A stretch of DNA of 64,000 bases from Allocoprobacillus halotolerans (GTDB taxonomy: Bacteria > Bacillota_I > Bacilli_A > Erysipelotrichales > Coprobacillaceae): positions 2,833,608-2,897,607 of the forward strand of contig NZ_CP101620.1 of assembly GCF_024399475.1 (NCBI RefSeq). The letters are read 5' to 3'. Position numbers and translations under genes: made by a program. Numbering within the stretch: the first letter of the stretch is position 1; each line of letters starts with the position of its first letter. This document shows positions 1 to 64,000 of this stretch, piece after piece. The notes beneath the pieces were generated by a model. The model saw only the letters and a list, made by a program, of their open reading frames with translations, did not search any database and was not told the DNA's origin.

Positions 1-108
1 AACAAATAAACTTGTAATATGTCCTGGGGTCAGACGACTATGATCATAAATCAATTGAGCAATCAGACATACCAAACCACTAAAGAAAAAAGCCATGATA
101 TAATTCAT
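1..108 (-). CDS. spoVAE: Stage V sporulation protein AE, N-terminal part (cut by window edge)
   Basis: The first 36 codons of a membrane protein run off the left edge of the window. It begins MNYIMAFFFSGLVCLIAQLI and continues with a hydrophilic turn ending in TPGHIT, as in SpoVAE, a small inner-membrane subunit of the SpoVA channel that moves dipicolinic acid into the forespore. The ATG at 108 lies just after the spoVAD stop (110-112), and a GGAGG site sits inside the end of spoVAD, so the two are translationally coupled. Gene order AC-AD-AE supports the name. Only the N-terminus can be judged. Confidence 0.8.
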   Translation of the reverse strand, partial: MNYIMAFFFSGLVCLIAQLIYDHSRLTPGHITSLFV

Positions 109-109
109 T

Positions 110-1109
110 CTACCGCCTCCAGACTGATTGCATGGGCAATACAAGGAATACTTTCTTTTGAGAAGTCATCATTGGTGACAATAAAGCACCAGTGGAAATC
201 ACTAAAACACGTTTGAGTTTACGTTCTTTTAATTGAGGATAAAGCAATCCCATCGTCACTAATGCACTACAAGCACAACCACTTCCACCTTGAAACACAG
301 GTTGTGATGATAAATCATATAACATACATCCACAGTCATTATAACGTACTACATCTATTTTTTGACGTTGTAACATTTCTTTTAAAATTTGATGTCCATA
401 CATCGATAAATCACCAGTAACTACCAAATCATAATCATGAAAACTACGTTTTAAATCTTGAAAATGATTGATGATTGTATCAAAGGCAGCTGGAGCCATA
501 GCACGTCCCATATCATTGGCATCTGTTTGTGAGTAATCGATCACACGTCCTAATGTCACTGCCTCTACTCTGACAGCTTGTGGTTGATTCGTTATAAGCG
601 TTGAAACAGCACCTGTAGCCGTAAATGTTGTGGTATCTTTTTTGAATGCCATATTCCACCGGATAACGATATTGACGTTCTGCAGTGGCATTATGACTAG
701 ATACCAATGCCACTGTCTTTTCAACAAAACCAGCTTCAATAAGCATTGAAGCCAATGCTAATGATAAAGCAAATCCTGAACAAGCACCATATACTCCTAC
801 AAATGGGCGAGGAATTTCTCTAGCTAGATAATTCACAGAGGTAATTTGATTTAATAAATCGCTACCTAAGTATAAATCTATATCTTTATATTTCAATCTT
901 TCTCTTTTTAAACAAATATCCAAAGCAGCTCTAAGCATTTTTCGTTCTGCTTTTTCAAATGATTTTTCACCATAATGATAATCTTGAACACTTTTATCAA
1001 AACAACTACCTAATGGTCCTAAATATTCCAATGGTCCACATACAGTTCCCGTTGAAGCAATATAAGTTTTTTCTAAAGTGACGGAATTACCCAAAAAGCG
1101 TAATGACAT
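110..1109 (-). CDS. spoVAD: Stage V sporulation protein AD (one frameshift)
   Basis: SpoVAD is a thiolase-fold soluble protein that binds dipicolinic acid and docks on the SpoVA membrane channel in the developing spore. The N-terminal frame (from 1109) carries the STGTVCGPLEYLGPLG and GVYGACSGFALSLALAS family segments. The C-terminal frame carries TFTATGAVSTLI, VTGDLSMYGHQIL and QGGSGCACSALV. The two frames meet at a run of six T at 638-643, where one added base restores a single protein of about 333 residues. The start overlaps the end of spoVAC by 23 bp and has a GGGAG site. The frameshift is probably a sequencing deletion. Confidence 0.88.
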
Positions 1110-1530
1110 AACGAATCACTCCCAGCAAGGCAGAACTGACAATCCCATAAGTAATAACAGTTCCTCCTAATTTAAACATATTGCTGCCAATTCCCATAAT
1201 CAAACCTTCACTTTGACTATCCAAGGCACTTGATGTCATACTATTTGCAAAACCAGTAATGGGAATAAAAGTACCTGCCCCTGCTTTTTGTGCCAATTTG
1301 TCATAAAGACCCAATCCGGTCAATAAACAACTCACAAAAACTAATGTAATAATCATCATTGGTGTCGCCTCTTTTTGATCAATATCATAAAAACGCATAA
1401 AGAACTCTAAAACACCCTGTGCCAAAACACCTATCACACCACCATATAAAAAAGCAAAAAAAGCATTTTTCATTTTATGTCCAGTTGGTTTTAATGTTTC
1501 AGCTAACTGATCATATTCTTTACGATCCAT
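1087..1530 (-). CDS. spoVAC: Stage V sporulation protein AC
   Basis: A 147-residue membrane protein of the SpoVA channel, described in Bacillus as a mechanosensitive component for dipicolinic acid release. Visible features are a polar N-terminus (MDRKEYDQLAETLKPTG), several hydrophobic segments, and a family-like stretch GTFIPITGFANSMTSSALDSQSEG near residues 85-108. The ATG at 1530 was chosen over an upstream in-frame ATG because a GAGGTGAG site precedes it and the extra upstream residues do not resemble the family. It is first in the spoVAC-AD-AE operon. Confidence 0.9.
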   Translation of the reverse strand: MDRKEYDQLAETLKPTGHKMKNAFFAFLYGGVIGVLAQGVLEFFMRFYDIDQKEATPMMIITLVFVSCLLTGLGLYDKLAQKAGAGTFIPITGFANSMTSSALDSQSEGLIMGIGSNMFKLGGTVITYGIVSSALLGVIRYVITLFG

Positions 1531-1703
1531 CTTTCTCACCTCTTTTTTAGTGTTTACACTTTTTATGTTTTCAAACATAATTTTTTGAAACCTGCATATA
1601 CTCTTTTTGAAAGGGATGAGAATTTTGTCTATGAAAAACATATTGACACGTCTTTTTGAATATTTTTTGAAGTTGTTGAAGTGGATGAAGATGGTAATGA
1701 AAT

Positions 1704-1732
1704 AAAAAAACAACAAGATTAAACTTGTTGTT
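1704..1732 (-). terminator. Rho-independent terminator after the ECF S-component gene
   Basis: On the minus strand a 9-bp stem (AACAACAAG / CTTGTTGTT) with a 6-nt loop is followed by seven T. It overlaps the stop codon of the ECF gene ending at 1731 and separates it from the spoVA operon. Confidence 0.8.
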
Positions 1733-2545
1733 ATCTCTCTAATCTGATCCATATTCTTCTTAATAATGGAATTAAACTATAACCAATAAATATTTCTATT
1801 GGTAATACAGCACATTCTTTGACAACCCTAATACAAAAAGAAATTGTCCAAGGGATATGATACATCATATCCAACCATAATGGTGTTAAACATAATGTCA
1901 CAACGAGTTCTACAAGAACAACGCATAAAATCCAAGTTGAAAAAGTTTTGGCTTCCTGTTCGTTTATCTTACGTTTTAAAAATATAATGATTATCGTAAA
2001 GACAAGTGATAATAAAACACAAAGTGAAATCAGTGTAATCTTATCCTGTGATTTTAAGTGATAGGTTGTTTCAGAAATATTGATTACATCTAACTGTCCA
2101 ATATACACAATCGCTCCAATGGCTAATACAGCAATCAAACCAATCACAATCATCAAGATACGTGTGGGACTGATATTTTTAGAATGTTCATGCACCATTG
2201 AGGGGATGACACTGACAAGAATTGTTCCTAGAGTGAATCCAAAAATGGAAACCCCGTTGGGAAAATAATCAAACCAATCACATCACTACATAATCCAACC
2301 AGAAAGGCATAGCTTGGTGAAAGAAAATATCCTGCTAACATTAAAGGAATATATTCAAAACCAATCTTTAAACTTTCACTCCCAAATAAGGGAATCATAA
2401 TGGCCAATCTTTTACAAATGGCTGTTAAAATAATGAAAATAGCCGCTATCACTAATTTCATCACATTTCCTTTTTCAAAAGGATAAAACTTAAATACATA
2501 AATACCTAGCGCAATGATAATCATTGCAATAACAAATTGTTCCAT
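1731..2545 (-). CDS. ECF transporter substrate-binding membrane subunit, folate (FolT) type (one frameshift)
   Basis: An S component gives an energy-coupling-factor importer its substrate specificity; the ATPase and EcfT subunits are not in this window. The N-terminal frame (2545 down) shows hydrophobic helices and the segment KIGFEYIPLMLAGYFLSPSY, then a GFPF/GFTLGT turn typical of folate-family S components. The reading then moves to a second frame that ends at 1731. The break is at five A at 2241-2245; adding one base gives FPTGFPFFGFTLGT and one protein of about 271 residues with six or seven helices. The extended C-terminal half is less conserved. The folate substrate is inferred from family resemblance only. 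Confidence 0.72.
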
Positions 2546-2584
2546 AACATCATGCTACTTATAACAAATTTTCCTGCTTCATCC

Positions 2585-2658
2585 TCATTTCTAGTCCACA
2601 GGCGTTAATTCCGATTTAAAAAACCGTACATGCTTTGCTACTGACGTAGACTCCTCCT
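2585..2658 (-). promoter_or_regulatory. Structured 5' leader, candidate riboswitch of unrecognised class
   Basis: Upstream of the ECF S-component gene the minus-strand RNA can close a 7-bp helix AGUCUAC / GUGGACU over about 45 nt. Inside this lies a hairpin CGGUUU-UUU-AAAUCG. The leader begins with GGAGGAG, yet the ECF start codon has no strong ribosome site next to it. I compared it from memory with the THF, FMN, TPP, preQ1, purine, cobalamin and SAM consensus sequences and saw no match. That a substrate-sensing RNA sits here is an inference from position and pairing. Confidence 0.4.
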
Positions 2659-2689
2659 TCTTTTTTTATTTTTATCTATCATACATGAT

Positions 2690-4084
2690 TTATCCGTTAT
2701 TGACAATATTTCTTTCTTCACCTTTTAAAAATGCTAAAATATTTTCATAGACTTCATTCACACATCTTTGTCTAGCTTCAATAGATCCCCAGGCAATATG
2801 TGGTGTAAAAATCACTTTATTCATCTCTTGAATTTGATAAATAACATCATCTTCTAATAATGGTTCATGTTCAAATACATCCAAACCAACACCAGCTAAA
2901 TGACCTTCATTTAAAACTTTTACTAAAGCCTTTTCTTCAATAATACCTCCACGTCCAACATTAATTAAATAAGCTGAATCTTTCATTTTTCTTAAAGCTA
3001 TTTCATCAAATAAATAATGCGTCTGTTCATTTAATGGAGCATGAATGGTAATAATATCAGATGTTTTTAATAAAGTATCAAAATCAACTTGTTGATAATC
3101 ACTTGTAGCATTTTTTCCACTTGTTGAATAATATTGGACTCTTGCTCCCATAGCACTAGCAATCCCAGCTACAGCACGTCCAATATGCCCTAAACCAACA
3201 ATCCCCCAAGTCATAGATGAGACATCATGAAAAACATCATCAAAATAACTAAAATACTCACCATGGCAATATGCTTTTGATTTGACAAAGTGATCATAAG
3301 TAACATTTTTTTCAATCAAATGCATTAATAAAGCCAAAGTATGTTGAGCTACTGTTGTGGTAGAATAATCTTTTACATTGGCCACCTTTATATGATGTTC
3401 TTGACAATATTTTAAATCTACATTATTTGTTCCTGTCGCAAATAAGCAAATGAGTTTTAAATGTTTTAAACCTTCTAAAACGTCTTTATTCATCACATTT
3501 TTATTAGTAATGACAATATCGGCATTTAAAATACGTCCTCTGATTTCTGATTGTTTTGTATCTTCATACATTGTCACTTGTCCTAATGAACAAATCTTTG
3601 ATAAATCTACATCTTTACCGACTGATGCACTTTGTAAAACAACAATATGAACATCTTCTTGAGACAACAATGTCATAAAATCTTCTAATGATACATTTTG
3701 AAATAACTGTCCTAAATGAATGGCTTCATTTAAATCTAAAATATCTGTTGGTAAGGCCACTCCACACATTGAAGTCTCAACGATTTCAAATTTTAAAATA
3801 TGTTGAATCATCGCCACTCCTAAAGCTTTAGAAGTCATTGTTTTATCCTCTTCAATTTGTTCTAAGAGGTGTTGTTTAAAATGTTTTTCTTGCTGGACAC
3901 ATTGATAAACACATTCTTGAAGTGATGTATAAGATAAAATCTGATCTCTGACTAAATCATGATAAAGAAGTGGTAAAACAACATCATATAATTCTAAAGG
4001 CACGGGTTTCCCATATCCTTTTGTAAAATTATAAAGCAAGGCTGTTCCTAATTCTTCATCTTTCATTCTATCTACTAATTTCAT
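2690..4084 (-). CDS. D-2-hydroxyacid dehydrogenase with an N-terminal 'middle component'-like domain
   Basis: Residues about 146-464 form an NAD-dependent D-2-hydroxyacid dehydrogenase. Visible are the Rossmann motif GIVGLGHIGRAVA, the substrate Arg in NVGRGGIIEE, the Glu in VGLDVFEHEP and the catalytic His in FTPHIAWGS. This fold reduces 2-keto acids or oxidises D-hydroxyacids; the substrate is not evident. Residues 1-145 are an added helical domain: EELGTALLYNFTKGYGKPVP, then a VLPLLYHDLVRD segment, later LNEAIHLGQLFQNVSLEDF. This pattern resembles the middle component of ABC-three-component systems (recalled, not searched). The ATG has a GGGAGGAAA site and overlaps the stop of the upstream phosphoesterase (ATGA). 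The reading frame is continuous, so a fusion is the simplest reading. Confidence 0.82.
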   Translation of the reverse strand: MKLVDRMKDEELGTALLYNFTKGYGKPVPLELYDVVLPLLYHDLVRDQILSYTSLQECVYQCVQQEKHFKQHLLEQIEEDKTMTSKALGVAMIQHILKFEIVETSMCGVALPTDILDLNEAIHLGQLFQNVSLEDFMTLLSQEDVHIVVLQSASVGKDVDLSKICSLGQVTMYEDTKQSEIRGRILNADIVITNKNVMNKDVLEGLKHLKLICLFATGTNNVDLKYCQEHHIKVANVKDYSTTTVAQHTLALLMHLIEKNVTYDHFVKSKAYCHGEYFSYFDDVFHDVSSMTWGIVGLGHIGRAVAGIASAMGARVQYYSTSGKNATSDYQQVDFDTLLKTSDIITIHAPLNEQTHYLFDEIALRKMKDSAYLINVGRGGIIEEKALVKVLNEGHLAGVGLDVFEHEPLLEDDVIYQIQEMNKVIFTPHIAWGSIEARQRCVNEVYENILAFLKGEERNIVNNG

Positions 4085-5536
4085 TTTTCATTTCCTCCCT
4101 CAAATAAATAAACTTCAACTCTCTGTCTTTCTGCTTTAGCTTTATCATCATAAAAAATCATACAAACCTTCATTTTTTTAGTTCGTGTATCATATTTCAT
4201 CACATTATACGAAATATAACGACTATGACTTTCTTTTAAGCCACCCGTAGCACTTCCCGCTCCAATATAATAACAACCATCAACTTCTCTAAAAAAGGTA
4301 GATGCTTATGACCATGAAAAACATAATGAATACGTCTTTTTTGTAGCCAATCAATAAGAATTGGTGCATCAACTAAAACTTTAGAAGTTTCCACGATACG
4401 ATTGATAAACGTTTTTTCATGCCATTTGGTTTTAATAAACTGTGCTTTATCAATGGGATAGACATGATGATGCAACATCACAAGTAAAGTATAATCTTCA
4501 AGGTGATCAATAGCAGATAATTCATCATCAATTTCAATCAACTGTCTTTGACCAACTTTCCCTCTAGCTAGATTTCCTTCACTGGTTGTATCCATTTTAA
4601 TAATAATAATTTTCTCTTTTTCTAAAACCTTAATATTTTCCCCTAACAAATAAGCAATCACTTTACTTTTTTGCATTCTCGCAAAATTAAAACCATGAAC
4701 AATCACATCATGATTACCTAATATAAAAGTGATATTGGCTTTATAACGCTTCTTTAAACTATTCATAAAATCATTTGCCAAATACATATTACGACGATTC
4801 GGTGATTCCATTAAATCGCCTGTAATTAAAATATTAACAGGCCATAATGATGGTAATCTTGGCAATAGTTCATCCAATGACGCATAAAGACGTGCCAATC
4901 CTTTTTGACGCTTATCTTTTCCTAAATGCAAATCACTCAGTTGAATAAAATAAGCATCATTTTCATATTCATGATAATCTTCAAATAAATCATTATTTTG
5001 TTCAATAGAAGATAATAATTTTATATAATCCTGCTTTTCTCTCATTGGCACAAACACTGTCTTTTGTCCTTGAAAAATCAAACATCCCGGCCATAAATCT
5101 ACATGGTTCAAAGCTCCAAAAAAGTTGGAAATGGATCAAAGAATGATAAATTATCTTTTTGAAAATGTCCTGAAATAGGATAAAAATAAATATTTTCATA
5201 ATCAGGAAAAGATTCTATCTTAAAAGATGCATCTTCAAAACCAGGCACATATACAATATGAATGGCTTGTTCAAACATTTGAGCCATTGTTTCCATTTCT
5301 AAAGAAAATGGTGTATGTAAAATATGATCAACATCTTCCGCTTTCAATAAATTGGGTAATAATGCATAATCATCCCTTGTCAAAGATGTTAAAACATCAC
5401 AAGCAATATCGCGCTGATTTAGCCATTGAATAAAACTTTGTAAATAATCATATGACATCAAAATATCTCGCATATAAGCTGATTCATTGCGATAAACAAT
5501 ATTAAAAAAGGTATTGATAAAGAAGATTTCGTTCAC
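4081..5536 (-). CDS. Metallophosphoesterase with novel N-terminal domain (two frameshifts)
   Basis: A calcineurin-like phosphoesterase of about 485 residues. Metal-binding motifs appear in order: LSDLHLGK, LITGDLMESP, ILGNHD, MLHHHVYP and VFHGHKHLP. About 190 residues before them form a domain I do not recognise. The gene is read in three frames. Breaks fall at six A at 5118-5123 and six A at 4291-4296, and one added base at each restores continuous sequence (SFFDPFPTFFGALNHVDLW and GHKHLPFFREVDGCYYIG). The GTG at 5536 follows GAGGTGAAAA. The stop overlaps the ATG of the dehydrogenase gene, so both are made together. The substrate is unknown. Confidence 0.75.
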
Positions 5537-5620
5537 TGTCTTTTCACCTCATATGTTTATTATACTACAAATTCTAATGCTTGAATATGAAAAATATAAG
5601 AGAAAATGTATTGCTGTAAA

Positions 5621-5666
5621 TAAAAATCCCACAGGAACTAGAAGATAATATTTTCCTTGTGGAATT
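5621..5666 (-). terminator. Terminator of asnS
   Basis: On the minus strand, just after asnS, ATTCCACAAGGAA pairs with TTCCTGTGGGAT (one bulge and one G-U pair), followed by five T. Confidence 0.75.
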
Positions 5667-5672
5667 CGTTTT

Positions 5673-7058
5673 TTAAAATTTTAAATTTCTTGGTGTTCTT
5701 GGGAATGGTTCAACATCACGAATGTTTTGCATACCTGTTAAATACATTAAGAAACGATCAAATCCTAGACCAAATCCAGCATGTTTACATCCACCAAATC
5801 TTCTTAAATCCATATACCATTGAAGACCTTCTTTAGACATTTGTTTTTCATCCATGATTTTTTCAAGAACATCATATCTTTCTTCACGTTGACTTCCACC
5901 AACCAATTCACCAATACCAGGAACAAGCAAGTCGCAAGCTGCCACTGTTTTTCCATCATCGTTAAGACGCATATAGAACGCTTTAATTTCTTTAGGATAA
6001 TCTGTTAAGAAAACAGGTCCACCAACAACTTTTTCACAAATATAACGTTCATGCTCACTATTGAGGTCCATACCCCATTCAACTTTATTTTCAAATTTCA
6101 CATCAGCCTGTTTTAAAAGTTCAATGGCTTCTGTATAAGTCATACGTTTAAAATCACTGTTTCTCACATGTGTAATTCTTTGAATACATTCTTTATCAAT
6201 CATTTGTTCAAAGAATTTCATTTCTTCTGGAGCATTTTCTAAAACATAATCAATACAGTATTTCACCATATCTTCAATTAAATCCATATCATCTTCCAAA
6301 TCTGCAAAAGCAATTTCTGGTTCAATCATCCAAAATTCACTGGCATGACGTGATGTATTTGAATTTTCAGCTCTAAAAGCTGGTCCAAATGTATAAACAT
6401 CTCTAAAAGCCATACAAAACGCTTCCACATGTAATTGTCCTGTCACAGTCAAGAAAGCTTCTTTGCCAAAGAAATCTTTATCAAATTCAGTGTTATCAAT
6501 TGTTGTCGCTCTAAACATTTCTCCTGCACCTTCACCATCATTTCCTGTAATAATTGGTGTATGTACATAAACAAAGCCTTGTGATTGGAAAAATTCATGA
6601 ATTGCCATAGATAATACACTTCTTAATCTAAAAATTGCATAGAATGTATTGGCACGTGGACGAAGATGTGGAATTTCACGCATATATTCAAAAGAATGTC
6701 TTTTCTTTTGCAAAGGGAAATCATCATCACACGCTCCTTCTACAACCACTTGTGTGGCTTCAATTTCAAAAGGTTGTTTAGCTTGTGGTGTCAATTTTAA
6801 TTTTCCTAAAACACGAATAGCACTTCCCGTACTAATATGTTTCACTTCATCATAATTTGTTAAACTTTCCTGTAAATAAACAATCTGGCAATTTCTAAAA
6901 TATGTTCCATCGTTTAATGCGATAAATCCAACTTTTCCATTATCACGATTTGTACGTACCCATCCATCTAATTCGACATATTCTAAACCTTCTGTTTCAA
7001 AATCTTCTCCAGATAAAATAATCTCATATAATTCTCTTACCGTCATAAATTCAAACAT
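5673..7058 (-). CDS. asnS: Asparaginyl-tRNA synthetase
   Basis: This 461-residue class IIb synthetase charges tRNA-Asn. The N-terminal OB-fold anticodon-binding domain ([19 protein letters not shown]) is followed by the class II catalytic core, with motif 2 [21 protein letters not shown] and motif 3 [15 protein letters not shown] near the C-terminus. The length is normal for the family. The ATG at 7058 (MFEFMTVRE) follows AAGGAGGAAGAAAG. The longer in-frame extension would translate the T-box leader and was rejected. The gene is controlled by the T-box directly upstream and was read without frameshift. Confidence 0.97.
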
Positions 7059-7077
7059 GCTTTCTTCCTCCTTTATT

Positions 7078-7265
7078 AAAAAAAGCCGTTCCATTAAAGG
7101 AACGACTGATATCGCGGTACCATCCTTATTCATATTCATTATGAATACACACTTTTGAGATAACGCCTTTTGGCGGGATAGTCTACTTTTCTTTTCTCCT
7201 ATCCGGTTCATTGAGTGTTCCATATCATTCCCATTTCTTTTGCTTACACCATCCAAAAGTCGCTT
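7078..7265 (-). promoter_or_regulatory. T-box leader of asnS
   Basis: The minus-strand leader carries the T-box bulge GGATGGTACCGCGA and a terminator GUCGUUCC-UUUAAU-GGAACGGC with a T run directly before asnS. Uncharged tRNA pairs with the specifier codon and the T-box bulge and prevents termination. The likely specifier is AAC (Asn) at 7217-7219 in the GGAACAC segment, placed about 25 nt after the Stem I apical region as in the other two T-boxes here. The specifier assignment is inferred. Confidence 0.88.
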
Positions 7266-7344
7266 TTAAACTTATAAATCATATGTTCTCAAATCATTAC
7301 CTGTATATTTATTATTAACATCTTTTTCACAAAATTTCAATACT

Positions 7345-7992
7345 TTATTCATCATTGACATGCATTTTTAAAACTAGTTCCTGAATGGCTACAACCACAT
7401 CCACAGTTTGTACAACCACATCATGATGAACTGTAAAATGTGTATGTGTAAAATCAACAATGCCTTTAATGCCTAAATCCATTAAACGATCCACTGTTTC
7501 TTGAACATTTTCACTAATCGCTAAAATTGCAATTTTACATCCTTCAGGAAATGTTTTTTCTAAATCATCAATATGATGAAGTTTCACACCAAAACGTTCA
7601 CCGACTTTATTTTGATCCAAGTCATAGCCACAGACAATTTTTCCAACCGTATATTGCCAACGATTATACTTTAAAATCGCACTACCTAAGTTTCCTACAC
7701 CAATTAAAATAATAGATTCATCCAAACCTAACCCCAAAACATTATTCAAGATATTGATAATATCTTTGGTATCATAACCAATGCCACGCTTTCCTAATGA
7801 TTCTTTGCTTGTTAAAAAGCTAAAATCACGACGGATTGTGGTATCTAAAATACCCGTTGCTTCAGATAGTTCACTCGATAAAAAATTATTTTTCCCTTCA
7901 TGTTGCATATTGCGCAAAGCTTTTAAATAAACTGGGAAACGTGACATCGTTGCTTTTGAAATTTTATGTTTTTTTCCATGATTATTCACCAA
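7345..7992 (-). CDS. rex: Redox-sensing transcriptional repressor Rex
   Basis: Rex senses the NADH/NAD+ ratio and represses fermentation and respiration genes. Of its 215 residues, about 20-85 form the winged helix (SELSEATGILDTTIRRDFSFL), followed by a Rossmann NAD-binding domain with ILIGVGNLGSAI and VCGYDLDQNKVG, then the C-terminal swapped helix. The start is TTG at 7992 or the next codon GTG; both overlap the end of tsaD, and a purine-rich site (AGAAGAAAG) lies upstream. It is the last gene of the tsaE-tsaB-rimI-tsaD-rex string. Confidence 0.93.
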   Translation of the reverse strand: MVNNHGKKHKISKATMSRFPVYLKALRNMQHEGKNNFLSSELSEATGILDTTIRRDFSFLTSKESLGKRGIGYDTKDIINILNNVLGLGLDESIILIGVGNLGSAILKYNRWQYTVGKIVCGYDLDQNKVGERFGVKLHHIDDLEKTFPEGCKIAILAISENVQETVDRLMDLGIKGIVDFTHTHFTVHHDVVVQTVDVVVAIQELVLKMHVNDE

Positions 7993-8989
7993 GACTTTCT
8001 TCTTCTAAATCATATGATGGTTTGACCATTAAGTCAAGTGAAGAAAATTGTTGATGTTTAAACATCACACGCGCAGCTGAAGCAATCATGGCTGCATTAT
8101 CTGTACAATAAGACATCGGTGGAAATAAAACTGGAATATCACTACGTTTTGTCAGTGTTTCTCTTAGTCCTTGATTCGCACTGACACCCCCAGCCACAAT
8201 AATTTCTTTGACCTGATAATCTTTAGCAGCTTTCAGTGTTTTTGAAACAAGCACATCAATCGCAACTTCTTGAAATGAACACGCTAAATCTTCTGGAACA
8301 ATATCTTCTCCACGTTGGGTAGCATTATGACAAAGATTGATGACTGCTGATTTTAATCCACTAAAAGAAAAGTTATAGCTGTCATCATTCATTGGTAAAG
8401 GCAATTGATAACTATGTTTTCCCTCTTTTGCCATACGATCAATGACCGGTCCACCAGGATAAGGCAAATGTAAAACACGTCCCACTTTATCATAAGCTTC
8501 ACCAATCGCATCATCTAAAGTTTGACCAATGACTTCAAATGAAAATTCATGTTTCATATAAACAAGCTCACTGTGTCCACCACTCACGACTAGACATAAA
8601 CATGGATATTGAATATCTTCAACAAGTTCATTGGCATAAATATGTCCAGCAATATGATGCACACCAATTAATGGTTTATGATATGCTAGAGCGAGTGTTT
8701 TAGCTGCCTGCATACCGACATGTAATGAACCAACAAGGCCTGGTCCTTTTGTCACTGCAATCGCATCAATATCTTGCATATTGACCTGAGCTTGTGACAA
8801 AGCTGTTTTTAAAACTGTCGATACACATTCAACATGCATACGACTAGCAATTTCTGGTACAACGCCTCCAAACATACGATGGGTATCAATTTGTGATGCT
8901 ACAACATTGCATAATAATTCACGACGATTTTTTAAAATCGCAACAGCCATTTCATCACAGCTTGATTCAATAGCTAAAATAAGACTCAT
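7982..8989 (-). CDS. tsaD: tRNA N6-threonylcarbamoyladenosine transferase TsaD
   Basis: TsaD transfers the threonylcarbamoyl group to A37 of ANN-decoding tRNAs, working with TsaB and TsaE. The 335-residue ASKHA-fold protein starts MSLILAIESSCDEMAVAIL. It carries the metal-binding HHIAGH at about residues 110-115, VSGGHSEL, and the later metal ligand in CTDNAAMIA. It overlaps rimI by 4 bp and rex by 11 bp, so the whole string is translationally coupled. No frameshift. Confidence 0.97.
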   Translation of the reverse strand: MSLILAIESSCDEMAVAILKNRRELLCNVVASQIDTHRMFGGVVPEIASRMHVECVSTVLKTALSQAQVNMQDIDAIAVTKGPGLVGSLHVGMQAAKTLALAYHKPLIGVHHIAGHIYANELVEDIQYPCLCLVVSGGHSELVYMKHEFSFEVIGQTLDDAIGEAYDKVGRVLHLPYPGGPVIDRMAKEGKHSYQLPLPMNDDSYNFSFSGLKSAVINLCHNATQRGEDIVPEDLACSFQEVAIDVLVSKTLKAAKDYQVKEIIVAGGVSANQGLRETLTKRSDIPVLFPPMSYCTDNAAMIASAARVMFKHQQFSSLDLMVKPSYDLEEESLGE

Positions 8990-9438
8990 TGTCTTCCCTC
9001 CTTTACTACTTTTGTCATTAAAAAGGCATCTTCATGATTATCCTGATAATAATCAGGACGAATAGCCTGGATGGAAAAACCAAATTTTTGATATAAAGCA
9101 ATGGCTTGATGATTTGATTTTCTAACCTCTAAGCTGATAGTTTCAACATCTTGAGCCAAAGCATAATCTAAAGCATACTGCAATAATTTTGTACCATAAC
9201 CTTGTGACTGATAGGTTTTGTCTACTGCAATTGAAGCAATTTGAGCCTGTTCGTACATCACCCAAATATCAATATAACCTAATATTTGTGTATCTTTTTT
9301 GAGTACAAAAAGATATGCAAAAGGATTTTGAAACAATTCATATTCAAAGTCCTGTCTTGTCCAAGGCGAAGGCATCACATTGTATTCTAATTGTACAATG
9401 GTTTCCAAATCATTTTCAGCAAGTTTTTCTATAAACAT
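8986..9438 (-). CDS. rimI: GNAT N-acetyltransferase RimI-like
   Basis: This 150-residue GNAT protein acetylates ribosomal protein S18 in the enterobacterial case; its target here is not known. The acetyl-CoA motif A is visible as IASIAVDKTYQSQGYGTKLLQYAL, followed by SLEVRKSNHQAIALYQKFGF, the usual RimI signature. It lies between tsaB and tsaD with overlaps on both sides, the conserved Firmicutes arrangement. Confidence 0.92.
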   Translation of the reverse strand: MFIEKLAENDLETIVQLEYNVMPSPWTRQDFEYELFQNPFAYLFVLKKDTQILGYIDIWVMYEQAQIASIAVDKTYQSQGYGTKLLQYALDYALAQDVETISLEVRKSNHQAIALYQKFGFSIQAIRPDYYQDNHEDAFLMTKVVKEGRQ

Positions 9439-10034
9439 ATTTTTTTAGCCTCAACATCTTTTAAATAACGTGGCACCAAAGCATCTACATTTTCACAAAC
9501 GGGCGTATTTTTAGCCAACTCATGTAAATTCAAAGCCAAATTAACTTCAACATTATCATAGCCTACAACCTCATTTTGTCCAACCACCTGAAAATCTTGA
9601 TAAGATTGCATAAATTGTGGGAAGTGAATAATCTCCATCATTTGTTCTGGAATCAGTGCTTGTCCATTCTCATATGCACATACAAATACTTTTTGACTAC
9701 GCGCATCAATAACCGATACACATTTTTGTAAACCAGCATAAGTGGCTAATGAAGAAATTGCTTTAATACGCACTGAAGAAATCACACTCAATGTTTTCGC
9801 AATTGTTAAAGCGACTCTTTCTCCTGTATAAGAACCTGGCCCAATTGTTAAAATGATTTCATCTATATCTAACAATTCTTTATGATATTTTTCTAATAAT
9901 TTTTGAAGATAGGGAATCGCATTTTCAGATTGACGTTTAGACCCCATTTCTTGAATACTTTCCAGACATTTATTATCTTCATATAAAGCAACCATTAAAT
10001 ATTGATTCGATGTATCCATTATTAATTGTAACAT
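9429..10034 (-). CDS. tsaB: tRNA t6A biosynthesis protein TsaB
   Basis: TsaB is the inactive ASKHA-fold partner of TsaD in t6A synthesis. The N-terminus MLQLIMDTSNQYLMVALYED, the segment LTIGPGSYTGERVALTIAKTL and VSVIDARSQKVFVCAY match the family. At 201 residues it lacks the metal-binding HxxxH of TsaD, as expected. It overlaps tsaE by 13 bp and rimI by 10 bp. Confidence 0.94.
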   Translation of the reverse strand: MLQLIMDTSNQYLMVALYEDNKCLESIQEMGSKRQSENAIPYLQKLLEKYHKELLDIDEIILTIGPGSYTGERVALTIAKTLSVISSVRIKAISSLATYAGLQKCVSVIDARSQKVFVCAYENGQALIPEQMMEIIHFPQFMQSYQDFQVVGQNEVVGYDNVEVNLALNLHELAKNTPVCENVDALVPRYLKDVEAKKICL

Positions 10035-10471
10035 ATATCCATCTCCTTTAATAATTGCTGATATTTTTCACCATGAGCTATAAAATCCATACGACGTGTC
10101 TGATCGTTATTTTTTGTCATATGTATTTCTAATCTGTTTACTGGTAAAATGTCTTGAATATACATCGGCCATTCAATCACACAGATACCATCATTTTCAA
10201 ACATTTCTTCAAATCCCAATTCTTCATTTTCACCCTCTAAACGATAAGCATCAAAATGATAAAAAGGCATTCTCCCTTGATATTCTTTAACAATCGTAAA
10301 AGTTGGTGAATTAATAATTTTGGTTACTCCTAATCCTTTTCCAATTCCTTTTGTAAAAGTTGTTTTTCCAACCCCTAACTCACCTTCTAAAGTAATAATT
10401 GCATTGGGAAATAAGTGTTTTGCAAGTTCTTCTCCAAAATCAATCATATCCTGTTCATTTTGAAAATCCAC
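10022..10471 (-). CDS. tsaE: tRNA t6A biosynthesis ATPase TsaE
   Basis: TsaE is a small P-loop ATPase that drives the TsaB-TsaD cycle. The Walker A motif LEGELGVGKTTFTKGI and the downstream SPTFTIVKEYQG and YHFDAYRLE segments are diagnostic. I chose the GTG at 10471 (VDFQNEQD) because GGAGGGATCATC lies directly before it, giving 149 residues; the longer in-frame start at 10531 lacks a site. It overlaps the end of the DUF402 gene by 17 bp. Confidence 0.95.
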   Translation of the reverse strand: MDFQNEQDMIDFGEELAKHLFPNAIITLEGELGVGKTTFTKGIGKGLGVTKIINSPTFTIVKEYQGRMPFYHFDAYRLEGENEELGFEEMFENDGICVIEWPMYIQDILPVNRLEIHMTKNNDQTRRMDFIAHGEKYQQLLKEMDICYN

Positions 10472-11018
10472 GATGATCCCTCCTTTTTCTATAATTTCCA
10501 CTTTGGTAATAATGATACCAATACTGGGCAAAGCCCGGTCTAAATGGTCCTGACATATTCATCGTCATATCAATCAATTGAGAAAGTTGACGATGTAATA
10601 TATCATCCAATTCATCACTATAATTCATTGCAACTTTATGCTGCTGATATTCTTCTTCATCTAAAATCTTATACTTATAATCAGGGAAGACTTTTAAATC
10701 TAAATCATAATCAATATATTTTAAAGCTTCACCATCATACAATGTAGGAGATGCAATATTGCAATAAAAATGCACCCCCGTCTTACGAATCATACAAATG
10801 ACATTATACCATTTTCGTTTTGGGAAATAACAAATCGCTGGTTCCCTTGTATACCATTTACGTCCATCAGCTTCTGTTACCAAAGTTCTATTATTGACAA
10901 CAATATAATGATGTGGTGTTTCTTCTAAAACCAGTCCTTTATCCCAACAACGATGAATACTTCCATCATGTTTATAACAATGAATAAGGATATTTTGACC
11001 AACAAATGTCTTATTCAT
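10455..11018 (-). CDS. DUF402 nucleoside tri/diphosphate phosphatase-like protein
   Basis: This 187-residue DUF402 protein resembles the staphylococcal Ntdp phosphatase that hydrolyses nucleoside tri- and diphosphates. Diagnostic segments are WYTREPAICYFPKRKWYNVICM and the acidic YIDYDLDLKVFPD, which supplies metal ligands in the family. The ATG at 11018 follows AGAGGTTATTG; a TTG two codons earlier is possible. It is the first gene of the tsa operon transcript. The substrate here is inferred. Confidence 0.85.
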   Translation of the reverse strand: MNKTFVGQNILIHCYKHDGSIHRCWDKGLVLEETPHHYIVVNNRTLVTEADGRKWYTREPAICYFPKRKWYNVICMIRKTGVHFYCNIASPTLYDGEALKYIDYDLDLKVFPDYKYKILDEEEYQQHKVAMNYSDELDDILHRQLSQLIDMTMNMSGPFRPGFAQYWYHYYQSGNYRKRRDHRGFSK

Positions 11019-11047
11019 AATCAATAACCTCTTTCTATAACAGAATT

Positions 11048-11075
11048 ATTATACACAAGTTAACTCTTTTTTAAA
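11048..11075 (-). promoter_or_regulatory. Promoter of the DUF402-tsa-rex operon
   Basis: On the minus strand a TATAAT box (11048-11053) lies 16 bp from TTTAAA (11070-11075). IS copy A is inserted only 3 bp upstream of the -35 box (its target duplication starts at 11079), so readthrough or loss of upstream control is possible. Confidence 0.55.
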
Positions 11076-11086
11076 GTAAATTTACC

Positions 11087-12666
11087 TTTGACTTTCGGTT
11101 TTTTGCATTCTTTTTTGAAGGGTATGTCTTGTTGTTTATTGTCATAACCCTTGTTTTCTTATCTATATCATCTTTTTTGTTTTTGTTCTCTTTTTATTGT
11201 AGCTGAAAAAGTGTCATTTTCATGACCTTTTTTATTATTTACTATATGTTCATTTTATAGTTTCAGTTGCAGCTGCCTGTATTCCTGCTTCTCTCTTATA
11301 TTTTGAAACTCCTTGATTCCCTTTTGTGCATATTTTAATATTTCCTGTATCCCTTTACTGATCTGATAGCACCAGTAATATCTCTTTCCTTTAAGCGATT
11401 TGCTTCTCTCTATCATCTTTATGACTAGTAATTTCTTGTCTACTTTCTCTGCCAACAGTGTTATATGCCCTATATGCATCATCAATATCATATTCAATAC
11501 ATTTATTGATTTCATTGTCCTTACTCTTATATTTTCAAAACCATACTGATTCTTTTTGAATCTGAATTTCTCCTCGATTCGCCACCTTGACATATATGCC
11601 CTCACTATCTTATGCACATCTCTTTTATTCCTGATCTCTCTATTCGTTAAAAGCATCATCGGTTTTTCTTCACTTAATCCATACACAATGACTAGATTTA
11701 ATATCCTTCCCTTTTGTGATGGCAGTTCCACTCTCGTATGTGATACATAGACTTCACTATCTTCCTTAGAAAAATACATGTTCATCTTAATCTTGCCTTT
11801 TCTTCTTTTGGCGATTTCTCCTACTTTCTTTGGCTTCCCTTTAAACAATAATGTTCTATTTTCTTTGAGTCTGATGATGAAATCATCTGCATTATGATTT
11901 TCATCTATGAAGTAATCATAAAATACATTGGCATCATATCCTCTGTCACATACAAATGTACATCTTTCAGGAATGAGAGATTTGACATATTTTATGCTCT
12001 TTATTGTTTCATCGTTCATTGACCTGAATCCTTCACTTTCAGTTGAATAGATATGGCTATACAAAGATATTGGATGATGTTGATCCTGTGTGAGGGCAGT
12101 TGCCTCACATACATGGTATCCAGGATAAATGTCATCCTTAAGTGAGGAAGCATCCCTGACCATACAAAGATCTTCAAATTTTCTTCCATATTTTTTGATG
12201 ATTTCACTGTTATCAAGTAAAATGATCCTGTCTTCGCTAAGATGCTTGATAACCATATCATTATAATTGGATTTCATTTGGTTCATTGCTTCATCATCAA
12301 ATTGAGCCAAATGATTGGATAATCTGTCAATTGTATAATTGAGCTTGATATTTTCATCAAGAGCTCTGGCAATATCGCTAAGTAGAACACTTTGACTTCT
12401 TGCAAGACCAAACATCATATCCATGACAAACTTGGCAGCAGGTTTATCAAGACTGTCTGATAATTTATTAGAAAAATTGACAATTTCTCTTTTCGTTTCA
12501 TATAGATCTGTGGTAAAATAACTCATGGAAAATCCCTCCTAAATTTTGTTTATTGATCTAAAATTATTATAACATTTTAGAGGCTGATTTTCCTTATAAA
12601 TAAAGCAAAACAGGCAATTTGTGAATAACTTTTTACCTGTTTTTTATTTTTTTACCGAAACTCAAA
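11087..12666 (-). mobile_element. IS4-type insertion sequence, copy A (1580 bp)
   Basis: The element is bounded by imperfect 13-bp terminal inverted repeats (TTTGACTTTCGGT and TTTGAGTTTCGGT). It is flanked by the 8-bp direct repeat AATTTACC at 11079-11086 and 12667-12674, a target duplication. Copies B (51846-53425) and C (62394-63973) have the same 1580-bp length and almost the same sequence, so transposition is recent. It sits between the thiT terminator and the DUF402 promoter and breaks no gene. Confidence 0.95.
11255..12526 (-). CDS. IS4-family DDE transposase (copy A)
   Basis: The 423-residue transposase carries DDE motifs: first Asp in ILLDNSEIIKKYG, second Asp in TFVCDRGYDANVF, and the C-terminal YREK signature Y-x2-R-x3-E-x6-K in YMSRWRIEEKFRFKK, which defines the IS4 family. 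The ATG follows GGAGGGATTTTCC. The ribosome site can be masked by an upstream inverted repeat in readthrough RNA. This copy reads NVLNMIL where copies B and C read NVLNTIL. Confidence 0.95.
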   Translation of the reverse strand: MSYFTTDLYETKREIVNFSNKLSDSLDKPAAKFVMDMMFGLARSQSVLLSDIARALDENIKLNYTIDRLSNHLAQFDDEAMNQMKSNYNDMVIKHLSEDRIILLDNSEIIKKYGRKFEDLCMVRDASSLKDDIYPGYHVCEATALTQDQHHPISLYSHIYSTESEGFRSMNDETIKSIKYVKSLIPERCTFVCDRGYDANVFYDYFIDENHNADDFIIRLKENRTLLFKGKPKKVGEIAKRRKGKIKMNMYFSKEDSEVYVSHTRVELPSQKGRILNLVIVYGLSEEKPMMLLTNREIRNKRDVHKIVRAYMSRWRIEEKFRFKKNQYGFENIRVRTMKSINVLNMILMMHIGHITLLAEKVDKKLLVIKMIERSKSLKGKRYYWCYQISKGIQEILKYAQKGIKEFQNIREKQEYRQLQLKL

Positions 12667-12708
12667 AATTTACCATCTTTTCTTATTCAATAAACTTTCT
12701 TCTTCAAA

Positions 12709-12734
12709 AGAAAAATCTCTCTTTAAAGAGAGAT
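12709..12734 (-). terminator. Terminator of thiT
   Basis: On the minus strand ATCTCTC-TTTA-GAGAGAT is followed by five T. It overlaps the thiT stop codon at 12734. Confidence 0.85.
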
Positions 12735-13282
12735 CATGAAAAAACATTTTTCAAACGATTATATAAAAGTGGTACAACAATCATACAAAGAATCAATGTA
12801 GGTCCAACATAAATCGCATTATATCCTAGTGAATAAACAACTGGATTCATCCCTTCAGGTGCATAGCTGGCAAATAAAAAAGCGCCTGAAGCAAAATGTG
12901 ATAAATATTTTAAAAACATTGCCAAAAGAACACCCCAACAAATAGAAATATTTCCTATCTTCTGTGTTTTGATTAATGGTGTTAAACCACAAACAGCTAA
13001 TGGTAAGACATAATCTAATAACACTGACCATGGTCCATAATAGTGTGCTAATCCTAAAATAAATTGTAAAAGTGCGACACCTACTCCACAAATCACACCA
13101 TAACCTGCGCCCATCAAATAACCACATAACATAATCGCAATCACATCAACCGAAATTGTTCCACCCTGTGGTAATGATGGAATGATTTCATTGACATAAC
13201 TTAAAACAAGTGTAATTGCCATAAACATGGCTAACATACACATGTTTCGAATTGAGTAGTCTACTCTAAAAATCTTTTTCAT
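12734..13282 (-). CDS. thiT: Thiamine ECF transporter S component ThiT
   Basis: This 182-residue six-helix membrane protein captures thiamine for the shared ECF module. The ThiT-type loop LGLAHYYGPWSVLLDYVLPLA and the later SHFASGAFLFASYAPEGMNP contain the aromatic and charged residues known to bind thiamine in the family. The ATG at 13282 follows AAAGGGGAGAAAAAG. The upstream TPP riboswitch confirms the thiamine role. Confidence 0.94.
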   Translation of the reverse strand: MKKIFRVDYSIRNMCMLAMFMAITLVLSYVNEIIPSLPQGGTISVDVIAIMLCGYLMGAGYGVICGVGVALLQFILGLAHYYGPWSVLLDYVLPLAVCGLTPLIKTQKIGNISICWGVLLAMFLKYLSHFASGAFLFASYAPEGMNPVVYSLGYNAIYVGPTLILCMIVVPLLYNRLKNVFS

Positions 13283-13314
13283 CTTTTTCTCCCCTTTCTT
13301 ATAAGCCAACAAAT

Positions 13315-13346
13315 AAAAAAGACTTTTTTAGCCACGTAAAAAAGTC
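13315..13346 (-). terminator. Riboswitch-controlled terminator before thiT
   Basis: On the minus strand GACTTTTTT-ACGTGGCT-AAAAAAGTC is followed by six T, between the TPP aptamer and thiT. TPP binding is expected to favour this terminator. Confidence 0.8.
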
Positions 13347-13360
13347 AAACTCTCATTATT

Positions 13361-13443
13361 TGCACTCTCTACGCTGGCATTACCCAGTTCAGATCATAAG
13401 GGATAAGGTTTCAACCTTTCTCAGCAAAATGCACCCCTGGCTC
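13361..13443 (-). promoter_or_regulatory. TPP riboswitch
   Basis: The minus-strand RNA shows the conserved THI-box elements in order: GGGGTGC, CTGAGA, GATCTGAACTGGGTAATGCC and AGCGTAGAGA. It precedes thiT and an intrinsic terminator, so it should shut off thiamine uptake when TPP is abundant. Confidence 0.97.
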
Positions 13444-13556
13444 ATATTCATTATATTCTTTTTTAGAAAAAATACAAATATTTTTTACAAAACATTTTTT
13501 CCTAGTTTTTTTACAAATAAATGCTATAATAAAAGGGAATCAAGGAGGATAAGAAA

Positions 13557-14747
13557 ATGGCAAAAATTATCGCAGTTAATGCTGGTAGTTCATCATTAAA
13601 ATTCCAATTATTTGAAATGGATGATGAATCAGTAATTACTTCTGGAGTGATTGAAAGAATTGGTTTAGAAGATTCTATTTTTACAATTAAATTCAATGGT
13701 GAAAAAGATGTGCGTACTTTACCTATTCCAACACATAAAGAAGCTGTTCATTTATTGTTAGATACATTATTAGAGAAAAATATCGTTTCTTCATTAGAAG
13801 ATATTAAAGGTGTTGGGCATAGAGTTGTTCAAGGTGGTTCTTATTTTAAAGAATCAGCAATTATTGATGAAGATGTTGTCAGCAAAATTGATGAATTAAA
13901 ATCTTTAGCACCTTTACATAACCCTGCTCATTTAACAGGTTATTATGCATTTAAAGAAGCAATCCCTAGTGCAGGAGCTGTGGCTGTCTTTGATACAGCT
14001 TTCCATCAAACACTTGAACCAAGATGTTATATTTACCCTATTCCATATAAATTCTATACAGATTATAAAGTGAGAAAATATGGAGCACATGGAACTTCTC
14101 ATTACTATGTTTCTCAAAAAGTCATTGAAAAACTTGGAAACCCTGAACATTCTAAAATTATCGTTGCTCACTTAGGAGCTGGTGGTTCTTTAACAGCTGT
14201 TAAAGATGGAAAATCTATTAATACATCTATGGGATTTACACCTCTTGCTGGAATCATGATGGGAACACGTAGTGGAGATTTGGATCCTTCTATCATTGAT
14301 TACTTGATTGAACAAGTTGGTATGGATATGAAAGATGTTATTCATATGTTAAATAAAGAATCTGGATTATTAGGTGTTTCAGGTGTATCAAGTGACTTTA
14401 GAGATGTTTTAAATGCAGCGAATGAAGGTAATGAAAGAGCAAAATTAGCAATTGATATTTTCTTTAGACGTGTTATCGCTTATATTGGTAGATATTTTAT
14501 AGCTTTAGGTGGTTGTGATGCGATTGCTTTCACTGCTGGTATTGGAGAAAACTCTGCTTATGCAAGAAAAGAAATCTTATCATTAGTCAGTGAAGCATTA
14601 GGAATTGTTGTGGATGATGATGCAAATGAAAATGGTGAAGGTGAACGTTTAATTTCTAAACCTGAATCAAAAATCAAAGTTTATGTTATTCCAACAAATG
14701 AAGAACTTGTCATCGCTAGAGATACAAAACGTTTATTAAACTTATAA
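13557..14747 (+). CDS. ackA: Acetate kinase
   Basis: AckA converts acetyl phosphate and ADP to acetate and ATP, the last step of acetogenic fermentation. The 396-residue ASKHA kinase shows VNAGSSSLKFQLF at the N-terminus, GHRVVQGG, FDTAFHQT, YGAHGTSHYYVS, the GTRSGDLDP segment and GIGENSA. The ATG follows AAGGAGGATAAGAAA, and an extended -10 (TGCTATAAT) lies at 13522-13530. It is monocistronic, followed by a shared terminator. No pta gene lies nearby. Confidence 0.97.
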   Translation: MAKIIAVNAGSSSLKFQLFEMDDESVITSGVIERIGLEDSIFTIKFNGEKDVRTLPIPTHKEAVHLLLDTLLEKNIVSSLEDIKGVGHRVVQGGSYFKESAIIDEDVVSKIDELKSLAPLHNPAHLTGYYAFKEAIPSAGAVAVFDTAFHQTLEPRCYIYPIPYKFYTDYKVRKYGAHGTSHYYVSQKVIEKLGNPEHSKIIVAHLGAGGSLTAVKDGKSINTSMGFTPLAGIMMGTRSGDLDPSIIDYLIEQVGMDMKDVIHMLNKESGLLGVSGVSSDFRDVLNAANEGNERAKLAIDIFFRRVIAYIGRYFIALGGCDAIAFTAGIGENSAYARKEILSLVSEALGIVVDDDANENGEGERLISKPESKIKVYVIPTNEELVIARDTKRLLNL

Positions 14748-14764
14748 TAAAATAAGCATAGATT

Positions 14765-14797
14765 AAAAAAAGATGCAAGACTACTTGCATCTTTTTT
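14765..14797. terminator. Bidirectional terminator between ackA and the surface protein gene
   Basis: A 10-bp stem AAGATGCAAG-ACTA-CTTGCATCTT has an A run on the left and a T run on the right. It serves both converging genes. Confidence 0.9.
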
Positions 14798-14799
14798 GT

Positions 14800-17700
14800 T
14801 TACATTTGTTTTTGTTTTCTATCTCTATACATAATGACTAATATAAGGATGAAACATCCTCCTAATACAATAAGATGATTTATGAAATCAGAAGAATCAT
14901 CTGTTTGAACAATTGTCACAGGTATTTTTTCATTTTCATACGCTAAACGATAAACTTTTCCTATTCCTTCAAGATGATCATCCAATACAATAGAAATCAC
15001 CTGAGTAGAAAGCTGATAGCCTTCAGGTGCCTTTGTTTCTTTGATATAGACAGTCTGTCCATATTCTAAATCTTCAAAAGTCACTGTTCCCTGAATATTA
15101 TTGGCTTTGACTGTCTGTAAAGCTTTTTGACATTTTGAATCACTATAAAGTGTAAATTCAAAGTCTTTATAAAGAATGTTCTTTTTTGTCTGACTATCAA
15201 TCTTATCAATCACAATGTCCGTTAAGATACGTTGATCAGTCATAGTCAACAACATATCCTTTTGTCCATTGACTGTAAATGTGACAGGTTTAGCTACTTG
15301 ATACCCTTTAGGTGTTTCTATTTCCAACACAGTATAAGTTTCACCAGCCATTAATCCTTCAACATAATGAACATTCTCATCACTTACCCACTGATTAACA
15401 ATATTCTTGGTTTTGTTGTTGATAACCTGAAGGGTTGCTCCTTTCACTAGATTTCCAAGTTCATCTTTCTTTATGATGCCTACTGCCGTATCAATCATTT
15501 CGATATGCTGATTCTTATCAGCAGTAACAATAAATTCAATGTCTTGTGCCAAGTTCTTGCCTACCGGTGCTAAATCTTCATGCAAGATATATGTCTTGCC
15601 TACGACAAGATTATTGATTTCATGACTTTCTTTTGTTGAAATCCATTCATCAATGACTTCATCTGTTGCCTTGTCAACCACCTGCATGGATGCACCTTCA
15701 ATTTCCTTGCCACCTGCATCAATCTTAGAGAAAATCACTTTCTTGTCAATCATGACGAAATTCATATCTTCATTTTCCTTGACAGTGAACTCTACTTCAT
15801 TGGCTCTTGCATAGCCATCTGGTGTCTTGATTTCACGTAAGATATAGGTTTGACCTACTCTTAATCCTTCTACGTCATGAGTATTCTCATCAGTTATCCA
15901 TTGATCGATAATGTCTTTTGTTTTGACACTAACAACCTGAAGTGTTGCTCCTTTGACATTGTTTCCAGTGTCATCTATCTTCTTCACAGCAACTCTTGTA
16001 TCTTTCATGACGATTGTTTGCTTGTTTTCAGTCATTGTGAACGGTACATCTTTCGCATAAGTATAACCTAGTGGTGTCAAATCTTCACGATAGATATAAT
16101 CCTTTCCCATCACTAATCCCTTGACAACATGAGTTCTGCCATTGCTTGTCCACTGATCAATGATTTCATTGGTTTTAGCATCCATCACTGAATATTCTCC
16201 ACCTTTGAGTTCTTGACCACCTAAATCCTGTTTAGAAAAATATGTTTCTGTCAATCTGTTTTTCACAGTTTTTTCCACTGTATATTCCTTTATTGTATTG
16301 TCTTTGATAGTAAATTCAAAGATAATCGGTTCATCCAAAAGCACATATCCATCCACTGTTGCGATTTCTTCAACCTTGTAGCTGGCTCCTTGTGTTCCTA
16401 ATGGCAAGTCTACAAGTTCAAGCTTTCCACTTTCATCTATCATATAGATGCCATCAGTCGCAATACCTATATTGACTGGATCACCTTTTTTGTAGATGCT
16501 CTTTCCAGTTGCAGGATCGACAATATCCTGATTGGCTGTGACCTTGAATGTTGCACCACCTACTGCTGTATCTTCATCTTTTTCAAATGCCTTATGAAGA
16601 ATCAAATGTCCTGTTGGCTTTTCATCAACAAATGATACTTCAATGACTGGCTGAAAATCTTCATCAAAAGTGATGTCCTTGTTGTCAGAAGAAATATTGA
16701 CTTTTATATCATCTCCAACAAGGAATCCTTCAGGTGTTTTCAATTCCTCAATGGTATATTTTCCTGCTTCTATCATGTTATCAAGAACAACATATCCTTT
16801 ATCATCTGTTGTCCATTCATCTTTATAGACAAGACCAACTTTCTGTTTGACATAGTTTCCTTGACTATCCTTTAGCTTAAATGTAGCATTTGATAAAGTT
16901 ACTTTTTGTCCATTTTCATCCATTTTTAAGACTTTTAGCCACGCCTTGAATGGTGCATTGTTGACCATGCGATATTCTATTTCCTTATCTTCATCAATAG
17001 TTATAAAAAAATCACCTGAAGGATAATAATTTTCAGGTGTCTTTGTTTCTTTGATTTGATAAATGCCATAAGGAAGATCAATGGATGTATCACGACCTGT
17101 CTTATCTGTAACTAACACATCATAAGTCTTTGCCTGATCCCAGCCGTTCTTTTGAACATCTGAATAAAGCTTAATCGTAAATTCTACGCCTGCAAGTCCT
17201 TGGACAACACCACTTGTGCCATCACTTGTCATCTTGGCGATTTCTAATTTTCCCTTAATGACCTGTTCATAAGAAATAACATTCTTTATGACAAGCTGTT
17301 GTGTTGCGTTTGAAGATGTCAAAGTCACTATCTGTGGATCATCTAATAAATAACCTGTACTGGATTTTGTTTCTTCAATGCGATAGCTTCCCATTGGCAA
17401 GTTAGACCATGTGATTTTCGCATTATCATCAGTTTTCTTTATGCCTGTATCTCCCCAGACACCATTGCCTACTGTCTTTTGAGAAATGACCTCATCTTTT
17501 TTGTAAAGGACACTTCCATCTGCTGGATTCAATATATTGTCATTGGCTTTCAATACATATTGAGCATCCTTCAAGGTTGCATCACCTTGAGCAGTGTTTC
17601 CTGTTTCCTTATCCTGTTTCAATAACTCAATCTTTCCTAAAACGGGTTCGTTATAGACTTCTATGCTGTAGGTCTTACCATTATCAGTAATGCCCTGACT

Positions 17701-19176
17701 TTGTTCAAGTGTTGCGATAACGTAATTCTGTGGTGCCTCCTTTTCACGGATTGTATAAGTTCCATAATCAAGAAGTCCAGACTTGGCAACACCTTCTGCA
17801 TTTGTCGAAATTGTCGTGATGACATTTGAACCACTTAGGATTTCAAACTTGATACCTGCCTGCTTGACAATTTGTCCCGTTTTTCTATCTTTCTTGACAA
17901 CCTGAATATAACCCTGTTTCCAGTTGTTCGTTTGCGTAAATGAAGCTGTTTGACCAGCTTTCAACTCTACAGAATGAACTGTGGAATCCAGAACAAGATA
18001 ATCGGGAACCTTGACTTCCTGTACATAGATAGTTGTTGGTTTCAAATTTTCAATGGTTACTGTACCATCTTTTCCAGTTGTGTATGTGCCTAGACTCTGG
18101 CTCATATTCCCATTATAAGAAACCTTGAACTGGACATCAGAGATGAAATGACCTTTATTGTCTTTTTTGGCAATCTTGAGATTGGCTGTTCCAATCTTGA
18201 CTTTAAAGAATGCACTTGGCAAGGCTTCATCTAATTCTCCAGCAATAGCTACTTTTTGATAATTTCCGGAATCATCTAAACAAAGTAATTGTTTTTTATT
18301 CAAGTCTAGATCATTTGTTCCAGAAACAATTCTAGTATCATCAAAAGAATCATTGGCTGTGACTTTTAAAACACTACCATTCTTATCAAATGACAATCCT
18401 GTTCCCTTGAAATCATACTGATTTAAGATATCATTATTATCTTTCAATTCAATATAATAATGACTGCCATCAAATTCATTCATTTCATAAGTCTTAGCAA
18501 GACCAGCATTAGTTGCACTGAAACTCGGTATTTTACCCCAACTTACAAGTGTTTCACTATAAGAATCATAGTATGATTTGACTTTAGATTGAGTTGTTGT
18601 ATCTTTCCACTCAAAGGAATCATAGGTAGACGTTGCCCCACTTGTTGTCACACCTCGATAACCCCCGTTAGCATATCTTTCTCCAACCATGATTTCCCAT
18701 ACAATGATCTGAGCAGCCAACCACTGGTAAGCATTTCCTTTCACCTTCTTCAATGAACCACTGTTGTTAAAGGATACATTGATTTTGGTAGGCGCTAAAC
18801 TTAATACTCTACTAATAAGGATTTCTTTTTGCGAAGCTGTTAGATACGTATTCTTCTGTGCCTCTTCAATCAAATCAATGGTATCAGTCGGTGTATACTG
18901 TGTACCATCATGAATGGATTTTCCATGTTCCAAACAATAAAAATATTGTCCATTATCTGTTAAAAGAACTGTCTTTCCCTCACTATAAGTACTTTCTTCA
19001 AGAATAGTTCCATCATTCAATTTTACTCCACCTTTAGCTAATACACCAGCAAGATAGTTATATGTATTCATCTTGTATGTAGCTCCATAAACTTCTCCAA
19101 TATTGAGTGTAAAAAGACATGATAACATGAAAAGTATAAATTTTTTCAATTTCATAAAATGCTTATGTTTATCCAT
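14800..19176 (-). CDS. Thioester- and SpaA/Cna-B-repeat surface adhesin, 1458 residues
   Basis: A signal peptide (KLKKFILFMLSCLFTLNIGEVYG) is followed by a thioester domain. Cys81 in GQYFYCLEHG and Gln156 in AAQIIVWE fit the Cys and Q-x-x-hydrophobic-W pair that forms a covalent host-binding thioester. About eleven SpaA/Cna-B-like domains follow, each starting with a Lys strand (for example VKKIDDTG) and ending in a Glu strand (ILREIKTP, IKETKAPEG), which can form stabilising isopeptide bonds. Four of them, about residues 1015-1350, are close tandem repeats of roughly 84 residues. The C-terminus has one membrane helix and RDRKQKQM but no LPXTG; VQTDDSS stands in its place. The ATG at 19176 follows AAAGGAGGAAATAAAT. 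An adhesin role is inferred. Confidence 0.88.
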   Translation of the reverse strand: MDKHKHFMKLKKFILFMLSCLFTLNIGEVYGATYKMNTYNYLAGVLAKGGVKLNDGTILEESTYSEGKTVLLTDNGQYFYCLEHGKSIHDGTQYTPTDTIDLIEEAQKNTYLTASQKEILISRVLSLAPTKINVSFNNSGSLKKVKGNAYQWLAAQIIVWEIMVGERYANGGYRGVTTSGATSTYDSFEWKDTTTQSKVKSYYDSYSETLVSWGKIPSFSATNAGLAKTYEMNEFDGSHYYIELKDNNDILNQYDFKGTGLSFDKNGSVLKVTANDSFDDTRIVSGTNDLDLNKKQLLCLDDSGNYQKVAIAGELDEALPSAFFKVKIGTANLKIAKKDNKGHFISDVQFKVSYNGNMSQSLGTYTTGKDGTVTIENLKPTTIYVQEVKVPDYLVLDSTVHSVELKAGQTASFTQTNNWKQGYIQVVKKDRKTGQIVKQAGIKFEILSGSNVITTISTNAEGVAKSGLLDYGTYTIREKEAPQNYVIATLEQSQGITDNGKTYSIEVYNEPVLGKIELLKQDKETGNTAQGDATLKDAQYVLKANDNILNPADGSVLYKKDEVISQKTVGNGVWGDTGIKKTDDNAKITWSNLPMGSYRIEETKSSTGYLLDDPQIVTLTSSNATQQLVIKNVISYEQVIKGKLEIAKMTSDGTSGVVQGLAGVEFTIKLYSDVQKNGWDQAKTYDVLVTDKTGRDTSIDLPYGIYQIKETKTPENYYPSGDFFITIDEDKEIEYRMVNNAPFKAWLKVLKMDENGQKVTLSNATFKLKDSQGNYVKQKVGLVYKDEWTTDDKGYVVLDNMIEAGKYTIEELKTPEGFLVGDDIKVNISSDNKDITFDEDFQPVIEVSFVDEKPTGHLILHKAFEKDEDTAVGGATFKVTANQDIVDPATGKSIYKKGDPVNIGIATDGIYMIDESGKLELVDLPLGTQGASYKVEEIATVDGYVLLDEPIIFEFTIKDNTIKEYTVEKTVKNRLTETYFSKQDLGGQELKGGEYSVMDAKTNEIIDQWTSNGRTHVVKGLVMGKDYIYREDLTPLGYTYAKDVPFTMTENKQTIVMKDTRVAVKKIDDTGNNVKGATLQVVSVKTKDIIDQWITDENTHDVEGLRVGQTYILREIKTPDGYARANEVEFTVKENEDMNFVMIDKKVIFSKIDAGGKEIEGASMQVVDKATDEVIDEWISTKESHEINNLVVGKTYILHEDLAPVGKNLAQDIEFIVTADKNQHIEMIDTAVGIIKKDELGNLVKGATLQVINNKTKNIVNQWVSDENVHYVEGLMAGETYTVLEIETPKGYQVAKPVTFTVNGQKDMLLTMTDQRILTDIVIDKIDSQTKKNILYKDFEFTLYSDSKCQKALQTVKANNIQGTVTFEDLEYGQTVYIKETKAPEGYQLSTQVISIVLDDHLEGIGKVYRLAYENEKIPVTIVQTDDSSDFINHLIVLGGCFILILVIMYRDRKQKQM

Positions 19177-19178
19177 AT

Positions 19179-19223
19179 TTATTTCCTCCTTTGTTCGTCT
19201 AAACATAGCTCAGTTATCTCCAC
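19179..19223 (-). CDS. Possible 14-codon leader ORF before the surface protein
   Basis: A GTG preceded by the near-perfect site AAAGGAGGTGAT opens MEITELCLDEQRRK. It stops two bases before the ATG of the surface protein, inside the latter's own ribosome site. Such an arrangement could couple translation. The sequence gives no other sign that it is translated, and it may be only a strong ribosome site by chance. Confidence 0.25.
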   Translation of the reverse strand: MEITELCLDEQRRK

Positions 19224-19247
19224 ATCACCTCCTTTGATAAAACCAAC

Positions 19248-19271
19248 AAAAAAAGACAGGTCAATCCTGTC
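19248..19271 (-). terminator. Hairpin terminator or attenuator in the leader of the surface protein gene
   Basis: On the minus strand GACAGG-ATTGA-CCTGTC followed by seven T lies about 70 nt before the surface protein start. azlD already has its own terminator at 19327-19350, so this second one may attenuate the surface protein gene. Confidence 0.6.
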
Positions 19272-19326
19272 ATGAAATACAAATTCCTTTTCAATCATTA
19301 AAAAAAACAATATAATTCAATGTCAT

Positions 19327-19350
19327 AAAAAAATCCCATCTAAAATGGGA
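19327..19350 (-). terminator. Terminator of azlCD
   Basis: On the minus strand TCCCAT-TTTAG-ATGGGA is followed by seven T; the azlD stop codon lies in the loop. Confidence 0.85.
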
Positions 19351-19650
19351 TAATGATTTGTGCAATCAAACTACATATAACGGTCACGCAGGCTACAAAC
19401 ACCAAACCTTTTTGACGATAAGCAAAATAAATACCAGCTAATCCTCCAATCAATGCACTGCTGATATGTCCCGTTGCATATAAAATGCCAGGGAATGTTA
19501 AGGCTGATAAAACAGCATATGGAACATAATATAATATCGAACGGATAAAACGCGAGTGAATTTCTTTTTAAAAAATGTGAGTGGCAACATCCTTGGCAGA
19601 TAAGTCATCACTGCCATCACCACAACAGTTAACAATAAATAACTTGACAT
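19340..19650 (-). CDS. azlD: Branched-chain amino acid exporter small subunit AzlD (one frameshift)
   Basis: AzlD is the small membrane partner of AzlC in branched-chain amino acid export. The first frame gives MSSYLLLTVVVMAVMTYLPRMLPLTFF. After one added base in the five-T run (plus strand 19565-19569) the protein continues SRFIRSILYYVPYAVLSAL and ends LIAQIIIPF, about 103 residues with three helices. Its ATG overlaps the azlC stop (TAATG). Confidence 0.85.
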
Positions 19651-20345
19651 TATGTATTCTCCTCAATCGGATAACGTAATGCGCCATATAAAGCCGCTAG
19701 TAATGTTGCGATAATTAATTGAAATCCACTCGATAATCCTTGAAATAAAGGCACTTCATACATTATAGTTGAAAGCAAAGCTCCTATCACTACAACTTCT
19801 AAAATCGCACGTGATTTGGCAGAAGCTGGAATAATAATCGCCAAAAACATACCATATAAAGCTAATCCCATCGCATTTTGTAAAACTGGTGGTAAAATAT
19901 TTGTAAGTGTTTCACCCACAAATGTTCCACTTGTCCATCCGATAATAGGAATCAAGATAAATCCTGCCATAAAACGAAATGACAATGTTCCTTGTTCCAA
20001 AGATGCCAAACTAAATGTTTCATCTGTAATACCAAAAGAAATCACCATTCTTTCAAGTGTTGACATCTTTTGATCTATCTTTTGACTTAAAGATAAAGAC
20101 ATTAAAAAATAACGTGCATTAATCATTAATAAAGTCAATGCAGTTTCATAATAAGAAGCCTGAGTCAGCATCAAAGATACGCCTGCAAATTGCCCCGATG
20201 ATGTTAAATTCGTAATTGAAATCAAGGTTGCCAAACCAAATGGTAAACCACTTGATGCTACAAAAACACCAAAAGAAAAAGATACTGGAAAATATCCTAA
20301 AGCAATCGGAAGTGATCTTTTGCACCCTTTTAAAAACTCTTCCAT
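19650..20345 (-). CDS. azlC: Branched-chain amino acid exporter large subunit AzlC
   Basis: This 231-residue membrane protein of the AzlC family forms with AzlD an exporter for branched-chain amino acids. Family segments are ALGYFPVSFSFGVFVASSGL near the N-terminus and INARYFLMSLSLSQKI in the middle. The ATG at 20345 (MEEFLKGCKRS) was chosen because GGAGGGGATTGT precedes it; the longer frame upstream lacks a site. It is coupled to azlD by TAATG. Confidence 0.92.
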   Translation of the reverse strand: MEEFLKGCKRSLPIALGYFPVSFSFGVFVASSGLPFGLATLISITNLTSSGQFAGVSLMLTQASYYETALTLLMINARYFLMSLSLSQKIDQKMSTLERMVISFGITDETFSLASLEQGTLSFRFMAGFILIPIIGWTSGTFVGETLTNILPPVLQNAMGLALYGMFLAIIIPASAKSRAILEVVVIGALLSTIMYEVPLFQGLSSGFQLIIATLLAALYGALRYPIEENT

Positions 20346-20387
20346 ACAATCCCCTCCATATATCCCTATATGATACATGAATCAAAA

Positions 20388-20909
20388 TCACTTATCAAAT
20401 AAATTTTTCTCAATAAATTCCATAATTTCTTCTCTTGGTGTTAAAACCTGATAAAATGCTTTTCTCAAATCAAGTCTTTGAATATCAACTGAACGAATAT
20501 CACTCAATTGAATACGACAATATGTTATATGTGTATCTGTTTTTATTTTAATATCTTTTTCAAAAAGTGGATTCACAGGTGTTGAATCTTTTTTAATTGA
20601 AGTACATGGAACAACAAGCATTTTATATCCCATATCTTTTAAAACATAACACCAATGTCCATCCATCAATTCTTTAGGAAAACCACGTCCAATATTAAAA
20701 TAAGCTAACTCATGAATATGTGGTCTTTTATGTACATGATAGAATGTTTGATTACAATCACCATCTTTAACCAAATGACAATAAAAATATTCAAGCTGAC
20801 TGGTTTGATGCAACAAAGCATAACTGTATTTCTCTACATCATAAACACCGGATTCTTCTAATTTTTTTAATGATTTATTCATTTCTAGTAAATTATTACG
20901 TATACTCAT
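20388..20909 (-). CDS. PemK/MazF-like protein, no antitoxin beside it
   Basis: A 173-residue protein whose middle part resembles the MazF/PemK barrel: ELAYFNIGRGFPKELMDGHW, then KMLVVPCTSIKKDS and ITYCRIQLSDIRSVDIQRLD. In classic MazF these strands carry an mRNA endoribonuclease site, but the usual GSEQ-x-x-x-R-P motif is altered to PKELMDGHW, so activity is uncertain. No small antitoxin ORF is coupled to it. It lies 42 bp upstream of azlC on the same strand and is divergent from glmS. Confidence 0.5.
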   Translation of the reverse strand: MSIRNNLLEMNKSLKKLEESGVYDVEKYSYALLHQTSQLEYFYCHLVKDGDCNQTFYHVHKRPHIHELAYFNIGRGFPKELMDGHWCYVLKDMGYKMLVVPCTSIKKDSTPVNPLFEKDIKIKTDTHITYCRIQLSDIRSVDIQRLDLRKAFYQVLTPREEIMEFIEKNLFDK

Positions 20910-21109
20910 AATAACCCTCCTATTATATATATACGCATATTTTTCTCATTTTTCTTTTTTTTAATCAAATTTTTTTAATTTTCTTTATTTTTTCATTTCA
21001 ACTACGATTATATACCTTTTTAACATCATTATAGAATTTTTAAAATATGAAAACTATTATTCATTATTTCATGTATAATAGCCTTATTGATGAAGTATAA
21101 ATAAAACAA

Positions 21110-21255
21110 GCGCCTGGACTTTTTGAAGTTGACGAGGACCAGATTTATCGAAAGATTCGGCGGATGATCTGGAGGTATGATGCTACCTGAACAATGAGCA
21201 AAAATAATGAGTGATCATTAAACAAATATCATTAGGCATCACTTCATCATATAAT
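21110..21255 (+). ncRNA. glmS self-cleaving ribozyme
   Basis: The core is unmistakable: AGCGCCTGGACTT around the cleavage site, AAGTTGACGAGGA, TTTATCGAAAGATTCGGCGG, followed by P3/P4-like pairing near 21170-21250. Glucosamine-6-phosphate triggers self-cleavage, which destabilises the glmS mRNA. A TATAAT box at 21074-21079 can provide the promoter. The 3' limit is approximate. Confidence 0.95.
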
Positions 21256-21282
21256 TTATTGAATATATGGAGGAAGATTTTT

Positions 21283-23083
21283 ATGTGTGGAATTACAGCT
21301 TATTGTGGAAAAGGAGAAGCTTTGCCTTTTTTAATGCAAGGCTTGTCTAAATTAGAGTATCGTGGTTATGATAGTGCTGGTGTGACAACACTAGAAAATA
21401 ATCAGTTGATAACTATTAAATGTAAAGGTAGATTAGAAAACTTAGAAAACAAATTAAAAGAACATCAATTAAATGGTCATGTTGGAATTGGACATACAAG
21501 ATGGGCAACGCATGGAATCCCATCTAATCTTAATTCTCATCCTCATACCAATCAAGATGAAACAATTGCTTTAGTGCATAATGGTATTATTGAAAATTAT
21601 CGTGAATTAAAAGATGAATTAATAAAAAAGGGTATCAGTTTCAATCTGATACTGATAGCGAAGTGGTTGTCATGCTTTTAGATAGTCTTTATGAAGGTAA
21701 TCTTTTAGAAGCTACTCAAAAAGTTTTAGGTTTGATTAAAGGAAGTTATGCTTTATGCATTCTTTCAACTCTTGAACCAGATCATATTATTGTAGCCAAA
21801 AAAGATAGTCCTTTAATTATTGGTGAAACAAAAGATGCTTACGTTGCTGCGAGTGATATTCCAGCTTTATTAGAATACACGAAAGATGTTTATTTTTTAA
21901 ATGATTATGAAATGGCTGTTTTATCTGCTGATCATATTGAATTTTACAATCAAGATGGACAAAGAATTGAAAAAGAAACAACAACAATTCCTTATGATTT
22001 AGAAGCAGCCAAAAAAGATGGCTATGATACTTTTATGTTGAAAGAAATTCATGAACAGCCTCATGTGATTGCTGAAACCTTAAGAGGTCGTATTCATCAA
22101 CAAGGAATCGTTTTAAATGAATTAAAAGATATTGATTTTTCAAAATTTGATAAAGTTTATTTTGTTGCTTGTGGAACTGCTTATCATGCATCTTTATGTG
22201 GGGCTCATGTTTTAAAGAAAGTTGTTCATCTTCCTGTTTTTAGTGAAGTGGCAAGTGAATTCCGTTATAATGATCCTTTTATTGATGAAAAAACTTTAGC
22301 TATCTTTGTTTCTCAATCAGGTGAAACAGCTGATACATTAGCTGCTTTACGTCTTGCGAAAGAGAAAAAGCCACAACAATTGCAATTGCCAATGTTTTAG
22401 GAAGTACGATTTCTAGAGATGCTGATTATGTTTTATATACTTGTGCGGGTCCAGAAATTGCTGTGGCTTCAACGAAAGCTTATACAACGCAACTTGTCCT
22501 TCTTATTTTATTAGCTTATTATATGGCTCAAAGTTTAAATCAGAATGTTCATGATGATGTGATTCAACAATTACAACTTATCCCTCAATATGTAGAAAAC
22601 ATTTTGAAAGACGAACCACTCTTTGAACAATATGCTCATATGTTAGAAGATCAACATGATGCTTATTTCATTGGTAGAAATTTAGATTATGCCAGTGTTT
22701 TAGAAGGTGCTTTAAAACTCAAAGAAGTTTCTTATGTACATGCTGATGCATATGTTGCTGGAGAATTAAAACATGGCCCAATTGCTTTGATTGAAAATAA
22801 TTCGGTTGTTATTGCAGTCGCAACACAACCTCATATAGCTCAAAAAACCATCAGCAATATTCAAGAAACAATTGCCAGAGGAGCACGTGTCATTTTATTA
22901 ACGACTCATCAAGAAGAAGTCAAAAATGTTCAAAACACTTATTATTTACCAGATATAGAGCCAACACTTCAAGCAATCCTTGTAGCCATTCCATTACAAC
23001 TTATTGCTTACTACACAGCTTGTCTAAAAGAATGCGATGTGGATAAACCACGTAATTTAGCAAAATCTGTGACGGTTGAATAA
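21283..23083 (+). CDS. glmS: Glutamine-fructose-6-phosphate aminotransferase (two frameshifts)
   Basis: GlmS makes glucosamine-6-phosphate, the entry step to cell wall amino sugars. Cys1 (MCGITAYCGKG) starts the glutaminase domain, with HTRWATHG and NGIIENYRELK. Two sugar isomerase domains follow, with VACGTAYHA, SQSGETADT and the C-terminal PRNLAKSVTVE. The gene is read in three frames. One added base at six A (21624-21629) gives KKGYQFQSDTDSEVV, and one at five A (22365-22369) gives KEKKATTIAIANVLG, about 600 residues in all. An essential gene with two breaks points to sequencing error. GGAGGAAGATTTTT precedes the ATG. Confidence 0.96.
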
Positions 23084-23105
23084 AAAACACCTTTGGGTGT
23101 TTTTT
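23082..23105 (+). terminator. Terminator of glmS
   Basis: AAAACACC-TTTG-GGTGTTTT with a T run directly follows the glmS stop. Confidence 0.85.
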
Positions 23106-23185
23106 ATAATTCATTTTGAAAAATGAATCTTTATTCTTCACAAGAAGTTATGAAATTGATATAATAATAGTCGAGGTGATGAATC

Positions 23186-24433
23186 GTGGAAAAACGTGAA
23201 CCAAAAGATTTAACAAATTATGATAAACGTTTTGAAGAAGATCCAAGCTCATTTAATGATTTTCAGGCTATGGATTATGTAAAAGAATTGAAAAATCAAG
23301 GTCGAAATGACGAAGCTATTGAAGTAGGAAAGACATTTTTACAAGTTGGCGAAGGATTAAGTGGTTTTATTAATCATTATGGTTATGCACTTTATAATAA
23401 ATATATTAATATTGATGAAGATAAAATCAAAGAAAAAGAAGATTTATTTTTCTCTATTGTTGATGAAATCACTGATTTATGTAAACAAGAAAAATATTCT
23501 CCTTTAGAAGCAACTATCAATAAAGCTATGAAGTATGTCATGAACCAGAAACCTGTCAATTATCAAAAATTATCTATGCTTTTAGATAAACTTGATATCC
23601 AAACACTCAGCATTGATCCTTTTATTAATAGTGCTGGAAAAGAATATGAATCTAAAAAAGAAAAATGGTATCGTTTAAAAGTTAGATGTTCATATGAATT
23701 AGAAGATTATAAAGCTTGTGTGGAATATGCAAACATGGCTTTTACACAACCAATTAAATGGCATTATAACAACTTAAATTGGGTGAAATATTACCGTGCC
23801 TCTTCTCTTGTTCATTTACAACGATATGAAGAAGCAGAAAATGAATTTTTAGCTTTAGGAAATAGAATTCCTAATGTTGATTCTTTCCAAGTGCTTTATG
23901 ATTTATATAAGAACACAGGAAAAGTTAAAGAAGCTTATACAAATCTTATTTATAAGTTCTTTAAATCTGGATATAGTCTTAATGAACTTACAACTTATGA
24001 AATGATTTTAGATATGGTTCAAACTGGTAAAAATCAAGAAATCATTGATTTAGCTAATGCCTTTGTTTACCAAATCAAAGCTGAAAATCAAAAGGATGTT
24101 TCACAAAATTCTATTTCTGAACAATATCAAGATATGGATAGCAGTTCATTATATGATCGTTTATACAATCAATTAATGGAACATCTTGATGAATATATTG
24201 ATCGTTATGAAGGAAAAGTTGTTTATTACAATAAAGATAAAGAATTTGGTAGCATTTATCAACATGATGATGATCACCTATTCTTTAGACAATCTGATTA
24301 TATTTATGATGAAATGGTTGAAAAACATGATGTTGTGGAATATAGTTTAATGAAAACTTTTGATTATAAAAAACAACAACCATCATCAAAAGCCATTTTA
24401 TTAAAAACTTTATATGAGGACATTCATTATTAA
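23186..24433 (+). CDS. TPR-repeat protein with C-terminal cold-shock-like domain
   Basis: This 415-residue protein has no signal peptide or membrane segment. Residues about 25-290 are helical and read as tetratricopeptide-type repeats (ELKNQGRNDEAIEVGKTFL, YRASSLVHLQRYEEAENEFLAL, LYKNTGKVKEAYTNLI). Residues about 345-410 look like a cold-shock OB fold: YEGKVVYYNKDKEFGSI, then DDHLFFRQSDY, which parallels the G-x-V-x-x-F-N-x-x-K-G-F-G-F-I and FFH signature. This suggests RNA or ribosome-associated binding, but no function is known to me. GTG start after GAGGTGATGAATC. Confidence 0.7.
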   Translation: MEKREPKDLTNYDKRFEEDPSSFNDFQAMDYVKELKNQGRNDEAIEVGKTFLQVGEGLSGFINHYGYALYNKYINIDEDKIKEKEDLFFSIVDEITDLCKQEKYSPLEATINKAMKYVMNQKPVNYQKLSMLLDKLDIQTLSIDPFINSAGKEYESKKEKWYRLKVRCSYELEDYKACVEYANMAFTQPIKWHYNNLNWVKYYRASSLVHLQRYEEAENEFLALGNRIPNVDSFQVLYDLYKNTGKVKEAYTNLIYKFFKSGYSLNELTTYEMILDMVQTGKNQEIIDLANAFVYQIKAENQKDVSQNSISEQYQDMDSSSLYDRLYNQLMEHLDEYIDRYEGKVVYYNKDKEFGSIYQHDDDHLFFRQSDYIYDEMVEKHDVVEYSLMKTFDYKKQQPSSKAILLKTLYEDIHY

Positions 24434-24457
24434 GCCATGTAATGCATGGCTTTTTTT
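24433..24457 (+). terminator. Terminator after the TPR/cold-shock gene
   Basis: AGCCATG-TAATG-CATGGCT followed by six further T. Confidence 0.85.
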
Positions 24458-24502
24458 ATCACACAACTTTGTTTTTTTCATACTCTATAATGAGGTGAAA
24501 AT

Positions 24503-25291
24503 GTGTTATCTATATTTCAAGAAATGCCTATTTTAATATTTATAGGTGCTATTATTTTTAACTGGTTATCAACCTTTCTAGGCGCTTCTTTAGTTTATTT
24601 TACAAATAAAGAAAACAAACATCTTGTTTCTATCGCCTTAGGAAGTAGTGCTGGTATTATGATTGCCGCATCATTTTTTTCTTTAATATTGCCAGCAATG
24701 AACTTATTAGAAAATATGAATAAATGGTATTTAATGATTATTCCATTAGGATTTCTATGTGGTGTTGCCTTTTTAGCTCTATGTGATCATTTTTTACCCC
24801 ATAAGCATATGATTTCAGGTGAAATTGAAGGTGTTCAATCACGCTTTTCTAAAAATCAATTATTGATGTTAGCAATGACATTGCATAATATCCCTGAAGG
24901 TTTAGCAGTCGGTGTTGCTTTTGCGAGTGCCCATCAACAATTCATTCCTGCTTTGATTCTTTCAATTGGAATAGGAATCCAAAACTTTCCTGAAGGAACA
25001 GCTATTGCTTTGCCTATGCACCAATATGGAAAAAGTAAATTCATCTCCATGATGTATGGACAATTCTCTGGTATCATTGAAATTCCTTCAGCTTTGCTTG
25101 GCTATATCTTTGCATCACTCATTCAAAACATTCTACCCTTTGCCTTAAGTTTTGCAGCTGGAGCCATGCTTTTTGTCTGTGTTGAAGATATGATTCCTGA
25201 GGCATGTTGTCATAAACAAATAGATATTGGTGCTTTATCTTGTATGCTTGGTTTTGTTGTGATGATGGTTTTAGATATTATGTTATCTTAA
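24503..25291 (+). CDS. ZIP family divalent metal transporter
   Basis: A 262-residue membrane protein with eight predicted helices. The metal-binding motifs HNIPEGLAVG (helix 4) and QNFPEGTAIA (helix 5) are the hallmark of ZIP importers for zinc and related ions, close to the ZupT/gufA group. In the second motif Gln replaces the usual His, which is common in that branch. The GTG at 24503 follows GAGGTGAAAAT. It is monocistronic. Confidence 0.9.
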   Translation: MLSIFQEMPILIFIGAIIFNWLSTFLGASLVYFTNKENKHLVSIALGSSAGIMIAASFFSLILPAMNLLENMNKWYLMIIPLGFLCGVAFLALCDHFLPHKHMISGEIEGVQSRFSKNQLLMLAMTLHNIPEGLAVGVAFASAHQQFIPALILSIGIGIQNFPEGTAIALPMHQYGKSKFISMMYGQFSGIIEIPSALLGYIFASLIQNILPFALSFAAGAMLFVCVEDMIPEACCHKQIDIGALSCMLGFVVMMVLDIMLS

Positions 25292-25369
25292 ACTATATTT
25301 ATGGTTTTTTCTAAATTTTGGTAAAATAATTCGTTAAATACTTATTATTTTATTATTTTTAAAAAAATG

Positions 25370-25398
25370 TTGACAAATATTTATCATTTCATTATGAT
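25370..25398 (+). promoter_or_regulatory. Sigma-A promoter of the T-box ABC operon
   Basis: TTGACA (25370-25375) and TATGAT (25393-25398) with a 17-bp spacer lie about 30 bp before Stem I of the T-box. Confidence 0.75.
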
Positions 25399-25424
25399 AT
25401 ATGATATATAAAACAAAAAGCCAT

Positions 25425-25655
25425 GATGTAACAGAGTAAAAATTTCTGAGACATAAGAGATATGATGGTTGGTGCAAATCATACGTTGAGAAATTTTGAA
25501 TACAGTACGGAGCTGTTATTCTGATAAGGGATAATCGGGGTCATAACGTTATTTATGAAAAGTTATTCAACTTATAAAGGTTATAATTGTGAGATTATAA
25601 CAAATTGAGGTGGTACCGCGTTCACTCGCCCTCTTGGGACGGGTTTTTTTGTTTT
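25425..25655 (+). promoter_or_regulatory. T-box leader, probably tyrosine-specific
   Basis: The leader contains the T-box bulge GAGGTGGTACCGCG (about 25606-25620) and a terminator with a T run. Stem I can be drawn: TAACAG pairs with CTGTTA at its base, and AAAATTTCT with AGAAATTTT above. The specifier side of the internal loop reads GAATACAGTACGG; the first TAC (25501-25503) is the best specifier candidate, a Tyr codon. It controls the ABC importer downstream. The codon choice is an inference. Confidence 0.85.
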
Positions 25656-25683
25656 ATAAATAAAAAGAGAGAGGAGAAATACT

Positions 25684-26661
25684 ATGAAAAAATTATCTGT
25701 ATTACTATTAGCTATGGGGTTATTTCTTTCAGGATGTGCTAACACTGAAACAAATGAAGCTAAAGATTTATCTGAAGTCAAGATTGGAGCGATTCAATTT
25801 GCACAACATCCAGCACTAGATAAATCATATGAAGGTTTTAAAGATGTTTTAGTAGAAGCTGGTGTCAAAGAAGAAAATATTGATTTTCAAAATGCCAGTG
25901 GTGATGGTTCAAATTGTACAACAATTGTTGAAAAATTTGTAAATGATGGGGATGATTTGATTTACGCTATTGCGACTGATGCTTTACAAGCTGCAGCGAA
26001 TCAAACAACGGAAATTCCAATTGTTGGGGCATCTGTAACTGACTTTGAAACAGCAGGTGTTGTCAAATCTAATGAAAAACCTGAAACAAATGTAACAGGT
26101 GCAAGTGATTTAAATCCTGTACAAGGACAAATGGAATTATTAAAAACATTAATTCCTGATGCGAAAAAGGTTGCAATTTTCTATTGTAGTGATGAAGCTA
26201 ACTCTATTTTCCAAGGAAAAATTGCTTTAGATGCTGCAAAAGAATTAGGATTAGATGCAAGTATTGTCACTGTTTCTAGTGATTCAAGTGCTATTCAACA
26301 AGTTGCTCAATCTATGGTTGGAAAATATGATGCTGTTTATATTCCAACTGATAACCTACTTGCTTCTAATATGGCAACAGTTGCTCAAGTGACAAATGAA
26401 AATAAATTACCTGTTATCGTTGGTGAAGAAAGTATGTGCCAAAATGGTGGTTTAGCAACTTTAAGCTTAGATTACTATACAGTTGGTCAAAATGCTGGTA
26501 AACAAGCACTTGCTATCTTAAAAGGTGAAGCTAAAGTAGAAGAAACACCTGTTGCATTTGTTGAAGCCAAAGATTGTCAATATTTTGTCAATGAAGCTGT
26601 TGCAAAACAACTTGGTATTGAAATTCCTGAAGATTTAAATGCCACTATGATTGGAGAATAA
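25684..26661 (+). CDS. ABC transporter substrate-binding lipoprotein (TrpX-like, Tyr/Trp type)
   Basis: This 325-residue lipoprotein begins with a signal peptide ending in the lipobox LSGC (Cys19), which anchors it outside the membrane. The rest is the two-lobed periplasmic-binding fold of the TrpX family (KIGAIQFAQHPALDKSYEGF, IVGASVTDFETAGVV, YDAVYIPTDNLLASNM, VIVGEESMCQNGGLATLSLDYY). It is the first gene of a three-gene importer behind a T-box with a candidate Tyr specifier, so tyrosine is the inferred ligand. ATG after AGAGGAGAAATACT. Confidence 0.9.
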   Translation: MKKLSVLLLAMGLFLSGCANTETNEAKDLSEVKIGAIQFAQHPALDKSYEGFKDVLVEAGVKEENIDFQNASGDGSNCTTIVEKFVNDGDDLIYAIATDALQAAANQTTEIPIVGASVTDFETAGVVKSNEKPETNVTGASDLNPVQGQMELLKTLIPDAKKVAIFYCSDEANSIFQGKIALDAAKELGLDASIVTVSSDSSAIQQVAQSMVGKYDAVYIPTDNLLASNMATVAQVTNENKLPVIVGEESMCQNGGLATLSLDYYTVGQNAGKQALAILKGEAKVEETPVAFVEAKDCQYFVNEAVAKQLGIEIPEDLNATMIGE

Positions 26662-26664
26662 GAA

Positions 26665-27591
26665 ATGTCGATATTGTTATCTTTACAAGGTGCCATTGGG
26701 CAAGGAATTTTATGGGGAATTATGGCACTTGGGGTTTATTTAACTTTCAGAATCTTAGATATAGCTGATTTATCTGTAGATGGAAGTTTTGCCACAGGTG
26801 GTGCCGTATGTGCCGTTGCTGTGATTGCTGGTATTCATCCTCTACTAGCAATTTTATTGGCTACCTTATCTGGTTTTATTGCAGGATTCATTACTGGATT
26901 CTTGCATACAAAATGTAAAATGCCTGCCATTCTTGCTGGTATTTTAACACAATTAGCTTTATATTCCATTAATCTTAGAATCATGGGAAAAAGTAATATT
27001 CCCTTATTACAATCTTCAACACTATTTAAAGATTTAGCTAAACTTATTCCTTTAACATCACAATGGATTGCAATTTGCATTGGTATTATCTTTAGTTTAG
27101 TTGTTGTGATTGGTATTTACTGGTTCTTAGGAACAGAATTTGGTTCTTGTTTAAGAGCGACTGGAAATAATGAAAATATGGTTCGTGCCAATGGCGTTAA
27201 CACGGATACAATGAAACTTTTTGGATTAATGTTAAGTAATGGGCTTGTCGCTATGAGTGGTGCTTTGGTCACACAACAACAAAGTGTAGCCGATGTCAAA
27301 ATGGGAACTGGAGCTATTGTGATTGGACTGGCTTCAATTGTTATTGGAGAAGTTATTTTTGGTAAAAAAGCTGGTTTTAAATTACGTTTAACTTCTATTA
27401 TTATTGGTTCTATTATTTATCGTATGATTGTTGCGATTGTTTTACAAATGGGATTGAACACTGATGATTTAAAGCTTTTAACTGCTTTAATTGTGGCTGT
27501 TGCTTTAACTGTTCCTATCATGGTTGATAAAAAGAAACGTCTATCAATGTATAAAAAATTAACAGGAAAGGAACTTGAGAATCATGCTTAA
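26665..27591 (+). CDS. ABC transporter permease of the Tyr/Trp-type importer
   Basis: This 308-residue permease of the branched-chain/TrpY type has about eight to nine hydrophobic helices. Family segments are LTFRILDIADLSVDGSFATGGAV near the N-terminus and LRATGNNENMVRANGVNTDTMK, the cytoplasmic loop that contacts the ATPase. The start follows the lipoprotein stop by 3 bp, and its end overlaps the ATPase gene by 8 bp. It has no separate promoter. Confidence 0.92.
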   Translation: MSILLSLQGAIGQGILWGIMALGVYLTFRILDIADLSVDGSFATGGAVCAVAVIAGIHPLLAILLATLSGFIAGFITGFLHTKCKMPAILAGILTQLALYSINLRIMGKSNIPLLQSSTLFKDLAKLIPLTSQWIAICIGIIFSLVVVIGIYWFLGTEFGSCLRATGNNENMVRANGVNTDTMKLFGLMLSNGLVAMSGALVTQQQSVADVKMGTGAIVIGLASIVIGEVIFGKKAGFKLRLTSIIIGSIIYRMIVAIVLQMGLNTDDLKLLTALIVAVALTVPIMVDKKKRLSMYKKLTGKELENHA

Positions 27592-28377
27592 ATTAGAAAA
27601 AGTTTCTAAATCATTTCATGTAGGGACTCCTAATGAAAAATGTGTTATTAAAAAATTAGATTTAGAATTAAAAGAAGGAGATTTTGTCACTGTCATTGGT
27701 GGTAATGGTGCTGGAAAAAGTACATTATTAAACTTAGTGGCTGGGGTTTATCCTCTTGATTGTGGTGTCATCACTCTAGATGGTCAGGACATCTCTTTAG
27801 CTCCTGAATATCAACGTGCTAAACTGATTGGACGTGTTTTTCAAGATCCAATGATGGGAACAGCGGCAGATATGCAAATCATTGAAAACTTAGCGATGGC
27901 TGCTCGTCGTGGACAAAAACGTACTTTACGCTGGGGTGTCACAAAAAAGAAAAGGCACAATATTACGAAGCTGTCAAAGCTTTAGGACTTGGACTTGAAG
28001 ATCGTTTAAATGCCAAAGTTGGTTTACTATCTGGTGGACAACGTCAAGCATTGACACTATTGATGGCAACTCTCAATAAGCCTCAATTATTATTGCTTGA
28101 TGAACATACAGCAGCATTAGACCCAGCTACAAGTGCAAAAGTTTTAAAATTAACGAATGAAATTGTAACTCAACAACATCTAACAGCCATGATGGTCACT
28201 CATAATATGAAAGATGCTATTGATATTGGAAATCGCTTAATTATGATGTATGATGGTCATATTATTTATGATGTTGAAGGTGAAGCAAAAAAACAATTAA
28301 CTGTCAATGATTTGTTAAAGAAGTTTGAAGAAGCTATTGGTGAAGAATTTGTCAATGATAGAATGTTATTAGGCTAG
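27584..28377 (+). CDS. ABC transporter ATPase of the Tyr/Trp-type importer (one frameshift)
   Basis: The nucleotide-binding subunit powers the importer. Walker A is IGGNGAGKSTLLNL, the Q-loop is VFQDPMMGT, the signature LLSGGQRQA, Walker B LLLLDEHTAALDP and the H-loop VTHNMKDA. The N- and C-terminal halves are in different frames, joined at six A (27943-27948) where one added base gives VTKKEKAQYYEAVKALGLG. Total about 264 residues. ATG at 27584. The stop lies in a terminator shared with the converging DUF421 gene. Confidence 0.92.
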
Positions 28378-28393
28378 TGATCTAGCCTTTTTT
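28372..28393. terminator. Bidirectional terminator holding two stop codons
   Basis: GGCTAG-TGAT-CTAGCC with a T run. The TAG stop of the ABC ATPase and the TAG stop of the DUF421 gene on the other strand are both built into the stem, so the two genes overlap by 4 bp. Confidence 0.85.
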
Positions 28394-29016
28394 TGATGAC
28401 AAATAATCTTTCTTTTTCAACAACACAGTAAAAAACTTCATGATAATCTTTAATCCCAACTTCTTTTAATTGTTTTTTAAGCCAATCTTCATCTCGATTC
28501 ATCAATTGAAGTATATCTTGATTAATGACACCATCACTAATAATAGCACCTGGTGCTTTAACTTCACTTTTTTACTTTCAATCACAGATAATTGCCCATC
28601 CGTTTCTAAAACAGCGAACTCAACTTCAGAAATAGAACCAATCCCCTGTTCTCTTAAATGATGGCATAAATCATCAACACTATATTTTAAAGCAGCCATT
28701 TTCTTTTGATTAACCTTTCCTTGAAAAACAATAAATGTTGGATGCCCTTCTACAACCTTTTTAAAAATGGACTTTTCAATGCAATCATTGTAAATAATTT
28801 ATCCATGATAACAATAACAGTTACTGCTAAAGCAGCTTGTAAAAAATTAACATCCTGATTACCAATCGAAATCGTCATTAATTCACTAATAATTAAAAAA
28901 ACAATCAAATCAGAAACACTCAGTTTACTCATTTCTTTTTTACCCAAAAATCTAATCATCAAAACAAGTAAAAGATATGTGCCAAAACTTTCAATAAATA
29001 TTTCAATATATTTCAT
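28374..29016 (-). CDS. DUF421 (YetF/YcaP-type) membrane protein (two frameshifts)
   Basis: Three N-terminal helices (YLLLVLMIRFLGKKEMSKLSVSDL) are followed by the conserved cytosolic domain: EGHPTFIVFQGKVNQKKM, then LREQGIGSISEVEFAVLETDGQLSVI. This matches the DUF421 pattern, in which SxxEVxxAILExNGxLSV is diagnostic; the molecular function is not established. One base must be added at five T (28758-28762) and at six T (28568-28573) to join the parts into about 214 residues. ATG follows AAAGGAGTTTGCTTTT. Confidence 0.85.
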
Positions 29017-29057
29017 AAAAGCAAACTCCTTTGCATACAGTATATCAGGAGGAAACT

Positions 29058-29411
29058 ATGAAACAAACACTACGTACTTATCTTTATACATCTTTAATTT
29101 TTCTCATTCCTTTTATACTGATTTCTTTTATTCTTTCCATTATTTCTTATTTCATGCAAATGAATTCTTTGATGATACAAACTATTATCCAAATATTTGC
29201 CTATGTGATGTTAATCATTGCTGCTCTTTATTTTACCTCTCATTTTGCTAAACACCGTATCAAACATTGCCTACTTTTTTCTGTTCTCTACTTTTTAATG
29301 AGCCTCTGTTTTCATTTAGGTAATATCCATTATATACATCTCATTTTAAAACCTCTTGTCTTTTTATTTATTGGTTTTTTAAAAGAATTGAAGAATCATG
29401 CTGTGGCATAA
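29058..29411 (+). CDS. Small four-helix membrane protein (TIGR04086-like)
   Basis: A 117-residue hydrophobic protein with about four membrane helices and a basic linker (HFAKHRIKHC), similar in size and layout to the TIGR04086/YrzE group of Firmicutes. No catalytic motif is visible, and the assignment is by overall pattern only. ATG follows AGGAGGAAACT. It is divergent from the DUF421 gene and convergent with the next gene across a shared terminator. Confidence 0.75.
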   Translation: MKQTLRTYLYTSLIFLIPFILISFILSIISYFMQMNSLMIQTIIQIFAYVMLIIAALYFTSHFAKHRIKHCLLFSVLYFLMSLCFHLGNIHYIHLILKPLVFLFIGFLKELKNHAVA

Positions 29412-29438
29412 AAAAAGACTTCAAATTGAAGTCTTTTT
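29409..29438. terminator. Bidirectional terminator
   Basis: AAAAAGACTTC-AAATT-GAAGTCTTTTT stands between two converging membrane protein genes. Confidence 0.88.
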
Positions 29439-29736
29439 AAAACAATAACAATAAAGATGTAAAGAATACAGCAACAACAATTAAAATAACATATGGAACA
29501 CGTACTAAACATGCTAAAGCAGTGTTTTTCTTTAAATCATTAACCATTGAATCTTCTAAAACACCAACAAATAATGTTGCTGCAGCTATATTAAAAAAAT
29601 TAAGAGGTCCTAAATAAAGTTCAAGTGTACTCATAGGAAGAATAAAAGCGTAGATAGCATTTACAGCTACAACTATGATAAAAAAGAGTACCCATAAAAC
29701 TAATACTGTTCTATTAAATTGACGACTTTCTTGCAT
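29437..29736 (-). CDS. Small membrane protein of unknown function
   Basis: A 99-residue protein with three predicted helices: one after the polar start MQESRQFNRTV, one around LNFFNIAAATLFVGVL and one at the C-terminus (VPYVILIVVAVFFTSLLLLF). It has no motif I recognise. The start has a purine-rich region with GGTGGTGATTAT upstream. It lies next to an IS1202-like element but is intact. Confidence 0.65.
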   Translation of the reverse strand: MQESRQFNRTVLVLWVLFFIIVVAVNAIYAFILPMSTLELYLGPLNFFNIAAATLFVGVLEDSMVNDLKKNTALACLVRVPYVILIVVAVFFTSLLLLF

Positions 29737-29788
29737 ATAATCACCACCTATTTCTTATACATTATATACTATTTTCACAGAAATAACA

Positions 29789-29817
29789 AATATTCCTTTA
29801 AGCAACATAAAATGATT
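29789..29817 (+). repeat. Left 29-bp target-site duplication of the IS1202-like element
   Basis: Identical, base for base, to 31364-31392 on the far side of the element. Long duplications of this size are known for the IS1202 group. Confidence 0.9.
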
Positions 29818-29854
29818 TCTGATTCAAATATGATAATGTCTTAATGTATCCAAG

Positions 29855-29886
29855 TTGAATATGTCCTGCTAGCAGGACATATTCAA
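29855..29886 (+). repeat. Perfect 32-bp palindrome in the transposase leader
   Basis: TTGAATATGTCCTGCT is followed immediately by its exact reverse complement. The right arm ends about 20 bp before the TATAAT box of the transposase promoter, so it overlaps the -35 region. It may be an operator for the transposase or a hairpin that blocks readthrough. Confidence 0.8.
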
Positions 29887-29932
29887 AAATTCATGTTATT
29901 ATATAATCTCACTTTTGTTGGGAGGTTATTCT

Positions 29933-31254
29933 ATGAGAAAGGTTGTTTTAAGAATGAATGAAGAAAATAAATATCTGACTATTAAGAAACTTGTTGAAAC
30001 TAATGGTAATAAAAAGCGTGCTGCTGTTAAACTTAACTGCTCTGTCAGAACCATTAATAGATTGATCATTAAATATAAAACTTATGGAAAAGCTGGTTTC
30101 GTTCATGGCAATAGAGGTAGAGCTCCTGCTACTACCTTCCCTCTTGATATTAAAAATCAGATCATTAAATTATATGTCGATTATTACTCTAATGCCAATT
30201 TTACTCATTTCTGTGAAATCGTTCATGATGATCTTAATGTCAAAATCAGTGATACTACCTTGAATAAATGGCTTAGAGAGGAAAATATTATTTCTCCTAA
30301 AGCTACCAAAAAAACTAGAAAAATCCTTAAAAATCAACTGAAGGCTCAATTGAATAATACTTCTTCTAGAAAAATTCAAAATCAAATCAAAGAAGTCATT
30401 GCCTCTGTTGATGAAAATGATGCTCATCCTAGAAGACCCAGATGTAAATATAAGGGTGAGATGATTCAAATGGATGCATCCAGCTATGAGTGGATTCCTG
30501 GTCAAATTTGGCATCTTCACCTTGCTGTCGATGATGCTACCGGTGAGGTGGTTGGGGCTTGTTTTGATCATCAGGAAACATTAAATGGCTATTATCATGT
30601 CTTTTATCAAATTCTCACTAACTATGGAATCCCTGCCATGTTCTATACTGATCGCCGCACTGTGTTTGAATATAAAAGAAAAAACAACGCCTTTGATGAC
30701 GAAGACACCTTTACACAGTTTTCCTATGCCTGTCATAATCTTGGCGTTGATATTAAAACAACGAGCATTGCTCAAGCCAAAGGCAGAATCGAACGATTGA
30801 ATCAGACCTTTCAATCAAGATTGCCTGTCGAGCTTAAACGTGCTCATATCAAAGATATAGAGTCAGCCAATGAATTTTTAAACTCCTACCTAAAAAATTC
30901 AATGACAGATTTGCTCTACACCTCAATAGTACCAAATCGGTCTTTGAAATGCAACCATCATTGGAGAAGATTAATCATACATTGGCGGTTCTTTCACCAA
31001 GAAAGATAGATGCAGGACACAGTATCAAATTCAAAAATAAGATATACATACCGGTGACATCAAACGGGACTCCATGCTATATGAAAAATAAGATGGATTG
31101 TATGGTCATAGAATCATTTGATGGAGGATTATATGTGAATATTCTTGATCAAATTTACCTGATGCAGGAAGTTCCGAAACACAGTCCATATTCTAAAGAA
31201 TTTGATGAAGAAATAAAGCCAAAGAAAGAAAAAATAAATATATTCCACCAATGA
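29933..31254 (+). CDS. IS1202/ISNCY-type transposase (one frameshift)
   Basis: An N-terminal helix-turn-helix (LVETNGNKKRAAVKLNCSVRTINRLI) is followed by an RNase-H-like integrase core: the first Asp in EMIQMDASSYEWIPG, the second in MFYTDRRTVFEY, and the Glu in QAKGRIERLNQTFQ. The C-terminal part is in another frame; one added base at six A (30892-30897) gives LKKFNDRFALHLNSTKSVFE and about 440 residues in total. ATG at 29933 after GGGAGGTTATTCT. Confidence 0.88.
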
Positions 31255-31363
31255 GTCATCCATGGAAACAAGATTCTTATTTAAGGTATCTTGCAAAGCA
31301 AAAGCACCGAAATTGCGGTGCTAATGTTTAAAAATTTTTAGGACATTTTCAAAATTGCTTGAC

Positions 31364-31392
31364 AATATTCCTTTAAGCAACATAAAATGATT
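31364..31392 (+). repeat. Right 29-bp target-site duplication of the IS1202-like element
   Basis: Second copy of the repeat at 29789-29817. Together with the IS end it forms a promoter-like sequence reading toward the PTS gene. Confidence 0.9.
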
Positions 31393-31453
31393 AGATTTTT
31401 TTCTGGATTTCATCTATAATGAAAGTGTAAAAATTAGAAATGAGGGATTATTT

Positions 31454-31762
31454 ATGATACATATTGTTTTATGCTGTGCGGCTGCCATGTCGACAAGTTT
31501 ACTGGTTGAAAAAATAAAAAGAGAGGCTGATCAACAAGATATCTTCATTGATATATGTGCCTATGGTGTTCATGATATTTGTCATCAGGGAGCTCATGCT
31601 GATATTATTCTTTTAGCACCGCAAGTGAAATATATGAAAAAGCAAATACAAAAAACTTTACCAGATATTCCCATTATGGATATATCTATGCGCGATTATG
31701 GAACTATGAATGGAAAAAATGTTTTTCAAGCTGCTTTAAAAACACTTCAAGAACAGTCTTAA
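31454..31762 (+). CDS. PTS lactose/cellobiose-type IIB component
   Basis: A 102-residue cytosolic IIB protein that passes phosphate from IIA to a sugar. The start IHIVLCCAAAMSTSLLVEKI holds the phospho-cysteine (Cys7 or Cys8) with the usual loop and Ser/Thr-rich helix. LLAPQVKYM and the C-terminal DYGTMNGKNVFQAAL fit the cellobiose/chitobiose group. No IIA or IIC gene lies nearby, so it is an orphan. A TATAAT box lies at 31415-31420. ATG after GAGGGATTATTT. Confidence 0.88.
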   Translation: MIHIVLCCAAAMSTSLLVEKIKREADQQDIFIDICAYGVHDICHQGAHADIILLAPQVKYMKKQIQKTLPDIPIMDISMRDYGTMNGKNVFQAALKTLQEQS

Positions 31763-31765
31763 AAT

Positions 31766-31787
31766 GGAATCTAAGATTCCTTTTTTT
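31766..31787 (+). terminator. Terminator of the PTS IIB gene
   Basis: GGAATC-TAA-GATTCC followed by seven T. Confidence 0.85.
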
Positions 31788-31789
31788 AT

Positions 31790-31816
31790 AAAAAAAGATG
31801 ATGTAGCGACATCATC
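31790..31816 (-). terminator. Terminator of greA
   Basis: On the minus strand GATGATGT-CGCT-ACATCATC is followed by seven T, directly at the greA stop. Confidence 0.88.
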
Positions 31817-32301
31817 TATGAAAGATATTCAATCTTTAAAATTTTAACTTCGTATGGTTCAGCCACACCGACTGAAACAATTTCATTCACACCATGATCA
31901 AGAATAGCTTTTGCTAATGGAGATTCATTAGAAATCTTACCATTTAATGGGTCTGTTTCAAATGTTCCTACAATTGTAAAAGTTTCTTCTTGAGCATCTG
32001 CTTCAGATAAATCTAAAATAGTCACTGTTGCTCCTGGTTTAGCAACTGTATTATCTAATTGTGATTCATCAATAATTTGCACATGTAAAAGCATTTGATC
32101 AATTTCTTTAATTCTTGCTTCAATATGTGCTTGTTTATCTCTAGCTGCATCATAATCAGCGTTTTCAGACAAGTCACCTTGTGAACGTGCTAATTGCAAC
32201 TCTTCAATAACTTTTGGTCTTTCGACATTAATTAAATGTTCTTTTTCTTGTTTTAATTTTTCAACCCCACTTTGGGTTAATAAAACTGCATCATGATCCA
32301 T
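31816..32301 (-). CDS. greA: Transcription elongation factor GreA
   Basis: GreA enters the RNA polymerase channel and stimulates cleavage of backtracked RNA. The 161-residue protein has the N-terminal coiled coil with the active acidic tip (RSQGDLSENADYDAARDKQ) and the C-terminal FKBP-like domain (ISNESPLAKAILDHGVNEIV). Length is normal. ATG after CGAGGTGGATAATT. It lies just downstream of udk on the same strand. Confidence 0.96.
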   Translation of the reverse strand: MDHDAVLLTQSGVEKLKQEKEHLINVERPKVIEELQLARSQGDLSENADYDAARDKQAHIEARIKEIDQMLLHVQIIDESQLDNTVAKPGATVTILDLSEADAQEETFTIVGTFETDPLNGKISNESPLAKAILDHGVNEIVSVGVAEPYEVKILKIEYLS

Positions 32302-32374
32302 AATTATCCACCTCGCGAACTATACTATAACATAAATATATTGAAAATACTAGCTTTTCTCTTGCAAATTTTGA

Positions 32375-33001
32375 TTATTCATCGACAATACTCTTTATTT
32401 TTGTTATCAGTAAATCAACAGCCACATGATTACTTCCACCTTCTGGAATAATAATATGAGCATATTTTTTAGAAGGCTCAATAAACTGTTCATGCATTGG
32501 CCTTACTGTTTTTAAATACTGTTGACATACTGAATCTAAACTTCTTCCTCTTTCTTCAATATCTCTTTTTAAGCGTCTAATAAAACGAATATCACTATCC
32601 GTATCTATATACACTAAAATATCGCATAACTCTCTAATTGTGGCTTCAGCCAAAACAAAGATACCTTCCAAAATAATAACATCACGTTTTTCAATCACTT
32701 CTGTGATATCACTACGGGTATGTAAAGTATAATCATAGGTTGGTTTTTCAATACGCTCTTTATTCTTTAATTTTTTGAGATGTGCTACCAATAAATCCGT
32801 ATCAAACGCAAAAGGATGATCATAGTTTGTTTTAACACGTTCTTCAAAAGTTAAATGACCTTGATCTTTATAATAATCATCTTGTTTTAAAATCTTAACT
32901 TTATGATGCCCTTTAAAATAATCATATAATTGCTTTGCGATAGATGTTTTTCCTGATGCGCTACCACCTGCAATCCCTATAATAACAGCCTGATCTTTCA
33001 T
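32375..33001 (-). CDS. udk: Uridine kinase
   Basis: Udk phosphorylates uridine and cytidine to the monophosphates in pyrimidine salvage. The 208-residue protein has the P-loop [27 protein letters not shown] and the nucleoside-binding NYDHPFAFD, then [13 protein letters not shown]. The ATG overlaps the stop of the upstream U32 gene (ATGA), as in many Firmicutes. GreA follows, completing a mltG-trmR-U32-U32-udk-greA block. Confidence 0.96.
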
Positions 33002-34247
33002 GATTTTCTCACCTTTCTTCCCATATCATTTGCTAATACATGATGAGGTATTTCAACATAGAGAATTTCCATGGGATGATTCGCTATATCTACCTCTTCC
33101 TTGTCTTCATTATAAAGTTTTTCAACGGTAAAGAAAAGATTTTCATGATGCGGAGAAAAACTTCAATTTGGTCACCAATCTTAAAATAATTTCTTTGTTC
33201 AATTTTCGCTAAATGAGTTTCTTCATCATAATCAACAATACGCATTACAAATTCCTGTGTTGGATGTTCATCTCTTAAATTAAAAAGTTGTTCATTTTCT
33301 GTTGGATGATCATAAAAGAAACCATGACATAAAGCACGATTCGCTGCTTTTAAAAGTTCATTTTCATAATAATCATTTTGCATAAAATAATCTGGATCCT
33401 CACAATAAGCATCTATCAGCTTACGATAAGTTGATACAACTGTCGCAATATAATGTACTGATTTCATGCGCCCTTCAATTTTAAAAGAGTCAACACCAAG
33501 TTCAATCAATTCACCAATATGATGAACAAGTGCCATATCTTTGCTAGACATACTAAAAGGCATATCATTTTCCTGATTGATTAAAATACCATCTTGATAT
33601 AAATCATAATACCAACGACATGATTGTGAACATCCTCCACGATTGGCATCACGACGGCTTAAATAATTAGAAAGCATACATCTTCCTGAATAATGAATAC
33701 ACATCGCCCCATGAATAAAATATTCAATGTCGACATCCACTTTATCCATAATCATTTTTAAATCTTCATAAGTCACTTCTCTTCCTAACACAACACGATC
33801 CATTCCCATATTTTGATAAAAAGAAATCGCACGACTATTTAAAGTCGATAGTTGTGTAGAAACATGCACTTCCAAGTTCAAATGCATATCTTTGGCTATT
33901 TTCATAATATAGGGATCAGCCACAATAATCGCAGTGACACCAATCTCATCTAATTGTTTCAAATATTCTTTTAAACCTTCTAAATTATCCTGATGTAATA
34001 TAATATTACATGTTACATGAATATGTGCTCCATACTGCTTTGCAAAACGGACTCCTTCTTGAATATCTTCTAAAGAAAAATTAGAAGCCTGTGAGCGCAG
34101 TGAAAACTCTTTTCCACCTACAAACACAGCATCTGCACCATACATAATCGCAACTTTCAATTTTTCAAGATTTCCAGCTGGTGCTAAAAGCTCTGGTTTT
34201 TTTATAATTTTTCTTTTCCCATCAACGATTTGACTGATTTTTCTCAT
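32998..34247 (-). CDS. U32 family peptidase / hydroxylation-type protein (one frameshift)
   Basis: A 415-residue U32 protein. The N-terminus [30 protein letters not shown] and the signature [38 protein letters not shown] with its cysteine cluster are diagnostic. Relatives act in tRNA 5-hydroxyuridine formation (TrhP/RlhA group) or were called collagenases. The C-terminal 50 residues are in another frame; one added base at five A (33156-33160) gives [20 protein letters not shown] and a stop overlapping udk. The tRNA role is inferred from the family. Confidence 0.9.
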
Positions 34248-35153
34248 TATCCATCTTCCTTACATCTTCTAATCTATAAACTGTCTGATCAAATAAAAAA
34301 CCACGATCTAAAGGTGTTTTTAATTGATAAAGCAATTGCATATAAGCCTTCACATCACGATCATATGTTTGATTTCTAAAACTTTTCAAAGCATCACTAT
34401 ATAACGAAGCTACTTCCACAGCTTCTTGATCATTCATCATCAATGTTTCAATATATAAATATTCAAAATTTTGAATTTGATTCAATAAATCCAACATATA
34501 TAAGCGTGTTGAAGAAAAAATATGTGTACCTTTTTGATCTTCATAAATATGAAAAACATAATCAGAATTTTTAGCTTGAATAGTTAAACGTGTTTGACTA
34601 TCTTTGTCAAACTCAAGACCTGAAGCTTCTTGATAATTACTTAATAAAGCACGTTTACTTGCTGCAATATATTCTACACCATGTACCTGCAACATTAAAG
34701 GCATTTGAACTTGTTGATGAATTAATATTTGTTCCTCTAATGGAATCACACGTGCTACTTGTGCACCAGTAACACCTTGTTGTTTTAAAACATTTAATGT
34801 CATCGCATTAGTGTTCAATGTTTCAGGAGCGTACATCATATCAAAATCATATTGCTTTTCTTTAACAATCTGTAAAACACCAAAATCTTCAAAGACAATA
34901 CCTTTGATATGCAATTTTGATAATTCATCAATATATTTTTCTACATCTTCTATCACATGTTCATCATATAAGGCATTGATAGCGACATAAAATTGGCATT
35001 GAGGATATTGTTGAGCTATTTGATTTATCTCATTTAATGAAAAGTAACAAGGGGCATAAAAAGAAAATTCTCCCCTAATAGAAATGTATCTATCCCCATA
35101 GATACATAATCATAAAGTCTTTCTTTTTGATTTAATGATAATATTAATTTCAT
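34222..35153 (-). CDS. Second, shorter U32 family protein (one frameshift)
   Basis: A 310-residue relative of U32 proteins. It starts MKLILSLNQKERLYDYV and later shows ADV-type barrel segments (GIVFEDFGVLQIV, DFDMMYAPETLNTNAMTLNVLKQQGVTGAQVARVIPL) and MLQVHGVEYIA. It lacks the full cysteine cluster of its neighbour, as usual for the small paralogue that works with it. One base is needed at four C (35072-35075) to join the start with the rest (FLLGGEFSFYAPCYFSLNE). It overlaps the larger U32 gene by 26 bp and trmR by 4 bp. Confidence 0.82.
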
Positions 35154-35748
35154 TGTTGATCCTTTCTTTGAATAACACATATGCCATCACCCACAGCATA
35201 ATATTCAACATCATAATCATCATGTTGAAAAATCCAATCTTTAAATCTTTTAATTTTTCTAACCAATTGTCTTGTATTTCTATTTTTAATATGATCAATA
35301 TCAAAAACCATTCCATGAAAATCTAAATTATCAACAATGATTATGCCATCTTTTTTTACAAAAGGAGTATATTTTTCAAAGAATTTTTGATATTGGGCTT
35401 TAGCCGCATCAATAAATAAACAATCATAAGGAGCATGTTGAAGTAATTGTGTATCAAAATGCAAAGCATCATCATGATGAATTGTAATTTTATCTTTTAA
35501 TCCATGTTCCTGAATATGACTCACGGCTTCTAAATAGCGTTGATCATCAAGTTCAATTGTTTCCACTATCAGTCCATCAACATGTGTTACCATCATCATC
35601 GCTGAATAACCAATTGCTGAACCAATTTCAAGACATGAAGTTGCTTGTTTTTTTGTAATTGTTCAATCAAAAAGAGGATTCCCTCTTTTTGCATCACCGG
35701 AATATGCCTTTGCAAAGCATCCTGTTCCAATTCCTCTAACGTTAACAT
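35150..35748 (-). CDS. trmR: SAM-dependent O-methyltransferase (TrmR-like; one frameshift)
   Basis: The N-terminus MLTLEELEQDALQRHIPVMQKEG and, after one added base at seven T (35648-35654), the SAM site CLEIGSAIGYSAMMMV continue into VETIELDDQRYLEA, DCLFIDAAKAQY and IIVDNLDFHG. This is the class I O-methyltransferase family 3. In Bacillus the member in this gene context (TrmR/YrrM, beside mltG and U32 genes) methylates 5-hydroxyuridine in tRNA, matching the U32 neighbours. Total about 200 residues. ATG at 35748 with GGAGAATAG upstream, just inside the end of mltG. Confidence 0.87.
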
Positions 35749-35749
35749 A

Positions 35750-36790
35750 TTAATACCATCTATTCTCCTCTACTGCTTTTTGATGTTCCTTATAGGTATG
35801 ACTATAAATAACTGTTCCATCTTCCTTAGCAAAGAAATAATAATCATCATGATGAACATAATTGATACAAGCCTCAATTGTTACTTTTGAAACAGTACTG
35901 ATAGGTCCTATTGGTAAGCCAGTATATTTATATGTATTATAACGAGAATCAATTTGAGTATGCGCTACACTCACATCGACACCTGTTCTTTGCCATGCAT
36001 AATTGACAGTAATATCACTTTGCAATAACATATCTTTATTCAAACGATTCATAAATACACCTGCAATCTTTGGACGATCTTCATCGTATAATGATTCTCT
36101 TTCAACAACGGATGCAAATGTTAAAAACTGGTGCGGTGTCCAGCCCATCTTTTCAATATCTTCTTGATATGCTGATAAACGTTCATCCATCATATCCAAA
36201 GCTAATTTTGTCATACTTTTTAAATCTGGTTCTTGTTCAGTAATATAATAAGTTTCTGGATATAAGTAGCCTTCTAAAGGATAAAGAATATCTTTATCTA
36301 GAATACTTTCATCCATAAACCAATATTCATCAATTAATGACTGTAAATAGTCTTGATCATCCCATTGTTTGATAACTTCATCAGCTGAAATATCAAGAAT
36401 TCCTGCAAATTCTTTCGCCACTTCTGGAATTGTTGTTCCTTCTTTAATCGTTAATTTTGATAACAATATATATTGAATATCTGGATCTTCAATCACTGAA
36501 AAAATTTGCGATAATGACATATTTTTATTCAATACATATGTATTTGCCTGTAAGTTATCATAGTGATTCAATTTTAAAAAGATTTGCCCACATAGCTTAT
36601 TTTTGACGAGTCCTGCCTCGTCCAATGTATCAAGCATTTGTGAAGCTGTTGAACCTTGTTCAATCGTAACAATCACTTCTTCATCTTTTGATGATGTAGC
36701 TGAAATACCAACATTATAAAAGATAATCATACCAACAATCAAAACAACAATAATACCACTTATGATAACTATGATTTTTTTATTCTTCAT
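35750..36790 (-). CDS. mltG: Endolytic murein transglycosylase MltG
   Basis: MltG cleaves nascent glycan strands and sets their length. The 346-residue protein has an N-terminal membrane helix (IIVIISGIIVVLIVGMIIFYN), a LysM-like middle part (ASQMLDTLDEAGLVKN) and the YceG catalytic domain with ASVVERES (catalytic Glu), SDITVNYAW, SRYNTYKYTGLPIGPI and HDDYYFFAKEDG. Length and motifs are complete. It opens the mltG-trmR-U32-U32-udk-greA operon. Confidence 0.95.
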   Translation of the reverse strand: MKNKKIIVIISGIIVVLIVGMIIFYNVGISATSSKDEEVIVTIEQGSTASQMLDTLDEAGLVKNKLCGQIFLKLNHYDNLQANTYVLNKNMSLSQIFSVIEDPDIQYILLSKLTIKEGTTIPEVAKEFAGILDISADEVIKQWDDQDYLQSLIDEYWFMDESILDKDILYPLEGYLYPETYYITEQEPDLKSMTKLALDMMDERLSAYQEDIEKMGWTPHQFLTFASVVERESLYDEDRPKIAGVFMNRLNKDMLLQSDITVNYAWQRTGVDVSVAHTQIDSRYNTYKYTGLPIGPISTVSKVTIEACINYVHHDDYYFFAKEDGTVIYSHTYKEHQKAVEENRWY

Positions 36791-36868
36791 AAACCATCCT
36801 CCATCATTTACTTATTATAGGTTATTTTGCAAGATTTATCAACTTTCCTACTTTTTTATCACTATCGA

Positions 36869-36892
36869 TAAAAAAAGAGCATTTCTGCTCTT
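36869..36892 (-). terminator. Terminator of the lactonase gene
   Basis: On the minus strand AAGAGCA-GAAA-TGCTCTT is followed by a T run. Confidence 0.85.
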
Positions 36893-37966
36893 ACATTCCT
36901 CGACCTTCAATTAAGCACACTGGTTCTCCAACCATATAGCTAAAATGCGTTTCAAAAAGAACACCTTTTGATTCACCACGTTTCAATTCAAATGATTCAA
37001 TTGTTCCACCTTTTTGTGAAGCTACCACAACATATTTATCTACAACCATAATCATCTGTACTGGTTTTTCATCTGTATCCGTATTATCAACTGCCTTTAA
37101 CATACCAGTTGATGCATCAACCTCAAAAGTTGTCACTGAATCATGTCCACAGTTAGATGCAAACAAATAATCACCTTGACCATTGATTAAAATATCTCCA
37201 CCAGTATTTTGTCCAACATATTCATCCGTTGGATATGTTGTGACTTCTTGGATAAAAGTTAATTTTCCATCTTCATAACGATAGACAAAGACTTGGCTTG
37301 TTAATTCGTTGAGTACATAGGCAAAATTTCCATCAGGTGAGAAAATAATTTTCTTTGGTCCTGAACCTGGTTTCACTTTGATTGTGAGTTCATCATTACG
37401 ATAAAGTCTTCCTTTTTCACCAACATCATAGAAAACAATTTCATCTGTTCCCAAATCACAAACAACCATCCATTTTTGATCTGGTGTCATATCAATAAAA
37501 CAAGGATGTGCTTCACTTTGACGTTTTGGATCAACACTACTTCCAGTATGTTTAATAGTTTGAACAACCTTAACTAACTTCTGTTTTAAAATAGCAATGA
37601 CAACAACTTCACTATTATAGTAATCAACAGCATAAGCATAACTACGATCTTCATTGACGTAACTATCTACATAAGTTTTTCCATGATCCGTTGATTTAGC
37701 AACTAAACCAAATTGTAAATCCATTGAAGCATATTGCCATAAGCCTCCATCTGTTGGTCTTCCTGTATTATTTTTATAGCATACATAAATAAAACGTTCA
37801 CGTTTTGAAATAGCAATAGGATTAGCCAAAGATTTATAAAATTTCTTTTTCAAAATTTCACCATTATCAATATCTAAATGAAAAACATAGACCCCTCTTG
37901 TTAAATCATTTCCATAACTCCCTACAAATATTGGTTTCACTTTTCTTTTTTAAAAAACAATGCCAT
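36891..37966 (-). CDS. Lactonase family (6-phosphogluconolactonase-like) beta-propeller protein
   Basis: A seven-bladed propeller of the YkgB/Pgl type that may hydrolyse 6-phosphogluconolactone. Family segments are FVGSYGNDLTRGVYVFHLD, EAHPCFIDMTPDQKWMVVCDLGTDEI, GSGPKKIIFSPDGNFAYVLNEL and NTGGDILINGQGDYLFASNCGHDS. The open frame starts with a GTG at 37940 that has no ribosome site. An ATG at 37966 follows AGGAGGATTAAA perfectly but is out of frame by one base; adding one base at six T (37946-37951) gives MALFFKKRKVKPIFVGS. I take 37966 as the true start. Confidence 0.85.
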
Positions 37967-37983
37967 TTTAATCCTCCTTAATA

Positions 37984-38010
37984 AAGAAGGGTAACTTTAC
38001 GTTACCCTTT
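37984..38010 (-). terminator. Terminator after the DUF1292 gene
   Basis: An inverted repeat AGGGTAAC / GTTACCCT with a short loop, followed on the minus strand by TTCTTTATT, stands between DUF1292 and the lactonase gene. Confidence 0.7.
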
Positions 38011-38014
38011 GATA

Positions 38015-38287
38015 CTAATCAATGTCCTGTAAACGTTCTTCCTCTTCGTCTTCAGCCATAAAGCTATTGAAAACTTCTTCAATCATATCCCATTCATCAG
38101 GTGTTTCGATTGGATATAAATTGCCTTCATCATCATAAATTGACGAATAAACTTGAGCATTTTCATCATCAGCATCATAATATAAAACATATTTTTTTCC
38201 AGTATCTTCACTATCAAAAGTGAAAAGTACATCAAATTCTAATTCATTACCGTCATCATCAATGACCTGTATTTTATTTACGTCCAT
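38015..38287 (-). CDS. DUF1292 protein (YrzB-like)
   Basis: A 90-residue, very acidic protein with the DUF1292 pattern: IQVIDDDGNELEFDVLFTFDSEDTGKKYVLYY, then YPIETPDEWDMIEEVFNSF. Function unknown. It sits in the conserved Firmicutes order ireB-ruvX-DUF1292 downstream of alaS. ATG after AGGAGATAATC, 2 bp after the ruvX stop. Confidence 0.92.
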   Translation of the reverse strand: MDVNKIQVIDDDGNELEFDVLFTFDSEDTGKKYVLYYDADDENAQVYSSIYDDEGNLYPIETPDEWDMIEEVFNSFMAEDEEEERLQDID

Positions 38288-38289
38288 GA

Positions 38290-38711
38290 TTATCTCCTTT
38301 GACCATCTAAGTATCCTTGTAAAATCTGCACAGCTGCCATTTTATCAATTACTTTTTTCTTTTTTTACGAGAAACATCAGCAAAAATCAATTGATTCTGT
38401 GCCATAACTGTTGTTAATCTTTCATCAATTAAAACAACTTCAACATCCATCATCTTTTCAAGTCTTTCTTTAAAAGCCATTGAAATCTGTGCTCTTTCAC
38501 CTAAATCACCATTCATATGTTTAGGTAAACCAAGCACTATTGTATGAATATGATTCTCTTCTACTATTTTTTGAACATGTTTAGCAGCACTTTTGTAATT
38601 ATTTTCTTCAAAACGATAAGTTTCAACCCCATGAGCAATCATCCCTAAAGCATCACTCATCGCAATCCCACAAGTTCTTGATCCTAAATCTAAGCCTAAT
38701 ATTTTTTCCAC
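38290..38711 (-). CDS. ruvX: Holliday junction resolvase-like RuvX/YqgF (one frameshift)
   Basis: A 140-residue RNase-H-fold protein needed for pre-16S rRNA 5' processing and possibly junction resolution. It has GLDLGSRTCGIAMSD, IVLGLPKHMNG and VLIDERLTT. The last 22 residues are in another frame; one added base at six T (38353-38358) restores the typical end RKKVIDKMAAVQILQGYLD. It starts at the stop of the IreB-like gene (1-bp overlap). Confidence 0.94.
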
Positions 38712-38968
38712 TATTTAGACTCCAAATAAAATTTCACAAGCTCTTCAATAATTTCATCACGATCAATCTGTTGAATAATTGAGCGTGCTCCTTTGTGACT
38801 TGAAATATAAGCAGGATCATTAGAAATCAAATAACCGGCAATCTGATGAACTGCATTATAACCTCTTTCATCTAAAGCATTAGCAACTGTCATTAAATGA
38901 GAATGGATAACTTCTCTTTTAATTTCTTCCGAATTAAATAGACGTGTTTGAGTAAAATCTTTTCCCAT
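38711..38968 (-). CDS. IreB family regulatory phosphoprotein (UPF0297)
   Basis: An 85-residue DUF965 protein. The N-terminus MGKDFTQTRLFN carries the threonines that the PASTA kinase IreK phosphorylates in Enterococcus. The rest (VANALDERGYNAVHQIAGYLISNDPAYI and ARSIIQQIDRDEIIEELVKFYL) is nearly invariant in Firmicutes. It lies between alaS and ruvX as usual. The kinase is not in this window. Confidence 0.95.
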   Translation of the reverse strand: MGKDFTQTRLFNSEEIKREVIHSHLMTVANALDERGYNAVHQIAGYLISNDPAYISSHKGARSIIQQIDRDEIIEELVKFYLESK

Positions 38969-39031
38969 TTGTACTACCTCCCATCTATATAATCTATATT
39001 ACACCAATTAGCACAAAATTGCTAGTAAAAC

Positions 39032-41640
39032 TTAGAATTGTGCTTTGATTTGTTCAATTGCTTCTAATATTTTTGAGGCATCAGGGCATCCACCTTGCGC
39101 AAAGTCTGGTTTTCCACCACCACGACCATTTGTCACTTGGTTGATCATTTTAATCATTTCTCCTGCTTTATATCCATCTTTAACCATTGATTTTGTTAAA
39201 GCAACAAAGTAAGAAATCTTTCCTTCATACTCATTCACCATCACAACCACACCGTGTTGTAATTGATCACGAAGATCAAAAGCCATTTGTTTTGTAGATG
39301 CAACATCTTTTGAAACTTGAGTATATAAGAATTGAACACCATTGATATCTTCAATATTCTTTGATTGTTCTTTTGCTGATAAAGCATTTAATTGATCTAG
39401 ATATTGATTTCTTTCTTTTTTGATTTCATTTGTTTCTTCAATAAAATGAGTCACTTTTTCAATTGTTTCATTCTTATTTTTAATCTTTAATAAATCTTGT
39501 ACTTGATTTAATAATGCTTCATTTTCTTTAAAAGCATGGTAAGCCTGCATAGATGTTACAGCTTCAATACGTCTGACACCTGAACCAATACTTTCTTCTC
39601 CAACGATTTTAAAAATACCAATTTCAATACTGTTGGCAACATGGCAACCACCACATAGTTCTTTTGAATAATCTCCAACACTGACAACACGCACTTCATC
39701 ACCATATTTTTCATCAAATAATGCCATTGCACCAGATTGTAAAGCTTCATCCTTACTCATTAATTGAATATCAACAGCTAAACCATTGAAAATCTGTTCA
39801 TTGACTTGGTCTTCCACTGCTTTTAATTCTTCATCACTCATTTTTTGAGGATGTGTAAAGTCGAAACGTAATCTTTGATCATCGACATATGAACCAGCCT
39901 GAGAAACATGTTCACCTAAGACAGTTTTTAAAGCTTTTTGTAAAAGATGTGTAGCAGTATGGTTATGTGTAATCAATGCACGTTTTTTTGTATCTACATA
40001 AAGTGTCAATGTATCTCCAACATGTAAACTTCCTTTTAAAACTTTCACATTATGTAAATGTTGTTGATGTGGCGCTTTGCCCACATATGTCACTTCAACT
40101 GTTGTTGAATCATTACTCATTGTTCCTGTATCAGCACATTGTCCACCCATTTCAGCATAGAACGTTGTCTGATCTAAAATGATTTCACCTTTTTCAGTGA
40201 TTTCATCACATTTCACACCATCTTCAAATGTCGCAATGACTTTTGCTTGAATTGGTGTAGGTTGATAGATAAATGTTGATGGTTCATCAAAAGCCATTAA
40301 ATCAGGTTTTTGTGATGACATAGATTCCAAATCACCTCTGGCATTTCTTGCACGTTCCTGTTGTGCTTTCATTTCCGCTTTGAATCCTTCTTCATCAACT
40401 TTAAATCCTGATTCCTCAGCAATTTCGACTGTTAATTCTAATGGGAAACCATATGTATCATATAATTTAAAGGCATCTTGACCATTTAATAAATGATCCT
40501 CACTTTTTTCAAGCATTTGATTTAATAACTTTTCACCATGAGATAAAGTTCTATGGAAAGCTTCTTCTTCTTTTTTGACTAAACCACTGACATATTCCAC
40601 TTTTGCTGGTAAATAGTCATAGAAATCTTTCATAATGTTAGCTACGATTCCAACAAGTTCATACATGAAAGAATGATCAATACCAATCTTTTTCCCATAA
40701 CGAACAGCACGTCTTAAAATTCTTCTTAAAACATATCCACGTCCAGCATTATCAAATAATGCACCATCGCTTAATGCAAAAGTCACTGTACGAATATGAT
40801 CAGCAATAACACGATAAGCCATTTTATTGTCTTGATAAGGAACTTTGGCTAATTTTTCTGTCGCATGAATAATTGGTAAGAACAAGTCTGTATCAAAGTT
40901 TGTTTCACCTTCTTGAATAATGCTGACAAGTCTTTCTAATCCCATTCCTGTATCAATATTTTTTTGTGGCAATTCTTTATAATCTTTTCGATCAATAGCC
41001 GGATTACAATCATATTGAGAGAATACAACATTCCATACTTCAATATAACGATCGTTTTCCATTTCTTCAAAAATAATTTTTTACCTAATCCCTCAGGATC
41101 ATATTTTTCACCACGATCATAAAAAATTTCTGAATCTGGTCCTCCTGGTCCTTCACCAATTTCCCAGAAGTTATCATCTGTTTTTAAAATATGACTTGGA
41201 TCAACATGACAAACTTCTGTCCAAATACGATAAGCTTCTGTGTCATCTGTATAAACACTGACATATAATTTATCTTTATCAAACCCAATCCATTCTGGGC
41301 TTGTTAAAAACTCCCATGCAAAAGAAATCGCTTCTTCTTTAAAATAATCACCAATTGAAAAGTTTCCTAACATTTCAAAGAATGTATGATGTCTAGCAGT
41401 TTTTCCAACATTTTCAATATCATTTGTACGAATAGATTTTTGAGCATTTGCAATACGGTTACAAGCTGGTTTTTCTGATCCATCAAAATATTTTTTCAAT
41501 GCAGCTACACCGGCATTAATCCATAATAACGTTGGATCGTTATGTGGAATTAATGATGCTCCTGGTTCAATCATATGTCCTTTAGATTGAAAGAAATCTA
41601 AAAACATTTGACGAACTTGATTTCCTGTTAATTGTTTCAT
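39032..41640 (-). CDS. alaS: Alanyl-tRNA synthetase (one frameshift)
   Basis: AlaS charges tRNA-Ala and edits mischarged Ser and Gly. The N-terminal catalytic domain begins [37 protein letters not shown]. The editing domain shows [15 protein letters not shown] and the Zn ligands in ELCGGCHV, and the C-terminal domain ends in [14 protein letters not shown]. The gene is split at six T (41077-41082); one added base gives [21 protein letters not shown] and about 870 residues. As an essential gene, the break is almost certainly a sequence error. ATG after AAAGGAGGAAAAAAATC. Controlled by a T-box. Confidence 0.97.
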
Positions 41641-41660
41641 GATTTTTTTCCTCCTTTAAT

Positions 41661-41880
41661 AAAAAAAGCCATTCCTCAAAAGGAACGACTATCATCGCGG
41701 TACCATCCTCATTCATAATGAATAATCATTATGCCCTTTGATCGTTAACGCCGATTTACGTTGATGTTTGCATCACTCTTAGAAGGTAGCTTTCTTTATA
41801 AGCCTCTAGGAATTTACACCAACCATTCCCTCTCTTAAAGATGACTTGTAAATACTTTTCTTCTGCAACGATTTGACTTT
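41661..41880 (-). promoter_or_regulatory. T-box leader of alaS
   Basis: The minus-strand RNA contains the T-box GAGGATGGTACCGCGATGA and a terminator GTCGTTCC-TTTTGA-GGAATGGC with seven T. In Stem I, about 25 nt after the apical GGTTGGTGTAAA, the sequence GAAAGCTACC offers GCT (41788-41790), an Ala codon, as specifier. The 5' boundary is approximate. Confidence 0.9.
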
Positions 41881-41908
41881 GATATTATAGCGAATTTAAA
41901 ATCAAAAA

Positions 41909-42435
41909 TCAATACTTCTTCTTATATTCAATATCCACAATACCATTATAAACATAAGTTTTTATCAATGATAATCTTTTTCTTGATCAAAATCTTCAAA
42001 TAGACGGATTCCCTTTCCGATAAGAGTTGGTATCATAGAAATATGATACTCATCAATCATATTGGCTTGAATTAAAGGTGTAATAAAATGCTGTCCACTA
42101 CAAATCCATATATCTTTACCTTTTTCCTGTTTCAGTCTATGGACCAATGTCCAGATATATTCAGAAGTCAAAACAACATGTTCTAATGATAAATGAGTCA
42201 AAGAAGATAAAACATAAATCTTTAAGCCTTCATGAAACCATTATTGATCTATCTTCTTTTCAATAGTATGAAACGCTTTTTCACTCATAATGACACTATC
42301 CACATGTTTCAACAAATGATAATAGCTTTCTGTTTGTTGTAAATCATTTTCACCATGTAACCAGTCAATACGACCATATTGATCAGCGATATAATCATCT
42401 AAACTCATCGCAATATATAAAATAACTTTTCGCAC
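41909..42435 (-). pseudogene. Dihydrofolate reductase family (RibD C-terminal-like) gene, damaged
   Basis: The product resembles YyaP-type reductases: MRKVILYIAMSLDDYIADQYGRIDWL at the start, then KDIWICSGQHFITPLIQANMIDEYHISMIPTLIGKGIRLF. An in-frame TAA interrupts it at 42241-42243 (KKIDQ-stop-WFHEG), and a single-base shift near 41966 cuts off the natural end LIKTYVYNGIVDIEYKKKY. The TAA is not a homopolymer indel, so real decay is possible. It lies between alaS and a Na/Pi transporter gene. Confidence 0.75.
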
Positions 42436-42443
42436 AATATTCC

Positions 42444-43398
42444 CTACTTTCTATGATTTTTATAGTTTTGAGGATAAATCCATTGAATCATTTTCATTAG
42501 ATAAGGTTCACATAATAAAACAAGCATTGTTGTGAGAATATTATAGAAAGTATGCATATTGGCAATTTGATGTTCAGGAGCAAGTGGTGAAAGATTTTGA
42601 ATCCAAGATATAATAGGAATCATTTGACACAATATTAAAAAACTAATAGCGCCAATCAAATTAAGCAAAAAATGAAATAAAGCCAGACGTTTGCCATTAC
42701 GACAACCTGGTAAAGAAGCTAAAAATCCTGTTATACATGTTCCTAAATCAAAACCTAATAAAAGATAAACAGACTGTTGAAAAGATACTAAGTTTTGTCT
42801 TGCTAAAATCTGTAAAATACCAATGGATGCAGATGAACTTTGAATGATAGCTGTCAACAACATTCCTACCCCAACACATAATAATGGATTTTGAATACTG
42901 ATAAAAAGATCTACTACAAAAGCTGAATGTTGTAAAGGAATCATGGACTGTGACATCATTTCTAATCCCATAAACAAAAGACCTATTGCCATCATGACCT
43001 GTCCGATTAAATATTTTATTCCTTTGCCTAATAAATAAAACAAAACACCTATAAAGGCGAGTAATGGCGCAAATACACCGATGTCCAAAGCAATCATTTG
43101 TCCTGTGATAGTTGTTCCAATATTTGCTCCCATCATCACCCATGCCGCTTCTTTTAAAAGACATGATTCGAGCATTTAAAAAGCCAATCAAAATGACACT
43201 CATTGCTGAAGAACTTTGAATCAAAGCGGTTAAAAGCAAACCTATGCCAATCGCCTTGATACGATGATTTGTTAATTTCAGTAATAATATTTCCATTCTT
43301 TCCCCTAGTCCTGTCGTTAATCCCTTTGATAACATATCCATACCAAAAAGAAATAAAGCCAGACCTCCTAACAAGCCTAAATAATGCGTCATTGTCAT
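42444..43398 (-). CDS. Na/Pi cotransporter family protein (one frameshift)
   Basis: A membrane protein of about 317 residues with the two inverted repeats of the NptA/PF02690 family. The QSSS motifs occur in LTALIQSSSAMSVILIGF and LTAIIQSSSASIGILQIL, with GANIGTTITGQ and GFDLGTCITGFLAS. The frames join near four T (43152-43155); here removing one base (or adding two) gives ARIMSFKEAAWVMMGANIGTT. The PhoU-like tail of longer members is absent. It likely moves phosphate with sodium; the substrate is inferred. Confidence 0.87.
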
Positions 43399-43453
43399 GA
43401 TTTCACACTCCTTTATTATCTTATATGATAATAAAGAAAAAATTTATATCCTT

Positions 43454-44490
43454 TTAATCATTTTCATAATGCATTATTCTTTTAATATCATCTCCAATAC
43501 GTAAATTCCTCAATAATTCTACAAGAAAAATAACATAGGATAATAATAATGGTGAAAAAATCATACCAATAATACCAAATAAATCACCAAAGAAAGTCAA
43601 AGCAATAATTAAATAAATAGGATGTAAATGAATCCCTTTAGAAAACAAATAAGGTTGTAAATAAGAAGATTCTAAATACTGTAATACCATAATCACAATC
43701 AAAGAGGCATAACCCAACTGTTGATTCATAAAAAACTCATAAATCACAACTGGAATACCTCCTATATAAGGACCGACATATGGAATAAGATTGGTTAATG
43801 ATAAAAACAAAGCAATCCATATAGCAAAGTTTTGATGAATAAAGAAAAATGGAATCAAGCACATCATAAAGAAAAAAGAAAATCTAAAATCATTGATTTC
43901 ATAAATTGATAGGTTGTGAGTTTAAGTTTTTTTAATGTTTGCATACATATTCCTTGTTTTTGAAATGGTAAATAAATAATTGCTTTTTCTATTAAATGCA
44001 AATTATCATAGGATAAATAAAATGAAATCCCTAAAGCAATAAATATATTACCAACCCAATAAATAACAGTTTGTGTCCAACCATTAAAAATATCAATAAA
44101 ATAATCAATAATCTGATATTCTTCTAAAAAATGAATAAAAGTAGAAAAAATAGGATTAATCATAATTTGACTATCACAAATACGATGATAAAAAAGCATG
44201 CATCGATCTAATAAATAAGGAATCAAAAAATAACAGCTTAATATAAAAATTAAAGAAAAAGATAAATAAAGATGTGTCACAACGATTTTTCTAGATAAGC
44301 GATCACTTGTAAAATAGTCAATCATAGGATCTATTAAAAAATGAAAAAACAAAGCAATGGCAACTGGAAAAATCAATCGTAAAACATACTGAATCAATGT
44401 ACCTATACGAAATAATGTGTATACATAATATAGTAAAATAGCACATAAACTAAAAAGAATCACTGATTTAGCAATATTTTCTTTTTTCAT
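43454..44490 (-). CDS. AI-2E family transporter (one frameshift)
   Basis: A membrane protein of about 346 residues with an N-terminal pair of helices, a soluble middle and a C-terminal helix bundle containing FLSLTNLIPYVGPYIGGIPVVI and IHLHPIYLIIALTFFGDLFGIIGMIFSPLL, the hallmark of the AI-2E/PerM family. Members export autoinducer-2 or act as Na+/H+ antiporters; the role here is not known. One added base at six A (43872-43877) joins the parts (MILDFLFFFMMCLIPFFF). Confidence 0.9.
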
Positions 44491-44507
44491 AGAACCTCCT
44501 CGATAAG

Positions 44508-44532
44508 AAAAGGACTGTTAATCAGTCCTTTG
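44508..44532 (-). terminator. Terminator after the 45-residue gene
   Basis: On the minus strand AAGGACTG-ATTAA-CAGTCCTT followed by TTCTTAT lies between the small gene and the AI-2E gene. Confidence 0.7.
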
Positions 44533-44538
44533 TACTCC

Positions 44539-44676
44539 TTAAAGTTGTTCTTTGATCGCTTTTTTGGCTTTATGAACAGTATGTTCAATGTTATCAGCAC
44601 ATGGCATATCACTCATCATAATCATTGCCGCAGCAACAATTCCCGCCGAGAAAAAAGCAACAGCTAATTTTGACAT
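44539..44676 (-). CDS. Small 45-residue membrane-anchored protein
   Basis: ATG at 44676 is preceded by AAAGGAGTGAATAATC, a strong ribosome site. The protein begins with a hydrophobic helix (MSKLAVAFFSAGIVAAAMIM) and ends with a basic amphipathic tail (HTVHKAKKAIKEQL). It has its own terminator downstream, which supports a real gene. I know no family name; the layout is like short YtxH-type membrane tags. Confidence 0.6.
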   Translation of the reverse strand: MSKLAVAFFSAGIVAAAMIMMSDMPCADNIEHTVHKAKKAIKEQL

Positions 44677-44718
44677 GATTATTCACTCCTTTAAAAGTAC
44701 ATTCTTAGTATGTCCCAA

Positions 44719-46911
44719 CTATACAAAATCATACAAAGAAATTTCTGGAGTTTGTTTCATTCTTTCAATCAATGTTGTTTTTCTTCTTTCATCTAGTACA
44801 CGTGTGACACCATATTGGAATGCTTGAGGATTACCTAAAAACCATAATGATTGTTTGGCACGTGTTAATCCTGTATAAATTAAATTCTTTTTTAACATAA
44901 TCGAATAGTCTTTTAAAATAGGCATAATAACAATCTTGAATTCATTACCTTGTGATTTATGAACACTCATGCAATAAGCATGTGTTAAAGTATAAAATTC
45001 TTGTGGTGTATATTCAACAATTGTCCCATCAAAATCCACAATCATCATATCTGATAAATATTCAAAATTATCCTTATAGCACACTTCAACCAACGTGCCA
45101 ATATCACCATTAAAGACATTATCTTCAACACGATTTTTTAATTGTAAAACTTTATCGCCTTCTCGAAACAAACGTTTTCCCACACGTAATTCGTTTTTAA
45201 ATCCATCTTGAGGATTAAATAATTCTTGCAAACAGTCATTTAAAGCATCAATACCAGCGACACCGTTATACATTGGTGCTAGAACTTGAATATCTTGTAC
45301 ATCATAACCATCTTCCAATGCTTTAGAAACAAGTAGACGGACATATTTTACAACATCATAAGATAAGCAAGCTTGAAAATGAATATCAGAATATTGAAAA
45401 AATAAATTTTCATCATATTGATCATTGCGAATACTATGTGCCAATTGAACAATTCCACTTTCTTTAGATTGACGATAAATATGATGCAAGGCAATAGTTG
45501 GTACACATTCACTTTTAATCAAATCATTTAAGACATGTCCTGGCGCAACGGATGGTAACTGCTGATCATCACCAATTAATAAAATCTGACTCACTTTATG
45601 ACTGGCTGATAAAAGATGGGAAAACAAGAGTGAATCAACCATCGAAAACTCATCAATAATTAATAAATCAACATCTAATGGATTATTTTCATTGACTGCA
45701 AAAGTATTCGTATGTAAATCCCATTTTAATAAACGATGAATAGTACATGCTTCAATACCTGTGACTTCAGTCAATCGTTTGGCAGCTCTTCCCGTTGGAG
45801 CAACAACTGCCAAAGTCTGATCAGGATTTAAACGTTGATACAACTTAATCATCGCATTCACAATTGTTGTTTTTCCCGTTCCAGGTCCACCCGTAATAAT
45901 CATGGCTGATTGTTTTAAAAAGAGCGTAATAGCTTCTTTTTGAAAATCATCATAACGAATAGATAATTGTTTTTCTAAATCTTCTAAAATACTTTCAATT
46001 TCTTCGTCTTCATATTCATAAAGTGGTGTATGTAACCATCTTTTAAAATTTTTGGCAATATTGATTTCACTTTGATATAAATCATAAGGATAATAACGAT
46101 CTTCTTCTAAGATAATCTTTTCTTGTTCGAGGACATCTTGCAGGGCCGTTTCAAAACTTTCATCATCAATTTGAGGAATATAACGATGGAATCTTTTTGT
46201 CATCGTTTCATAACTATGATAAGTGCTACCATCTTGAAAACACGCTTCTTTTAAAGCATAGACAATAGCAGCCTGAATACGATGATGATCATAAGTATCA
46301 ACACCTATTTTTAAAGCCAAATCATCGGCTGTTTTAAAACCAATTCCATCAATATCATCAATTAACTGATAAGGATTATTTTGTAAAACCTCTAATGTCT
46401 TGTCTTGATAAACAGCTTGTATCAAAGCCAAATGTCGAGTACTGATACCATGCCCCATAAAAAACATCAATACTTCCTGATCAAAATCTTGTGAACTCAA
46501 CACTTCTACAATCGTTTCACGTTTCTTTTCATTCATTCCAGGAACCTGATCTAAAACATGTTTATCTTCTTTAATCTTATTTAAAGCTTCTGTTCCTAAA
46601 ACATCAACAATCGCAGTTGCTTGTTTTTCACCAATACCTTTAAATAATGGACTAGATAAATAGCGAATGATTTCACTTTCTTCATTCGCTAAAACAATCT
46701 TGTAAGATTGAATTTGAAATTGTTTTCCATATTTAGGATGAATGATATACTCCCCTTGAAAATGGTATTTATCTTGAAGATTAACATAACTCATATATCC
46801 GGTTGCTAAAATATCTTTATCTTCCTGTTCACTATCTATCAAACACACAATAAATTTCGTTTCTTCACTATAAAACTTAATACGTTTGATAATTCCTATA
46901 TACTCTAACAT
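44719..46911 (-). CDS. recD2: RecD2-type ATP-dependent DNA helicase
   Basis: A 730-residue SF1B helicase (YrrC/RecD2) acting in replication fork and repair processes without RecBC. The N-terminal extension with helix-hairpin-helix parts (SPLFKGIGEKQATAIVD, NPYQLIDDIDGIGFKTADDLA) is followed by Walker A ITGGPGTGKTTIVNAM, Walker B LLIIDEFSMVD, QILLIGDDQQLPSV and the C-terminal YCMSVHKSQGNEF and YTGLTRAK. Its ATG overlaps the mnmA stop (TAATG), the conserved Firmicutes pair. Confidence 0.96.
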   Translation of the reverse strand: MLEYIGIIKRIKFYSEETKFIVCLIDSEQEDKDILATGYMSYVNLQDKYHFQGEYIIHPKYGKQFQIQSYKIVLANEESEIIRYLSSPLFKGIGEKQATAIVDVLGTEALNKIKEDKHVLDQVPGMNEKKRETIVEVLSSQDFDQEVLMFFMGHGISTRHLALIQAVYQDKTLEVLQNNPYQLIDDIDGIGFKTADDLALKIGVDTYDHHRIQAAIVYALKEACFQDGSTYHSYETMTKRFHRYIPQIDDESFETALQDVLEQEKIILEEDRYYPYDLYQSEINIAKNFKRWLHTPLYEYEDEEIESILEDLEKQLSIRYDDFQKEAITLFLKQSAMIITGGPGTGKTTIVNAMIKLYQRLNPDQTLAVVAPTGRAAKRLTEVTGIEACTIHRLLKWDLHTNTFAVNENNPLDVDLLIIDEFSMVDSLLFSHLLSASHKVSQILLIGDDQQLPSVAPGHVLNDLIKSECVPTIALHHIYRQSKESGIVQLAHSIRNDQYDENLFFQYSDIHFQACLSYDVVKYVRLLVSKALEDGYDVQDIQVLAPMYNGVAGIDALNDCLQELFNPQDGFKNELRVGKRLFREGDKVLQLKNRVEDNVFNGDIGTLVEVCYKDNFEYLSDMMIVDFDGTIVEYTPQEFYTLTHAYCMSVHKSQGNEFKIVIMPILKDYSIMLKKNLIYTGLTRAKQSLWFLGNPQAFQYGVTRVLDERRKTTLIERMKQTPEISLYDFV

Positions 46912-48044
46912 TATAAATATGTAATCTCCTTATTATCTTTATAAACTTTTTCAATTGTGCCTCCACCCAGACAAATCTCACCGTCATAGAAGACTGCCGC
47001 CTGCCCTGGTGTGACAGCTTTAACAGGTTGATGGAAAGTCACATAAATGGTTTTATCATCAATGAAACGAATTGAAACATCATTATCTTTTTGACGGTAT
47101 CTAAATTTTGCAGTGCAACGATAATCACCATTAGGTTTTTGACTACCAATCCAATTCACATCAGTAATTAAAGCTCCATCACTCATTAACCATTGATTTT
47201 GATTGCCTTGACAAACATATAAAATATTATCATCATATTGTTTTCCCACAACAAACCAGGCATCTCCTGGTCCACCAATACCGAGTCCCTTACGTTGTCC
47301 AATTGTATAATACATAATACCCTGATGTTCACCAACGACATGACCTGTTTCAATATCTACCATTTTTCCAGCTTTTGCAGGAATATAATTCTTTAAAAAT
47401 TCTCTAAAATCTCTTTCACCAATAAAACAGATACCTGTACTATCTTTCTTATTAGCGACTGGCAATTCTAATTCTTTGGCAAGTTGTCTGACTTCAGGTT
47501 TTGTCATATGTCCAATAGGAAACAATGAAGAACGTAATTGTGATTGATTTAACTGACACAAGAAATAAGTCTGGTCTTTATTATTATCAACACCTCTAAG
47601 CATAATGGAATCTTCACCTTGTTGATGTTTAACACGGGCATAATGTCCTGTTGCGATATAATCGGCATCTATTGATTTTGCATAATCTAAAAAAGCTTTA
47701 AACTTAATATGTTTATTACATAAAATATCAGGATTAGGTGTTCTTCCTTTGGCATATTCTTCTAAAAAGTATGTAAAAACATGGTCCCAATATTCTTTAA
47801 TAAAATCAACACGTCTGAGTTCAATTCCTAAATGCTGAGCAACTTTTTTAGCATCATTATAATCCTTTTCTTGAGGACAAATATCATCATCATTCGTTGG
47901 ATTTCCTAATATATCATTATTTAAAGATGAATCCCAGTTACGCATAAAAACACCAATGACTTCATATCCTTGTTGCTTTAATACATATGCTGCAACGGCA
48001 CTATCCACACCACCACTTAAACCTAATACAACTCTTTCTTTCAT
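46911..48044 (-). CDS. mnmA: tRNA-specific 2-thiouridylase MnmA
   Basis: MnmA adds sulfur to U34 of tRNA-Lys, -Glu and -Gln. The 377-residue protein has the PP-loop LGLSGGVDSAVAAYVLKQQGYEV, the catalytic Cys in PDILCNKHIKFK and the second Cys in DSTGICFIGERDF, with ATGHYARV. Length and order are normal. ATG after AAGGAGGGAACAGC. It is coupled to recD2 downstream. Confidence 0.97.
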   Translation of the reverse strand: MKERVVLGLSGGVDSAVAAYVLKQQGYEVIGVFMRNWDSSLNNDILGNPTNDDDICPQEKDYNDAKKVAQHLGIELRRVDFIKEYWDHVFTYFLEEYAKGRTPNPDILCNKHIKFKAFLDYAKSIDADYIATGHYARVKHQQGEDSIMLRGVDNNKDQTYFLCQLNQSQLRSSLFPIGHMTKPEVRQLAKELELPVANKKDSTGICFIGERDFREFLKNYIPAKAGKMVDIETGHVVGEHQGIMYYTIGQRKGLGIGGPGDAWFVVGKQYDDNILYVCQGNQNQWLMSDGALITDVNWIGSQKPNGDYRCTAKFRYRQKDNDVSIRFIDDKTIYVTFHQPVKAVTPGQAAVFYDGEICLGGGTIEKVYKDNKEITYL

Positions 48045-48173
48045 GCTGTTCCCTCCTTATTTTGTTTTACTATTCTATCACTTTTTGATGGTTATATAAA
48101 GTAAAAAATAATAACTTATAAAAGTTTAGAGACACGATATTTTCAATGATCGAAACGCTCTTAGAAGATATTG

Positions 48174-48200
48174 AAAAAGGAAACACATGGTTTCCTTTCA
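48174..48200 (-). terminator. Terminator of the ROK kinase gene
   Basis: On the minus strand AAAGGAAAC-CATGT-GTTTCCTTT is followed by a T run. Confidence 0.85.
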
Positions 48201-48202
48201 TA

Positions 48203-49122
48203 TTATTGCATTCTTGACATTGGAAGCATTGCAGCTCCAATAGCACCACAGTCTTCTAATTCTGTTTCAAGTAATGGGATATGTCCTCTCATTCCTACAT
48301 GGATTTTTGCGTTAAACTGTTCGTTTAATTTATCAAAGAAATATTTCTTTGATTTCATAACACCTCCACCTACAATAAAGCAGTGTGGATCAACAGTATG
48401 TGCAATATTAGCGAACAATGTTGCAAGTTCACTGATACATTCATCAACAATACCTTGTGCTTTGATATTACCTTCATCAGCTAATCTAAACACATCACCA
48501 GCATGTTTAACCATATCATCACCTAAAAGTTTTTCCCTTTACGTGTAATAGCTGTACCACTTGTTTCACCTTCGGCAGCACCAGGATTTAAACCACCAAA
48601 TTTATAACCATTATTTTTAACGATAATATTTCCAACTTCACCAGCATGTCCTCTACCACCAGATACAAGTTTTCCATCCACGATAAATGCTCCACCAATA
48701 CCTGTTGAAATTGTCACATAATAACAAGTTGGTTTTCCTTTTCCTGCTCCAAGCAAGGCTTCAGCTAAACCAGCTACATTAGCATCATTATCAATAAAAA
48801 CTGGTAAATTAAATCTTGTTGATAATTTTTCGCAAATTGGATAGTTTTCAAAACCAGGTAAGTTAGTAGCCATAATCATGACACCATTGGCTGTATCAAC
48901 TGGACCAGGTACACCAATACCTACACCTTGAACATTTTCAATACCACCACAAACAGTGTAATCAAGACTTTCAATTTGCCTTATAATTTTTGAACAAACA
49001 TAATCAGGTCCATTTTCTCTTTCAGTTGCATCTTTCACTTCACTATAAGATTGTCCATTTTCATCGACCAATAGAGTACGAACGTTTGTTCCACCTAAAT
49101 CAATCCCAATATAATATTTCAT
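48203..49122 (-). CDS. ROK family glucokinase (one frameshift)
   Basis: A sugar kinase of about 306 residues. The phosphate loop is IGIDLGGTNVRTLLVDENG, the catalytic Asp is in VFIDNDANVAGLAEALLGAGKG, then ISTGIGGAFIVDGKL. A RGHAGEVGN segment holds the ROK zinc/sugar-binding His, but the usual downstream CxCGxxGC cluster is replaced by NNGYKFGGLNPGAAEG, so this member seems to lack the zinc site. The C-terminal part (VIVGGG-like CFIVGGGVMKS) follows after one added base at five T (48530-48534). Glucose is the likely substrate by family. Confidence 0.9.
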
Positions 49123-49187
49123 CTTAGTTCTCCTTCCCTTGATTTATATTTATTATACAATAAATTAAAGTGTTTTCATAGATTCTT

Positions 49188-50154
49188 TTATTGAAACAAT
49201 ATTTTTTTCAATCGTTCTAGATTTTGAGGTAATGGCGATTGTATCACAACATCTTGTAAATATTTTAATGAACCAATAGGTTTTACAAATTGAATTTGAT
49301 ACGCATGTAAAAATTGATTTTGAAAATGATATGTCTTTTTCAAATAACGATTTAATTCAAAATCTCCATATTTACTATCACCAATGATAGGATGTCCAAC
49401 ACTAGACAAATGTAAACGAATTTGATGTGTACGACCCGTAATAATTTTGACTTTTAATAAAGAATACTTTTGATTTGATTGAATATTTTCAACAATCGTA
49501 TGCATTTTTAATGCCCCTCAGTATTTGAGGATACCATTCTTGCAAGCGAACGATCACTATCCTTTTTCATATATCCTATCAATTCAACGCTAGTCATATA
49601 ACCTTTACAAATCGTTAAATATGTTTTGTCAATACAATGACGTTTCTTCATCATTTCATTTAAATCTTGTAAAGCTCGCATTGTTTTTCCAAAAATCACA
49701 ATTCCACTTGTATTTCGATCTAATCGATGAACTGGTCCTGGTGTAAATCCTAATGTTTGTTGTGGATCATATTCTCCTTTTTGATACAAATAAGTTAAAA
49801 CCTGATTAGATAAAGTATTCATATCTTCATTGATATCTTCATGAACTAGTAATCCTACTGGTTTATTGACAACCAAAATATTTTGGTCTTCATATAAAAC
49901 ATCAAAAGTGATTGCTAAATCATAAATACTTTGTGGCTTTGTCAGTTCTTGAAAGCGATCTTCATATAAAAACAATTCAACTTTATCACCTTTTTTAAAA
50001 TATAATTTTCCTTTACTCTCACACCATTGACTTTGACATCCTTTTTTCTTAGCATTTTATAAATCAATTGCGATGGTGCTTGACACAATAATTTTTTGAG
50101 ATATTTATCAATACGCTGATTTTCATAATTTTCATCTATAATTAAAGTTTTCAT
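49188..50154 (-). CDS. RluA/RluD family pseudouridine synthase (two frameshifts)
   Basis: It makes pseudouridine in rRNA or tRNA. An N-terminal S4 RNA-binding domain (ENQRIDKYLKKLLCQAPSQLIYKMLRKKDVKVNG) is followed by the catalytic domain with the Asp in PGPVHRLDRNTSGIVIFGKT, and the late motif GRTHQIRLHLSSVGHPIIGDSKYG. Three frames are joined by one added base at six T (49991-49996; ILKKGDKVELFLYEDRF) and one at four C (49514-49517; NTEGALKMHTIVEN), about 322 residues. Target site unknown. Confidence 0.92.
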
Positions 50155-50216
50155 TTCATCACCGTTTTTATTCTATCAAAATTTCATAAAAAAATATACA
50201 TTTTTATTTGAAAGCC

Positions 50217-50244
50217 TTTACAACTTATAAAACTCTGTTATAAT
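50217..50244 (+). promoter_or_regulatory. Promoter of the candidate small RNA
   Basis: TTTACA (50217-50222), a 16-bp spacer and TATAAT (50239-50244) preceded by TGT (extended -10). The predicted start is about 50251. Confidence 0.7.
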
Positions 50245-50250
50245 TAGATT

Positions 50251-50348
50251 TGTTAAGTGGTTCTCACTTAAACATACCCCCTATTATCACCCTAACGTGT
50301 AAATAATAGAGATAGAAGAAAGTATGCTCCCCGCATACTTTCTTTTTT
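50251..50348 (+). ncRNA. Candidate C-rich three-hairpin small RNA
   Basis: Between a strong promoter and a terminator lies about 98 nt without an ORF. Hairpin 1 is TTAAGTG-GTTCT-CACTTAA (50253-50271). A single-stranded ACATACCCCC follows. Hairpin 2 is CTATTATCAC...GTG..ATAATAG with loop CCTAAC (50281-50309). Hairpin 3 is AGAAAGTATGC-TCCCC-GCATACTTTCT plus six T (50317-50348). The C-rich unpaired stretches (ACCCCC, UCCCC) could pair with Shine-Dalgarno sequences, as the C-rich motifs of staphylococcal RsaE-type RNAs do. I recognise no known family. Confidence 0.6.
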
Positions 50349-50382
50349 CTTTTGTGCTATAATAATGTTGAGGTGAAAAGTT

Positions 50383-50913
50383 GTGGAAAAAGAGATTCAA
50401 AGAACTATCATTTATGATGGTAAAATTATGCAAGTAACAAGGGAAGAAGTTGAACTTGAAGATGGTCAACATGCCTATCGTGAAGTTGTCTATCATCATG
50501 GTGGTGTCTGTATTTTAGCCATTAAAAATCATCAAATCATTCTTGTTAAACAATTCCGTTATCCTAATCGTATTCAAACAATAGAAGTACCGGCTGGAAA
50601 ATTAGAAGCTGATGAAGATCCACGTGATTGTGCCTTTCGTGAATTAGAAGAAGAAACAAACAATCGTGCCAAGGACATGCAATTTGTAATGAAAGTTCTT
50701 CCTTCACCAGGTTACACAAGTGAGTGGCTTTATCTTTATGAAGCGATTGATTTTGAAGAAGTTGAAGATGCCTTGGATGGGGATGAAGATGAATTTATTG
50801 ATATTGTGAAATTAGATATTGATGATGCTTATCAAAAAGTTTTAAGTGGTGAGATTGTTGATGCCAAAACAGTGATTGCGATTATGTATGCATATCAAAA
50901 AGAACATCAGTAA
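50383..50913 (+). CDS. nudF: NUDIX hydrolase, ADP-ribose pyrophosphatase type
   Basis: It hydrolyses ADP-ribose to AMP and ribose-5-phosphate. The NUDIX box G-x5-E-x7-R-E-L-x-E-E is present as GKLEADEDPRDCAFRELEEETNN, preceded by VKQFRYPNRIQTIEVPAG and followed by PSPGYTSEWLYLYEAID, as in YqkG/NudF. 176 residues. GTG at 50383 after GAGGTGAAAAGTT. An extended -10 promoter (TGCTATAAT) lies at 50355-50363, just after the small RNA terminator. Confidence 0.93.
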   Translation: MEKEIQRTIIYDGKIMQVTREEVELEDGQHAYREVVYHHGGVCILAIKNHQIILVKQFRYPNRIQTIEVPAGKLEADEDPRDCAFRELEEETNNRAKDMQFVMKVLPSPGYTSEWLYLYEAIDFEEVEDALDGDEDEFIDIVKLDIDDAYQKVLSGEIVDAKTVIAIMYAYQKEHQ

Positions 50914-50936
50914 AAGTGGGTAACCACTTTTTCTTT
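50912..50936 (+). terminator. Terminator of the NUDIX gene
   Basis: AAGTGG-GTAA-CCACTT followed by TTTCTTTC, starting at the stop codon. Confidence 0.75.
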
Positions 50937-50943
50937 CTATAAA

Positions 50944-50968
50944 CAAAAAAGTTATCCCTAAGGATAAC
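50944..50968 (-). terminator. Terminator of the tRNA operon
   Basis: On the minus strand GTTATCC-TTAG-GGATAAC followed by six T, downstream of tRNA-Asp. Confidence 0.85.
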
Positions 50969-50980
50969 GCATTTTTATAT

Positions 50981-51055
50981 TGGCGGTCTGGACGGGGCTC
51001 GAACGCGACCTCCGCCGTGACAGGGCGGCATTCTAACCAACTGAACTACCAGACC
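50981..51055 (-). tRNA. tRNA-Asp (GTC), T-arm two bases short
   Basis: The minus strand starts GGTCTGGTAGTTCAGTTGG. It has anticodon loop CTGTCAC (GTC) closed by GCCGC / GCGGA-type pairing and ends CCAGACCG-CCA with CCA encoded. The 5' half of the T-stem reads GTCGCG-TTCGAGC-CCCGT where tRNA-Asp normally has GCGGG; two G are missing (near plus-strand 51003-51006). The total is 75 nt instead of 77. This is probably a read error in a G run. Confidence 0.93.
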
Positions 51056-51088
51056 AATATATTTTCAACTGCCAAGGGTTTATATCAA

Positions 51089-51179
51089 TGGCGGAGACAG
51101 AGGGATTTGAACCCTCGCGCCAGTTTCCCGACCTACACCCTTAGCAGGGGCGCCTCTTCAGCCTCTTGAGTATGTCTCC
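51089..51179 (-). tRNA. tRNA-Ser (GCT)
   Basis: A 91-nt class II tRNA with a long variable arm (GGTGTAGGTCGGGAAACTGGC region), anticodon loop CTGCTAA (GCT, reading AGC/AGT), T-arm GAGGG-TTCAAAT-CCCTC, acceptor GGAGACA/TGTCTCC and encoded CCA. It lies upstream of tRNA-Asp in the same short operon. Confidence 0.97.
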
Positions 51180-51910
51180 ATCAGTTGCCTAGATATAATA
51201 GCATACCTTTTTGAAGATTTCAATACTAAAATGAAAAAACTTTAAAAAATAGGAGTTGAAAATCAACTCCTACTTATTGAAAAATTGTGGTAAATAATCT
51301 TTATGTGCTTCCAATAATTCATCAATCACAACATTAGCGATTTCATCACTTGGACATAATGGGTTCATATTTAAAGCTGTCACAGCCAAATTACGATCTC
51401 CACTGACTGCTGCTTCAATGACTAAACGTTCAAAAGTTTTCATCATATGCACATAACCACTGATAGGTAATTTCAAATCACCTGTCGCAATTGGTTGAGG
51501 TCCATCAGCTGTAATACGGCAAGCCACTTCAACAGCACTATCCATTGGTAAATCAGCAATTGCTCCATTATTACGGACATCCACATATTGAATATCTCCT
51601 TTATTTGTGTAAATAGATGCAATTAAATTACATGCTGCATCAGAATATTTGGCTCCACCACGCATTGCTAATTGTTCTGGTTTTTCTTGAAGTTCTTCAT
51701 GACTATAAAGTTCAAATAATTCTTCTTCTGTCTTGCTGACAACTTCTCCACGCACTGTTCCAGTCTTGAATTGTTCTAATTCTTCTTCTAATTGTTCTTT
51801 TGTAAAGAAGTAATAATTATGATATGGACAAGGAATCGCCTTTAATTTGAGTTTCGGTAAAAAAATAAAAAACAGGTAAAAAGTTATTCACAAATTGCCT
51901 GTTTTGCTTT

Positions 51911-51985
51911 ATTTATAAGGAAAATCAGCCTCTAAAATGTTATAATAATTTTATCTCAATAAACAAAATTTAGGAGGGATTTTCC
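51911..51985 (+). promoter_or_regulatory. Transposase promoter and ribosome-site-masking repeat (copy B)
   Basis: An extended -10 (TGTTATAAT, 51938-51946) places the start near 51953. Upstream, GGAAAATC-ag-CCTC (51919-51932) is complementary to GAGG-GATTTTCC (51974-51985), which holds the Shine-Dalgarno of the transposase. RNA that reads in from outside can fold this pair and hide the site; RNA from the native promoter lacks the left arm. The outer repeat AAACAGG/CCTGTTT (51870-51905 region) may add a further block. Copies A and C have the same layout. Confidence 0.65.
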
Positions 51986-53257
51986 ATGAGTTATTTTACC
52001 ACAGATCTATATGAAACGAAAAGAGAAATTGTCAATTTTTCTAATAAATTATCAGACAGTCTTGATAAACCTGCTGCCAAGTTTGTCATGGACATGATGT
52101 TTGGTCTTGCAAGAAGTCAAAGTGTTCTACTTAGCGATATTGCCAGAGCTCTTGATGAAAATATCAAGCTCAATTATACAATTGACAGATTATCCAATCA
52201 TTTGGCTCAATTTGATGATGAAGCAATGAACCAAATGAAATCCAATTATAATGATATGGTTATCAAGCATCTTAGCGAAGACAGGATCATTTTACTTGAT
52301 AACAGTGAAATCATCAAAAAATATGGAAGAAAATTTGAAGATCTTTGTATGGTCAGGGATGCTTCCTCACTTAAGGATGACATTTATCCTGGATACCATG
52401 TATGTGAGGCAACTGCCCTCACACAGGATCAACATCATCCAATATCTTTGTATAGCCATATCTATTCAACTGAAAGTGAAGGATTCAAGTCAATGAACGA
52501 TGAAACAATAAAGAGCATAAAATATGTCAAATCTCTCATTCCTGAAAGATGTACATTTGTATGTGACAGAGGATATGATGCCAATGTATTTTATGATTAC
52601 TTCATAGATGAAAATCATAATGCAGATGATTTCATCATCAGACTCAAAGAAAATAGAACATTATTGTTTAAAGGGAAGCCAAAGAAAGTAGGAGAAATCG
52701 CCAAAAGAAGAAAAGGCAAGATTAAGATGAACATGTATTTTTCTAAGGAAGACAGTGAAGTCTATGTATCACATACGAGAGTGGAACTGCCATCACAAAA
52801 GGGAAGGATATTAAATCTAGTCATTGTGTATGGATTAAGTGAAGAAAAACCGATGATGCTTTTAACGAATAGAGAGATCAGGAATAAAAGAGATGTGCAT
52901 AAGATAGTGAGGGCATATATGTCAAGGTGGCGAATCGAGGAGAAATTCAGATTCAAAAAGAATCAGTATGGTTTTGAAAATATAAGAGTAAGGACAATGA
53001 AATCAATAAATGTATTGAATACGATATTGATGATGCATATAGGGCATATAACACTGTTGGCAGAGAAAGTAGACAAGAAATTACTAGTCATAAAGATGAT
53101 AGAGAGAAGCAAATCGCTTAAAGGAAAGAGATATTACTGGTGCTATCAGATCAGTAAAGGGATACAGGAAATATTAAAATATGCACAAAAGGGAATCAAG
53201 GAGTTTCAAAATATAAGAGAGAAGCAGGAATACAGGCAGCTGCAACTGAAACTATAA
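51986..53257 (+). CDS. IS4-family DDE transposase (copy B)
   Basis: 423 residues, identical in layout to copy A, with the YREK signature in YMSRWRIEEKFRFKK. It differs from A and C at one visible residue (SEGFKSMN instead of SEGFRSMN) and shares NVLNTIL with copy C. Full length with no frameshift, so probably active. Confidence 0.95.
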   Translation: MSYFTTDLYETKREIVNFSNKLSDSLDKPAAKFVMDMMFGLARSQSVLLSDIARALDENIKLNYTIDRLSNHLAQFDDEAMNQMKSNYNDMVIKHLSEDRIILLDNSEIIKKYGRKFEDLCMVRDASSLKDDIYPGYHVCEATALTQDQHHPISLYSHIYSTESEGFKSMNDETIKSIKYVKSLIPERCTFVCDRGYDANVFYDYFIDENHNADDFIIRLKENRTLLFKGKPKKVGEIAKRRKGKIKMNMYFSKEDSEVYVSHTRVELPSQKGRILNLVIVYGLSEEKPMMLLTNREIRNKRDVHKIVRAYMSRWRIEEKFRFKKNQYGFENIRVRTMKSINVLNTILMMHIGHITLLAEKVDKKLLVIKMIERSKSLKGKRYYWCYQISKGIQEILKYAQKGIKEFQNIREKQEYRQLQLKL

Positions 53258-53285
53258 AATGAACATATAGTAAATAATAAAAAAG

Positions 53286-53306
53286 GTCATGAAAATGACA
53301 CTTTTT
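53286..53306 (+). terminator. Terminator of the copy B transposase
   Basis: GTCAT-GAAA-ATGAC followed by A and five T, inside the element end. Confidence 0.65.
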
Positions 53307-54260
53307 CAGCTACAATAAAAAGAGAATAAAAACAAAAAAGATGATATAGATAAGAAAACAAGGGTTATGACAATAAACAACAAGACATACCCTTCAAAAA
53401 AGAATGCAAAAAACCGAAAGTCAAACCTTTAACCCTTGAATAAATGATGGCGAATATGGTAAAGATACGAAGTTTTTCATTTGAATTGTATCTTCTTGTT
53501 TTAAATGTGCATATTTATCTAACAATTCATCAAAATGTGAAACACCATCAACAAAAACATCTGTCGCAAAGATAAAATGATTCACCCCCTGCACTTCCAT
53601 TGTCACTTGACTTTCTTCCACATTCAACATTTTTGCAAAACCTGCAACCATATTCACAGGTACGTTGCATAAACCAATAGCTTTTTTAAAATTTGTATGA
53701 CGTAAAATGGCTTCAGTCACCATCCCAGCTGGATTAGTAAAATTAATCAACCATGCATTTGGACATAATTCTTCAATATCTTTGACAATATCTAAAATAA
53801 CTGGAATGGTTCTAAAAGCTTTAAACATTCCTCCTGCCCCATTTGTTTCTTGACCAATTAATCCATGACTTAATGGAATACGTTCATCTAAAACACGAGC
53901 AGGTAAACGTCCAATACGCATTTGTGTTGTGACAAAATCTGCATCTTTTAATGCTTCACGACGATCATAACTTAAAACAACTTTCATTGGCAGTCCAGCT
54001 TTTTTGACCATACGTTTTGCAAGTGCACCAACTGTTTCTAATTTATCACGTCCTTCTTCAATATCCACTAACCATAATTCCTTTACAGGTAAATGATCAT
54101 ATCTTTTAATAAACCCTTCTACTAATTCTGGAGTATAACTGCTTCCTCCACCAATTGTTACAATTTTTACACCATCTTTGTTCATCCTTTAACACCTCTT
54201 TCTTCTTGATGATTTCATTATAAAATAATTTTTATTAAAATCAATAAATCAAAACAACAA

Positions 54261-54290
54261 CTATACCGGTATAGATTGATATGCTATAAT
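54261..54290 (+). promoter_or_regulatory. Palindromic operator and promoter of the MocR-like gene
   Basis: The perfect 14-bp palindrome CTATACCGGTATAG (54261-54274) covers the -35 position of an extended -10 promoter (TGCTATAAT, 54282-54290). It also lies in the divergent region with the GH4 gene, so a regulator bound here could act on both. Which regulator binds is not shown. Confidence 0.55.
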
Positions 54291-54310
54291 AAAAACGAGG
54301 AGTGATCAAC

Positions 54311-55647
54311 ATGACTAAATACGAACAATTAGCACAATTATTAGAACAAGATATTATCCATCAAAAATATAAACGTGGTGATAAATTGCCTTCCATTCAA
54401 ACTTTATCCAAACAATATCATTGCAGTAAAGAAACAGTTATCAAAGCTTATCAATTATTAGTTCAACAACATTTAATTTATGCCAAAGCGCAAAGTGGAT
54501 ATTATGTTTTAGGTAGTCCTATTCTTCCAGCTTCCTCAACCCATCATTTCTCATTAGAAACGGGAAATCCACCCATTCACGCCACTTCACTTGAAGATGC
54601 TAAACATTGCCTTTCTCTAGCTATTGATGAATATCAGGAATCTTCTTTGAACTTATCTTTACAAGGTGTCCAATCTTTACGTCAAACTTTAGCTAATTTC
54701 TTCTTTGATATGGGTATTTATGCACAAGAAAGTTCAATCTATTTAATACAAGGTGTAACACAAATGCTATCTTTTTTATCTTCTATAACCTTCCCTAATC
54801 AGCATACTTATATTTTAATAGAAGAACCCACTTACAGTTATTATGTTCGCTTTCTCCACTCTTTATCCCTTCCCATTTTAACCATTTATCGTGATGAAAA
54901 TGGTATTGACCTCGAACACCTCCAATATCTTTTTGAACATTATGACATTAAATTCTTTTATACAATTCCTCGTAACCATAATCCACTTGGTACAACTTAT
55001 TCTTCTCACACGCGTCAAAAAATTGCCCAGTTAGCGTTAAAATACAATGTCTATATTATTGAAGATGATTATTTTGGTCATTGTTCTAGTTATTCGCATT
55101 ATCTTCCTTTGTTTTATTATATGGAAGGTAAAAACTGTATTTACTTAACAAGTTTTTCAAAAACCATTCCTTATATTCGTATTGGTGTTGCGATTGTCCA
55201 TCAGGATTTTCAAGATACTTTTGATCAAATGACTCATCAATCTTATTATTATTCTTATCAGCTACCTTCTTTAATTTCACAAGCCACTTTAGAATCTTAT
55301 ATTAAAAGTTCACTTTATCATAAACAGACACAACAATTACAAAACTATCTCAAAAAAATTATCGCATTATTAAAAAAATCACCCAAAGCTGGAATCCAAA
55401 GCTTTTAAAAGTGATTTCAAGTTATTCTGGTTATTATTTTACGATTCAGTTTTTAGTTCCTATTGATTTGGATAATTTCCAACAACGTTTATTGGAAAAT
55501 CGTATTCATATTGCCAGAAATGAAAGATGTTTCTATGAATCCTCTCATTTTCAAAATTCAGTTCGTTTAAGTCTAGCTAGAATACATAGCCAAGATCTTC
55601 AAACAGCACTAGAATTATTTTATCAAACTTTTTTAGATTGCTTATAA
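54311..55647 (+). CDS. MocR-like GntR/aminotransferase-fold regulator (one frameshift)
   Basis: An N-terminal GntR winged helix (RGDKLPSIQTLSKQYHCSKETVIKAYQLL) is joined to a type I PLP-aminotransferase domain. It has YLIQGVTQMLSFLSS, the Asp region IIEDDYFGHCS, and the PLP-lysine segment YLTSFSKTIPYIRIGVAI. One base is needed near seven A (55372-55378) to read on into SSYSGYYFTIQF and the C-terminal NSVRLSLARI. About 445 residues. ATG at 54311 after GAGGAGTGATCAAC. It is divergent from the broken GH4 gene; its targets are unknown. Confidence 0.88.
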
Positions 55648-56568
55648 AAATTTCTTTTTCTTAAATAAAATCATTAACCCTACAACAATGATTCCACTCA
55701 AAACAATCACTGCAGGATAGCCATAAACACTTTTTAACTCAGGCATATTTTCAAAATTCATGCCATACCACCCAGCAATTAGAGTCAAAGGCATAAAAAT
55801 TGTTGTCACAACAGTAAAAAACTGCATCGTTTTGTTGAGTTTATAATCTTCTCTTGACTGATGAGCACTATGTGCCTGATTCAAAATTTCTCGCAGCATT
55901 TCTACATTTTTAGACAAACGCTCTATACGACGCGTAAAGATTTCAAAATAACGAGAATCATCGTCTTCAAAAATATGATGGTGATTCATTTCCAAATCTT
56001 CGCCAATTGTCATTAAGTTTTCATAATAGTTTTGTAAAAGCAATAATTCTTTATTGAGTTGTCTAAGTTGATTGGTAAAATTTATAGCATCTTCTTCATG
56101 CAACTCTAATTCTTCAATTTCATTTTGCAATTCTTCAATATATTGATAATCAGCCGCTAATAAATCACTTAAAAAATAATAAACAAGACGTGTAATAGAA
56201 GCATCTCTTTGAAGTACATAATCCGTAGATGATTGAAAAACTTCATCAATATGATGATCTTCATCATCAATTACAACAACCAAAAATAAATTTTTAAAAA
56301 TAAATAAAGCCAACACATCTTTTTTGACAAAAATATCTCGTGCATTAATCAAATGCACCAAACCAAAATAATAGTGATAAGCAGGAATAATCATATTTTG
56401 ATGAAATAAAGATGGATCTTCCAAACGTTCAATCGATGTCTTTTCAATACCCAATTGTTCATAACATGATTTTAACTGTTCTAAATCCATCATCGCAATA
56501 TAACGATGATGTTCTTGTATATTCTCTATATTAACTTTTGTTTTTTGATGATCAACTTGATAAATCAT
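55642..56568 (-). CDS. corA: CorA family magnesium transporter
   Basis: A 308-residue CorA-type channel. A long cytosolic domain rich in helices (YIEELQNEIEELELHEEDAI) is followed by two C-terminal helices separated by the pore signature YGMNF and a periplasmic loop (ENMPELKSVYG), and a basic tail KKKKFL. ATG at 56568 (MIYQVDHQ) after AGGAGGAAAATT; a longer in-frame start lacks a site. Its end overlaps the converging MocR gene by 6 bp. Confidence 0.94.
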   Translation of the reverse strand: MIYQVDHQKTKVNIENIQEHHRYIAMMDLEQLKSCYEQLGIEKTSIERLEDPSLFHQNMIIPAYHYYFGLVHLINARDIFVKKDVLALFIFKNLFLVVVIDDEDHHIDEVFQSSTDYVLQRDASITRLVYYFLSDLLAADYQYIEELQNEIEELELHEEDAINFTNQLRQLNKELLLLQNYYENLMTIGEDLEMNHHHIFEDDDSRYFEIFTRRIERLSKNVEMLREILNQAHSAHQSREDYKLNKTMQFFTVVTTIFMPLTLIAGWYGMNFENMPELKSVYGYPAVIVLSGIIVVGLMILFKKKKFL

Positions 56569-56582
56569 AATTTTCCTCCTAT

Positions 56583-56608
56583 AAAAAAATAGGGTTTTTT
56601 CCCTATTT
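56583..56608 (-). terminator. Terminator of acpP
   Basis: On the minus strand AAAAAATAGGG-AAAAA-CCCTATTTTTT overlaps the acpP stop region. Confidence 0.8.
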
Positions 56609-56824
56609 TTTTGCATCAATTAAATCCAATAAATCTTGAACTGTTTTAATTTTTAATAATTCATCATCTTGAAATTCTACACCAATTTCTTCTTCAAGTT
56701 CAAAAACCAAATCAACCAAATCTAAAGAATCAATACCTAAATCCTTAAAAGATGATTCTTTTGTTAATTCATGACCTTTTAATTTAGATGATAATCTCTC
56801 TTTTATTTTATCAAAATAATCCAT
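56603..56824 (-). CDS. acpP: Acyl carrier protein
   Basis: A 73-residue carrier of fatty acyl intermediates. The phosphopantetheine Ser lies in the DSLD motif (FKDLGIDSLDLVDLVFELEEEIGVEF). Length and acidity are typical. ATG after GAGGTGAATAAGG. It stands alone, away from fab genes, with its own terminator. Confidence 0.95.
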   Translation of the reverse strand: MDYFDKIKERLSSKLKGHELTKESSFKDLGIDSLDLVDLVFELEEEIGVEFQDDELLKIKTVQDLLDLIDAKK

Positions 56825-56884
56825 TCCTTATTCACCTCATTTTTATTATAATCACATCACAGTTAAATTACAATCTCTTTTTAC

Positions 56885-57385
56885 TTACATAAAAGCTTCT
56901 TTATGACAAAGAACATAATGAAGACTTAAAGTTTCCAAGTCTTCTTTCAATTCTTGAAATTCATGATCCAAAAGGTCAAATAACCATGAAATTTCACGAT
57001 AGTCCAAACTTTTTAATTCTTCTATCCTTAATTGCTGATCTTCTGGCACGACACCTTCATGAAAAATACCATTAGCTCGATCTAAAATCAAGGCTGTACG
57101 ATTGGCTTTCATTTCCAACAAAGCTTCAACTGTTTCATTAGCAAAATTGCCTGAAGTTTCACTATAATACGATTCTATACCTCCATCACACATACTTAAT
57201 GCAAAAGTCTGACAAAGATAAAAAACTCTCTCAATCCCATTTAACTCGTTAATTAAATCACCGTTTTCACATTTTTGACTAATAACATTATATAAATCCA
57301 TAACAATTTGACGATGATCACTGCGTGCAATAATTTCACTAGCCTGCAATGTCAAATCATCTAAAGCATCTTCTATTGTTGGCAT
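56885..57385 (-). CDS. DUF4375 (DMP19-like) domain protein
   Basis: A 166-residue soluble protein. LNGIERVFYLCQTFALSMCDGGIESYYSETSGNFANETVEAL matches the DUF4375 pattern, in which a GGxxxYF-x-N/T-SG core is typical. The C-terminus is helical and acidic. Function unknown; a DNA-mimic role known for DMP19 cannot be assumed. ATG after AGGAGGGATTCAT. Confidence 0.7.
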   Translation of the reverse strand: MPTIEDALDDLTLQASEIIARSDHRQIVMDLYNVISQKCENGDLINELNGIERVFYLCQTFALSMCDGGIESYYSETSGNFANETVEALLEMKANRTALILDRANGIFHEGVVPEDQQLRIEELKSLDYREISWLFDLLDHEFQELKEDLETLSLHYVLCHKEAFM

Positions 57386-57478
57386 ATGAATCCCTCCTAT
57401 CTTTATTCTATACTTTTTTTAGGAAAAAGTATAGAATTATTCCTTTATCTTTAGAACAAAGATGATTATAATAAACTT

Positions 57479-58430
57479 ATGGAAAAAGAAATATTAAAAA
57501 TTTTAAAACAACATCAAAATCAATATGTTTCAGGTCAGGAAATTTGTGAAGAGCTTCATGTATCACGAATGACAATATCTACTTGTATCAAAAAAATCAA
57601 AGAGAAAGGATACCATATTATATCATCTACAAAAAAGGGATATTGTCTAACAGAGGATAATGATGTGATTTTTATTGAAAACATTAAACCTTTGATTCCT
57701 GATTTTTTCAAAATATTGAGTATTTTGATGAAATTGATTCAACAAATGATTATTTAAAAAGAACTCCTCATCAAGAAGGGGATATTGTATTGGCTGAAAA
57801 TCAGACAAAGGGAAAAGGACGAAATGGCAAAAGCTTTCATTCTCCTAAACAAAAAGGAATTTATGTATCTTTTGTTTTAAAACCTCAATTAACGATTTTT
57901 GATTCATTAAAAGTCACTGCCTGTTTAGCAGTATCTTTAGTGAAAGCCATTGAAAAAATTATCCTGTTCATCCTCAAATCAAATGGGTTAATGATTTAAT
58001 GATTAACGATTTCAAAATTGCTGGTATTTTATGTGAAGCCAGTTTAGAAATGAACACTGCCAAAATTGATCATATGATCGTTGGGATTGGTATCAACGTT
58101 CATTCTTATACAATGCCTGAGGAATTAAAAAATATTGCTGAGTGTATTGAAGATTTCTGTTCAGTTGTGATACCAAGAGAACAATTGCTGATTGATTTTT
58201 TCAATATTTTTTATCAGGACTATTGTCAGTTATCATCTTCATCATGGCTTAATTTCTATCGTCAGCATTCTTATGTTTTGCATCAAGACATTACAGTTTA
58301 TGAAAACAATCAGTCTTATCAAGCTTATGTTTTAGATATTAATGATGATGCATCTTTAAAAATTCAAACAGAACATGGTATCAAAACCTTAAATTCAGGT
58401 GAAGTATCAATTCGTAAAAAAACATCATAA
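57479..58430 (+). CDS. birA: Biotin-protein ligase / biotin operon repressor BirA (two frameshifts)
   Basis: An N-terminal winged helix (NQYVSGQEICEELHVSRMTISTCIKKIKEKGYHI) is followed by the ligase domain. It has EIDSTNDYLKR, the biotinyl-AMP loop KGKGRNGKSFHSPK, WVNDLMINDFKIAGILCE and the C-terminal SH3-like GIKTLNSGEVSIRKK. Three frames are joined by one base at six T (57713-57718; PDFFQNIEYFDEIDSTND) and one at six A (57953-57958; IEKNYPVHPQIKWVND). About 318 residues. The ATG lies 6 bp after a TATAAT, with no ribosome site. Confidence 0.93.
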
Positions 58431-58442
58431 TGATGTTTTTTT
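58415..58442. terminator. Bidirectional terminator holding the birA and CobW stops
   Basis: AAAAAACATCA-TAA-TGATGTTTTTT. Both stop codons of the converging genes lie in it, and both proteins therefore end in KKTS or KKTSL. Confidence 0.85.
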
Positions 58443-59368
58443 GTTTAAATAAGTTTGTATATGATCTTTATTTAAATTTTCACCAATCACAATTAAAACA
58501 TCCTGTCCAAGGGAAATAGGTTGTAAAGATATATGCTGATTCGTTGCATTTAACTCATACCATTGTTCATTTTCACAAATAAATCCTTTAATACGAAAAA
58601 CATGACCACAAGATGCATCATGAAAAATATCAGAAACACGAGCAGATAAATCATTTTGAGAAAGGTGATTATTCATAAAATATAATGATGTATATGCCTC
58701 TTGATATGAAATAGGATATTTAACATATTCATTCATGATATAACCAACATTCATCAATTTTTGAAACTCTTGTGAAGAAAAATGCATCCAATTGGTATAA
58801 AAATCAGTTTCTTGCAAGACTCTTTGACATTGGACTTCTTGTAAAGATTCTTGAAGAAAACACATGGTCTGTTGAACTTCATCTGACGATGCCTCCTGAT
58901 AATGACTTAAGATAATTGCACCTGCATGCGCAATTTGTGAGGCAAGGATATATCGTGATGATGGCGATAAATCAAGATTCATTTTGGTATCGACTATCGT
59001 AAAAACATTGCCTATTTCATACCAATTTGTAAGTGGTTCTTCGTGTAAAACATCAAAAAATTCGTCAACATCATATATTCCAGAAGGTTCAATTAAAAGA
59101 TAATCATATTTTAACATTCCCATTGCAATTAATTTTGTTTTAAAACGCCTTTGATGGGTTTCTTGATCACAACCACCAGCAATCATTTCTAAATCGCATT
59201 GATCTTTGAACGTTTCTTGAAGTAACATCATATCGACATTAACTGCACCAAAATCGTTTTCAATAATACCTACTTTATATCCTTGTTGTATCAGATATGA
59301 TGCATATTGTTTGATAAATGTTGTTTTTCCAGTTCCCAAAAACCAGTAATTAAATCTACTTTTGTCAA
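58425..59368 (-). CDS. CobW/COG0523 family GTPase (one frameshift)
   Basis: A G3E GTPase that may load metals into proteins. The P-loop FLGTGKTTFIKQYASYL is reached after one added base at five A (59338-59342; VDLITGFLGTGKTT). It has EPSGIYDVDEFFDVL (Walker B region) and VFTIVDTKMNLDL. The usual CxCC metal motif between the switch regions is replaced by IAGGCDQET, a single Cys, so metal handling may differ. TTG start at 59368 after GGAGGTCATTATT, about 314 residues. Confidence 0.82.
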
Positions 59369-59387
59369 AATAATGACCTCCTTTTCT

Positions 59388-60104
59388 TTATAATAACAAA
59401 GCCAAAATAATCGTAACAATTAACGCTAGTAAAAGATTAGATACTTTGATGGTACGTGGCCATATCAGATTGATACCTACACAAAATATCAATATATTTC
59501 CAACCATATCCAAACAATCAAAAAAGATATGGTGTCATAAATGATGCAAGTCCTGCTGATAAAATAGTCACTGTTCCTTGTAAAAGCACAACCGGAATAA
59601 AAGAAAAAAGACAACCTTCTCCCATTGAAGATGTCATCACTAATATAATGACAAAATCTAAGATAGCTTTGGCAAATAATAATGAATGGTCACCAGTCAT
59701 GCCATCTTAAATTGCGCCCATAATTGCCATCGCTCCAATACTGACAGTTAAAGAAGCTGTGACAAAACCTTGAATAAACTGACGATCTTCATGGCTACCT
59801 GTTTTATATTTTAACCATTGTCCAAACTTTTCAAACATCCCATCAACATTAATGATTTCACCTATTAGTGCTCCAATGACCATTGAAAGAATCATATTCA
59901 TAGAACCCGTTGCTTTGAAAGTTGCACCTTCAATAACAAGCATCTTTGATAGTGTGCCTGATAAAGCTAAAAAACAACTAGAATCCCTGTGGCTTTCATA
60001 ATGATTTCTTGATAACGTTCTTGAAATAAATTTTTACAAAAAAGTTCAATAATACCTTCTATGATAATTGCTATTCCATTGACAATTGTTCCTAATCCAT
60101 TCAT
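59388..60104 (-). pseudogene. DUF554 membrane protein gene with three lesions
   Basis: A seven-helix DUF554 (YdfK/YqgA-type) protein of about 238 residues starts MNGLGTIVNGIAIIIEGIIE. It continues GSMNMILSMVIGALIGEIINVDG and DGMTGDHSLLFAKAILDF. It is broken at six A (59969-59974), by an in-frame TAA at 59707-59709 where relatives have Gln (GAxQDGxTGD), and by a one-base shift near 59522-59527 before the end NLLLALIVTIILALLL. The first and last are homopolymer type; the TAA is a substitution, so decay is possible. Function unknown. Confidence 0.78.
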
Positions 60105-60173
60105 ACAAAACCCTCTCTATTCTGATGCCTATTTTAACATATTTCTCATTTTGAAACTACTGCCATGATAATG

Positions 60174-60194
60174 AAAAAGAGAGCCTAAGCCCTC
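60174..60194 (-). terminator. Terminator of the SDR gene
   Basis: On the minus strand GAGGGC-TTAG-GCTCTC (one G-U pair) is followed by five T. Confidence 0.65.
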
Positions 60195-60202
60195 ATTGAC
60201 CT

Positions 60203-61002
60203 CTACTCATTTGTTCCTATACTCATTGTTTCAGGTAGTGTACTTCCTCCATCAATAACAAATTGAGAACCAGTGATATAGCTTGATTCATCACTACCTA
60301 AAAAGCAAATAATTCTCCAACTTCAATTGGTTTTGCAAGTCTACCCATTGGCACACCTTGAGCAATATCTTGAATAGCACTTTCTGGATTATTTGGATTA
60401 GATTCAACTGCCATTTTTTCTACCATTGGTGTTCTGGCATATCCTAACTGTGAACAGTTGACACGAATATTGCGACTTGCATATTCAACAGCTAAACATT
60501 TTGTTAAACCAACTAAAGCTGCTTTTGTCATCGCATAAGCCGCTTCTCCCGCATCAGCAACAATATCTCCTGTCACAGATGAAGCAATAACAATACTTCC
60601 TTTTCCCTGTTTCAACATATATGGAATAACAGCCTGACAAGTATTCCATACACCTTTGATATTGACATCAATATGAAAATCTCTGATTTCATCACTCATT
60701 TCTTCAAAAGGTGCTAAACGACAAACACCTGCATTACAACAAGCAATATTGACTTTACCAAAAGTATTAACTGTTTTTTGAACAGCTTCTTTCATTTGGT
60801 CTTTATCAGCCACATTTCCAACATAAGTAATAATATCTTGATGATATTTTTCTCTTAATTTTTGAGCAGTTTGATTCACTTCTTCTGACAAATCAACCAT
60901 GCAAATTTTCGCTCCATATTTCACATAAGCTTCAGCGATTCCTTCACCTAATCCTACTGCTGCTCCTGTAATAATCGCAACTTTTCCATCTAGTTTTCCC
61001 AT
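60203..61002 (-). CDS. Short-chain dehydrogenase/reductase (one frameshift)
   Basis: An NAD(P)-dependent SDR of about 266 residues. The cofactor site is AIITGAAVGLGEGIAEAY, then CCNAGVCRLAPF; the catalytic Ser is in VIASSVTGDIV and the Y-x3-K in AAYAMTKAALVGLTK. The usual end YITGSQFVIDGGSTLPE is recovered by one added base at five A (60300-60304). The substrate is not evident. ATG at 61002 (MGKLDGKV) after AAAGGAGATTTTTTT. Confidence 0.92.
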
Positions 61003-61063
61003 AAAAAAATCTCCTTTCATTTTATTCTTCTTTTATTGTAATCTATTTATCATCAACACTCAA

Positions 61064-61621
61064 TCATTTCTCATCATTGTGTTCATCTAAAAGCTGTAAA
61101 TATTGAACAGGCACATGACGTGTTAGCCAAACTTGATTGGCTGATAAATAAAAATCAATATGATCTTCTACCATACGTTGTGTATCAATTTGAAAAACAA
61201 CTGGTTTTCCATGTCTTTTACCAACAGACAAAGCCGTTTCAATATCTTTAGATAAATGAACGTAAAGTCTTGATTTAGGAATCAAACCTTGTTGTTGAAT
61301 AGAAGATACAAATTTTTCTCCTGTTCCATGATATAAAACAGATGGTGGTATTACCTTTTCTAGTTCTACATCTACGAGTATAGAATGTCCTTGATTAGCA
61401 CGAATCAGTGTATGATTTCCATTAAAAGAATATCTTTGTTTATTATCCTCAGCAACAATGATTTCTAATAAATCTTTATTAAAATCAGGATGTGTTTCTT
61501 GGATTCCTTTAATGAGTTCATCCACATTTGCCCACCCATGTTCATCTAGTGTGATACCGATAATTTCAGGTTCATGTCTTAATATCTTAGATATATATTT
61601 ACTAATAGATTTTAATTTCAT
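61064..61621 (-). CDS. kptA: RNA 2'-phosphotransferase (KptA/Tpt1)
   Basis: A 185-residue enzyme that removes a 2'-phosphate from RNA using NAD. The N-terminus SKYISKILRHEPEIIGITLDEHGWANVDELI, the middle QRYSFNGNHTLIRANQGHSI and the ART-fold VLYHGTGEKFVSSIQQQGL and YVHLSKDIETALSVGKRHG match Tpt1/KptA. The His in LRHEP and Arg in RANQGHS are the expected NAD/RNA ligands. Its role in bacteria is unclear. ATG start, followed by the SDR gene. Confidence 0.93.
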   Translation of the reverse strand: MKLKSISKYISKILRHEPEIIGITLDEHGWANVDELIKGIQETHPDFNKDLLEIIVAEDNKQRYSFNGNHTLIRANQGHSILVDVELEKVIPPSVLYHGTGEKFVSSIQQQGLIPKSRLYVHLSKDIETALSVGKRHGKPVVFQIDTQRMVEDHIDFYLSANQVWLTRHVPVQYLQLLDEHNDEK

Positions 61622-61851
61622 ATACTACGTACCTTCATTTCTAATATAATTTACATTATTATATCATAAATTATATAAATTGAGTTATAGTTCATTCTCA
61701 TAAAAATTCTTATATTATTTCATTTATTCATGATTTAATAGTTGTATGATTTTTTATAATATGAGATTCTATTTTTACTTCCATCACAACTATTGTACAC
61801 AGTATTGTTTTATTTTTCTCTCATATCATCTCTTATTAAATTTTAAGATAT

Positions 61852-61877
61852 AAAAAGGGTTTTTATTACCCTTTCAA
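61852..61877 (-). terminator. Terminator of the toxin-antitoxin pair
   Basis: On the minus strand AAAGGGT-AATAAAA-ACCCTTT followed by TT and AT-rich sequence, at the toxin stop codon. Confidence 0.7.
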
Positions 61878-62141
61878 TTCCCTTCGTTGTTTTGATGATA
61901 ATAAATCTACAATGTAAATTGTATCATTATCATAATAACAATATAGAATATAATTGCTTTTTAAAACAAAAGTAAATTCCTTGGAAGAAGGCCTATAAAC
62001 GCCCTTTTCTAAGACATCTATAAATTGATACATTTCATTTTCAATTTTTTTGCAAAAAGAACTATTTGAAAAATGACTAATACAATAATCATTTATATTA
62101 ATCAATCTTTCAAAAACAGTATCAAATATAATAACATTCAT
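61866..62141 (-). CDS. RelE/ParE-like toxin of a type II pair
   Basis: A 91-residue protein. The N-terminal helix pair (VFERLININDYCISHFSNSSFCKKIENEMYQFIDVL) and the following strands (EKGVYRPSSKEFTFVLKSNYILYCYYDNDTIYIVDLL) fit the ParE/RelE barrel, a ribosome-dependent RNase or gyrase poison. The ATG overlaps the antitoxin stop (TAATG), the classic order. Family membership is judged from pattern only. Confidence 0.7.
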   Translation of the reverse strand: MNVIIFDTVFERLININDYCISHFSNSSFCKKIENEMYQFIDVLEKGVYRPSSKEFTFVLKSNYILYCYYDNDTIYIVDLLSSKQRRELKG

Positions 62142-62332
62142 TATTTGTATATCTCTTTCCGTTTATCTTTAAATTCATCCAAAGAATATCCTTTTACATT
62201 CCCTTTTTTATATTCATTCATTTGTGACTGAATGTATCTTTTATCTAAAAATTCTTGAACATACATTTCAAGTTCCTGATTTGTCAAACAATTATATTCA
62301 ACACCATCAAAAATCATTTTTCTTATTTCCAT
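62141..62332 (-). CDS. Antitoxin of the type II pair
   Basis: A 63-residue protein beginning MEIRKMIFDGVEYNCLTNQELEMYVQEFLDKRYIQSQ, with a basic C-terminal half (KGNVKGYSLDEFKDKRKEIYK) likely to wrap the toxin. ATG at 62332 after AAAGGAGTTGAAACAT; a TTG three codons upstream is possible. It is next to IS copy C, whose target duplication starts about 50 bp upstream, so its own promoter may be affected. Confidence 0.65.
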   Translation of the reverse strand: MEIRKMIFDGVEYNCLTNQELEMYVQEFLDKRYIQSQMNEYKKGNVKGYSLDEFKDKRKEIYK

Positions 62333-62393
62333 ATGTTTCAACTCCTTTTATTTATTATATCAAACAAAACATTAAATTAAAACCTATAAATAA

Positions 62394-63973
62394 TTTGACT
62401 TTCGGTTTTTTGCATTCTTTTTTGAAGGGTATGTCTTGTTGTTTATTGTCATAACCCTTGTTTTCTTATCTATATCATCTTTTTTGTTTTTGTTCTCTTT
62501 TTATTGTAGCTGAAAAAGTGTCATTTTCATGACCTTTTTTATTATTTACTATATGTTCATTTTATAGTTTCAGTTGCAGCTGCCTGTATTCCTGCTTCTC
62601 TCTTATATTTTGAAACTCCTTGATTCCCTTTTGTGCATATTTTAATATTTCCTGTATCCCTTTACTGATCTGATAGCACCAGTAATATCTCTTTCCTTTA
62701 AGCGATTTGCTTCTCTCTATCATCTTTATGACTAGTAATTTCTTGTCTACTTTCTCTGCCAACAGTGTTATATGCCCTATATGCATCATCAATATCGTAT
62801 TCAATACATTTATTGATTTCATTGTCCTTACTCTTATATTTTCAAAACCATACTGATTCTTTTTGAATCTGAATTTCTCCTCGATTCGCCACCTTGACAT
62901 ATATGCCCTCACTATCTTATGCACATCTCTTTTATTCCTGATCTCTCTATTCGTTAAAAGCATCATCGGTTTTTCTTCACTTAATCCATACACAATGACT
63001 AGATTTAATATCCTTCCCTTTTGTGATGGCAGTTCCACTCTCGTATGTGATACATAGACTTCACTATCTTCCTTAGAAAAATACATGTTCATCTTAATCT
63101 TGCCTTTTCTTCTTTTGGCGATTTCTCCTACTTTCTTTGGCTTCCCTTTAAACAATAATGTTCTATTTTCTTTGAGTCTGATGATGAAATCATCTGCATT
63201 ATGATTTTCATCTATGAAGTAATCATAAAATACATTGGCATCATATCCTCTGTCACATACAAATGTACATCTTTCAGGAATGAGAGATTTGACATATTTT
63301 ATGCTCTTTATTGTTTCATCGTTCATTGACCTGAATCCTTCACTTTCAGTTGAATAGATATGGCTATACAAAGATATTGGATGATGTTGATCCTGTGTGA
63401 GGGCAGTTGCCTCACATACATGGTATCCAGGATAAATGTCATCCTTAAGTGAGGAAGCATCCCTGACCATACAAAGATCTTCAAATTTTCTTCCATATTT
63501 TTTGATGATTTCACTGTTATCAAGTAAAATGATCCTGTCTTCGCTAAGATGCTTGATAACCATATCATTATAATTGGATTTCATTTGGTTCATTGCTTCA
63601 TCATCAAATTGAGCCAAATGATTGGATAATCTGTCAATTGTATAATTGAGCTTGATATTTTCATCAAGAGCTCTGGCAATATCGCTAAGTAGAACACTTT
63701 GACTTCTTGCAAGACCAAACATCATATCCATGACAAACTTGGCAGCAGGTTTATCAAGACTGTCTGATAATTTATTAGAAAAATTGACAATTTCTCTTTT
63801 CGTTTCATATAGATCTGTGGTAAAATAACTCATGGAAAATCCCTCCTAAATTTTGTTTATTGAGATAAAATTATTATAACATTTAAGAGGCTGATTTTCC
63901 TTATAAATAAAGCAAAACAGGCAATTTGTGAATAACTTTTTACCTGTTTTTTATTTTTTTACCGAAACTCAAA
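62394..63973 (-). mobile_element. IS4-type insertion sequence, copy C (1580 bp)
   Basis: Same ends as copies A and B. It is flanked by the 8-bp duplication ATAAATAA at 62386-62393 and 63974-63981. It lies upstream of the toxin-antitoxin pair on the same strand. Confidence 0.95.
62562..63833 (-). CDS. IS4-family DDE transposase (copy C)
   Basis: 423 residues with the same DDE and YREK residues as copies A and B. It shares SEGFRSMN with A and NVLNTIL with B, which places it between them. Full length. Its leader differs from A by a few bases around the -10 region but keeps TATAAT and the ribosome-site-masking repeat. Confidence 0.95.
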   Translation of the reverse strand: MSYFTTDLYETKREIVNFSNKLSDSLDKPAAKFVMDMMFGLARSQSVLLSDIARALDENIKLNYTIDRLSNHLAQFDDEAMNQMKSNYNDMVIKHLSEDRIILLDNSEIIKKYGRKFEDLCMVRDASSLKDDIYPGYHVCEATALTQDQHHPISLYSHIYSTESEGFRSMNDETIKSIKYVKSLIPERCTFVCDRGYDANVFYDYFIDENHNADDFIIRLKENRTLLFKGKPKKVGEIAKRRKGKIKMNMYFSKEDSEVYVSHTRVELPSQKGRILNLVIVYGLSEEKPMMLLTNREIRNKRDVHKIVRAYMSRWRIEEKFRFKKNQYGFENIRVRTMKSINVLNTILMMHIGHITLLAEKVDKKLLVIKMIERSKSLKGKRYYWCYQISKGIQEILKYAQKGIKEFQNIREKQEYRQLQLKL

Positions 63974-64000
63974 ATAAATAAGTACAAGCATTATTCTAGC

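Follow-up and report, generated by a model that had tools for sequence, protein, structure and literature searches.

A predicted thioester adhesin of Allocoprobacillus halotolerans with eleven SpaA/CnaB domains and a putative sorting signal for a class B sortase

The window analysed here, 64,000 nucleotides of Allocoprobacillus halotolerans DNA, contains a gene for a protein of 1458 amino acids which carries a thioester domain (TED) at its N-terminus, followed by eleven SpaA/CnaB domains, and ends in a sorting-type tail. We consider it quite probable that this protein is a wall-anchored TIE adhesin with a Cys81–Gln307 thioester, a CnaB stalk and a sorting signal for a class B sortase, and to judge from the sequences a class B sortase is most likely the enzyme which anchors it to the wall. 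For bond formation, cleavage, wall linkage and target we infer the following course. The class II-type TED of the secreted protein would form the internal thioester between Cys81 and Gln307, which could react with an amine of the target, probably that of a lysine, and thereby bind covalently. The eleven CnaB domains, each with Lys–Asn or Lys–Asp residues and a catalytic Glu, would form a long and stiff stalk which includes a SpyCatcher-like tandem block whose number of domains varies between species. VQTDDSS, the hydrophobic helix and the basic end would together serve as sorting signal for the class B sortase of the family, and this enzyme would cleave after Thr1425 and link the adhesin to the peptidoglycan. 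The apparent demands of the sortase are a Thr at P1 and an Asp at P2′, whereas several residues seem to be accepted at P1′.

The adhesin gene is real and intact. Its reading frame on the minus strand (14800–19176), as proposed previously from the letters alone, was confirmed, with the ATG at 19176 and AGGAGG eight bases upstream; the frame can also open earlier, at 19206. We find the gene in all five genomes examined of its genus, Massilimicrobiota, each time adjoining an ackA-like gene, and the core CAGG...CCTG of the leader hairpin is conserved in 5/5 species. An Rfam scan of positions 14000–20500 (E 0.1) gave zero matches. The coordinates of all features are collected in Table 1.

Table 1. 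Features of the adhesin gene and its surroundings (positions within the window).
Feature	Position	Strand	Basis
Adhesin gene, 1458 aa	14800..19176	minus	intact ORF; start ATG 19176
Shine-Dalgarno sequence AGGAGG	19185..19190	minus	eight bases before ATG 19176, read directly
Leader hairpin with T run	19255..19271	minus	core CAGG...CCTG
Putative signal peptide, residues about 1–31	19084..19176	minus	basic start and hydrophobic core
TED, class II type, residues about 32–331	18184..19083	minus	profile matches and alignment of relatives
Cys81, predicted thioester cysteine, motif YCLE	18934..18936	minus	invariant in 19/19; aligns with SaTIE Cys296
Gln156 of the TQxxPhiW helix motif	18709..18711	minus	Arg in 2/19 TEDs; literature
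Gln307, predicted thioester glutamine, motif YQKVA	18256..18258	minus	invariant in 19/19; aligns with SaTIE Gln467
Eleven SpaA/CnaB domains (stalk)	14926..18183	minus	profile matches, domain alignment
Four tandem CnaB2-like domains D7–D10, Asp as predicted isopeptide partner	15220..16257	minus	D7–D9 align with D10
Putative sorting motif VQTDDSS, residues 1423–1429	14890..14910	minus	tail comparison
Hydrophobic stretch and basic end of putative sorting signal	14803..14889	minus	sequence
Terminator-like hairpin, 14 pairs, between ackA-like gene and adhesin	14766..14797	none	

The sequence-only reading of this region had proposed a thioester adhesin on a SpaA stalk with Cys81 and Gln156 as the thioester residues. 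The adhesin as such is supported and Cys81 was chosen rightly; Gln156 is present as well, but the alignment gives Gln307 as the bond partner. The cysteine motif [YFL]C-Phi-zeta is found as Y80-C81-L82-E83 and the glutamine motif PhiQ-zeta-Phi-Phi as Y306-Q307-K308-V309-A310, the Cys and the Gln being conserved in 19/19 aligned TEDs. Gln156 belongs to the TQxxPhiW helix motif, which reads AAQIIVW with Gln and Trp kept and Ala instead of Thr; it is retained in 17 of the 19 TEDs and replaced by Arg in two, and a Cys81–Gln156 bond was rejected on these grounds. Since Gln307 is invariant and aligned with the bonded Gln467 of SaTIE, we predict the thioester between Cys81 and Gln307, and Gln156 is not likely to be the partner. 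Most of the TED sequences were picked by a pattern demanding [YFL]C followed later by Q..W, so that the counts for Cys81 and Gln156 are favoured by the selection; Gln307 had no role in it. Two sequences missed by the pattern (L156 and L158) were added afterwards, and these are the two with Arg at position 156. The correction is of practical weight for any test of the thioester, since the conserved TQ motif points the wrong way.

A profile built from the 19 TEDs matched the SaTIE-TED structure 6fx6 in two stretches (E 3.4e-18) and placed Cys81 on chain position 47 (Cys296) and Gln307 on position 218 (Gln467), the two residues that are thioester-bonded in the 6fx6 crystal. When seven more distant sequences were dropped, among them two paralogues of the same genome near ParA/ParB genes, the resulting 12-sequence profile still had 6fx6 as its best match (5.5e-5), with weak single stretches of 10.2 and 13.0 bits, while a TED profile made from the genus only retrieved no TED from the PDB. 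With regard to the beta-sandwich insertion that class II domains have ahead of the Gln strand, the spacing between Cys and Gln is 226 in the adhesin TED, and the residue numbers of three class II structures give 171, 195 and 204. From 24 TED matches, 12 from outside the genus were taken in and 7 left out, and an ORF first taken as a pLS20 representative without TED was excluded from the TED set. In a search of viral contigs for relatives 69 stretches fitted a pattern and none encodes a relative.

The stalk agrees with the earlier count of eleven SpaA-like domains, as the SpaA profile matches in eleven stretches (E 4.1e-119). Aligning these domains shows the Lys and the Glu of the isopeptide triad in 11/11 and the Asn/Asp in the aligned column in 10/11; the exception is domain 6, where Asn973 lies four columns off. 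The domains after the TED match BaTIE (6fwv, 3.8e-15) and D10 matches the FbaB CnaB2 domain (4mli, 1.3e-8). The tandem block comprises residues 974–1319 with four domains of about 84–90 amino acids, the boundaries being placed by eye, and this is in keeping with the four repeats of about 84 residues noticed before. The variation in copy number that had been suspected for them is seen between species, five of which have 4, 4, 3, 3 and 2 SpyCatcher-like tandem domains.

The tail had been described correctly as VQTDDSS followed by a hydrophobic stretch and a basic end, and with Thr at P1 it has the layout of a class B sortase substrate. LPXTG is absent and TIGR01167 gives no match to the tail, nor does any other of the NCBIfam anchor models searched, including srtB_target (TIGR03063). 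Relatives with an intact LPXTG had been named as a sign of a simply mutated tail; the four orthologues carry VKTGD or VQTDD at the motif instead, and we have rejected a broken LPXTG as origin of VQTDDSS. The srtB_target model (cut-off 18.15) divides the ten tails tested, five scoring above the cut-off and five below, the former including the adhesin orthologue of genome G001 (20.2) and a second protein from the adhesin's own genome (26.1). This second protein differs from the adhesin in domain content, ends in VQTNDSS and has four orthologues with VQT(D/S)D.

Thr at P1 and Asp at P2′ are found in all 17 TED proteins with a readable C-terminus, which were chosen by their TED and not by their tail and whose motif was read by eye. 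Altogether 21 TED proteins were examined, including the orthologue from G004; the four without readable tail are those of G023, G038 and G005 and a broken copy in the own genome (L043). Among 48 Massilimicrobiota tails (47 profile matches down to E 0.056 and one at 0.24, weaker ones being excluded; L115, L101 and L114 read by eye) the Gly at P1′ is missing in 19. Asp occupies P2′ in 48/48 of these and, among the matches listed, in 52/52 tails from 12 of the 20 family genomes with a single sortase (G013:C99, which contains a stop, and two listed matches of G014 were left out), counts that are biased because the tail profile A3 and the tail-reading scripts favour Asp there. The P1′ Gly is missing in 5/52 of these listed family tails versus 19/48 in the genus; the Fisher test (p 8e-4) is only descriptive, since tails from different genomes include orthologues. 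The tails examined keep Thr and P2′ Asp, and P1′ varies, most in Massilimicrobiota. Two LPxTGG pilin-like tails beside a class C sortase have Gly at P2′ and stand outside these counts. The pattern GTNCARACNRRNGAY alone proves nothing, because it has five matches in the own genome versus four in the reversed control; two of the five are C-terminal tails (the window adhesin and L044).

The suggested search for a genome sortase and for VQTxD partners yielded a class B sortase (TIGR03064, 160.4 bits, cut-off 153.75) besides the second protein with VQTNDSS. The class B sortase profile matches 42/43 genomes of the family and 0/14 control genomes, and in 20/43 family genomes class B is the only sortase found. 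Between the two fates envisaged earlier, handling by an unusual sortase and retention as a membrane protein, the former is better supported, but the enzyme would be an ordinary class B sortase. We are evenly divided on whether this enzyme is the housekeeping sortase of the family, a group of gut Erysipelotrichia, and reads V-[K/Q]-T-x-D-x-[S/T] with P2′ Asp fixed and P1′ Gly free, a signal that would have shifted far in Massilimicrobiota. SrtB of B. anthracis requires the P2′ Asp for full activity (PMC11987632), streptococcal SrtB cuts LPKT/S, the last residue of the motif being the most variable (PMC4974636). Against the class B reading, NVQTG was left uncut when C. difficile SrtB was given this peptide in vitro (PMC4155245). 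If true, a V-x-T-x-D signal served by a dedicated housekeeping class B sortase would allow the family's surface proteome to be predicted, and it would put to the test the generality of the P2′ Asp need measured for B. anthracis SrtB. Such tails can evade LPXTG searches, so that counts of surface proteins in these gut bacteria may be too low.

The missing P1′ Gly and the failure of the anchor models would also fit a tail that has drifted and is no sortase substrate, the C-terminal helix holding the protein in the membrane; a precedent is TIEpLS20, a TED adhesin which needs none of the host sortases tested (PMC8092201). We regard this as unlikely, as VQT(D/N/S)D recurs in a second protein of other domain content and in its orthologues. 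Moreover, in G003 seven of nine tails lack the P1′ Gly and retain Thr and P2′ Asp, which is unexpected under plain loss of selection, though the tail profile favours P2′ Asp. A different enzyme could come from the pilus locus of the own genome, where a class C sortase sits beside LPDTGG and LPETGG pilin-like proteins and might process the adhesin as a pilus subunit. In support of this the adhesin scores 99.8 bits with NF033902 (SpaH/EbpB LPXTG-anchored major pilin, cut-off 95), but the match consists of several partial stretches on the SpaA domains and the LPXTG anchor of the model is missing. We have therefore not filed the protein as a SpaH/EbpB pilin, its tail being VQTDDSS. NF033396 reaches only 38, far below its cut-off of 600. 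Two adhesin-bearing genomes, G002 and G003, yielded one sortase each, of class B, and for this reason we rank the class C sortase low and consider its involvement very improbable. A point against anchoring by a sortase is a further adhesin-bearing genome, G004 (87% complete), in which the sortase search found none.

A degenerate TED, on a protein that would adhere non-covalently or serve as a structural surface fibre, is also quite improbable. The Pfam TED model does remain below its cut-off of 22 for the adhesin (17.9 bits for the whole protein, 21.0 for the domain alone), and the structure which AlphaFold2 predicted for the TED, with five orthologues as input, is poor (mean pLDDT only 39.8). 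Against this stand the two bond residues, which are invariant in 19/19 diverse relatives and align with the crystallographic thioester pair; at E 0.01 or better Pfam TED finds 15 of the 19 aligned TEDs, the adhesin TED included (best 3e-14).

The wall-anchored adhesin that we favour resembles the class II TIE adhesins BaTIE (6fwv), SaTIE-TED (6fx6) and EfmTIE86 in its domain order, CnaB domains coming after an N-terminal TED that carries the YC and PhiQ motifs; 6fx6 is matched by profile over the TED and 6fwv by sequence over the CnaB part. It differs from them in the number of stalk domains, eleven as against the three of BaTIE and the five of EfmTIE86, and in its class B type tail, the corresponding motif of BaTIE being a putative LPATG. 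TIEpLS20 of the Bacillus subtilis plasmid pLS20 is likewise a TED adhesin with CnaB-like domains and without LPXTG. However, it functions in conjugation and has no sorting signal, whereas the present adhesin is chromosomal, lies beside an ackA-like gene and has a sorting-type tail; comparison of the TED profile A5 with TIEpLS20 was weak (probability 2.7%). A class B enzyme as only sortase is also known from C. difficile with its single SrtB. Most listed C. difficile tails continue TGD and the motif (S/P)PxTG has Pro at P3, while the tails of the present study mostly have Val at P3 and often a residue other than Gly at P1′. D10 resembles FbaB CnaB2, the parent of SpyTag/SpyCatcher, at E about 1e-8, and its Lys and Glu fall on those of FbaB; the Asp strand lies outside the part aligned to the solved chains and was placed via the eleven-domain alignment. 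Unlike FbaB, the adhesin has four diverged copies in a row within the stalk, and their isopeptide bonds are predicted. As for gene order, the class B sortase gene is distant from the adhesin gene, a point against the reading that we favour.

By its sequence features the adhesin of the window is a thioester-isopeptide (TIE) adhesin, a kind of protein already known, here in a little-studied gut genus. The main idea of the sequence-only reading stands, but not its choice of glutamine. The Pfam score of the window protein for the thioester domain (TED) is slightly below the cut-off. We aligned 19 diverse TEDs, taken from this genome and from others of its family; the Pfam profile matches 15 of them, the window TED included, at E 0.01 or better. 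Seven columns are invariant (Cys81, Trp160, Pro217, Ser218, Phe219, Asp246, and Gln307), and at position 156 two of the 19 domains (L156 and L158) have Arg instead of Gln. According to passages of two papers (PMC4450167; PMC6194298), the Gln that forms the bond belongs to a PhiQ motif of its own, which follows the helices, and the helix-motif Gln and Trp are dispensable for the thioester bond. A profile of the 19 TEDs matched SaTIE-TED (6fx6, E 3.4e-18) and set Cys81 and Gln307 opposite chain positions 47 and 218, that is, Cys296 and Gln467, described in part of PMC6194298 as the bonded pair in the crystal. With 12 of the 19 rows the best match was again 6fx6 (5.5e-5), the single stretches being weak; a profile built from genus sequences only did not recover 6fx6, and AlphaFold2 gave no usable model of the TED. 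On this alignment Cys81, named beforehand as the thioester cysteine, is retained, and Gln156, named as its partner, gives way to the predicted pair Cys81-Gln307.

The Lys and the Glu are present in all eleven SpaA domains and Asn or Asp occupies the aligned column in ten; in the sixth domain Asn973 is placed four columns off. Stalk domains 7-10 carry a C-terminal M-x-D. Among solved chains domain 10 matches the CnaB2 domain of FbaB (4mli 1.3e-8, 2x5p 4.2e-8) over a span that includes Lys and Glu, with the Asp strand outside, and the domains following the TED match BaTIE (3.8e-15). The tandem block has four copies in the own genome (G000) and in G001, three in G002 and G004, and two in G003. 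Since the four copies of the window adhesin have diverged at the DNA level, this is a between-species difference and does not prove that slippage is ongoing. In G003 the gene contains one in-frame stop. The NCBIfam pilin family NF033902 exceeded its cut-off via partial stretches on the SpaA domains, and was rejected because the adhesin lacks the LPXTG anchor of this family.

A candidate class B sorting signal looks like the natural explanation of the VQTDDSS tail, seemingly a variant in which Thr before the cut (P1) and Asp at the second residue after it (P2') are kept and Gly at the first (P1') is optional. The adhesin tail reads IVQTDDSS, and those of its orthologues VVKTGDAT (G001), IVKTGDSS (G002 and G004), and VVQTDDNT (G003). 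A second own-genome protein, with domain content unlike the adhesin, has the tail VQTNDSS and its four orthologues VQTDDSS, VQTSDQS, VQTDDQS, and VQTDDTS. All ten of these tails have Asp at P2', with Gly, Asp, Asn or Ser at P1'. Of ten tails tested against NCBIfam, five exceeded the cut-off of srtB_target, and the window tail matched no family. In the 52 family tails among the matches listed, from 12 of the 20 single-sortase genomes, P1 is always Thr and P2' always Asp, P3 is Val in 36 and Pro in 5, and P1' is Gly in 47, Ser in 4, and Asp in 1. Within the genus 19 of 48 tails (three rows read by eye) are without P1' Gly, from G000 to G004 7/13, 2/10, 2/11, 7/9, and 1/5. As the tail profile itself contains the P2' Asp, the TED proteins, picked irrespective of their tails, are a better gauge of its constancy: in all 17 whose tail could be read, P1 is Thr and P2' is Asp, and P1' is Gly (14), Asp (2), or Ala (1).

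Of the two sortases encoded by the own genome, one is of class B (160.4 bits against TIGR03064) and the other of class C (284.7 bits against NF033745). The class B profile has a match in 42 of 43 family genomes (39 over cut-off), in 36/36 of those of good quality, and in 0/14 control genomes. Exactly one sortase by PF04203 was found in 20 of the 43, always at the class B site; two of these (G024, G029) have a class B score under cut-off and two are only 69% (G007) and 72% (G014) complete. In G004 (87% complete) the sortase search found none.

Parts of published work report that Bacillus anthracis SrtB is fully active only on a substrate with Asp at P2' (PMC11987632), that Streptococcus parasanguinis SrtB cleaves LPKT/S, the last residue of the motif being most variable (PMC4974636), that SrtB, the sole sortase of Clostridium difficile, left NVQTG uncleaved in vitro (PMC4155245), and that the TED adhesin TIEpLS20 is independent of the sortases tested (PMC8092201). 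Our literature search for VQTGD with sortase found the C. difficile paper alone, and searches for VKTGD with sortase, sortase in Massilimicrobiota, and sortase B sorting signals in Erysipelotrichaceae found nothing in the library searched.

The window covers 2833608-2897607 of a single-contig genome of 2,931,125 bases. The adhesin gene is flanked by genes which we take, from their sequences, to be ackA-like and azlC/azlD-like. Since it is present in 5/5 genus genomes, with the same flanks in the other four, it looks like a core gene of the genus, Massilimicrobiota, which the NCBI taxonomy spells Massiliimicrobium and assigns to Erysipelotrichaceae. A Shine-Dalgarno sequence (AGGAGG) lies eight bases ahead of its ATG, and a terminator-like hairpin separates it from the ackA-like gene. 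The hairpin in the adhesin leader may act as an attenuator or may provide the upstream genes with a second terminator. In 4/5 species AAAGGAGGTGAT, presumably complementary to the 3' end of the 16S rRNA, comes after it and precedes a second Shine-Dalgarno sequence.

Coordinates of the features in the window and at own-genome loci (L038-L044)
Feature	Location	Strand	Remark
Adhesin gene	window 14800-19176	-	ATG at 19176
Leader hairpin and T run	window 19255-19271	-	core stem kept in 5/5 species, loop changing
Transposase ORF	window 11255-12526		423 aa
glmS-like gene	window 21211-23083		read as three ORFs
Transposase ORF	L038:7196-8404		
TED/SpaA protein	L041:6748-10554		1268 aa, tail VKTGDNS
TED/SpaA protein	L042:5363-8836		1157 aa, tail VKTGDDS
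Split gene	L042:12619-14539		two ORFs
TED/SpaA gene	L043:7631-8871		broken up
VQTNDSS protein	L044:1315-3542		sub-threshold likeness to toroid/cyclase proteins

Downstream of the VQTNDSS protein lie a DUF4430 protein (3.8e-18) and a protein resembling ECF transporter S components (sub-threshold, G002 copy tested); we take this gene set to be suggestive of a transcobalamin-like vitamin capture operon. The two further TED/SpaA genes of the own genome, at L041 and L042, adjoin ParA- and ParB-like genes in the fashion of mobile elements, and by analogy with TIEpLS20 their products may aid conjugation. The split gene at L042, which looks as if it encoded a ribosomal protection protein of the tet(M) type, is also close to mobile-element genes.

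One frame of the broken L043 gene shares its end letters with the L038 transposase ORF, as if an insertion element were there. ORFs near-identical by eye to the window transposase are present at L038, L039, and L040 (two), and this element has therefore spread within the genome. The gene that we assume to be glmS-like is a single frame over the stretch covered in relatives (L077-L079), and its three ORFs reflect either real frameshifts or assembly indels. The L039 pilin locus likewise appears frame-broken.

Follow-up and report, generated by a model that had tools for sequence, protein, structure and literature searches.

A conserved C-rich small RNA of the Coprobacillaceae that probably switches off amino-acid-synthesis genes through their ribosome-binding sites

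A small RNA gene between rluD-like and nudix genes

We analysed a window of 64,000 nucleotides from the closed, 2.93 Mb genome of Allocoprobacillus halotolerans. On the forward strand of the window lies a gene for a small RNA (sRNA) of ~98 nt, extending from a predicted transcription start at 50251 to the end of an intrinsic terminator at 50348, which we regard as almost certainly genuine given its fold and its orthologues. It is flanked by a divergent rluD-like gene (49188–50154, minus strand) and by a downstream nudix hydrolase gene (50383–50913, forward strand) whose matches to NCBIfam NudE/AdpP-like models fall below the curated cut-offs. The sRNA promoter consists of a −35 box, TTTACA (50217–50222), a 16-nt spacer, and an extended −10 box, TG-T-TATAAT (50236–50244; TG at 50236–50237, TATAAT at 50239–50244), with a major-base fraction of 0.94. 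This promoter matches at 11 of 12 bases and ranks best among the 19 promoter-like sites in 3.5 kb, a region in which the number of such sites is not above that in shuffled sequence.

The RNA is predicted to form three hairpins, all on the forward strand. Hairpin 1 (50251–50274) appears both in the fold and in helix pairing over the alignment; hairpin 2 (50281–50309, comprising helices 2 and 3 of the fold) carries the loop CCUAAC; and the terminator (50314–50348) has 11 pairs and is closed by six T at 50343–50348. A conserved segment at 50272–50293 contains two C-rich regions, ACCCCC (region 1, 50276–50281), which sits between hairpins 1 and 2, and CACCCU (region 2, 50288–50293). A third C-rich region occupies the terminator loop, which is UCCCC here and UCCCCC or ACCCCC in most relatives. 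The minimum free energy of the fold is −28.5 kcal/mol, compared with −9.98 ± 2.58 kcal/mol for dinucleotide shuffles (z = −7.18; none of 200 shuffles as stable). No open reading frame fits within the locus, and the length of the C-runs differs by single bases among relatives, indicating that the locus is not coding. A preliminary description made from the sequence alone had proposed the extended −10 promoter, the length of about 98 nt with three hairpins, the six-T terminator, the lack of a reading frame and the ACCCCC, UCCCC and CCUAAC motifs in their respective places, and each of these features was found as described. The locus is a free-standing sRNA gene with an intrinsic terminator and a promoter of its own, from which it is predicted to be transcribed.

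The sRNA terminator lies on the same strand as the nudix gene and ends 35 nt before its start in this window, an arrangement that would suit a 5′ leader or attenuator of nudix. However, the sRNA remains upstream of rluD in genome G006, where nudix is several kilobases away, in G026, where nudix was not found, and in G020 and G028, where another gene intervenes. Because the sRNA is not tied to the gene downstream, and is kept even where nudix has moved or is missing, we rejected a leader or attenuator function on the basis of synteny. Moreover, nudix has a −10 box of its own, read as TATAAT at 50358–50363 in the window and as a TATAAT-like sequence in the genomes inspected, and no alternative antiterminator hairpin was seen. 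We therefore consider it very improbable that this RNA is part of the nudix transcript.

The rluD-like gene is broken into three frames in this assembly and is a single open frame in relatives. A ROK-family kinase gene (48203–49122, minus strand) is also frameshifted here, and amt, asnA and hisZ, elsewhere in the genome, likewise look shortened. This pattern points to homopolymer errors in the assembly, a possible reason also for the terminator loop having four C in this genome and five in nearly all relatives. Separately, Rfam models identified three T-box leaders, a glmS ribozyme and a TPP riboswitch in the window (41678–41877, minus strand; 25414–25636, forward; 7095–7306, minus; 21098–21243, forward; 13348–13448, minus).

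The −35 box of the sRNA gene is contained in a conserved element, TGAAAGCCTTTACA (50209–50222, forward strand). Across 26 sequences, the mean major-base fraction of this element is 0.95, compared with 0.58 in the adjoining spacer. The promoter is probably regulated, and the element is a possible binding site for a regulator, judging from its conservation. The corresponding pattern, TGWAANCCTTTACA, is found at a single place in the genome, and on this basis we rejected a shared operator regulon. We also discounted additional copies of TGWAANCCTTTACA in G010 and G036, which lie beside an RpiR-like gene and beside an oxidoreductase promoter (genes named by eye) and are not associated with an sRNA. 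The element fits the CcpA cre consensus except at the central CG, where it has CC in every relative aligned; it does not resemble ResD/SrrA or Rex sites, and inspection of the promoter by eye revealed no Fur-like box.

Conservation of the RNA and its exposed C-rich regions

An exact motif search recovered the same motif from Thomasclavelia, Faecalibacillus, Candidatus Stoquefichus and Beduini. We relied on a DNA search of 60 relatives, the closest of which include Massilimicrobiota, that located the conserved sRNA core in 26 genomes including the window's own; these 26 genomes were used to build a covariance model, R1. At E ≤ 0.01, R1 detects the sRNA in 34 of 43 genomes of the family. Four further genomes (G012, G020, G028 and G007) have a diverged or damaged copy in the same place, recognised by synteny or by a second model, R2, that was built using G012, G021, G029 and G023 themselves. 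Orthologues are therefore present in 38 of the 43 genomes, distributed over the Coprobacillaceae genera Massilimicrobiota, Thomasclavelia, Faecalibacillus, Stoquefichus and Beduini, and they lie upstream of rluD wherever rluD is in reach. Outside the Coprobacillaceae, R1 had no match among 395 sampled genomes of the class. We did not accept as orthologues the weak R2 matches in the sister family, which are other C-rich loci or chance, or an R1 match in G138 (E = 0.004), which is a different sequence that is likewise C-rich.

Individual genomes depart from the common pattern. In G007, the sRNA copy is truncated and immediately followed by a transposase gene, a natural disruption indicating that some lineages can do without the RNA. 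The model search of family genomes detected no sRNA in G019, and G008 likewise counts as having lost it. In G031, a decayed second copy that has lost its C-runs (L063, 1552–1646) lies downstream of an intact one.

Over the alignment of 26 sequences, 97.4% of cells pair in the consensus structure, two-sided changes occur in 12 of 24 pairs (3.9 in shuffles), and the covariation score is 0.252 (0.143 in shuffles), figures that lean towards the structure since it was derived by RNAalifold from the same sequences. Shifting the partners by one column reduced pairing to 35–43%. Helix 1 is 98.7% paired, with two-sided changes in three of its six pairs, and the terminator has two-sided changes in seven of 11 pairs; helices 2 and 3 are 98% and 92% paired and nearly invariant. 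Hairpins 1 and 3 are thus strongly supported by covariation, and the near-invariant hairpin 2 only weakly. The stems and C-rich loops, on whose retention the preliminary description had made its reading depend, are kept in close and middle-distance relatives. In the six most distant orthologues (G012, G020, G021, G023, G028 and G029), that expectation was borne out for the C-runs and failed for hairpin 2: the promoter element, the C-rich segment and a terminator with a C-rich loop are retained, and hairpin 2 is not kept in the same form.

Both CAUACCCCCUAUUAUCACCC and the terminator loop with its C-rich region hardly vary and are predicted to be unpaired. The segment CATACCCCCTATTATCACCC has a major-base fraction of 0.96, above that of the surrounding stems (0.71–0.88). 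In region 1, conservation of the UAUU and AUA flanks is about equal to that of the C-run. All three C-runs are predicted to be largely unpaired in the 29 species scored, with mean unpaired probabilities of ~0.6–1.0 for region 1 and 0.64–0.99 for region 2. DNA flanking the sRNA drifts, with values of 0.52–0.71 (0.71 in the linker, 0.52 downstream). A promoter and a terminator that adjoin by chance, with no functional RNA between them, would account for neither the family-wide conservation with covariation nor the drift of the surrounding DNA; this reading was already disfavoured by the conservation, and we regard it as scarcely credible.

Candidate targets and a proposed mode of action

We sought targets by pattern search and in selected genome stretches. 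The sRNA core ACCCCCUAUU is complementary to AAUAGGGGGU, and AGGGGG followed by ATG at a distance of 3–9 nt occurs 55 times in the genome, compared with 18 times for the reversed pattern. Among the 37 AGGGGG sites that precede an open reading frame of at least 45 codons, 11 belong to genes for amino-acid synthesis, amino-acid transport or ammonium uptake (argD, asnA, amt, ilvC, leuC, ilvB, hisZ, ilvE, a histidinol phosphatase gene, livF and livH). By comparison, only asd falls into these classes among 32 AGGAGG genes taken from the first 1.3 Mb (Fisher p = 0.003); because the classes were assigned after the list had been seen, we treat this enrichment as a lead and not as a blind test.

The clearest candidate is ilvC. 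A GGGGG ribosome site is present at ilvC in 29 of 30 family genomes, at leuC in 26 of 30 and at amt in 20 of 26. Being relatives of one another, the 30 ilvC sequences do not amount to 30 independent events. At ilvC, the mean longest complement to the sRNA core is 8.27 nt, compared with 6.25 nt when the flanks are shuffled (reached in 1 of 200 shuffles), and in eight genomes there is a perfect 10-mer complement, AATAGGGGGT. The complementarity excess is weak for amt (23 of 200 shuffles reach it), and leuC has none beyond the G-run itself (115 of 200). In the amt sequence of this genome, two C-rich regions are predicted to pair at once (−22.6 kcal/mol). G-rich ribosome sites such as those of ilvC and amt are plausible targets for the trans-acting regulator envisaged in the preliminary description. 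Genome-wide, raw counts of AGGAGG (642) far exceed those of AGGGGG (55), which makes the retention of GGGGG at ilvC unusual. GGGGG pairs with the usual anti-Shine-Dalgarno sequence through a G-U wobble, suggesting that something beyond ribosome affinity may hold it in place.

We propose that transcription would start at the sRNA's own promoter, which is probably regulated, and stop at its intrinsic terminator. The RNA would then offer three stretches rich in C: ACCCCCUAUU, which lies ahead of hairpin 2 and runs into it; UCACCCU, within that hairpin; and UCCCC(C), in the loop of the terminator. All three would pair in trans with G-rich Shine-Dalgarno sequences and block translation initiation of the target mRNAs, ilvC first, followed by ilvB, leuC, ilvE, argD, asnA, his genes and amt. 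With amino-acid synthesis and ammonium uptake as targets, the sRNA would lower biosynthesis when its promoter is on. In this model the sRNA probably switches off amino-acid-synthesis genes through their ribosome-binding sites. Action in trans through C-rich pairing is likely. That amino-acid and nitrogen genes are the main targets has, in our estimate, an even chance of being correct. The combined model, in which an RNA made from its own promoter uses its C-runs to block G-rich sites in trans, with amino-acid and ammonium genes as its best-supported targets, is one we moderately favour.

An RNA of this kind could instead act mainly on other mRNAs, for example those of redox, fermentation or iron-sparing functions, with GGGGG existing for another reason. 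The main targets of RoxS and FsrA lie in central metabolism and among iron enzymes, and the AGGGGG genes outside the amino-acid classes include pflB, pncB and glgD. Genome G019 has AGGGGG at ilvC and amt despite the lack of a detected sRNA, which speaks for this alternative and against the proposed targets. Two further observations weigh against the proposed targets: the AGGGGG excess is about equal in genomes with and without the sRNA, and, in the genome of the window, pairing is no better for amino-acid genes than for the remaining AGGGGG genes. The bias of AGGGGG genes towards amino-acid functions relative to AGGAGG genes and the extended ilvC complement argue against other mRNAs as the principal targets, and we judge that possibility to be rather unlikely. 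A second alternative is that the sRNA serves as a sponge or protein ligand, its C-runs sequestering G-rich RNAs or a protein that binds RNA. The conservation of three separate C-runs would be consistent with such a role, and B. subtilis RosA provides the opposite case, a G-rich sponge for C-rich sRNAs; however, a plain C-run binder would not need the conserved UAUU and AUA flanks of region 1, and we consider titration improbable.

The genomes contain further C-rich, sRNA-like loci. One in this genome (L161, 1126–1212; G000:C1:1565125–1565211), with others in L162, L163, L164, L165 and L064, has GACCCCUCUCCCUAU in a hairpin loop and UUUCCCC in the terminator loop; its conservation extends over the genus, where its neighbour is a NusG-domain-II-like gene (named by eye). 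It is present as two tandem copies in G004 and had no Rfam match where tested. Another, in Thomasclavelia-group genomes (L166–L170), carries CUUCCCCGCU, CCUCCCCGA and UUCCCCCG, lies between dus-like and lipoprotein-like genes (named by eye), and likewise had no Rfam match where tested. In the sister family f2, loci L172, L173 and L175 are C-rich and sRNA-like, with a common UCUAUCCC(C)UUA and a UCCCC-type terminator loop, and are possibly the counterpart of the sRNA described here. These additional loci could read the proposed target sites together with it or be the RNAs to which those targets belong, a point that counts against the model.

We tentatively raise the idea, on which we place less than even confidence, of a family-wide post-transcriptional regulon in which the unusual GGGGG ribosome site on amino-acid and nitrogen genes is an address for at least one C-rich sRNA. 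Such an address would be weaker for the ribosome, with G-U replacing A-U, and a perfect match for C-rich sRNAs; the rluD-adjacent sRNA would be its reader kept across the Coprobacillaceae, and further C-rich sRNAs may share it. An sRNA whose stems covary, whose seed is fixed and for which concrete targets are predicted offers an entry to post-transcriptional control in this family and, if the link to ilvC and amt is true, would be tied to the supply of amino acids and ammonium in common commensals of the gut.

Relation to known C-rich small RNAs

The locus matched no Rfam family at the gathering score, in agreement with the earlier impression that it resembles no family that could be named. 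At a relaxed threshold, there were four weak, unrelated, chance-level matches (up to E = 5), far below the cut-offs and without RsaE among them. The preliminary description had also drawn a link to RsaE/RoxS, which holds for the way of working and fails for family membership: the RsaE covariance model (RF01820, gathering score 79 bits) misses the locus at E ≤ 10, and the same model gave a match above its cut-off in a B. subtilis control. Our literature search returned no report of this RNA, of sRNAs in Thomasclavelia, or of any small RNA from this gut Firmicutes family. The comparative data favour the original reading of a standalone, trans-acting C-rich sRNA outside the named families, and we conclude that it is a new sRNA family of a known kind, the C-rich trans-acting sRNAs of Firmicutes. 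It shares with these RNAs a standalone promoter, stem-loops, an intrinsic terminator and the lack of an open reading frame, together with an unpaired C-rich motif that is complementary in silico to the ribosome sites of ilvC, amt and other AGGGGG genes.

RoxS/RsaE (Rfam RF01820), of Bacillus and Staphylococcus, is a standalone sRNA of ~100 nt whose C-rich regions pair with ribosome sites; it acts on metabolism, and Hfq was not needed for a tested target. The RNA described here is similarly standalone, of about 100 nt and preceded by a conserved promoter region, and has several exposed C-rich regions, three of them conserved and predicted to be largely unpaired. By contrast, its neighbours are rluD and nudix, it is confined to another Firmicutes family, and its promoter element does not indicate Rex or ResD, the regulators of RoxS. 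FsrA of B. subtilis, which is controlled by Fur, also has C-rich regions proposed to pair with ribosome sites, and its reported targets include leuABCD and gltAB (PMC8464778). FsrA works with small Fbp proteins; the sRNA of the Coprobacillaceae differs from it in having no Fur-like promoter box recognisable by eye and no credible match in Rfam. In S. aureus, the Rsa sRNAs and RNAIII target translation initiation signals through unpaired UCCC in conserved hairpin loops (PMC3861533). The present RNA resembles them in its exposed C-rich motifs, which would be aimed at ribosome sites, and differs from them in sequence and architecture, its conserved unit being ACCCCCUAUUAUCACCC.
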